Source of the DNA: a virus
Virus record (IMG/VR): IMGVR_UViG_3300006805_000110
Span: 1-30,110 of that record
Reading direction: 5' to 3' (one strand)
DNA length: 30,110 bases
The translations under genes were made by a program, and so were the position numbers. A model generated the notes under the pieces. That model made no database searches and was not told where the DNA came from. It was given only the letters and a program-made list of their open reading frames with translations. Position 1 is the first letter of the stretch. Each line of letters begins with the position of its first letter. Shown piece after piece: positions 1 to 30,110 of the stretch.

Positions 1-1700
1 GGATACGGTGATGGACCCGGCCAGAGCGGTGCCGGCTACCAGCTTGGCCGCTGACAGAGTGGCGATCTTGGCGTCGGTGATCACCGCATCTTTGATCTGA
101 GCTGTGGCCGTAATGACGCTCTCGGTCGTGATCAGCTTCGCGCCCGTGATGGCCTCATCGGCGATGTCGATGGTGCCAGAGGTGCGTTGCACCCGCGCGC
201 TGCCCACATAAAGGATCAGGTTGGTGGTCTGCGTGCTTGCGTTGACAAAGCGCAGTTCCCCCGAGGCCGCCGAGGCCGGAGCAACAACCTGCCCGGTGTA
301 GTTCGTGTAGACGGTCGGGATCGCTACGTTGGCGACAACTTCTGAGATGGATGCAAGCAGGGAACCGGCAGCATCATACCAGACCACGCGCACCCACAAG
401 CCCACAGCCGCAGCGACCGCACCCTTGATGTTCACATCGACTGCAAACCGCTCCCCGGGGAGAGCCGCGAAACGTTTCGCGGGATTGGCATAGGCCAGAT
501 GGTTGGAGGTCGATAGTGCCTTCGTCATCCGAAGCACTGGAGAGCCCTTGAAGAGGTGTGCGGCTCCTGTCTCCCAGGCAATCACACCCCCACTGGTGGT
601 CCAGAAGGTCGATGGCGGAAGAAGGTTGTCCGAGAAGTCCCCATTCTGGATCAGGTTGGGCAAGGCCCCAATCTTGATCTGCCGGGTGGAGATGGAGTCC
701 GTCTCGATCGCGCCACCGTTGATGGTGGTGGTGTCGGTCCCGCGCCAATCGGCGAGGGTGGTCGCGCCAGAGATCACGATTTTCCCAGGGTCGATAGTGG
801 TGACGCCTGCGTTCACGCGGGTTGCGGGATCGGTTGCGCCCAAAGCAGCGTCAGCCTTGATCGACGACAGTGCGGTGCCAGAGACGGTGATCGTCGCAGC
901 CAAAGCAGAACCAGCCGTCAGTTTAGCAGCAGACAGGTTGGTGATGTGCCCATCCGTGATCATCGCATTGGCGATCTGCGCCTGAGCCGTGATCAGGGCG
1001 CTCGTAGTGATGAGCTGCGTGGCGGTGATGGTGCCGGTCTTGATATTGGAGCCATCAATGATCGTGCGGCCGTAGTCGGCGTCGAGCTTGGTCGTGCCTT
1101 CATAGGTCGCCAGAACGACGTTGTTGACAGCGAAGGCGGTCGCAAGAACGGTGGTCGAGGAGAAGGAAGTCGCGTCCTTCACCCAGTAGATATAGAGAAC
1201 ACCCGAGGTCCAGACAGCCGTAGATCCAGCAGCGATGTTCGCACTGGCGGTCGCGCCAGCATCGTTCACATAGCGGATCTGTCCAGCGGTCCAGGATGCT
1301 CGGTTCGCAGCCGGAGCGTTGTGCTCAAACTGAACGCCGGTCAGGGTGATATTACGCGAACCGATCTCCAGCTTGTTCGCCGAGACGCTGTTCGCAGCAA
1401 TGTTGCCACCTTCGATCTTCGTGGTGTCGGACCCGTTGCGCCAGTCAGCGAGAGTTGTTGCACCGGAAATGACGATCTTACCGGGGTCGATCTGAGTAAC
1501 ACCCGCGTTGATGCGTGTGACCGGGTTCTGCGCCCCGAGGCTCGCATCAGACTTCACAGCAGAAAGAGCCGTGCCGGTGACAGTGATCGTCTCAGCAATA
1601 GCAGTTCCAGCCATCAGCTTCGCAGCGGACAACTCAACGATTTTGGCGTTGGTAATGATGGCGTCTTTGATGTTGGCCGAGTTGGTGATGACCTCGTTTG
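1..1700 (-). repeat. Repeated shaft segments in the tail tip gene
   Basis: Three related segments encode the same motif order: an ITxAKI-LSAAKL stretch (near 1610-1680, 913-985 and 34-108), then a GTALxxIKxDAxLGA stretch, then INAGVTxIDPGKIVISGATTLADWR. DNA at 1418-1600 is clearly similar to 729-900. The third copy is cut by the window edge. Such repeats probably form the trimeric shaft or fibre region distal to the FN3 modules. Confidence 0.75.
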
Positions 1701-4700
1701 CGCCGACGTGAATAGCGGTGATCGCGCCATCGACAATCAGTTCACCCGCAGCCGCGCGGCGAATGACGATCTCGTTGAAGACCGCGGAGGTGGTCGCTGT
1801 AGCATGGGCGACGCGAATGAACGCCAGCTTTGCTCTGCGGGCACCAACAGGCGCCTTAACAATCACCGCTTGACGAGTAGTTCGTCCACCTGTTGAAGAC
1901 GCGCTGCGGAGAGTTTCCTGAGAGATAAGCACGGTCGCAGCGGCATCGGAATACCAGCAAATGTCCAGCCTAGCAGGAGTCACAGGCGAGCTGCCACTTA
2001 TCCCAACTTTGTTGGCGATCTGATACTCAAGGTTCCCATCAGCGGTAAATGCCGAGGAGTAGACGGTCTTGTCCACCGTGCCACCAACAGAGTTGATGGT
2101 TAGCACGTTTTTGGAGCTGCCCCAGGAGTTTGCGGTCAGAGTGAACGCATCGCCACTGTAAGATGCGGCATCGACCATATCCGGGTCAGGGAAGATGTTC
2201 GACGTATCACCGATCAGCATCTTCGATGCAGTCACAGCACCCGCGTCGAGCTGTGCCGTCTTGATCGCACCAGCAGCCACAGATCCAGTGGTTACTGAGT
2301 TCAGCTTCAGATCGCCGCCGTCAACCTCGTTCGTCCACTTTGTTCCGTCGTTGCGGTAGAGCTTCTTGTCTGTCGTCAGGTAAACCTGGCGCCCTTCCAC
2401 ATGCGGTGCAGCCGGGAGCGTCGTCACAATCTCCACAGGCTTGATACCAGACGCAAAGCTCGTAGCGTCGATCAGTCCTTGAACATCAGCCGTGTCGAGG
2501 ATTGTCGTGGAAGCAGCAACGCGCGCAGACCATGCGGACTTGTTGCCAGAAGTGTCCACCGCGCGAACCCAGTAGTTCAAGGTCACGGCAGCGCCGGTCA
2601 GCCCCGTGCGGACCATCGACTCCGAAGAAGTCGTGAAGGTCGCAGCCGTTCCAACCAGAGGCGCCGTTGTGGCTGCGCTTTCATAGACCTCGTAGAAGTT
2701 GAAGTCGGCTTCCGTGTTGCGGTTGAGCTTCAGCCAGATGTTCTCAAAGCCACCAGTTGCAACCAGGCCAGTCGGAACAGCAGGAGCAACAGCGTCGGTA
2801 GCCGAAGTAATCGAAAAAACAGAGGTCCATGCCGACTTTGCGCCGACGTTGTTCACCGAGCGAACCTTGACGGCGTGCGACTGACCAGCGAGGGCGTTGA
2901 ACTCAGCCGACAGGCCACCAGTCGCCAAGATCTGTTCAGCAGCGCCAGAGCGCGTCACAGAGACCTCGTAGGACACAGCGTTAGCCGAAGCTACCCAACT
3001 CGCGCGAATGAGCGAGGTGAAGCTGCCACCCACCCCAGAGACGCTCTCCGTAGCGAGCGTGAGCCCGGTGGGCACAGGCGCTGCGGTCTGCGTTGCGTTC
3101 AAGGTCGCGGTCGTGGCGCTGGCGATAGAAGACCAAGCTGATTTGTTTCCCGAGGTATCGACGGCGCGGACCCAATAGTTCCGCGTCAGACCTTCAGCCA
3201 GACCAGTGAGCGAGACGGTGTTGGAGGCCGAGGTAAAGGTCGCGGCCGTGCCCACGAGGGGCGCAGTCGTGGTATCGCTCTCATAGATCTCGTACCGATC
3301 AAGGTCGGGTTCAGTGTTGGCCGTCCACCCCAACAGGATCGAACCAAAGCCACCCAGCGCGGTGACTGCAGCAGGAACAGCCGGTGCCACCAGATCCCCC
3401 GGAGGGGTCAGCGTGACGGCGGCCGACTGGGCAGACTTCAGGCCCACCGCGTTGACCGATTGAATTTTGGCTGTGTAAAGGACACCCGGGAAGACCGGGG
3501 CTTCATAGCTCAGTCCCGACACCGGGAGGATGATCTCAGAGGCCCCCGCCCGGGTCAGCGACAGCAGATAGGACGCTGCCCCCGACACTGCCGACCACGA
3601 GACCGAAAGTATGGTCACCAGCGTGCCGTCGGCCCGCACCACCACACTGCTAGTCAGGGCGAGACCGGTGGGGATGGCCGTGGCCGGGAGGGTCGCATCG
3701 AGGGTTGCAGTCGTGGCACTGGCCAGGGTCGACCATGCCGACTTGTTGCCTGCGTTGTCGACGGCGCGCACCCAGAAGTTCTGGGTGGCGACACCGGTCC
3801 AGCCGCTGACGACGAAGTTGTTGGCCACCGAGATATACGTCGGGGCGGTCCCCACCGTAGGCGCGGTTGTGGCCGTGGCCATATACAGCTCGTAATGGTG
3901 AATATCGAGGTCGTCACTGGCACCCCAGCTAGCCCAGAAGGTCTGGAACCCGGGGGTGATAGCCAGTCCTGTGGGCACCGCTGGGGCGATAGTGTCCACC
4001 GGGGTGGTGACGCTCACCGCTGTGCAGAAGTTCGATGCAAGGCCCAGTTTATTGACCGCTGCCACAGAGACTTGGAGCGTGGTCCCAGAGAACCGCGAGA
4101 AGTCAATCCGAGGGGTGTTGCTTGGCGTGATGGTGGTGTTGCCGCCCTCGACGACGCGCACCAGGTAGTGGCTCAGGTTGGCTTCGGTGTTCGCGGTCCA
4201 GGTGGCGGTCACCTTGAGGCTGTTGTCGAGCTGGAAAGCTGTGGCCAGAGCCAGGCCTGCTGGCACCGCCGGGATGGTTGAGGCCAAGCTGGTCAGAGGC
4301 ACCACGTTGATGAAGGCCGCGCTGGGCGGGCCCTCGACACCGGAGCGCGAGACCGCCGCCACTTTGTAGCGGGTGTAGGCGTCCCCCGACGGCGGGCGGC
4401 GCAGGTATTCCGGGGTCGTGGTGGTGCCCACCAGTGTCAGCGCCGTGGAAGCCGCCGTTGCTGCATAGATTTTATACTGCCCGATCTCGACATCTGGGAT
4501 GGCGGGCCCCGTCAACTTGATCGTGTCGAAGCCAGCGACACCCGTCCAGACCCCTGGGATGGCCGGAGCCAGCGCGCGTAGGGCCACAGTGTGGGTGGTC
4601 ACGGGCGAGGGGCGGCTACGGTTGCCTGTGATGTCCTCAGAGACCGCATAGACCTCATAGGTTTCGCCCGGTTCGACGCCGGGGAGCAGCGTGTTCAGCG

Positions 4701-6774
4701 CGAGGGTGTTGATGTGCCGGTAGCCGCTGTCCCCGATCGCGCGGTAATAGACGACCATGCGGGAGAGGGCCACCGAGGGCGCCAGCAACTGGACTTCCAT
4801 ATCAGAGAACAGCGTGCCGTCTTGGCCCACCGTCTGCTGGCCCCCGCCCGAGGTCACACTCTGGATGACCGGAGCGGGCGGGATCTTGCTCTGGATCGAG
4901 GCGTATTCCTGCACCCCCGACGAGATCATGTTGTCGACGTCACCGAAGCGATTGGTGTTCAGCTCCAGCGCGGTGATGGCATACATGTCCGGGTTGCTGG
5001 CGTCCAAGGCAATGCCCACGATCCGGAAGGGCTTGACCAAGCCCACCGTGGCTTGCGCCAAGGTGAACTGCGCCCGCGCCGGGATGGTCCCCGGCAGCGC
5101 ACCGCCAGCGGTGATGTTCAGGACCTTGGTGACGGCCGTCGGCGCGCGGACAGTCCGCGTGATGATCCCGGTGGACGTCTGGATCGACATGGTGATGTTG
5201 GTTGCCACTGGCAGCGTCAGCGCGTCCCGCAGGTTGATCACCGTGCCGGCGGTGCTCTTGATCCGGCCAGCCAAGCCCCAGCCCATATCGGGGTCAGAGA
5301 CCCCGATGATGTCGTAGAGCTCGAGCAGCATACCCTGACGCGCCGTGGTGAAGTTGACCGTGGTGACCTCGGTATTGGCCTTGATCAGGATGTTCTGCGC
5401 GCGGCGCTGCGCCTCATAGGCGTCGATACAGCCCACGGCGATGAACTCGAAGGGGATCCGACCGTTGGCGTCGATCAGGCTCTGATCAAACACCCGGCGC
5501 ATATCGGTTTCCCAGCCCAGCTCGGGGCTGACAAACGACACGTTGATGTCGTTCGGGCGCTGCGAAATGTCGCTATACTGATACTGGAACCCGTCGGCGC
5601 TGACGGACTCCGGCCCGAAGATCTGAACCATGCTCCCCGGCTGGTCCATCTTGATCTTGATGGTCTTGTTGAGGTCCGAGATCAGGACCCCACCGAAGGA
5701 CGCCGCGACATAGCGCGCCTGTTCGATGCCGAGGCGCGGCTGATCGAGCACGTCATTATAGGTCCAGCGGGGCTGGAAGGTGCCGGTGTCGCCGCGAGGC
5801 ACAAGGGCATCGCACCACTTACCGGCATCATAGAAGCTGTAGCGGTCGGTCAGCAGATCTGGGTAGTGCCGCTTCATCCCGCTCTTGGTGTTCATCAGCA
5901 TGTCGTAGACAGCCCAAGCACCGTTGTCGGTGTGCCCGGTAACCAACGTGCCGCCCCAGACGCCCGTGTTATAGAAACGGGTGACGGGGTTGTAGTTATC
6001 CGGCATCTTGATCAGCTTGCCTGCCCAGATGCCTTGGAACACCGGGATGCTGGAGAACTGGTCCGAGGCCTTGGCCAAGCCTTTGACTGCAGCCAAACCA
6101 TCATAGGACCGGTCTTCAGCGGTCACGCACTGGAAGCTCTCCCAGCCCATCGAGACGATGTTCGAGACGGTGTCATCGCTGCTGACCTTGGTCACCCGGA
6201 TGTCCCAGTCGTCGCCCGCCATGCGCGGCACCGTGCGGCGGTATTCTTTGATCAAGCCACCAGAGGATTTGCCATTGAAGACGATCGGAAAATCCGACCG
6301 GAAGGGCAACCAGGTTGCGCTGCTGCTGGGCTTGTATTCGATCTTGAAGATCGCATCCTGGGTCTTCTCTTTGCCCTTGCTGGTGTAGTGGACCAGACGG
6401 TTGAAGATGATCCGGATCTCGAGGGCGTCGATCTTGTTGCGCAGGGCCGGAGAGGTCGTGCGGGTGACAGCCACCGTCGATGCGAGGGTGACGCCCACGT
6501 TGGTGCTGCTCGAGACGCCCCCAAGTTCATTGTGGATCGGGCTGGCGATGTCCGAACCATGGTAGACATCCAGCTGGAAGGCCGAGAAGTTGTTGTCGCC
6601 CACGGGCGAGACCAGGGCGGTGTCGCCCAGATAGAAGCCCTTCGGCCCCGCAACGAGGCCCGCGATCGGCCCTTCACAAACCCCGAGGGTGAACTCGACG
6701 ATGTCTTCCGAAAATGCGGTATCATCGATCCCGCCACCGCCGGAGCCGCCGCCCTCACCACCAAGTTTTTTCAT
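1..6774 (-). CDS. Tail tip attachment / host-specificity protein (lambda gpJ-like), 3' end outside window
   Basis: This is the receptor-binding central tip protein at the end of the tail tube. Its ATG shares one base with the TGA of the gpI-like gene (TGATG), and the frame is open for all 2258 codons to the left edge, so the C-terminus is missing. It opens with a Gly/Ser-rich linker and then a gpJ-type core (about residues 19-630) containing EFTLGVCEGPIA near the start. Seven fibronectin type III (FN3) modules follow (about 4860 down to 2485). Next comes a short segment with a LYRNDGTKW motif, then a repetitive shaft with recurring LSAAKL and GKIVISGATTLADWR motifs down to position 1. Size and order (I then J, last in the tail block) fit lambda J; many gpJ proteins are about half this length. 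The identification is strong, but the receptor and the missing C-terminal domain cannot be inferred. Confidence 0.9.
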   Translation of the reverse strand, partial: MKKLGGEGGGSGGGGIDDTAFSEDIVEFTLGVCEGPIAGLVAGPKGFYLGDTALVSPVGDNNFSAFQLDVYHGSDIASPIHNELGGVSSSTNVGVTLASTVAVTRTTSPALRNKIDALEIRIIFNRLVHYTSKGKEKTQDAIFKIEYKPSSSATWLPFRSDFPIVFNGKSSGGLIKEYRRTVPRMAGDDWDIRVTKVSSDDTVSNIVSMGWESFQCVTAEDRSYDGLAAVKGLAKASDQFSSIPVFQGIWAGKLIKMPDNYNPVTRFYNTGVWGGTLVTGHTDNGAWAVYDMLMNTKSGMKRHYPDLLTDRYSFYDAGKWCDALVPRGDTGTFQPRWTYNDVLDQPRLGIEQARYVAASFGGVLISDLNKTIKIKMDQPGSMVQIFGPESVSADGFQYQYSDISQRPNDINVSFVSPELGWETDMRRVFDQSLIDANGRIPFEFIAVGCIDAYEAQRRAQNILIKANTEVTTVNFTTARQGMLLELYDIIGVSDPDMGWGLAGRIKSTAGTVINLRDALTLPVATNITMSIQTSTGIITRTVRAPTAVTKVLNITAGGALPGTIPARAQFTLAQATVGLVKPFRIVGIALDASNPDMYAITALELNTNRFGDVDNMISSGVQEYASIQSKIPPAPVIQSVTSGGGQQTVGQDGTLFSDMEVQLLAPSVALSRMVVYYRAIGDSGYRHINTLALNTLLPGVEPGETYEVYAVSEDITGNRSRPSPVTTHTVALRALAPAIPGVWTGVAGFDTIKLTGPAIPDVEIGQYKIYAATAASTALTLVGTTTTPEYLRRPPSGDAYTRYKVAAVSRSGVEGPPSAAFINVVPLTSLASTIPAVPAGLALATAFQLDNSLKVTATWTANTEANLSHYLVRVVEGGNTTITPSNTPRIDFSRFSGTTLQVSVAAVNKLGLASNFCTAVSVTTPVDTIAPAVPTGLAITPGFQTFWASWGASDDLDIHHYELYMATATTAPTVGTAPTYISVANNFVVSGWTGVATQNFWVRAVDNAGNKSAWSTLASATTATLDATLPATAIPTGLALTSSVVVRADGTLVTILSVSWSAVSGAASYLLSLTRAGASEIILPVSGLSYEAPVFPGVLYTAKIQSVNAVGLKSAQSAAVTLTPPGDLVAPAVPAAVTALGGFGSILLGWTANTEPDLDRYEIYESDTTTAPLVGTAATFTSASNTVSLTGLAEGLTRNYWVRAVDTSGNKSAWSSIASATTATLNATQTAAPVPTGLTLATESVSGVGGSFTSLIRASWVASANAVSYEVSVTRSGAAEQILATGGLSAEFNALAGQSHAVKVRSVNNVGAKSAWTSVFSITSATDAVAPAVPTGLVATGGFENIWLKLNRNTEADFNFYEVYESAATTAPLVGTAATFTTSSESMVRTGLTGAAVTLNYWVRAVDTSGNKSAWSARVAASTTILDTADVQGLIDATSFASGIKPVEIVTTLPAAPHVEGRQVYLTTDKKLYRNDGTKWTNEVDGGDLKLNSVTTGSVAAGAIKTAQLDAGAVTASKMLIGDTSNIFPDPDMVDAASYSGDAFTLTANSWGSSKNVLTINSVGGTVDKTVYSSAFTADGNLEYQIANKVGISGSSPVTPARLDICWYSDAAATVLISQETLRSASSTGGRTTRQAVIVKAPVGARRAKLAFIRVAHATATTSAVFNEIVIRRAAAGELIVDGAITAIHVGANEVITNSANIKDAIITNAKIVELSAAKLMAGTAIAETITVTGTALSAVKSDASLGAQNPVTRINAGVTQIDPGKIVISGATTLADWRNGSDTTKIEGGNIAANSVSANKLEIGSRNITLTGVQFEHNAPAANRASWTAGQIRYVNDAGATASANIAAGSTAVWTSGVLYIYWVKDATSFSSTTVLATAFAVNNVVLATYEGTTKLDADYGRTIIDGSNIKTGTITATQLITTSALITAQAQIANAMITDGHITNLSAAKLTAGSALAATITVSGTALSSIKADAALGATDPATRVNAGVTTIDPGKIVISGATTLADWRGTDTTTINGGAIETDSISTRQIKIGALPNLIQNGDFSDNLLPPSTFWTTSGGVIAWETGAAHLFKGSPVLRMTKALSTSNHLAYANPAKRFAALPGERFAVDVNIKGAVAAAVGLWVRVVWYDAAGSLLASISEVVANVAIPTVYTNYTGQVVAPASAASGELRFVNASTQTTNLILYVGSARVQRTSGTIDIADEAITGAKLITTESVITATAQIKDAVITDAKIATLSAAKLVAGTALAGSITVS
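2485..4560 (-). repeat. Tandem FN3 modules in the tail tip gene, alternating in two types
   Basis: Seven FN3 modules of about 95-100 residues can be read. Type A modules carry a YE-(I/V/L)-Y core and end in NYWVRAVDTSGNKSAW or a close variant, with conserved positions near 2570, 3170 and 3775. Type B modules carry a shorter strand set and end in motifs such as VRSVNNVGAKSAW. The order in the protein is A-B-A-B-A-B-A, so type A copies recur about every 600 bp. FN3 domains are common in phage tail proteins and are thought to bind surface sugars; that role is family knowledge, not seen here. Confidence 0.8.
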
Positions 6775-7472
6775 CAAGGGCTCCAAGAGGAAATGGGCAC
6801 ACCACCAACGGTTGGCGTGGCAGAGGCATAGACCGGGTTGACGGGGCAGAAAACCACCCCCGGCACGTTGTCATGGACGAAATAGGACGGGGCCGTCAAG
6901 GTCCCTGAGGAGGTCTCGCCAGGGGCTACCTCTTTGGCGTCCACGTCATAGGACAGATACTGCCCGCCCCAGCGCCGCGTGCCATAGATCTCGGCAATCC
7001 GGGTGCCGATCTGGGTTGTGTTGACATCCCCGCTGAGGTATCGACTGCGCTCCGAGTTCTCGTTGACGTCGGGCACAGGGGTCAGCATCTGGACGAGGCC
7101 CCCCAGCACCGACATCGCGCCGGTCAGGAAGAGGCTCGACACGAAGCTGCTGCTCATGGCGAGGAAGGCGGGGTTCAACCATGCAAGCCCGATCATAGCC
7201 ACGCCGATCAGGATCTGCATCAGACCCCCGCGCCCGCCCGCGCCGCCGAGGCGGGGCCGCACATGGATCTCGGCAAGGTCAGAGGGGCCGAACAGGGCGA
7301 TCTGGTTGTCGATGTCGTCAACGGTCACGTGATGGGGTTCGCCCCCCTCACGCTGCAGCTCGACGATGTTTTCGAGAGCTCGGATTGCCTCGGCTACCGT
7401 ATCAGCCTCAACCTCAATGGGTTCCCCATAGAGCTCAAGCAGATAGCCGTGAAGGATAATCTTCCGCTTCAT
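6774..7472 (-). CDS. Tail assembly protein I (lambda gpI-like)
   Basis: 232 residues. In lambda, gpI is required for tail tip assembly and acts with J, K and L. The N-terminal part is a small beta-rich domain (residues 1-75) ending in a HVRPRLGG motif. A glycine-rich turn and two hydrophobic helices (about residues 84-130) follow, which is the typical gpI layout. The start has a good Shine-Dalgarno (GAGGA, 7 bases upstream). The gene overlaps the end of the JAMM gene by 38 bp and its stop overlaps the J start by one base, consistent with translational coupling. The polar C-terminal third (residues 140-232) is less conserved in type. Identification rests on the hydrophobic pair, the HVRPRLGG motif and the position immediately before J. 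Confidence 0.85.
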   Translation of the reverse strand: MKRKIILHGYLLELYGEPIEVEADTVAEAIRALENIVELQREGGEPHHVTVDDIDNQIALFGPSDLAEIHVRPRLGGAGGRGGLMQILIGVAMIGLAWLNPAFLAMSSSFVSSLFLTGAMSVLGGLVQMLTPVPDVNENSERSRYLSGDVNTTQIGTRIAEIYGTRRWGGQYLSYDVDAKEVAPGETSSGTLTAPSYFVHDNVPGVVFCPVNPVYASATPTVGGVPISSWSP

Positions 7473-7800
7473 CTAAATTCCTCACCGATCCTTCAGCGAA
7501 GACATAACACCGCACCCCTGCCGATGAAACGATAAAGTGCAGCAGATTTGGCCACGTGGAGAAGAACCAGTAATCGGCGATTGACAGGTTCCCGAGGCCA
7601 AGGGGGTGGCTGTGCCACGTCGCCTCAGCCCCTTCGAAATCCTCGATCAGCATTTCGAACCGATCCGAGGACTCAAGCGCTTGGTTCTTCCTCTCGACCA
7701 CCTCGCCCGTTGACAGGATAATCCCGCATCTCTCCACTTCCGGGCTCCAGAAGCTCTGCAATTTTTGCTTGCATTTCGGGACTTCTGAGAATGCCAACAT
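7435..7800 (-). CDS. JAMM/MPN-domain metalloprotease-like tail protein (gpK N-terminal-domain homologue)
   Basis: 121 residues. It carries a complete JAMM zinc motif: H63-x-H65-x7-S73-x2-D76 in the stretch WHSHPLGLGNLSIADYW, plus an upstream Glu (E23 of the ERCGIIL strand). This is the Mov34/MPN/PAD-1-type domain that forms the N-terminal half of lambda gpK. The chosen ATG at 7800 has GAGG 6 bases upstream; an in-frame ATG at 7812 has no ribosome binding site. The first 128 bp overlap the 3' end of the NlpC gene in another frame, so the lambda K order (JAMM then NlpC) is reversed and split here. It probably helps process or assemble the tail tip; the substrate is unknown. Confidence 0.85.
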   Translation of the reverse strand: MLAFSEVPKCKQKLQSFWSPEVERCGIILSTGEVVERKNQALESSDRFEMLIEDFEGAEATWHSHPLGLGNLSIADYWFFSTWPNLLHFIVSSAGVRCYVFAEGSVRNLDEAEDYPSRLSA

Positions 7801-8233
7801 TGATGACCTCATGCAGGTGGGTGGTTCCGGCCGCCCGGGCGTAGAACTGGGTGATCACCGGGTGGCGGATGACGATGTTCGCGCGGTTGGCCCAGACTGG
7901 GTAGAGCCGGTCAGCGGTGCTCAGGCGCCCGGGGAGGTGATGCAGCACCAGGTTGTCTTCCACCACCAGCGCGGCGTGGCTGTTCATCATGGTGTGGAGG
8001 GGCATCAGCAGGTCATCGCCCAGCTCGATGGGCTGGTCGATCACCTGCACGAAGCCGTGCTTCACGAACCGGCCATAGAGGTTCAGGTTTGGATCTTCCC
8101 AGAACCGATCGGGGCGGGCATAGTTCGGCAGCTCGAGGCCATAGGTGATCCGGCAGTAATCCCGCAGCACCCCGTAGCAGTCGCTCTGGCCCGCCACGTA
8201 GGGACGGCCGAGGAAGTCCTCATAGTTTGACAT
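7673..8233 (-). CDS. NlpC/P60-family tail tip peptidase (gpK C-terminal-domain homologue)
   Basis: 186 residues. The likely catalytic Cys is C19 in GQSDCYGVLRDY and the His is H86 in NSHAALVV, with HH at 98-99 nearby. This is the NlpC/P60 cysteine peptidase pattern found in tail-tip proteins that cut peptidoglycan stem peptides during DNA entry. The start at 8233 has GGAG 7 bases upstream and lies 14 bp inside the L-like gene; an in-frame ATG 16 codons earlier gives an unlikely Cys-rich leader. The NlpC fold should end near residue 145. The remaining 40 or so residues, rich in Glu, Arg and Gly, are encoded in the overlap with the JAMM gene. Confidence 0.88.
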   Translation of the reverse strand: MSNYEDFLGRPYVAGQSDCYGVLRDYCRITYGLELPNYARPDRFWEDPNLNLYGRFVKHGFVQVIDQPIELGDDLLMPLHTMMNSHAALVVEDNLVLHHLPGRLSTADRLYPVWANRANIVIRHPVITQFYARAAGTTHLHEVINVGILRSPEMQAKIAELLEPGSGEMRDYPVNGRGGREEEPSA

Positions 8234-8702
8234 GGGGGAACTCCGGCGGCATGTATGCCCGGGCAGGCAGCATGTAATCATGGGCGTCGTGCACGTCCCG
8301 CAGCTGCAGCACGATCATGTTCTTGGTGACGGACATGACCTGGGCCACGAGCATCGCCTCGGTGATGCTGAAGTTCCGATTGTTGATCAGGTCATCGTAG
8401 AGGATGCGGCGGCGCAACAGCGTGGCGTTGTTCAGCGCCCCACTCTGCACGGACGAAGTGAAAATGCCCGCGGGGTTTGCAAAGGAGAAGCTCGGCCTGT
8501 TGGCCTTGCCATCCGCCTCGATCTGCATCTCACCAAGAGAACAGGGGATCGCCTCGTAGAGATTGCCTTGCCAGCTGATCGTCGTCTTGGGCGCCAGGTA
8601 GAACACCGCCCCCGATTTGAGCGAGAGCTGGTAGAGGCTGGCAATCCCATCGACCGAGAGCTCGTAAGCCGAGGTCTGGATCGAAGTCGGAACTGTTCTC
8701 AT
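8220..8702 (-). CDS. Minor tail protein L-like
   Basis: 160 residues, between M-like and K-like genes exactly as lambda gpL. The core matches the gpL/DUF1833-type pattern: a TISWQGNLYEAIPC strand, then an EADGKANRPSFSFANP segment and a LLRRRILYDDL motif. Lambda gpL is about 230 residues and its C-terminal domain binds an iron-sulfur cluster through cysteines. This protein is shorter and has one visible Cys (in IPCSLG), so the cluster domain appears to be absent. Its ATG overlaps the M-like stop (ATGA). Confidence 0.78.
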   Translation of the reverse strand: MRTVPTSIQTSAYELSVDGIASLYQLSLKSGAVFYLAPKTTISWQGNLYEAIPCSLGEMQIEADGKANRPSFSFANPAGIFTSSVQSGALNNATLLRRRILYDDLINNRNFSITEAMLVAQVMSVTKNMIVLQLRDVHDAHDYMLPARAYMPPEFPHVKL

Positions 8703-9073
8703 GGCTGCTCCAGCAGTTCGATGTCGAAGTCTTCCAATACCCCTAGCCCCTCAATGGTTGGGATTTCAAGGGGTGTGTTGAACTTGCAGGCGATGGTGCC
8801 ATAGATCGGATGGGGGAGATCGAAGGTCTTCCACATCTTGTGGTCCAAATAGAACTGCTCGAGGACCGCCATGTTGCGCTCCGGCTCGGGGGTTGAAGAG
8901 ATCACCCCAGCCACGACGAAATACTGCATCCCCTTCATGGTCAGGGTGAAGATCCGTTGATCCGGAGCATCGGGCGCGGCGCTGAAGGTGTAGCTATTCT
9001 CGAACACCACCCGGTTCCCACTCTCGGGATACCGCGTGGTGAAGTTGAAATAGGTGGCGGGGAAGGTAGCCAT
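8699..9073 (-). CDS. Minor tail protein M-like
   Basis: 124 residues, all-beta in appearance, placed directly after the tape measure gene as in lambda (H-M-L). The C-terminal half has the family pattern of a conserved aromatic/hydrophobic stretch (HPIYGTIACKFNTPLEI) followed by an acidic LEDFDIELLEQ strand, as in gpM and DUF2460-type distal tail proteins. It probably forms or caps the distal tail ring that links the tube to the tip. The start overlaps the tape measure stop (TAATG) and has GAGG 5 bases upstream. Confidence 0.75.
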   Translation of the reverse strand: MATFPATYFNFTTRYPESGNRVVFENSYTFSAAPDAPDQRIFTLTMKGMQYFVVAGVISSTPEPERNMAVLEQFYLDHKMWKTFDLPHPIYGTIACKFNTPLEIPTIEGLGVLEDFDIELLEQP

Positions 9074-12000
9074 TACTGCCTCGATACGGTTTTGATCAGT
9101 TTCTTCAGCGGGCCACCACGGCTGATGTCATCCGAGATGACGGCCACAATGTCGTTCGGGCCGGGGATCGGCCGTTTGTCGGGCGGAGCCACCCAGACAT
9201 TGACATCTGCAGCCTGCACGGGTGCCATCGGTTTGGCAACACCTTGGATCGTCTTGGAGTCAGACAGGCTGCGGTTACCCATGCTGTTGATCTCGTCCAG
9301 CTTGTCAAAGCCGATCGACTTGGCGGCCGAGGCGCGCAGCACATACTCATCAGGCATCAGAACACGCAGCTGGCTATCCCGAGCAAGAGACCCAGTGACC
9401 TTACCGCCCTCGGCCATGCCTTCAACACGACCGCCCTCGCGGTTGCCCTCCAGACCGGCAAGCATGCTGTCGATGAAACCACTACCTCCCACAGCCCCAC
9501 TGAGCCAGCCCAGGGCTTTCTTCAGCAGGTAAACGGCCAGCATCTCAGCCACGATGCTTTGCAGTGACTTGACCATTGACAGTGCGAAGGCTGCCATGGC
9601 GTCCGCAGGTTTCTTGGTGCCATCGGTAATGTCGGTGAACAGCGTGGCGAAGGCTGACTTCCAGCCACCGAGGGCGCTCGTAATGCCTCCCTCGAGGATG
9701 TTGGTCATGTTCAGGTTGTTCTTGATGAAATCCCCGAAGATCACGTTGAGGCCCTTGAAGGTGGCCAGCGTCTCGTCACCCGTCGCCCGGATCTTCTCCT
9801 CGGCGTCGTTCACGAACTTCAACAGATCTTTGCGCTTTTTGACCAGACGGTTCAGCTCTTCCTGCTGGGCAACCGAGCGGTCCTGCTTCTGCAGGGCGTT
9901 GATCCGGGCCGTCGTGTTCTCCAGGTCATCCCGGGCAGCCTTCATCACCGCGCGGACACGCTCCGCACGCTTCTCGGTGTCATCTGCCAAGGCTGCACCG
10001 AGGTTCCCCTCGAGGGCATCGAGAGAGCTCTTGATCGCCTTCTTGCTGGTGGGGCCGGAGCCACCACCACCCTTACCACCACTGCCCTTCGGGGCTCTGT
10101 CCGGTGGAGCGTTCGCCCGCGCCGTGATCAGCTGTTCATCAGCGATCATGCCCGCCTGCTGCACCGCCGAACCAGCATAGATCGCAAGAGTCTCAACGAA
10201 GGATCCCGATTTTGCCAGCTTGGTGCGACGGTCAACCGCAGCATCATAGCGCTGAGCCTCAAGCCGAGCCTGCGCCGCAGTCTTGCCTGCCTTCAGGGCC
10301 TTCATCTCGACGCCCTTGGAGGCAAGCGAGATCAGCCCGCCGCCCAACGAGGCGACAGCTGCCATGATCCCGTTCACCTGACCAAGGACAAGCCCCATGG
10401 CATCGGCCCAAGCGTAAGTCGCGCCGGTCACGCCGTTCGTGGTGTCGAACAAGGCCAGAGTGGCCTGCGAAATAGCCTCGGTCGCACCTTGGGTCTCAAG
10501 TTGAGCCACCAGTGCAGCCCGTCGCGCCTGGACCTCAGCCTCTGCAACCTGCCAGCTGTCGGTGCCGTATTGCAGAGCGACCTTCTGGACCTCTGCCTGC
10601 CGATCGCGCTCGTCCGTCAGCTCCTTGACGGCGGCCAACTCTTCCTGAGATGCCCGCTTCGTGGCCCCCATGTATTCGTATTGCTTGAAGATGCGCTCCT
10701 GATCGGCATCGCGCCGTTTGTTGTCGGGGTTGGCGTCGAAACCAGCCATCAACATCCCGCTGGCGGTCTCCCCCAACTTGAGTTTGTCGACCTCGAGTTT
10801 GTAGGCCTTGCGCTTTGCATCCAGAGCCAGGTTCTCAGCCTGTGCGGAGTTGGCACCATAACGGGCGATGGTCTCTGCCATCTGCGTCATCTCGGCCATC
10901 TCGTTCTTCATGACCATGAACTGAGCGACAGAGCTCACCTTGCCCATGCCTTGTTTCGCATAGCCCGTGGCGGAGGTGTAGAGGTCCCCGAGTTTCTTGG
11001 CCGCCAGCTGGCCCATCAGCTCCTTGCCTTGGGCTACCAGTTCAGCATTGCGGATCCGGGCGGCCTCGGTCACCTCGGCGGTAGTGGCTTCCTGAGACCC
11101 ATTGGCCTTCATGTTCACTTCAGCAACCCGGGCGGCGGCCACGGCCAGCTGAGCTTCATTCTCCTGAAGCTCCTTTGTGATCTTGGCAAACTCCGTCAGG
11201 CTGTTGGTCTTACCCAACTTCTCCAGCAGGACCTTCTTCGCGGCCTCCAGCCGGTCGTTTGCCTGCTTGGCCTGTTGCTCCAGCACGGGGGTCGCAGCCT
11301 CACCCGTGGTGGTCAAAGCCTCTTCCATGGAGTTCTGAATAGGCGTCAGCCGCTCGATCAGATCGTCGCCGGCAGCGCGCGTGATCGTGCCTGCCTTGAC
11401 CAGCGCCTCGATGTCGTCTGTGGTTTTCTCTACGTTGCGGTTCAGGGACAGACTGATGCGTTTCAGCATCGTGTCTTCCTTGACAGCATTGCCTTTGAAC
11501 GCACTTTGGAAGGTGCTCACCGCGTTGGTGACGCCCTGCTTCATTGCGTCGATACGCCCCTCGACTGCCTTGAACTCGGCGGTGTCCCGGCTGTTCGAGG
11601 TGGCCAGATCTTCCTCAGCCTTGACCAGATCCCGGCCCATGGCTTCGAGGTTTTGCTTCTGGGTGACCACCGCCTGCAGATCATCCTGCATGTTCTCGAG
11701 GCGGCGGAGCATAACCTCTTCGACCGCCGTGATGCCCTCGGCCGTAGCGCGCTGCTTGCGCAGCTCACCGACCAAGGTTTTCACCTTGCGGTTCAGAGCT
11801 TCAGACTGGAGCGCCGTCTTGTTGGGCTGATCCAGAGACGACAGAATATCCTTGAACCGAGGGTCGTTCTCGACATCGGCTTGCTTGATCGGCGTGAAGA
11901 AATCCGACTCCGGAGCCACGGTGGTATAGCGATCCGGGCGCGCGGTGTTGGCCAGGTTGGTTTCGGTGTTCGCGATCACCCCTTGGGTCGCGACCTGGAG

Positions 12001-14424
12001 GGCCTTGAGGTCTTCTTGTTTCGTGACGATCCGCAGCCGGTATTCTTTGTTCAGCTGAGTGCGCAGTTCCTCGAGGCTGGTGATCAAGCCGTCCACAGTG
12101 CCCACGACACCATCAACGTCAAGGCCCATGGCCGAGAACTCATTTTTGACCGAGCGGACGGTGGACTCGAGCAGTCGCTGATTTTGGGTCAGGACCTCGG
12201 AGCGGTTCTTCAGCTCCTCGATCTTGTTGCTGACGGTCTCGATCTTGGCCGAGGTCTCGTCAAGGGCCCCCGTCGATTGCTCGAGCGTGGCCGACGCGCG
12301 CCCGAAGGCAGTTTCAGCCGCCGCCATCTCATTGCTGTAAGAGTTCCAGGCCCCCACACCGATAGAGACTGCCGCCGTCAAACCAATGAGGAGGGGCATC
12401 AGGGGCGCAAGGAACGTAGCGGCACCAGCGGCCAGCCCCATCGAGGCTGTCGCAGCCTGAGCAGAAGTCACCAGAGCCCCGAAGCCCCCCGCGAGGGCCG
12501 TGGTGCCCAGCAAGGACGTCGCGAGACCTGTGACCAGTTTGGCGATGCCCATACCGGCGAAGGCGAGAGTCAGCGACCCGGCGGCCGTGACAAGGATCTG
12601 CATCCCCGTGCTGCTGCTGGTGGTCCCACTCAGCAGATCCCCAAGGCTCTTGAACGTGTCACGCGCCGCGAACAACAGGGGCTGCATGCCCTCTGCGACA
12701 GTGGCCTTCAAGGTGTTGCCGAAGCGCGCTGACTGCGCGCTCAAGGAGCGCATCTGCGTATCGTTGGCCAGCATGGCGGCGTTGGTGTCGTAGAAGCTGG
12801 TTTCCATGTCCAGCATCAGGTCGAGGTTTTTCGACAGCGCGATGTAGGCGGCGGAGCCGCGCAGCTCGAAGGACCGGATGGCGTCCCCTGCGGTGAAGCC
12901 TGCCTTCTCGAGGTTGCTCATCGCGCCGTAAAGCCCCTTGGTCCGCACATCGACGTCCGACAGGGTCAGCCCGAGGCGGTTCAGGGTTTCGCGGAAAGCC
13001 TTGGAGGGCTTCTCGAGCGAGATCAAGATCTGGCGCATCCCGGTGCCAAGCGTCGAGCCCGACCGGATACCAGCATTCGACATCGCGCCCAAGGCGGCCG
13101 TCAGTTCCTCAAAGGTCAAGCCGGAAGAGGCTGCGGTATTACCGGCGTACTGGATACCCAGCGCCAGCTTTTCCATGTCGAGTTTCGAGGTGTTCACGGC
13201 GGCGGTCAGGGTGTTGACCACAGACATCGCTTGACCGGCCTCGAGCTCGAACACGCTCAAGACCGAGGTGGTGACATCCGTCACCGTCTTGATTGAGGCT
13301 CCCGAAGCGGTGGCCAGCAGAGCGACAGCGCCGATGGTGTCCTTGATCTGGCTGAGCGACAGACCTGCCTGACCCAGGATCACGGCAGCTTCGGTCAGCT
13401 CAACGGCGGAGAACTTGGTGCCCTGCGCAATCTCGATCAGGTTCTGTTTCAGCCCCTCGAGGCCGGTGTCGGTGATCACCACGGTGGCCTGCAGCGCCCG
13501 CAGCCCGGTGTCGAGATCCTTGGCGAAGCCCAAGGCATCGACCACGGTTGTGCGGGCCGCGTTCAGCAGCATGTAGTTTGCAGCCAACCCGGCTTGGATG
13601 GTGAACAGCCCTGCGCCACCGTCGCCGAAGAGACGCTCCCGGGTGTTCTCCCGGCCGCGCTGGGCGATGTTGGCGGGCGTGTTGTTTGCGGCGCGCTCAC
13701 GGGCGAGACGGGCTTTGTCCTCGGCGCGGACCTGAGCCTCAGCCGCCTTGGCTTGCGCACGGGCTTGTGCCTCGATCGCAGCAGTGACCTTTGCCTCTTC
13801 AACGGCGCGCTTGCGGGCCGTCTCGACTTGCTTCGCCTGTTCGGCGGCGCGGGTCTTATCGGCAAGAGCCTCCCGGGCCAGGATCTGCAACCGGATCTGC
13901 AGGCGATCTTGTAGGAAGCGGGCAGTGGCGATGCGCTTCTCGTCGCCGGAGAGCAGCTCAAGTCCCAGCCGGCGCTCGGCTAGCAGCAGCTGGGAGCGCA
14001 ATTTGACCTCGTTGGTTTCCTTGACGGAAGCCTGAAGCGTGCGGTCCATGTCCAAGGCCATGGCCGCACGGTTCTTGCGGATCTCCTGATCGGATTTCAG
14101 CTGGGCCGCGGATTGCCGCGCCAGCTCGGCGGCGTCCCCCCGGTCGATTGCTCCACTACCGCCCTTGGCGATCGTGGAGGCAACCTTGCGGTTGATCTCG
14201 GCCTGCTTGCTGGCGTTGTAGGCGTCGAGGTTGCTGAGGGCCGCTTTGGCCGCCAGCGCTTTTTGTTGGCTCTCGAGTTTCTTGGTCAGGCTGACAAGGT
14301 CGTTCATCCGCACTGAGGCGGCGCCGAGTTTGTCTAGGAACGCATCCATCGAAGAAAGGCTGGCCTTGGAAAGTTCCAAGTTGACCTTTGCGTTTGTGCC
14401 CTCGGTAGCTACGTTCTTAGCCAT
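9073..14424 (-). CDS. Tape measure protein
   Basis: 1783 residues. It sets tail length by spanning the tube lumen during assembly and is ejected ahead of DNA. Residues 1-250 are Ala/Lys/Glu/Arg-rich and probably coiled coil. Residues about 265-500 are the conserved tape measure core (LRALQATV, VILGQAGLSLSQI, GLTFEELTAALGAMSNAG, GTGMRQIL). Hydrophobic, probably membrane-active segments follow at about 610-705, then a long helical coiled-coil region. The end has a helical hydrophobic patch (SIVAEMLAVYLLKKALGWL) and a Gly-rich segment leading to LMPDEYVLRASAAKSIG, a pattern common at the C-termini of such proteins. No peptidase domain was recognised. The ATG is preceded by AGGGA and sits 1 bp after the TAG of the frameshift frame. 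It is the longest complete gene of the window. Confidence 0.95.
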   Translation of the reverse strand: MAKNVATEGTNAKVNLELSKASLSSMDAFLDKLGAASVRMNDLVSLTKKLESQQKALAAKAALSNLDAYNASKQAEINRKVASTIAKGGSGAIDRGDAAELARQSAAQLKSDQEIRKNRAAMALDMDRTLQASVKETNEVKLRSQLLLAERRLGLELLSGDEKRIATARFLQDRLQIRLQILAREALADKTRAAEQAKQVETARKRAVEEAKVTAAIEAQARAQAKAAEAQVRAEDKARLARERAANNTPANIAQRGRENTRERLFGDGGAGLFTIQAGLAANYMLLNAARTTVVDALGFAKDLDTGLRALQATVVITDTGLEGLKQNLIEIAQGTKFSAVELTEAAVILGQAGLSLSQIKDTIGAVALLATASGASIKTVTDVTTSVLSVFELEAGQAMSVVNTLTAAVNTSKLDMEKLALGIQYAGNTAASSGLTFEELTAALGAMSNAGIRSGSTLGTGMRQILISLEKPSKAFRETLNRLGLTLSDVDVRTKGLYGAMSNLEKAGFTAGDAIRSFELRGSAAYIALSKNLDLMLDMETSFYDTNAAMLANDTQMRSLSAQSARFGNTLKATVAEGMQPLLFAARDTFKSLGDLLSGTTSSSTGMQILVTAAGSLTLAFAGMGIAKLVTGLATSLLGTTALAGGFGALVTSAQAATASMGLAAGAATFLAPLMPLLIGLTAAVSIGVGAWNSYSNEMAAAETAFGRASATLEQSTGALDETSAKIETVSNKIEELKNRSEVLTQNQRLLESTVRSVKNEFSAMGLDVDGVVGTVDGLITSLEELRTQLNKEYRLRIVTKQEDLKALQVATQGVIANTETNLANTARPDRYTTVAPESDFFTPIKQADVENDPRFKDILSSLDQPNKTALQSEALNRKVKTLVGELRKQRATAEGITAVEEVMLRRLENMQDDLQAVVTQKQNLEAMGRDLVKAEEDLATSNSRDTAEFKAVEGRIDAMKQGVTNAVSTFQSAFKGNAVKEDTMLKRISLSLNRNVEKTTDDIEALVKAGTITRAAGDDLIERLTPIQNSMEEALTTTGEAATPVLEQQAKQANDRLEAAKKVLLEKLGKTNSLTEFAKITKELQENEAQLAVAAARVAEVNMKANGSQEATTAEVTEAARIRNAELVAQGKELMGQLAAKKLGDLYTSATGYAKQGMGKVSSVAQFMVMKNEMAEMTQMAETIARYGANSAQAENLALDAKRKAYKLEVDKLKLGETASGMLMAGFDANPDNKRRDADQERIFKQYEYMGATKRASQEELAAVKELTDERDRQAEVQKVALQYGTDSWQVAEAEVQARRAALVAQLETQGATEAISQATLALFDTTNGVTGATYAWADAMGLVLGQVNGIMAAVASLGGGLISLASKGVEMKALKAGKTAAQARLEAQRYDAAVDRRTKLAKSGSFVETLAIYAGSAVQQAGMIADEQLITARANAPPDRAPKGSGGKGGGGSGPTSKKAIKSSLDALEGNLGAALADDTEKRAERVRAVMKAARDDLENTTARINALQKQDRSVAQQEELNRLVKKRKDLLKFVNDAEEKIRATGDETLATFKGLNVIFGDFIKNNLNMTNILEGGITSALGGWKSAFATLFTDITDGTKKPADAMAAFALSMVKSLQSIVAEMLAVYLLKKALGWLSGAVGGSGFIDSMLAGLEGNREGGRVEGMAEGGKVTGSLARDSQLRVLMPDEYVLRASAAKSIGFDKLDEINSMGNRSLSDSKTIQGVAKPMAPVQAADVNVWVAPPDKRPIPGPNDIVAVISDDISRGGPLKKLIKTVSRQ

Positions 14425-15059
14425 CTAGAAAATCCCTGCGGCCACTTGTTGAATGGTCTCCCAGGAACTCGGTTTGGCCTCCGAGGTCCCTTCTGGCTTT
14501 GCCGTCCCAAAAGCCTGCGACAAAATCAGAGCCAGGGTGGCGTATTCCTGGATGAACCCAATCTGCTTCAGGGACAAGTAAAGCCTGAGCTTCACTCTAA
14601 TGTCGTCGAGGGTGTATCTCCAGTAGAGTTTTCGGAGATCTGAGGGGACGGTGTCAAAGACGAGGCAGAGAGCGTCTCGGAGGGGGAGCTCTCCGAACCA
14701 GCGAGTGAACTCTTCAATTCGTCCACTGCGCCCTTTGCCTTCAGCAGCTTGTTCACGGCCCGCTGCGACTCCTTCATGAAAAAATCCAGCACATGGTCCT
14801 GGGCCCAGCTGATCAGATCTGCCACGTTCTGGGGGGTCGCCTTCAATGCGAAGACGTTGAACGGCTTGGTGATCTCGCCGTTCTCATCACGCTCCGAGAG
14901 AACCTCGATCAGAACCTCTTTGCGCAGGTTGTGATCCATCACCATCAACGATGCCGGTTCAATTTCACCGACGAGCACGCAGAGCGTGTTCAACAACCCA
15001 AAGGTCATGGTGATATGAACGACCTCATTGCCATTCTGAAGCTTAAACGAACTGTCCAT
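14425..15059 (-). CDS. Tail assembly chaperone, -1 frameshift fusion (gpGT-like)
   Basis: A -1 shift at A AAG GGC (14730-14736) joins the first 110 residues of the gpG-like protein to a 101-residue extension, giving about 211 residues. The -1 frame is open from the slip to a TAG at 14425-14427, immediately before the tape measure ATG. The extension looks like a real protein: it contains RIEEFTRWFGELPLRDAL and a helical segment with IQEYATLALIL, and it fills the gap that would otherwise be non-coding. It has no plausible start codon or ribosome binding site of its own. In lambda the GT fusion is made in small amounts, and its T part recruits tail tube subunits to the tape measure. Confidence 0.85.
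14592..15059 (-). CDS. Tail assembly chaperone, zero-frame product (gpG-like)
   Basis: 155 residues. It lies between the major tail protein and the tape measure gene, the fixed position of lambda G/GT. The protein has a beta-rich N-terminus, a helical middle (VADLISWAQDHVLDFFM and an Ala/Lys helix to residue about 115) and a Ser/Thr/Pro-rich disordered tail. The start at 15059 has GAGG 6 bases upstream; an ATG 12 codons earlier lies in the preceding terminator and is not favoured. gpG binds the tape measure protein and keeps it soluble before tube polymerisation. The low-complexity zero-frame tail after residue 110 is typical of a product whose other frame carries the conserved domain. Confidence 0.85.
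   Translation of the reverse strand: MDSSFKLQNGNEVVHITMTFGLLNTLCVLVGEIEPASLMVMDHNLRKEVLIEVLSERDENGEITKPFNVFALKATPQNVADLISWAQDHVLDFFMKESQRAVNKLLKAKGAVDELKSSLAGSESSPSETLSASSLTPSPQISENSTGDTPSTTLE
14730..14736 (-). promoter_or_regulatory. Programmed -1 ribosomal frameshift site, A AAG GGC
   Basis: On the minus strand the heptamer fits the X XXY YYZ rule, with zero-frame codons GCA AAG GGC re-pairing as AAA GGG. It lies in the window where both chaperone frames are open. A 6-bp stem (TCGGAG/CTCCGA, 14696-14677) lies about 34 bases downstream, farther than usual stimulatory structures, so its role is doubtful. Confidence 0.8.
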
Positions 15060-15077
15060 TGTCGTCCTCATGTTAAG

Positions 15078-15117
15078 AAAAAACCACTGCTCCATCCGTA
15101 AAGGTGAAGCAGTGGTT
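15078..15117 (-). terminator. Rho-independent terminator after the major tail protein gene
   Basis: On the minus strand a 10-bp perfect stem (AACCACTGCT with AGCAGTGGTT) closes a 16-base loop that can pair further, followed by six T. It sits between the major tail protein stop (15137) and the chaperone start (15059). It probably limits read-through so that the tail tube protein is made in excess over the chaperone and tape measure. Confidence 0.8.
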
Positions 15118-15136
15118 CATCAAGGAGTATTCTGGA

Positions 15137-15907
15137 TCAGTTCGCGTAAATGGCACCCACGCGGTTTGCAAAGGTCGAATACAGCGCATCTGCCGGCACC
15201 AAGTTGTAAGCTTGGATCTCGAAAGGCATGCTCGAGTAGTCGTCCGTGGTGAAGCCCAGGTTGAAGCCCGAAACGATCTTCACCTTCGGCAGGATGACGC
15301 TGACCGGCTTGTTCTCGGCGGTGAGGCCCACGATCTTGCAGCTGAGGAACGGCTGGGTCGCGGTGTTGCCCAGATCCAAGGTCGAGACCGAACGAACGAC
15401 CGTACCGATCGGCAGCACAACCGCCGGAAGGTTGGTCTTGAAGGTCAGGACGTTGGTCGCGATCGACAAGATCTGACGGATGTAGTTCTTGTCCGGGAAC
15501 GCTGGGTCTTCCAAGATCACCCACTGGTTCGCAGCCAAGCCGGCGGCCGAGGTCACGGTCATGGTCGCAGCGCCTGCGGTGGTTGCCGCCGAAGAGGCCG
15601 TTTCCGCAATCACCGGGGCGGCGTTGACACCACCGTCCAGACCGTTCGCATAGGTCAGGTTCCGCATGGTAAATTCATAGGCATCGAACATCGCCTTCAC
15701 CGCGTTCCCGGTCTTCACCGAGAAAATCGCTTGTTGCTGGACGCCCTGCGTCAGCTCTTTGAAAGTCGGGTCGCCGGTCACCTTGACGTTCTTTGCCAAG
15801 CCCAACGAGTGGGCCGAGGGGATCAAGTCGAAGACGTTTGCCATGGGACCAACCATAACGGTGGCAGTGCCCAGCATGAAGTTCGTGGTCTGTGCCTCAC
15901 CGGCCAT
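15137..15907 (-). CDS. Major tail (tube) protein
   Basis: 256 residues, rich in Ala, Thr, Val and Gly with a beta-strand pattern, as expected for a tube-forming major tail protein of the lambda gpV type. The N-terminus (MAGEAQTTNFMLGTATVMVG) and the position just upstream of the chaperone pair and tape measure gene support the call. A middle segment (about residues 100-175, TSSAATTAGAATMTVTSA and following) may be an inserted surface domain with its own strands. The ATG has AGGA 7 bases upstream. A terminator follows directly, as after the major capsid gene. No clear sigma-70 promoter was found immediately upstream. Confidence 0.85.
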   Translation of the reverse strand: MAGEAQTTNFMLGTATVMVGPMANVFDLIPSAHSLGLAKNVKVTGDPTFKELTQGVQQQAIFSVKTGNAVKAMFDAYEFTMRNLTYANGLDGGVNAAPVIAETASSAATTAGAATMTVTSAAGLAANQWVILEDPAFPDKNYIRQILSIATNVLTFKTNLPAVVLPIGTVVRSVSTLDLGNTATQPFLSCKIVGLTAENKPVSVILPKVKIVSGFNLGFTTDDYSSMPFEIQAYNLVPADALYSTFANRVGAIYAN

Positions 15908-15974
15908 GTTGCATTCCTCTGAAGACGAGTTGATTTGCCTAACAGCACTAGAGGACCCCTAGAAATTAGTAAAA

Positions 15975-15990
15975 GGTTCTATTTGGTTCT
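15975..15990 (+). promoter_or_regulatory. Phased direct repeat GGTTCT x2 (candidate operator)
   Basis: Two GGTTCT copies start exactly 10 bp apart and overlap the predicted -35 of the Arc-like gene. Two CTAGA copies 11 bp apart (15948-15952 and 15959-15963) lie just upstream, between this site and the tail protein gene. Pairs of repeats on the same helix face are typical of ribbon-helix-helix operators, so autoregulation is plausible. This is inferred from spacing only. Confidence 0.4.
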
Positions 15991-16011
15991 GTCGTGAGAG
16001 CCTGTTATGGT
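15983..16011 (+). promoter_or_regulatory. Candidate promoter of the Arc-like repressor gene
   Basis: TTGGTT (15983-15988) and TATGGT (16006-16011) are separated by 17 bp, about 28 bp before the ATG at 16039. The match to the sigma-70 consensus is moderate (3/6 and 4/6). An independent promoter is expected because the gene stands alone and opposite to its neighbours. Confidence 0.45.
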
Positions 16012-16038
16012 GCAAAAACAACCAAACACGGAGCCAAC

Positions 16039-16209
16039 ATGAATACGAGCGAAAAAGATCCCAAGGGTTTCACGATCCGCCTCCCACCAGCGCTGGACGA
16101 GTTTATCCGCGAACTGGCCGAGCAGAACGGCCGGTCGCGGAATAAGGAGATCATCCACCTGCTGAAGGGGATTATCGAGAGTCCAGGCGCAAAGTCTGAT
16201 CCGACTTAA
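16039..16209 (+). CDS. Arc-like ribbon-helix-helix DNA-binding protein
   Basis: 56 residues. A short strand (KGFTIRLP) that would insert in the DNA major groove is followed by helix A (ALDEFIRELAEQNG) and by RSRNKEIIHLLKGII as turn and helix B. The AEQNGRSRNKEI segment closely resembles the core of phage P22 Arc. The ATG at 16039 has GGAG 5 bases upstream; an in-frame ATG 15 codons earlier lies by the predicted promoter and has no Shine-Dalgarno. The gene is alone on the plus strand inside the minus-strand structural block and its last 38 bp overlap the tail terminator gene tail to tail. It probably represses transcription, first of all its own; lambda-like phages carry such inserts ('morons') between tail genes. 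Confidence 0.85.
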   Translation: MNTSEKDPKGFTIRLPPALDEFIRELAEQNGRSRNKEIIHLLKGIIESPGAKSDPT

Positions 16210-16624
16210 AGGTCACGAAGATTGGCCGAGCGGGTTGGGTGTCGGTGTGCAACACCGATCCAACCCGTGTGCGGTTTAGCACATTCAGATAGCCCCGCGG
16301 CGCCCCAGTCACCGCATCCACAATCTCGACCCGCTTCGTCGGCAGCAGCTCATTCAGCAGCCGGTTGGTGATCTCTTCCATGCGGAACAGGTTCTTGTCG
16401 TTCCGGGTCGAGATGACGAAGGCGATGGCGGGCCGCACGAAAGCCTCCTCCACATCCATCTGAAATTCCGAGAGGGCCACGAAGTCTTTCTCAGGCCAGT
16501 CCATCGGGCTGGCAAAGCCATCGAGGTTGAGGGCTGAAACGGCCCCGCCGGCTGCCGTCTCGCGGGTAGCGAAACCCTGCAGGAACCTCAGAAGCGAAGC
16601 GTGGATGTCACGATATTCATTCAT
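16172..16624 (-). CDS. Tail terminator protein (gpU-like)
   Basis: 150 residues. It is the last of four small genes between the capsid and tail tube genes, the position of the protein that caps the tail tube and stops its growth. The sequence has a helix, then strands with a helix around residues 80-95 (MEEITNRLLNELLPTKR) and a basic end, in keeping with the alpha-beta fold of gpU-type proteins. The family assignment is mainly by position, size and pattern. Its start overlaps the previous stop by 4 bp (ATGA). The 3' end overlaps the opposite-strand Arc-like gene by 38 bp. Confidence 0.65.
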   Translation of the reverse strand: MNEYRDIHASLLRFLQGFATRETAAGGAVSALNLDGFASPMDWPEKDFVALSEFQMDVEEAFVRPAIAFVISTRNDKNLFRMEEITNRLLNELLPTKRVEIVDAVTGAPRGYLNVLNRTRVGSVLHTDTQPARPIFVTFKSDQTLRLDSR

Positions 16625-17331
16625 AGACCAAGTGCCTTATTGACGGCTTCCCGCGCGCGGTTGCGTTCGTAATACTCGATGAAGGGCAAAAGGAAAGGTC
16701 TCGCAGGGCGCTTGTCCTTCTTATTCCCATATTCTGCAGCCTGCATCTTGAAGAAGGTTTTGCCCTTGAAGGGTTTGAGCAGCCCCCCGGCGCCCCGGGT
16801 GAGCTTGGGAAACATCACGACCTCGAGAACCGCCGAGAGGCTGGCGAACTGGCCTGCCCCCTTGAAGCCTTTGGGGATCCGCGCGCGACCGGAGGAGAGC
16901 GAAATCTCTGAACCCCCACGCAGCCGGACTTCGGGCACACCATAGGGGAGGGTTTCCTCGAGCGCCTCGAAATCTCCGAGCAGCTCAGAGGTCTTGCCTC
17001 GGTAGAAGGCACTAATCCTGGAGTCCGCTAGGCGTGGCCGGGTGGCCCGCTGCAGACCATAAGCCTCCTTACCGGGGGTGTATTTCCGGGTCTGGTTCTT
17101 TGCGTTTTTCCATCTCTGGGTGAGAGCTGCCCAGCTGATCTCGATCTCGGAGGGAGCGGCCTCGCCGCCCAGACCATCGCGGATGTCATAGAAAAGCTGC
17201 TCGGCCTCGATCTTGAGTTCCTCCCGAAGATCAGGGATCAGGGCCTCAACCTCGGCAAAAAATGCCCGCTCGACGGTCTGAACGACCTTGCGGTAGGCCT
17301 GTGCGAAGACGTCATCGTTCTGACCGGCCAT
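16621..17331 (-). CDS. HK97 gp10-like tail completion / neck protein
   Basis: 236 residues. The C-terminal motif, ARPFLLPFIEYYERNRAREAV, resembles the ARPF-and-helix ending of HK97 gp10-family proteins, which act at the head-tail joint. This protein is longer than usual: residues 60-180 include a basic, Gly-rich part. The start overlaps the previous stop (TAATG) and the stop overlaps the next start (ATGA), so it is coupled within the neck operon. A role in joining tail to head is inferred from this motif and the gene order. Confidence 0.65.
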   Translation of the reverse strand: MAGQNDDVFAQAYRKVVQTVERAFFAEVEALIPDLREELKIEAEQLFYDIRDGLGGEAAPSEIEISWAALTQRWKNAKNQTRKYTPGKEAYGLQRATRPRLADSRISAFYRGKTSELLGDFEALEETLPYGVPEVRLRGGSEISLSSGRARIPKGFKGAGQFASLSAVLEVVMFPKLTRGAGGLLKPFKGKTFFKMQAAEYGNKKDKRPARPFLLPFIEYYERNRAREAVNKALGL

Positions 17332-17840
17332 TAGAACACCGTGAGCTGATTGACACCAAGCATGAGGCTTTTTGTGAACGTGGTATAGGGACCGATCTGG
17401 TCGCCCAGTCGGATGTCCGCTCCGGTGAAGATGTAGAGCTTGGCGCGCTCAATGCCCTGATCAGCGATGATCCGAGCAGGCTCGATCACCACTGGGAGGG
17501 CTGCATCCATCAGGATCGGGGTGCTGTCGCGCTCCATGCCGGTGACCGGATCGGTGGTTGTGCCGGGGCGGGTCCAGCGCATGTAATGCGTGATCTCATA
17601 GGCCCGGTAGCGCACCAGATCTATCAGGGTCTCCTGCGAGAACAACAGATAGGCCGTGCCCCGGCCTTTGATCACACTGCCTGCGGCCACGAGGGCTGTC
17701 TTGTGGACCACCGCGATCTTGCGAGGTTGGAAGTTGGCTTCCTGGCTGATGTCCGGGGCATCCTGAAGCTCAAGGCGAACCTTGTTGCCCGCGCTCGTGC
17801 GGAAGATCTCGCTGAAGCGCTCGACGAGGGGGCGCTTCAT
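17331..17840 (-). CDS. Head closure / head-tail stopper protein
   Basis: 169 residues. The C-terminal part contains IFTGADIRLGDQIGPYTTFTKSLM, similar in pattern to the beta-barrel segment of phage head-tail stopper proteins (a GD-x-I strand followed by a polar beta hairpin). Such proteins close the portal channel after packaging. The gene overlaps both neighbours by 1-4 bp. The call is by pattern and order; it could instead be another small neck component. Confidence 0.55.
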   Translation of the reverse strand: MKRPLVERFSEIFRTSAGNKVRLELQDAPDISQEANFQPRKIAVVHKTALVAAGSVIKGRGTAYLLFSQETLIDLVRYRAYEITHYMRWTRPGTTTDPVTGMERDSTPILMDAALPVVIEPARIIADQGIERAKLYIFTGADIRLGDQIGPYTTFTKSLMLGVNQLTVF

Positions 17841-18532
17841 CCGGTCACGACATCAGTTGGGTTGGATAGAACGAAGACCGACGAGCCCACGGCCGAGCCC
17901 CCTTGGGCGACGTTGACCAGGTGCGCCAGCTTGGCACGCAGGCGCGTGGTGATCATCTCGAAGTCGATGTTGGCCTTGCGGGCGAACTGGTGGTTCTCCG
18001 AGCGGCTCTGCACCGCGGTGCGCAGCTCAAAGGACTCGGACACGTTGAGGGCAGCCTTGACGACCACCGCTTGGTTTGCCCCCATGCTCCGGGTCCCCGG
18101 GAGAATGAAAGAACTCTCGACGGCGGTGCCATAGGTGTCCACCAGCTCGTGGTAGGCCCGGATCACGTCGATGTCGGAATTGGGCAGCTCAGACATATCG
18201 AGGCCGATCTCCGCGCGCACCGCTTCGGGTGTCGCGGTGGTGGGCACGAAGACGCTGATCTGATAGTTCAGGCGCTGGGTGTGGAGATGACCATTATGGA
18301 CGAAGGCCAGTTCGACGAACCGGTTCTCGTAGCTGTTGCCGATCTCCAGCGCGTTGTGGACAGCCGGGATCGTGATCATCTCGGTGGTGGTGGTGGGTGC
18401 CAGAGTCGCCGAGACCAGTAGGGTCCCAGCGAAGCCCCGGACTTTGTAGGAGGCCGACGCAGGCACGACGAACTCACCGTCGACCAGATAGTCGAAGGTC
18501 ACAGAGACGTCTGCACCCGCATCAAACCACAT
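17837..18532 (-). CDS. Putative head-tail adaptor protein
   Basis: 231 residues. Residues 1-95 are beta-rich with an FAGTLLVSATL strand and resemble an immunoglobulin-like or barrel domain. Residues 105-231 are helical (PEAVRAEIGLDMSELP, VIRAYHELVDTYG). The helical half starts with a short domain and an AYHEL helix as in adaptor proteins that bind the portal ring. It is the first gene after the capsid block. I do not recognise the family with certainty; an unusual feature is the added N-terminal beta domain. Confidence 0.5.
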   Translation of the reverse strand: MWFDAGADVSVTFDYLVDGEFVVPASASYKVRGFAGTLLVSATLAPTTTTEMITIPAVHNALEIGNSYENRFVELAFVHNGHLHTQRLNYQISVFVPTTATPEAVRAEIGLDMSELPNSDIDVIRAYHELVDTYGTAVESSFILPGTRSMGANQAVVVKAALNVSESFELRTAVQSRSENHQFARKANIDFEMITTRLRAKLAHLVNVAQGGSAVGSSVFVLSNPTDVVTG

Positions 18533-18535
18533 GTC

Positions 18536-18886
18536 TTATGCTCCCTTGACCGGTTGGGTCTTCGGAGGCTGATCAGCTTTTTTCTCGACGGTTTCCACCG
18601 GCTTTTTATCGCCCAGTTCACCAGTGTCGAGAAGAAACTCTGCCTCAAAAGCTTCGACCGCCAGTTCCATTTTGCCGTCACATGCCGCCAGACATTCGAC
18701 AAACAGTGCATCAGTGGCTTCCTCTGTCAGGGGTTTCGACACAATCCGAACTTGGCCCAGGGCGAGGCGCGCGTCAAGGAAAGTCGACCACACGCAGACA
18801 GCGGGGCGGTTGAAGGGGATTTCAATGCCGGTGTTAACATCCATCAGCATGATGTCCGAGGTGGTTTCGACGAGCAGCTTGCTCAT
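18536..18886 (-). CDS. Hypothetical protein after the major capsid gene
   Basis: 116 residues from the ATG at 18886. No family was recognised. The first 75 residues look folded, with mixed strands and helices (LLVETTSDIMLMDV, LTEEATDALFVECLAA). The last 25 are Lys/Pro/Glu-rich and probably disordered. A longer frame from 18949 would start in the terminator and is rejected. The Shine-Dalgarno is weak (AAAGAAA). It stands between the capsid and adaptor genes and is probably a minor head or neck component. Confidence 0.7.
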   Translation of the reverse strand: MSKLLVETTSDIMLMDVNTGIEIPFNRPAVCVWSTFLDARLALGQVRIVSKPLTEEATDALFVECLAACDGKMELAVEAFEAEFLLDTGELGDKKPVETVEKKADQPPKTQPVKGA

Positions 18887-18910
18887 GGTTGTTTCTTTCG
18901 TTTGAGGATG

Positions 18911-18942
18911 AAAAAAGGCCCACCCACCGAAGTGAGTGGGCC
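18911..18942 (-). terminator. Rho-independent terminator with a UUCG tetraloop after the major capsid gene
   Basis: On the minus strand GGCCCACTCAC and GTGGGTGGGCC form an 11-bp stem with one G-U pair around TTCG (C-UUCG-G), followed by six T. It lies 27 bp after the capsid stop and before the small unknown gene, so it should reduce expression of the neck and tail genes relative to the capsid. Confidence 0.9.
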
Positions 18943-18969
18943 AGTCCAACAGGGAGGTAGAACGACCGC

Positions 18970-20148
18970 TTACGCGGTCGTGTCCAGAATACGGCGAGTG
19001 TCGCCGAAAGCAAGACGGAAACCCGAAACCTCGGTTTTCACGTAGGTGATCGACTGGTTCTTGATCGAGGTCTCGGACTCCGAGATCAGCGACCCGGTCT
19101 CGACCAGCTCCTCGAGGGTTTCAGCGCGGCTGAAGGCCATCAGGCGACCGGCGGGCATCGCGCTCGAGAGCACGAAGTTCACCGAGCGGTTCAAGATCGG
19201 CAGGTTGAAGTTGACGGTCGGAGCGCCAACGGCCTGCAGTTTCTCGGCAGTCGAGGTGTTGCTCGGCAGGGTCTGCGAGAACATGAACACCAGTTCGACG
19301 AACATATCGTAGTTGCCTGCGATCGTGTCAGCCGGAACGCCGTCCTTGGCCATCTTCATCAAGAACTTGGCCAAGGCCTTGTAGTTGCTCTGCAGAGCGT
19401 TGGCCGTGCCACCGTGCGAGGTAATGGCTTCCACAGCTGCAGCCGCGTTCAGACCGTCGCCGTTCACCAAGATCGAGGTGGCAGCGGCCACTTTGGAGAT
19501 CTCGAGTTCGCGGGCCACGCGGGCTGCATACGGGGTCAGGATGTCGAGCGAGTTCCGACGGTTGAACTCGTAAGACGTCCGGTAAGCCGAACCGTGCTTA
19601 TACATCTTGACCGCTTGTTCCGACGTGCGGATCGAGCGAACCGGGATGTTGGCAAGCTCGGCGATCGTGAAGGTGCCACGGTCGTTCGAGTCGTCCAGCA
19701 CGACAGTCGACAGCAGTTCGTTGCCCGAGATCTGGCGCGACTGCGACAGCATCGGTGCGACGGACTCGAGCTGGTCCTGACGGTTCTTCCAGGTGATCAT
19801 GTCCTCGATCACTTGCGGGAACATGGCGCGGGTGCCCGGGAAGGTTTGGAAGCTCTCCGAGGAGGCCTGCAGCAGGATCCCTTGTTCGAAGTCGGAGCGC
19901 GACGGCAGGTTCAGCGCAGCCACAACCGCTTCGTAGCCGTTGAAGCCTTGCTGGCGGTGAACCTCGGCGCTGGCGCCCAGTTTCACGTCGACGCCGAGGA
20001 TCATGAAATCCTTGATGCCGAGGCCGTATTCTTTTGCACTGCGCGCGATGCGCAAGCCCGCTTCCACGGACTCGCTCGTGTTGGTGGATTTCAGCCCCGC
20101 GATCATGTCTTCGACAGGGATCCGCTTCAGGTCGAGAAGGTCTTTCAT
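18970..20148 (-). CDS. Major capsid protein (HK97-fold type)
   Basis: 392 residues, in the right place after protease/scaffold and decoration genes and with a strong terminator behind it. Residues 1-100 are helical and charged and may be the part the protease removes. The middle has features of HK97-type capsid proteins, for example a spine helix-like segment around ARVARELEISKVAAATSILVNG, and the C-terminal strands end in VSGFRLAFGDTRRILDTTA. The Shine-Dalgarno is AGGGGA. I infer the fold from context and pattern; no one motif is decisive. Confidence 0.85.
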   Translation of the reverse strand: MKDLLDLKRIPVEDMIAGLKSTNTSESVEAGLRIARSAKEYGLGIKDFMILGVDVKLGASAEVHRQQGFNGYEAVVAALNLPSRSDFEQGILLQASSESFQTFPGTRAMFPQVIEDMITWKNRQDQLESVAPMLSQSRQISGNELLSTVVLDDSNDRGTFTIAELANIPVRSIRTSEQAVKMYKHGSAYRTSYEFNRRNSLDILTPYAARVARELEISKVAAATSILVNGDGLNAAAAVEAITSHGGTANALQSNYKALAKFLMKMAKDGVPADTIAGNYDMFVELVFMFSQTLPSNTSTAEKLQAVGAPTVNFNLPILNRSVNFVLSSAMPAGRLMAFSRAETLEELVETGSLISESETSIKNQSITYVKTEVSGFRLAFGDTRRILDTTA

Positions 20149-20158
20149 TTGGGTCCCC

Positions 20159-20578
20159 TTACAGGATCAGAGTTTCGATGGTCGTGCCGTTCACGGCAAC
20201 GGCCACGCAACGGGCGTGCGATTTGATCAGGCTGGCATCACCAACCAGTGCCGCGCGGACTTCACCGCTGCCTGCGCCGCAGATCTGTTGACCCACGGTC
20301 ACGGCCGGTGCGCCGGCTGCGCGGGTGAAGTTGGTGCCGCCCTTGGTGGCGACAGCGCCGACCTTGACGCCTTCGATGGTGCGATCTTCGAAGGTGTCCA
20401 ACCAGCCGATGATGACATCGCCATCAGCAGCAAGTTTCACGGTGCGGGCCGCGGTGGTGTCGATCGACACAGCCTTGCCGACATCCGCCGCAACAATGGC
20501 TGCTGCGAGGTTGAACGTGTATTCGAAATCGTTGTGGATCATACCCCGGAGGGATACACCTTGACCGATTGCTGGCAT
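20159..20578 (-). CDS. Capsid decoration (cement) protein
   Basis: 139 residues, beta-rich, with the compact barrel-like pattern of DUF2190-type head decoration proteins: an ADVGKAVSIDT strand, a DGDVIIGWLDTFED segment and VKVGAVATKG. It lies between protease/scaffold and capsid genes, the lambda D position. Such proteins bind the expanded shell and stabilise packed DNA. The Shine-Dalgarno AGGAG lies 8 bases before the ATG. The next gene starts 10 bp later, so it is co-translated with the capsid gene. Confidence 0.75.
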   Translation of the reverse strand: MPAIGQGVSLRGMIHNDFEYTFNLAAAIVAADVGKAVSIDTTAARTVKLAADGDVIIGWLDTFEDRTIEGVKVGAVATKGGTNFTRAAGAPAVTVGQQICGAGSGEVRAALVGDASLIKSHARCVAVAVNGTTIETLIL

Positions 20579-20591
20579 AACCTAGCTCCTT

Positions 20592-21632
20592 TTACTTGGG
20601 TGATTTGAAGGCGCTGGTAGCTTTCAGCGCGGTGAGTTGGGTGGCGTCGGTGATGGCGGAGGCGGACAGGCCACCCACCGGCAACTCGACAACGATCGGG
20701 GCCTTTGCGGTCGCCAGTTGGGTCTTCAGATCCTCAGCTTCAGCCGCCTTGGCATCCAACTGGGTCTGCAGTTCAGCCGACGCAGCCAGGGCCACTTCCA
20801 GAGCATCAGGCTCTTTCGGCACGAGGGCGGCGACGGACGCGGTCAAGGCCGTGATCTGTGAGGTCAAACCCTCGAGGGCTGCTTGCGTTTCCGGGTCAAT
20901 GGGCATCTTGATCTCTTCCTTTTGAGGAGCTTCTTGGGGTTCGAACGACAGGAAAGTAGCACCCAGGGGAACCCCACTTGCCACCAACCGCTCCTGCACG
21001 GGGGTAGTCGCCTTCTGCTTGCTGTGGATCTTCGCGTTGGTGATCGCACCACGCGAAACCAGAGACAGCTCAGACCAGTAATCGACGCCATCGAGGACAG
21101 CATGGACACCATCGAGACCGAGGATGTGGCCCTCGGGGCAGGTCCGGTCGTAGATGGCGGTGTAATCCGCCTCCGGGCCGATGTAGTCATAGCCGCAGGC
21201 GGAGCAGAGGATATGCTCGTGCATCATGCCGACGGAAACCTCGTCGACCACGCCGTTGTTGATCTTCTGGATCATATCGGCTTCGGTCTTCGGCAGGTAG
21301 AAGTTGACCCGCAGTTCCGAGTGGCCGTCGGAGGTGTTGCCGACATCGCCCTGGAAGACCTTACCGAGGGGGACGGTATCGGTGTTATGGTTCCAGTGGA
21401 TCGGAACGGCCTGAGACGCCCCATTGAGCATCTCCGCCATCTTCACCAGAGAGGCCCGGGTGATCACGCCGCCATTGTGCAGGGTGCCGCGTTTGACGAT
21501 CGGGCGGGTGTTCGCCGCCGTCGCGCTGAACACGACGATGTCCTCGGCGCGGAGCTCGACGCCCGCGACGGTTGCGATCTGGGCTAGCATGGCCTCAGTC
21601 ACAACGACATTTTTGGTGTTATCAACGGGCAT
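20592..21632 (-). CDS. Prohead protease fused to a scaffold domain
   Basis: 346 residues. Residues 1-200 have an HK97-type prohead serine protease pattern: a catalytic His candidate at 79 or 82 (PIHWNHN), the Ser at 133 (VVDEVSVGMM), and the ELSLVSRGA motif at 188-196. A likely zinc knuckle (C143/C146 and C165/H169) is inserted between them. Residues 245-310 are an Ala/Glu/Gln-rich helix, probably a coiled coil, that would act as the scaffold for capsid assembly, with a Ser/Ala-rich end. The ATG has AGGAG 6 bases upstream. The fusion resembles phages in which the scaffold is also made from an internal in-frame start; here M243 is a candidate (20904-20906). In the mature head the scaffold should be cut away. 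Confidence 0.82.
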   Translation of the reverse strand: MPVDNTKNVVVTEAMLAQIATVAGVELRAEDIVVFSATAANTRPIVKRGTLHNGGVITRASLVKMAEMLNGASQAVPIHWNHNTDTVPLGKVFQGDVGNTSDGHSELRVNFYLPKTEADMIQKINNGVVDEVSVGMMHEHILCSACGYDYIGPEADYTAIYDRTCPEGHILGLDGVHAVLDGVDYWSELSLVSRGAITNAKIHSKQKATTPVQERLVASGVPLGATFLSFEPQEAPQKEEIKMPIDPETQAALEGLTSQITALTASVAALVPKEPDALEVALAASAELQTQLDAKAAEAEDLKTQLATAKAPIVVELPVGGLSASAITDATQLTALKATSAFKSPK

Positions 21633-21687
21633 AGATCACTCCTGATTGCAGCAGTGATACGTTGGGGCCGACGGGAGCTTCAACGGT

Positions 21688-23178
21688 TCATTTTGGTTTA
21701 GTCGGTGTTTTCTTCACGGCGTTGCCCCCGGCGGCCTTGCCGCCCGGTGCCGCGAGAGACCGGCCGAGGGGGTCGGTGTTCGGGGAAACGTCGGTCGGAT
21801 TGGGGTCGGGCGTAGCCGAGGCCGTCATGAAACCGGTGCCCGAGAGGATCGGCGACTCATCCGGGCGGATCCGGCCATACATCTCGAGGTGATATTCGTC
21901 GTCCGAGATGATGCCATCGGAGAGGTCCTGGCGCAGACGAGAGGACTTCAGCAGCAGCTGCGGCTCGAGCTCGAGGGCGGAGCGCATCTCCGCCGGCTGG
22001 AACCGGCACTCGACGCTGGATTGATCAAAGCCTGGGCGCAGGCGCAGCGCCATGGTCAGCATCTGGGACCAGATGTCGCCGACGGGCTCATTGATTTCCT
22101 CGGCGCTCATCGCGAACAGCCGCGCCTCGACCGATGCCGTGTTCACACCGCTCTCGCCACGCCCCAGGATGGTCGACATCGCGCGCAAACCGGCTTGGTT
22201 CTGTGCGTTCAGGGTGCTGATGATGTTCTCGACGTTCATGCTGGCGCCGGGAGACTTGTCGTTGAGGATGCTGACCTCGACAGAGTCGGTGTGCACGAAA
22301 GCCTGATCGGCGCGCAGATCGGACAGCGTCCCGGAGATAGCTTGGATCTGCGTGGCCACCCAGGTGTTCAGCTGAGCTGCGTCTTCGCGCACAGTCGCTG
22401 GTGCATTTTTGCGCAGAACTTCTTCCATCACCGTGGCCTCAATCCGTGGGAAGCCCGTGAAGCGCATGATGCGGTAGAGATCGTTGATCACCTGCTGGCG
22501 CGCGGCCACGGTGTTGATCGCCGAGACGAAGGCCGAGGTGGTGTAAATGCTCGTGGGGTCGCGCCGGTAGAAGGTCACGAAGTAGGAGGCGATGTCGAGC
22601 GGGATCTTCACATCGGAGCCCACAGGCTTCTGCGTGGGCTTGTAGCTGCCAGAGATCTTCTCGTTCCACTCGAGGGTGGCGGCGTCGGACAAGCGGACGG
22701 ACACCGGGGTCTGGGTCTTGTCAAAGATCAGCTCGGCCGCCAGCGTGCCACGCAGCAGCACCATGTAGCGCATGTTCTCACAGATCGAGCGCAGCGAGGG
22801 CTGCAGCTGGAACCCGGTGCTGTAATCGTAGCGCGTGACGATCGCATTGATGATCTGGTTCAGCTCGAGCTGACCCTTGCGATCAATCAGCCCGTTGGCA
22901 TCTTTCACCAGGAAGACCGGCGCGGTGTTGGCCACCGAAAGGTAGGCGCTGACAGCGGCCGAGACGTCCGGGTCATGGACGAAAAGCGACTTCATCAGGG
23001 TGCGGGAGTCACTGGCCTGCCGGGTGGAGAAGATGTCCGACAGGTGATCCTTGAACCCCGGAAGGGTCAGCACGTTCTCCGGGTTTTGCCGCTGAAAAGT
23101 CGGTGTTTGCGCTACGCCAGCGGGGGTAAAGCGCTTGGGCAGGATGACTTTTAGGAGCGAGTTGATCTTCGAAGCCAT
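21688..23178 (-). CDS. Portal protein
   Basis: 496 residues, of usual portal length. It forms the dodecameric ring at one capsid vertex through which DNA is packaged. Helical stretches (e.g. PDVSAAVSAYLSVANTAPVFLV and ENIISTLNAQNQAGLRAMST) and the central strands (YFVTFYRRDPTSIYTTSAF) fit HK97- and lambda-type portals. The last 65 residues are Pro/Asn/Thr/Lys-rich and probably flexible. AGGA lies 8 bases before the ATG. It follows the terminase gene after 61 bp and precedes the protease gene, the standard order. Confidence 0.85.
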   Translation of the reverse strand: MASKINSLLKVILPKRFTPAGVAQTPTFQRQNPENVLTLPGFKDHLSDIFSTRQASDSRTLMKSLFVHDPDVSAAVSAYLSVANTAPVFLVKDANGLIDRKGQLELNQIINAIVTRYDYSTGFQLQPSLRSICENMRYMVLLRGTLAAELIFDKTQTPVSVRLSDAATLEWNEKISGSYKPTQKPVGSDVKIPLDIASYFVTFYRRDPTSIYTTSAFVSAINTVAARQQVINDLYRIMRFTGFPRIEATVMEEVLRKNAPATVREDAAQLNTWVATQIQAISGTLSDLRADQAFVHTDSVEVSILNDKSPGASMNVENIISTLNAQNQAGLRAMSTILGRGESGVNTASVEARLFAMSAEEINEPVGDIWSQMLTMALRLRPGFDQSSVECRFQPAEMRSALELEPQLLLKSSRLRQDLSDGIISDDEYHLEMYGRIRPDESPILSGTGFMTASATPDPNPTDVSPNTDPLGRSLAAPGGKAAGGNAVKKTPTKPK

Positions 23179-23239
23179 GAGTTGATCCTGATAGAGTTCA
23201 GGGACCTATAGCAGAGGGGCTAGACAAACTCCAAAGTTT

Positions 23240-26158
23240 TCATTTCCTATTTGCCCCGAGCAGGCTCGGCTGGTGGGTAGAGGGGGCCACCCCCACGACG
23301 CAGACCGCCGAACGAGGGTCCACCTCCTCCATCTGAAGCTCGGAGAACTTCAGCGATACCAGGAGGAAAGCCAAGGCGTGGAAGTAATGGTCCACCCCGG
23401 TCAGCTTGACCCAGGTCGCCGGCTGCTCGGGCTGTTCATCGCGCACCATGTCCTTCAGATGCTCGGTGATCAGCAGCTCCTGATCGCCATAGCCGGAGAA
23501 CTGGATCTGGTGCAGGCGCACGACCTTGGCAACGAGGTCCAACATCGCGGTGCGGTTGGCCTGCCCATAGGTCTCCATGAAGTTGACCTCTTTGGTCCCC
23601 CGGTATTCCACTGGCAGGATCCGGCCCTTCGACTGCTCGAAGAGGGCATTGGCGGTCGGGGTGTAGGGATGGCGGTCAACCGCGCCGCCAATCACGTTGT
23701 AGGTGTCAAGGATGACCTGAACGGTCTCCGCGAGGGCCTCGACGGGCACGGCCAGGAACTGGACAACCCGCATCCGGTTGGTGACGGTGCCTTGCCCGAC
23801 GATGACGTGGCAGATCAGGCCCATGTCGATGCCGAGCCATGTCGGCGCGCGGGCATCGACCGGCGGCACGGACTGGGAGCCGGTGAAGCACAGCTTGATG
23901 TCGGCATCGTTCAGGCGGGCGTTGGCATCGGTGTAGGGGCGGCCAAGCACAGTGTTGTGCCAGCCGCGGATGAAGCCAAGATTGGAATACTCCAACATTT
24001 GGGTGATGATATACTGGACTGACAAACGGTCGGTCGAGCAGGGATCGACCTTGTAACCCCGGTGGTTGGTGCGCCCGGGGTATTTGGCCACCCACTGGCG
24101 GTTATCCACGTCGCCCAGCTCGAGCGCGCGGCGGCACTTGACGCAGCAGAAATATCCACTGGCCAGGTCGACGGCGGGCGCGTCGAGGTGGGTTTGCTTC
24201 AGCTCCATCAGCGGGGTGTCAGCGGACAGCCCGGGGATGATCACCGACTTGTCCGAGAAAGTCGGGGCCTGCCAGTGGCCGCACTTCGGGCAGCGGCAGA
24301 GGTATTCGTGCTGATCGGACCCCTGATAGCCCGCGTCGATCCCGAAGCCGACGAAGGTCGGTGTCGAAAACTTCTGCTTGACCTTGTAATCGGAGTTCTG
24401 GAGGCGCGACGAGAACAGGGCCAGCATCTTCTGGTCGGTGAGATCCACCTCGTCGTTGAAGACGAAGTCGGCGGCGATCGAGGTCGCATCGCCCTCCTTG
24501 GCGCCGGTCACGTAAAGGAACGAGGAACCGATCTGGATCATGTCCTTACGGCGCACCGGCTTGTCATTCGATGTGGAGTCGAGGTTGAAGACCTTTTCGT
24601 CCTTGACGAGGGGCATGATCCGGCTGGAGGCCATCCGCTCAAACATCGGATCGGTGGGCAGGGTGAAGATCAGCGATGTGCCACGCAGGCGCGTGACAAT
24701 CGCTAGGGATTTTCGGATCTGGATCTCAGAATTATGGGTAGGGATCATTCCGCGACCAGCGAGGAACAGATGGCTCGGACTCTCGACGTTGATACAACGG
24801 ACAGGCACGCTAAGCGTGGGTGTCACCGAGACGATCCGGCGGCGCAGGGTCTCCCCAGGGCGACTGTTCTCCCGCAGGGGAAGCCGGTTCAGTTTGCGAG
24901 GTAGCTTGAAAAGGGTGTGTTCTGCATAGGCAGCGCAGCTCACCTCAGCAATCATTTTCTGAGAGTTGATTACATGCCCACTCTTGAGCGTGCCGAAGGC
25001 AGGTTTGCGCCAACGGGTGCGAGACTTCAGCCCGAGAGAATGGAAGAGTTGCTCGACCGCAGAAACAAGTTGGGGGTTCGTGTTGTAGAAGGAGACCCGC
25101 CCAGATTTCGTGATCGACCCATCGGTGTCCAGTAGGCCTTGCAGAACCTCGAGCCGTGCTTGGGTCGATGCCAGCAGATAGATCTCTGGTAAGTGTTTGT
25201 TCTTCAAGACCCCGAGCTCGGTCAGCCGACGGTGCATGGTGTCCAGAGGGGTGGATACATCCCGGGGGGTCTGTTTATGGTAGAAGGCCCCCTCTTGTTT
25301 CACACACTCCGAACAGCGGTTCCACTCTCCATAGGTTCCAACGACGCCCTTGTCGTGACCTCGGGGACAAAGGTTCTTGTCCCGTGCGGGGTTGACCGAG
25401 AAGCTATGGTTCGGCCCGATTTGCGTCTTCAACTCGCATACCAGACCACGTTCGGTCAGGATCTGTTGCAATACGAAGCTATCGTCTTCATGGGCGGTCA
25501 AGGTGGGGTGATGAGAGGATCCATCCCCCAACCATAGGCCAAGAAAATAGGGATCCACTGGCAAGTTCGTGTCGGTGCCTGAGAGAGGTTGCGTATTAGG
25601 GATCGCAAAAAGATTTCTCGTGGGGTGGGTTATGTTTGCCAAGGTTTGTGTTGTGAGGATCCCCTCCCGCTTATAGTCCGAGGAGATTGGAACCCGACCT
25701 GAGTGCGGGTAAAGTCCCTGCTCATTGAAGGCCTTATCACACTGGACGAACCAGCGGTGCTGAGCATCGGCCACGATCTTCTCGCCCGTGTCGAACTCAA
25801 CGACATAGCAGGAGTGATCGAGATAGATGGGGGAGACCCAGAGGACCTTGGTAGGCTGTCCGAGTTCGGTGTAAACCGTGTCGCCTGGGAGAAGTTCCCC
25901 CATGGTGGTCCAGCCGGTGGGGGTGATGACCGGCGTGTCCAGGGCAAGAGCCAGACCGACCTGGGAGGGTTTCACCACATCGAGGTTGGGGTGCATGTCG
26001 TCGGCAATCGCCTTCTGGAACGGGTAGCGCTTGAAATCGAAGGGTTTGCCGCGCAGGGAGGTGTTCGCGCAGATCCAGTCCCCCATCGACATGTCGCTGG
26101 AGTCGACAGCGAAGCGATTGTCGATGCGCCGAACCAGTTCTTGGACGAAATCATTCAT
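23240..26158 (-). CDS. terL: Terminase large subunit (GpA-type) with in-frame intein
   Basis: 972-residue precursor; about 565 after splicing. It is the DNA-packaging motor and nuclease. Numbering from the ATG at 26158: the ATP-binding loop KPSQVGL (63-69) continues after the intein as SEIQ (from 477); Walker B is FVFNDE (D569/E570). Zinc-binding cysteines lie in CRCPKC (621-626) and CCVKC (671-675), as in lambda gpA relatives (COG5525). The nuclease acid candidates are D778 (WLGIDMG), D828 (AVDRHPYT) and D923 (VDHYFHALAF). The ATG has AGGAG upstream and lies downstream of a 17-bp-spaced promoter. A GTG start 23 codons earlier (26227) lies upstream of that promoter and has no Shine-Dalgarno. 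It starts the structural operon. Confidence 0.92.
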   Translation of the reverse strand: MNDFVQELVRRIDNRFAVDSSDMSMGDWICANTSLRGKPFDFKRYPFQKAIADDMHPNLDVVKPSQVGLALALDTPVITPTGWTTMGELLPGDTVYTELGQPTKVLWVSPIYLDHSCYVVEFDTGEKIVADAQHRWFVQCDKAFNEQGLYPHSGRVPISSDYKREGILTTQTLANITHPTRNLFAIPNTQPLSGTDTNLPVDPYFLGLWLGDGSSHHPTLTAHEDDSFVLQQILTERGLVCELKTQIGPNHSFSVNPARDKNLCPRGHDKGVVGTYGEWNRCSECVKQEGAFYHKQTPRDVSTPLDTMHRRLTELGVLKNKHLPEIYLLASTQARLEVLQGLLDTDGSITKSGRVSFYNTNPQLVSAVEQLFHSLGLKSRTRWRKPAFGTLKSGHVINSQKMIAEVSCAAYAEHTLFKLPRKLNRLPLRENSRPGETLRRRIVSVTPTLSVPVRCINVESPSHLFLAGRGMIPTHNSEIQIRKSLAIVTRLRGTSLIFTLPTDPMFERMASSRIMPLVKDEKVFNLDSTSNDKPVRRKDMIQIGSSFLYVTGAKEGDATSIAADFVFNDEVDLTDQKMLALFSSRLQNSDYKVKQKFSTPTFVGFGIDAGYQGSDQHEYLCRCPKCGHWQAPTFSDKSVIIPGLSADTPLMELKQTHLDAPAVDLASGYFCCVKCRRALELGDVDNRQWVAKYPGRTNHRGYKVDPCSTDRLSVQYIITQMLEYSNLGFIRGWHNTVLGRPYTDANARLNDADIKLCFTGSQSVPPVDARAPTWLGIDMGLICHVIVGQGTVTNRMRVVQFLAVPVEALAETVQVILDTYNVIGGAVDRHPYTPTANALFEQSKGRILPVEYRGTKEVNFMETYGQANRTAMLDLVAKVVRLHQIQFSGYGDQELLITEHLKDMVRDEQPEQPATWVKLTGVDHYFHALAFLLVSLKFSELQMEEVDPRSAVCVVGVAPSTHQPSLLGANRK
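24731..25951 (-). mobile_element. Intein (class 3 signature) with LAGLIDADG homing endonuclease in the terminase P-loop
   Basis: 407 residues (70-476 of the precursor). It opens ALALDTPVITPTGW, so position 1 is Ala instead of Cys or Ser, and ends in PTHN before Ser+1. Block B has Trp136 (ADAQHRWF), block F has Cys455 (VRCINVESPSHLFLAG) and block G has Thr474. This W-C-T set plus a non-nucleophilic first residue defines class 3 inteins, which use the block F Cys for the first step. Two LAGLIDADG motifs (FLGLWLGDG with D212, LQGLLDTDG with D346) look intact, so the nuclease may be active. A zinc-finger-like C-x3-H-x13-C-x2-C insert lies between them. The extein junction KPSQVGL/SEIQ matches terminase P-loops once the intein is removed. 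Confidence 0.93.
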
Positions 26159-26182
26159 GGGGGTCAGGTCTCCTATATCGGG

Positions 26183-26211
26183 GGTATACCTTGGGGTTTT
26201 GAAAAAATCAA
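26183..26211 (-). promoter_or_regulatory. Promoter for the terminase / head-tail operon
   Basis: On the minus strand TTGATT (26211-26206) and TATACC (26188-26183) are 17 bp apart, each 4/6 to the sigma-70 consensus, with a start expected near 26176. This is 18 bp before the terminase ATG at 26158. It argues against the upstream GTG start. The promoter region is divergent from the plus-strand genes. Confidence 0.55.
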
Positions 26212-26246
26212 ATCCCAAGCACTTCACTGAAGTCCCAATTTAGGTG

Positions 26247-26269
26247 TTGCATTCGATTTTTCACTAATC
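26247..26269 (+). promoter_or_regulatory. Weak candidate promoter for the replication genes
   Basis: TTGCAT (26247-26252) with CATACA about 17 bp downstream lies 34 bp before the ATG at 26304. It is a poor match to consensus; a promoter is needed here because the genes diverge from the terminase operon, but other boxes may be used. Confidence 0.25.
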
Positions 26270-26303
26270 CATACAAGAATTTCGCCGAAACAGGAGACGC
26301 CTC

Positions 26304-26744
26304 ATGACCTATTACCCCCCGCTGACTGACCCCGCCGCGCATGTTTTGGAGCTCTGGGCTGCCAATCTCAAGGAAAACGGGAGGTATATCGCGGAGTCGA
26401 CCTACCCGATGTGGATCAAGGACATGTTCGGGAAGGTTGAGGGTGAGGGTGAGACGGAGGAAGGGCCGTTGGTAGTGAGCGATGAGCTGGTGGGTCTGCT
26501 GCGCGACATCCGCGAGGCGAAGGGGAACTTCAAAGCCGATGACCACGCCGAGCGCATGTCCTACTTCCGCACCACGACCTCGCTGCTGGAGCGCATCGTG
26601 CAGCTGCAGGAGCGGGCGACAAACTTGGACAAGATCCGGCAGTTCTACGGGATCGTGCTGGCTGTGATCGAACGCCACGTGCCCGCGGGCTCGGTGGGCG
26701 ACGTGCAGCGGGAGTTGAAAGAAGCTATGGGTGACGGACAATGA
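26304..26744 (+). CDS. Hypothetical protein; possible terminase small subunit
   Basis: 146 residues, mostly helical: a helical N-terminus, an acidic Gly/Glu-rich linker (about residues 48-60), and a long helical region (SLLERIVQLQERATNLDKI, IRQFYGIVLAVIERHV). It starts with AGGAG 7 bases before the ATG. It lies next to the large terminase but on the other strand, and overlaps the primase-helicase gene by ATGA. No other small terminase is seen in the window, so it may be one; it may as well be a replication accessory protein. The evidence for function is only size, helical pattern and position. Confidence 0.75.
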   Translation: MTYYPPLTDPAAHVLELWAANLKENGRYIAESTYPMWIKDMFGKVEGEGETEEGPLVVSDELVGLLRDIREAKGNFKADDHAERMSYFRTTTSLLERIVQLQERATNLDKIRQFYGIVLAVIERHVPAGSVGDVQRELKEAMGDGQ

Positions 26745-29185
26745 GCGGTATTTTCGGTAGCACGGCGGCGGGCTATTACGCTCGGGGGATCTCGGTCATC
26801 CCACTGCATGCCAAGGAGAAGCGGCCGATCCCGCTGGATTGGTCCCGCTTCCACGATCAACCGGTGCCAGAGTCCGAGCAGGCGCACTGGCTCCGGGCCC
26901 ATAGTGGGGGCAATATCGGGATGGTGCTGGGCAAACAGTCCGGGATCATGATGCTCGACATCGACACCGAGGACAAAGATGTCATCGACGTTATCCTCAG
27001 GCTGATCCCAGAGTCGCCGTGGGTGCGCGTTGGCCAAAAGGGCATGGTTCTCGCGTTCAAATACTCGGGCCTGCGCACCTTCCGCATCAAAACCGCCAAA
27101 GGCGAGAGCGTCTGCGAACTGCTCTCTGACCGGACCCAGTGTGTGCTGCCACCGTCGATCCACCCTAAGACGATGAAGCCCTATGTGGCGAATTGTGATC
27201 TTCTCGAGGTGATCGATGATCTTCCGGTCCTGAACAGTCAGATTGAGACCATGTTGCGCGCGGCGCTGACCGAGGCGGGCGTGGATCTGAGCAGCACCGG
27301 GCAGTCACAGGTCACCGATTTCGTCTCGCGCGGGTCGCGCGACGTGTCGATGACGGAGAAGGCTGGCCTGTTCGCCTATGCCGTGGTGCGCGGGGAGCGC
27401 ACGGTGATGGAAGCCATCGGCATGCTGCGCTCGGTGCACCGGGAGTTTGTCGAGCGCGTGGCGGGCGATGACGTCGAGGTCGAGAAGCACGTCGACAACC
27501 TGTTCCGCTTCCTGCGGCGCGACGTGATCGAGAAGAACAAGATCCTGCCCGAGGGGTGGGACACCGGGCTAAGCGATGAGGACAAAAAGCGCTGGGGCAT
27601 CGATTTTGACGGCGATCAGGTGGAATGGTCGTTCGACGAGCTTCGCAACTTCCTGAAGGACAAATTCGTCGAGTTCAGCGATGCCGAGGACGCCACCGGG
27701 CGGGCCAATGCGGTGGACCGGGTCCTGACCAAGATCTCACGGTCGAAGCAGCTGAACAAGCTCGATGAAGAGCGGCTGCTGACCTACATCATGGACGTGG
27801 GCAACATCGGGTTGCGGCTGGCCTCGCTGCGCATGCGCCTGCACCAGCTGCGGCAGGGCGACGTGCTGGGTACCGACCACTCCGAGATCGCGCGGCTGGT
27901 GCTGCGGGACCTCGAGGAGCTCTATGAGGTGCGGCGCCATGGGGGGCGGCTTTGGAAATACACCGGTTCGCACTGGGAGCCCATCCCCGAAGGGATGATC
28001 TTGGCCCGGATCTCAAATGATTTTGGTCACCTGCTGGCCGCCCGGAAGAACAACGACCACAAGGGCATCATGCAGATCATGACGGTGATCGCCAAGGAGG
28101 GGATCAAGGAGCGCGAAATGCGCGGCGTGAACTTCGCCAATGGCTTCCTGAACCAAGAGATGGAGCTGGTCAAGCACCGCCACGAGTATGGGATGACCTA
28201 CACGCTGCCCTTCCGATATATGCCGGAGCTGGCGGGCAAGTCCCGGCTGTTTTTCGAGTTCCTCGAGCAGAGCTGGGGGATGGACGAGGACTATCAGGAC
28301 AAGCTGCTGATGCTTCAGGAGGCGCTGTGCGTCACCCTGTTTGGCCTGGGGCCGCAATACCAGCGGGCAATCCTGCTGCGCGGCGTGGCGAAGTCTGGCA
28401 AGAGCCAACTGCTGAAAATTGCGCAGTCGCTGGTGCCGGAGAACGCGGTTTGCTTCGTTCCGCCGAACGACTGGTCCGATAAGTTCCTTCCGACGATGAT
28501 GCACGAGAAACTGATCAACGTTTGTGGTGAATTGTCCGAGACAAAGCGCATTGACGGGCAGAAATTCAAGGACATCATCGACGGATCCGAGCGATCGGGG
28601 CAGTTGAAGGGTCAGCAGATCTTCCGTTTCAGCCCTGCTTGCGTGCACTGGTTCGCCTCTAACCACACGCCGAAGACCGAGGACAGTTCCGAGGGCTTCA
28701 ATCGGCGGCTGCTTTTCTTGGAATTTAACCACCCGGTGGCGGCAAAAGACCGCAAAACCGACCTCGGAAACATGATTGTAGCCGAGGAAAGGGAGGCAAT
28801 CGTGGCGTGGGCGGTGCTGGCGCTGCCGAGATTGCAGGAAAACCGTGAATACACCCTGTCCAAGAGCCACATTCAGCAAATTCGGGAAGTGGCGCAGGCC
28901 AATAATTCTGTCCGTTTTTTTATGGAGGCCTGCCCGACGATCCAGGTCGGGAACTCCTCGGACCGCATCTTGGAAGACAAGCTGTACAAGGAGTATTGGG
29001 GCTTTTGCTTAGGGCCGGGGGGTGCGAGGCCTGTTACTTCGCGGAGCTTCAGGACCATGATGCGAGATCTGCAGACCACGCTGGGCTTTCAAGTCGAAAT
29101 GGGCCGAACTTCTCTCGGCGCGGACGAAGTCTATTACCGGTCTATCACAGTTGTGACGAAAAAAGCGGGAGCGTCGTCCTCGTAG
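26741..29185 (+). CDS. Bifunctional primase (AEP) - SF3 helicase
   Basis: 814 residues. The N-terminal 165 residues are a primase-polymerase (AEP) domain: MLDIDTED at 71-78 gives D73 and D75, and LPPSIHPKTMKPY at 136-148 is a typical later motif. The second motif is RVGQKGMVLAF, without the classical His, as in some phage relatives. The middle part (200-500) is a helical D5_N-type region. The C-terminal part is a superfamily 3 helicase: Walker A GVAKSGKS (548-555), Walker B LINVCGE (591-597), sensor N641 (ASNHTP) and the candidate Arg finger R655/R656. Such proteins prime and unwind DNA in phage replication, often with an origin nearby. It is translationally coupled to the upstream gene and is followed by a strong terminator. 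Confidence 0.92.
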   Translation: MSGIFGSTAAGYYARGISVIPLHAKEKRPIPLDWSRFHDQPVPESEQAHWLRAHSGGNIGMVLGKQSGIMMLDIDTEDKDVIDVILRLIPESPWVRVGQKGMVLAFKYSGLRTFRIKTAKGESVCELLSDRTQCVLPPSIHPKTMKPYVANCDLLEVIDDLPVLNSQIETMLRAALTEAGVDLSSTGQSQVTDFVSRGSRDVSMTEKAGLFAYAVVRGERTVMEAIGMLRSVHREFVERVAGDDVEVEKHVDNLFRFLRRDVIEKNKILPEGWDTGLSDEDKKRWGIDFDGDQVEWSFDELRNFLKDKFVEFSDAEDATGRANAVDRVLTKISRSKQLNKLDEERLLTYIMDVGNIGLRLASLRMRLHQLRQGDVLGTDHSEIARLVLRDLEELYEVRRHGGRLWKYTGSHWEPIPEGMILARISNDFGHLLAARKNNDHKGIMQIMTVIAKEGIKEREMRGVNFANGFLNQEMELVKHRHEYGMTYTLPFRYMPELAGKSRLFFEFLEQSWGMDEDYQDKLLMLQEALCVTLFGLGPQYQRAILLRGVAKSGKSQLLKIAQSLVPENAVCFVPPNDWSDKFLPTMMHEKLINVCGELSETKRIDGQKFKDIIDGSERSGQLKGQQIFRFSPACVHWFASNHTPKTEDSSEGFNRRLLFLEFNHPVAAKDRKTDLGNMIVAEEREAIVAWAVLALPRLQENREYTLSKSHIQQIREVAQANNSVRFFMEACPTIQVGNSSDRILEDKLYKEYWGFCLGPGGARPVTSRSFRTMMRDLQTTLGFQVEMGRTSLGADEVYYRSITVVTKKAGASSS

Positions 29186-29300
29186 ACCGTGTGACGCGGT
29201 TGGAGCATCGCGCTCATATCACTCGGCACCCGGGGCTTGGCAAAAGCTACCGGGACGACCCGGGAGCCTTGTAGGCACTCGGGCCTCACGGCTAGGGGCT

Positions 29301-29342
29301 AGGGGCGTTCTCTCGCAGTGAGGTGCGAGGGGCGCCCCTTTT
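29301..29342 (+). terminator. Rho-independent terminator after the primase-helicase gene
   Basis: A nested stem: AGGGGCG pairs with CGCCCCT, and inside it CTCTCGCA pairs with TGCGAGGG (one G-T) around GTGAGG, followed by TTTT. It lies 115 bp beyond the stop. A GC-rich stretch between them (29186-29300) holds a CCGGG-ACGA-CCCGG hairpin (29250-29263) and no gene. Confidence 0.8.
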
Positions 29343-29344
29343 GC

Positions 29345-29379
29345 TTGACAAAAGTGGTTCAAAGTGGTTCACTATGAAA
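29345..29379 (+). promoter_or_regulatory. Candidate promoter with tandem 10-bp operator repeats
   Basis: TTGACA (29345-29350) is a perfect -35 box. It is followed by two exact adjacent copies of AAAGTGGTTC (29351-29360, 29361-29370) and then by ACTATGAAAA. A -10 box is unclear: CACTAT at about 20 bp spacing is the best choice. The repeats would sit on top of the promoter, where a bound repressor blocks RNA polymerase. What is transcribed is not obvious; no gene with a ribosome binding site follows. Confidence 0.5.
29351..29370 (+). repeat. Exact tandem repeat AAAGTGGTTC x2
   Basis: Two identical 10-bp units, one helical turn apart, each containing GGTTC. The same GGTTC at 10-bp spacing occurs upstream of the Arc-like gene at 15975-15990. 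Confidence 0.9.
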
Positions 29380-29656
29380 ATTGAAAAATTAAAAATCAAC
29401 GTCTGTAGCATGACCATTCGGACGCTGTTGCCCCCCTGCCATAAAAGCCCCTACACCTTAGGGACCGCGACAACCTACTGACTACCTGTTGCTGCGGCGC
29501 TGGTCCACCGGGCTAGCAGACTTGCACCGCGCTACATAGGACTAGGCGCTAGCCTTGACACGCTAGCGATATGTCCGACCGAACACGGCCCTAATTCCCC
29601 TTTTGGGGGCCGCTACAGGTATGCTCTTTTTCAGCCCAGTCGGGGCAAAGTAAAGG

Positions 29657-29682
29657 AATATGCAGGCTTGTTGCTGCATATT
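29657..29682. repeat. 9-bp perfect inverted repeat, 8-bp loop
   Basis: AATATGCAG and CTGCATATT flank GCTTGTTG. No T tract follows, so a terminator is not likely. Confidence 0.85.
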
Positions 29683-29716
29683 GTTGCCGCTTAGGGTTAT
29701 ACCCGATGATAGCGCG

Positions 29717-29733
29717 CCTAGAATGGTTCTAGG
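29717..29733. repeat. Palindrome CCTAGAA-TGG-TTCTAGG
   Basis: A 7-bp perfect inverted repeat with a 3-bp centre; it looks like an operator for a dimeric protein. It also contains TGGTTCT, like the repeat in the Arc-like gene promoter, and CCTAGAA also occurs at 15958-15964 near that promoter. Confidence 0.75.
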
Positions 29734-29760
29734 TGGAAAACAAAACGTATAGGCTGCGTT

Positions 29761-29796
29761 GGTTTAATCCGCGCCTATATAGCACCAGATTAAACC
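29761..29796. repeat. 9-bp perfect inverted repeat with an overlapping alternative stem
   Basis: GGTTTAATC (29761-29769) pairs with GATTAAACC (29788-29796). An alternative stem, ATAGGC plus GCG (29749-29758) with CGCGCCTAT (29770-29778), overlaps it, so the two structures exclude each other. Confidence 0.75.
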
Positions 29797-30049
29797 CGCT
29801 AATAAGCGAATAACCGACAGCCCTAAATCAGACTGATATTGCGCCGCATGTATGCGCCGCTATTGGAAAGGTTAAAAGGGATAGGGGAAAGCGCGATATG
29901 GCCTAAGCTAAATCACTAAACAATCAAAACGGATTTAGTTTCGCAGGCATTGTGCCTATTTTGTAAACCGCTAATTGCTTAGGGCTCGGGAAAGCCTAAG
30001 GCTAATTGTGGCAAGCAAAACAGAAACTAATTCAAATAGCGTTTAGCTT

Positions 30050-30072
30050 ATAGGCATTAAATCAATGCCTAT
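30050..30072. repeat. 9-bp perfect inverted repeat, 5-bp loop
   Basis: ATAGGCATT and AATGCCTAT flank AAATC. The TGCCTATT that closes it starts a degenerate direct repeat: 30066-30087 matches 29953-29974 at about 19 of 23 aligned positions. Confidence 0.8.
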
Positions 30073-30110
30073 TGTGGTAAACACTAACGTTTATCTTAAA
30101 ATCAACTGGA

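Follow-up and report, generated by a model that had tools for sequence, protein, structure and literature searches.

A putative class 3 intein with a zinc-finger-like module in its endonuclease, inserted in the P-loop of a gpA-family phage terminase

The stretch of DNA analysed here (the window) is a virus contig of 30,110 bases. Its minus strand carries a reading frame (26227–23240) that is open over 995 codons counted from a GTG; the likely start of the terminase gene is the ATG at 26158, which is preceded at 11 nt by AGGAG. The frame contains a single 407-residue segment without a stop codon that runs from 25951 to 24731 (precursor residues 70–476), and the preliminary description of this DNA had placed an intein at precisely these coordinates. 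The features of the locus, with residues numbered within the intein, are:

23240–26158, minus strand: intein-interrupted terminase large subunit gene of the gpA type (972-residue precursor; alternative start GTG at 26227)
25952–26158, minus strand: N-extein of 69 codons, ending in VVKPSQVGL, the first half of the gpA-type P-loop (gap-free alignment to intein-free terminases of phages JWF and Seuss)
24731–25951, minus strand: predicted class 3 intein of 407 residues, ALALDTPV...MIPTHN (junctions from intein-free homologues; 6bs8 and 6rix by sequence and fold; AF2)
25751–25768, minus strand: block B, DxxHxW, with Asp62, His65 and Trp67 of the class 3 signature
25520–25546, minus strand: first LAGLIDADG motif, FLGLWLGDG, with Asp143 (alignment A4; helix 134–143 in the model)
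25244–25390, minus strand: insert with the zinc-finger-like module C195-x3-H199-x13-C213-x2-C216 (module core 25304–25369), in the first LAGLIDADG half, after strand 181–188 and before the next helices
25175–25204, minus strand: block D region, LKNKHLPEIY, with Lys252 (invariant in alignment A4; the motif was part of the search pattern)
25118–25144, minus strand: second LAGLIDADG motif, LQGLLDTDG, with Asp277 (Pfam LAGLIDADG_3, 3e-9; alignment A4)
24794–24796, minus strand: block F Cys386, the predicted initiating nucleophile (aligned with the block F Cys of 6bs8)
24731–24739, minus strand: block G, Thr405-His406-Asn407, whose Asn is predicted to cyclise and release the intein (alignment with 6bs8 and relatives)
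24728–24730, minus strand: Ser+1, the first C-extein residue, which doubles as the P-loop Ser/Thr (Thr or Ser at this position in intein-free terminases)
23240–24730, minus strand: C-extein, with the rest of the ATPase and the nuclease (Pfam GpA_ATPase; phrog_675)

In the precursor, numbered from the ATG at 26158, the intein begins at Ala70 and has its block B Trp at residue 136, its block F Cys at residue 455 and its block G Thr at residue 474. The precursor has a calculated mass of 108.7 kDa, the intein one of 45.4 kDa and the spliced terminase (565 residues) one of 63.3 kDa, slightly above the approximately 62 kDa given for the spliced product in the preliminary description.

The host protein belongs to the gpA-type (PF05876) terminase large subunit family. 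Its C-extein matches GpA_ATPase with an E-value of 7.5e-12, exceeding the Pfam gathering score, and the PHROGs terminase profile phrog_675 with an E-value of 8e-90; it also matches phrog_15, a terminase profile that already includes an intein segment. GpA_ATPase was likewise found in 35 of 40 C-exteins scanned (33 from intein carriers and seven from intein-free terminases). Downstream of the terminase are genes for a portal, a possible head maturation protease, a major head protein and tail proteins up to a J-like tail protein, and a gene for a Prim-Pol/D5-type primase is divergent from the terminase. The order primase–hypothetical–terminase, followed by a portal-like gene, is common to JWF, Seuss, 2-1, Lumi and fJoAci04; therefore, the window phage belongs near these phages. 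Judged by profile matches and gene order, the host gene is the terminase large subunit of a Seuss/JWF-like phage. The intein-bearing protein is also present on a second metagenome contig (L002/L012) with 99.99% identity over 9.5 kb. In this stretch, IMGVR_UViG_3300025896_003316 (L002) differs from the window by one mismatch; a longer comparison gave 91 mismatches and 10 gaps, nearly all of them in the last ~1.2 kb, past 28730 (about 28730–29959), at the end of the primase gene.

The junctions of the intein are clearly defined by intein-free homologues. The terminase sequences from JWF, an Achromobacter phage, and Seuss, a Caulobacter phage, align without gaps on both flanks, reading VIKPSQVG(L/M)^TE(I/V)Q(I/V)RK (insertion point marked by ^) against VVKPSQVGL[407 aa]SEIQIRK in the window, and the nearest intein-free terminase (L175) has an uninterrupted KPSQVGLSE at the insertion point. 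Since these homologues run uninterrupted through the site, the junctions are exact, and both the N-terminal junction at Ala70 and the interruption of the P-loop between Leu and Ser, as first proposed, are supported; the loop is a variant gpA type (KPSQVGLSE; compare KSARVGY^T in other gpA-type terminases) and not the canonical GKT/S. A group I intron or other RNA element was rejected, as the frame is open throughout and Rfam gives no match in the window. ATP binds at the interrupted loop, so the precursor presumably has no packaging activity before splicing, and it is reasonable to expect that the packaging ATPase would need splicing; such a loss of function before splicing is cited for a RadA P-loop intein (PMC6195587).

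The same insertion position, just before the P-loop Ser/Thr, recurs in many gpA-type terminases (KxAQVGA^TE, KSARVGY^TK, SSAQVGK^TE), and the TerL1-a inteins of mycobacteriophages occupy an analogous place in another terminase family (PMC5050341). As judged from these alignments, class 3 inteins are common occupants of the P-loop site in gpA-type terminases, and the window intein is a further example of an already known kind. This commonness was overlooked in the preliminary description, as was the Cys/His module at intein residues 195–216. A further site of this P-loop type (KGAQVGG^P...THN^TE) is that of a class 3 intein in a terminase-like gene (1801–2898) of L203, the 'plasmid' CP092490.1 of Endozoicomonas sp. 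Mp262, an unannotated 39.5-kb linear element that is probably a phage or phage-plasmid.

The intein begins with Ala1 and therefore has no Cys, Ser or Thr at position 1; it carries Trp67, Cys386 and Thr405 at positions B12, F4 and G5 of the W-C-T signature, His65 in block B, His406-Asn407 in block G and a hydroxyl-bearing Ser+1. The signature, the Ala start, the terminal HN before Ser and the identification of Cys455 as the block F Cys had all been read from the sequence beforehand and were borne out. The numbers of the block B residues are those of DnaBi1 from Mycobacterium smegmatis, for which the structure and P-loop site have been described and a C118A change abolishes splicing (PMC6195587). 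In a phmmer search of the PDB, the best matches were the class 3 DnaB inteins 6bs8, 6rix and 6riy (E-values 3e-27 to 5e-26), which cover both splicing halves; the match to 6bs8, the M. smegmatis class 3 DnaB intein (3e-27), extends over residues 1–69 and through the C-terminal Asn. Superposition of the predicted model on 6bs8_A by Foldseek covers 67 columns at 0.7 Å with 55% identity. In a tree built without a class 1 outgroup, the window intein nests among WCT inteins.

Conservation was assessed in 166 relatives collected from viral contigs, genome contigs and phage records. The relatives were found by patterns in the endonuclease motifs, which makes conservation of the splicing residues an independent check. 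His65, Trp67, Cys386 and Asn407 are invariant in all 166, and Trp, Cys and Thr are jointly kept in 165, the one exception being L118, in which Thr405 is replaced by Ser. At position 1, 126 relatives have Ala and 30 have Pro (together 156 of 166), and the +1 residue is Ser in 88, Thr in 75 and Cys in three. In class 3 inteins the block F Cys attacks first, giving an intermediate branched at block F, transfer to the +1 residue follows and Asn cyclisation completes the reaction (PMC5222942). An Ala at position 1 is compatible with class 2 as well as class 3 (PMC5222942; PMC7765530), and in a class 2 intein the +1 residue would attack the N-terminal junction directly, leaving the block F Cys without a role. 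Such a mechanism is very improbable here: the W-C-T residues of blocks B, F and G are all in place and are conserved together, the nearest solved relatives are class 3, and the window has Ser at +1 and His in block G where the class 2 type example has Cys and Ser, respectively. Membership of class 2, which is defined by the absence of both a position-1 nucleophile and the class 3 block F Cys, was rejected because that Cys is present. The intein might also be a splicing-dead or cleavage-only relic that is translated while the exteins are no longer joined. However, every catalytic residue is intact, as are the LAGLIDADG residues; the frame of the host gene is unbroken, the terminase that it encodes is essential, and the phage was recovered on two contigs, all of which makes a relic highly unlikely. 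Class 3 splicing of the window intein is very likely.

The AF2 model of the intein is of high quality (pLDDT 93.9, pTM 0.90). The sequence set behind it consisted of the window intein and the collected loci, with two rows from annotated phage records left out. Its best fold match in the PDB is PI-SceI (Foldseek, 2.7e-20), a bifunctional splicing and homing intein. Two acidic LAGLIDADG motifs (Asp143 and Asp277, both acidic residues having been noted before), the conserved Lys252 and the PI-SceI-like fold identify the central domain as a DOD homing endonuclease, which is likely active; the conservation of the LAGLIDADG and block D motifs among the 166 relatives is partly a product of the search, which used these motifs as patterns.

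Within the JWF/Seuss-like terminases, those of the window, L014 and L015/L197 carry the intein and their neighbours lack it. The closest terminase to that of the window, L175 (55–57% identity), has no intein, and a single clade of intein-bearing terminases is rejected (p-AU about 6e-51; for the window and L014 alone, p 0.027), so that several gains or several losses are needed. Current mobility is plausible, and would fit both the intact endonuclease residues and this scattered distribution. Alternatively, the scatter may reflect old vertical inheritance with repeated loss and no recent homing. The inteins of the window, L014 and L015 form a well supported group of three on the intein tree, and an L014+L015 grouping within it, which fits the terminase tree better, is not rejected by the intein data (p-AU 0.53). 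Intein identities to the window exceed the extein identities (57.7 vs 45.0% for L014; 50.9 vs 40.1% for L015), but transfer of the intein is not claimed from this difference, as other pairs fall on the same smooth curve. Vertical inheritance with loss accommodates the shared curve and the unrejected grouping; it sits less easily with carriers that are not a clade and with an intein-free nearest terminase, and we give it somewhat less than an even chance. Third-position GC content (GC3) is 0.67 in the intein and 0.77–0.85 in neighbouring genes; as that of the 69-codon N-extein is 0.59, the low value of the intein was not used as a sign of recent arrival.

Compared with the intein of LittleE and other inteins, the window intein has approximately 50 extra residues after strand 181–188, which hold CPRGH…CSEC; the insert is absent from the seven inteins that were first aligned. 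Predicted alone by AF2, the module forms a knuckle and short strands or a hairpin, followed by a helix that starts at the CxxC, a treble-clef arrangement with four conserved Cys/His ligands in the knuckle and at the start of the helix. When the module was searched against Pfam, PDB sequences and Foldseek, no recognised zinc-finger family or fold was matched significantly; thus, it is named only zinc-finger-like. The module very probably binds zinc.

The pattern C-x2-G-H…C-x2-C is found at one alignment position in 27 of the 166 inteins, whose hosts are gpA terminases and several other genes; carriers besides the window include L014, L015, L016, L094, L099, L105 and L132, and in L017 the first match of the pattern begins six residues earlier. 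The C-x3-H and CxxC are invariant in the 27 aligned modules, for which the motif was the selection rule. As a check on this circularity, inserts were sorted by length, taking non-DnaB inteins with at least 75 residues in the interval aligned to window intein residues 168–252. All four ligands are present in 27 of these 31 inserts; the copy in L152 has His replaced by Tyr, and L118, L046 and L137 hold other sequence without Cys ligands, the latter two scoring weakly as helix-turn-helix in Pfam. On an intein tree built without the module columns, presence of the module requires at least 13 changes.

Other sequences occupy the same slot elsewhere. In the actinobacterial DnaB class 3 inteins (L120–L173), it holds one or two CxxC…CxxC or CxxC…CxxxC ribbons in 42 of 46, with weak Pfam double-zinc-ribbon scores, and in the 74 inteins with a filled slot, Cys makes up 9.5% of residues within it and 1.8% elsewhere. 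No such motif is found in the slot of 95 of the 166 relatives (about 57%). Slots without such a motif, and the fact that Pfam, PDB sequences and Foldseek gave no match to a known DNA-binding zinc finger, would suit an insert that acts as a structural stabiliser or a non-metal loop with no part in DNA recognition. Against this, the four ligands are retained in those 27 of the 31 long non-DnaB inserts while the remainder of the insert is very variable, and the zinc ribbons or helix-turn-helix-like segments of other inteins (weak Pfam matches, E-values 0.0024–0.013) are what would be expected of DNA-binding add-ons. A purely structural role appears rather unlikely, and we favour, with modest confidence, a module that adds DNA contacts for target recognition.

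The slot follows the second beta hairpin of the first LAGLIDADG half and precedes the helices that come next; we read it as an exchangeable site for DNA-binding modules, the window intein being one case. A broader proposal, to which we give nearly even odds, is that this slot in class 3 intein endonucleases takes CxxGH-CxxC fingers, single or paired zinc ribbons and helix-turn-helix segments, that these have been swapped many times, and that inteins may thereby retarget to new genes. In two class 3-like inteins of glycosyltransferase-like phage genes (L004, 4001–5155; L005, 4001–5167), an extra helix-turn-helix-looking segment was observed before the LAGLIDADG domain, with the penultimate His replaced by Ser or Lys.

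The window intein is most readily compared with four known systems. M. smegmatis DnaBi1 (6bs8) and MchDnaB-1 (6rix) share Ala1, D62xxH65xW67, the block F Cys, the block G T-H-N and insertion in a P-loop before Ser, with 55% identity over the structurally aligned part; 6bs8, however, is a mini-intein without an endonuclease in a helicase, whereas the window intein has a full LAGLIDADG domain and the Cys/His module. The mycobacteriophage TerL1/TerL6 inteins (LittleE, BAKA, Bethlehem) share a terminase host, sites in the ATPase domain or P-loop and a full-length LAGLIDADG domain, and some are class 3; the BAKA and Bethlehem inteins have been demonstrated to cut intein-free alleles (PMC5050341). 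Their hosts are of the terminase_1/6 and not the gpA type, identity is about 31%, and LittleE lacks the module. The P-loop inteins of other gpA-type terminases (L014, L015, L016, L094, L102, L107 and others; phrog_15) share both the site before Ser/Thr and the class, and the module is present in L014 (57% identical) and L015 (51%); these inteins reside in other phages or prophages, and many (the L102, L106 and L107 groups) are without the module. Finally, yeast HO and WHO likewise combine a LAGLIDADG endonuclease of intein origin with a Cys-based finger, which in HO is required for target cutting (PMC7282813). In these proteins, which do not splice, the finger is at the C-terminus, in contrast to the window intein, whose finger-like module lies inside the first endonuclease half and whose splicing residues are intact. 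HO and WHO have been called the only known intein–zinc-finger fusions in a paper on yeast HO (PMC7282813), and a zinc-finger-like module in a class 3 intein endonuclease is apparently undescribed so far in the open-access literature.

Taken as a whole, a class 3 intein in the P-loop of a gpA-family terminase, with a LAGLIDADG endonuclease and a zinc-finger-like module, is an explanation that we hold with high confidence, and we infer the following course of events. The terminase-intein precursor would be translated whole, and the block F Cys386, aided by His65, Asp62 and Thr405, would attack the Leu69-Ala70 peptide bond, with Trp67 packing the intein core. The N-extein would then be transferred to Ser+1 and Asn407 would cyclise, such that the terminase halves are joined into the 565-residue packaging ATPase. 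The two-motif endonuclease would cleave terminase genes that lack the intein, at their P-loop codons, and repair would copy the intein in, and the putative zinc-binding, treble-clef-like module would most likely add DNA contacts for recognition of this target.

With the window intein, a crowded group gains one more member, and the preference of class 3 inteins for the terminase P-loop is confirmed, here for the gpA type; the mycobacteriophage survey recorded no terminase inteins outside the terminase_1, terminase_6 and Pham3880 types (PMC5050341). The module slot carries more weight than the intein itself, and the module is the part that may be new. If fingers, ribbons and helix-turn-helix segments are indeed exchanged in intein LAGLIDADG endonucleases, they would offer a mechanism, open to test, for the movement of inteins between unrelated genes, as well as natural templates for meganucleases with extended specificity.
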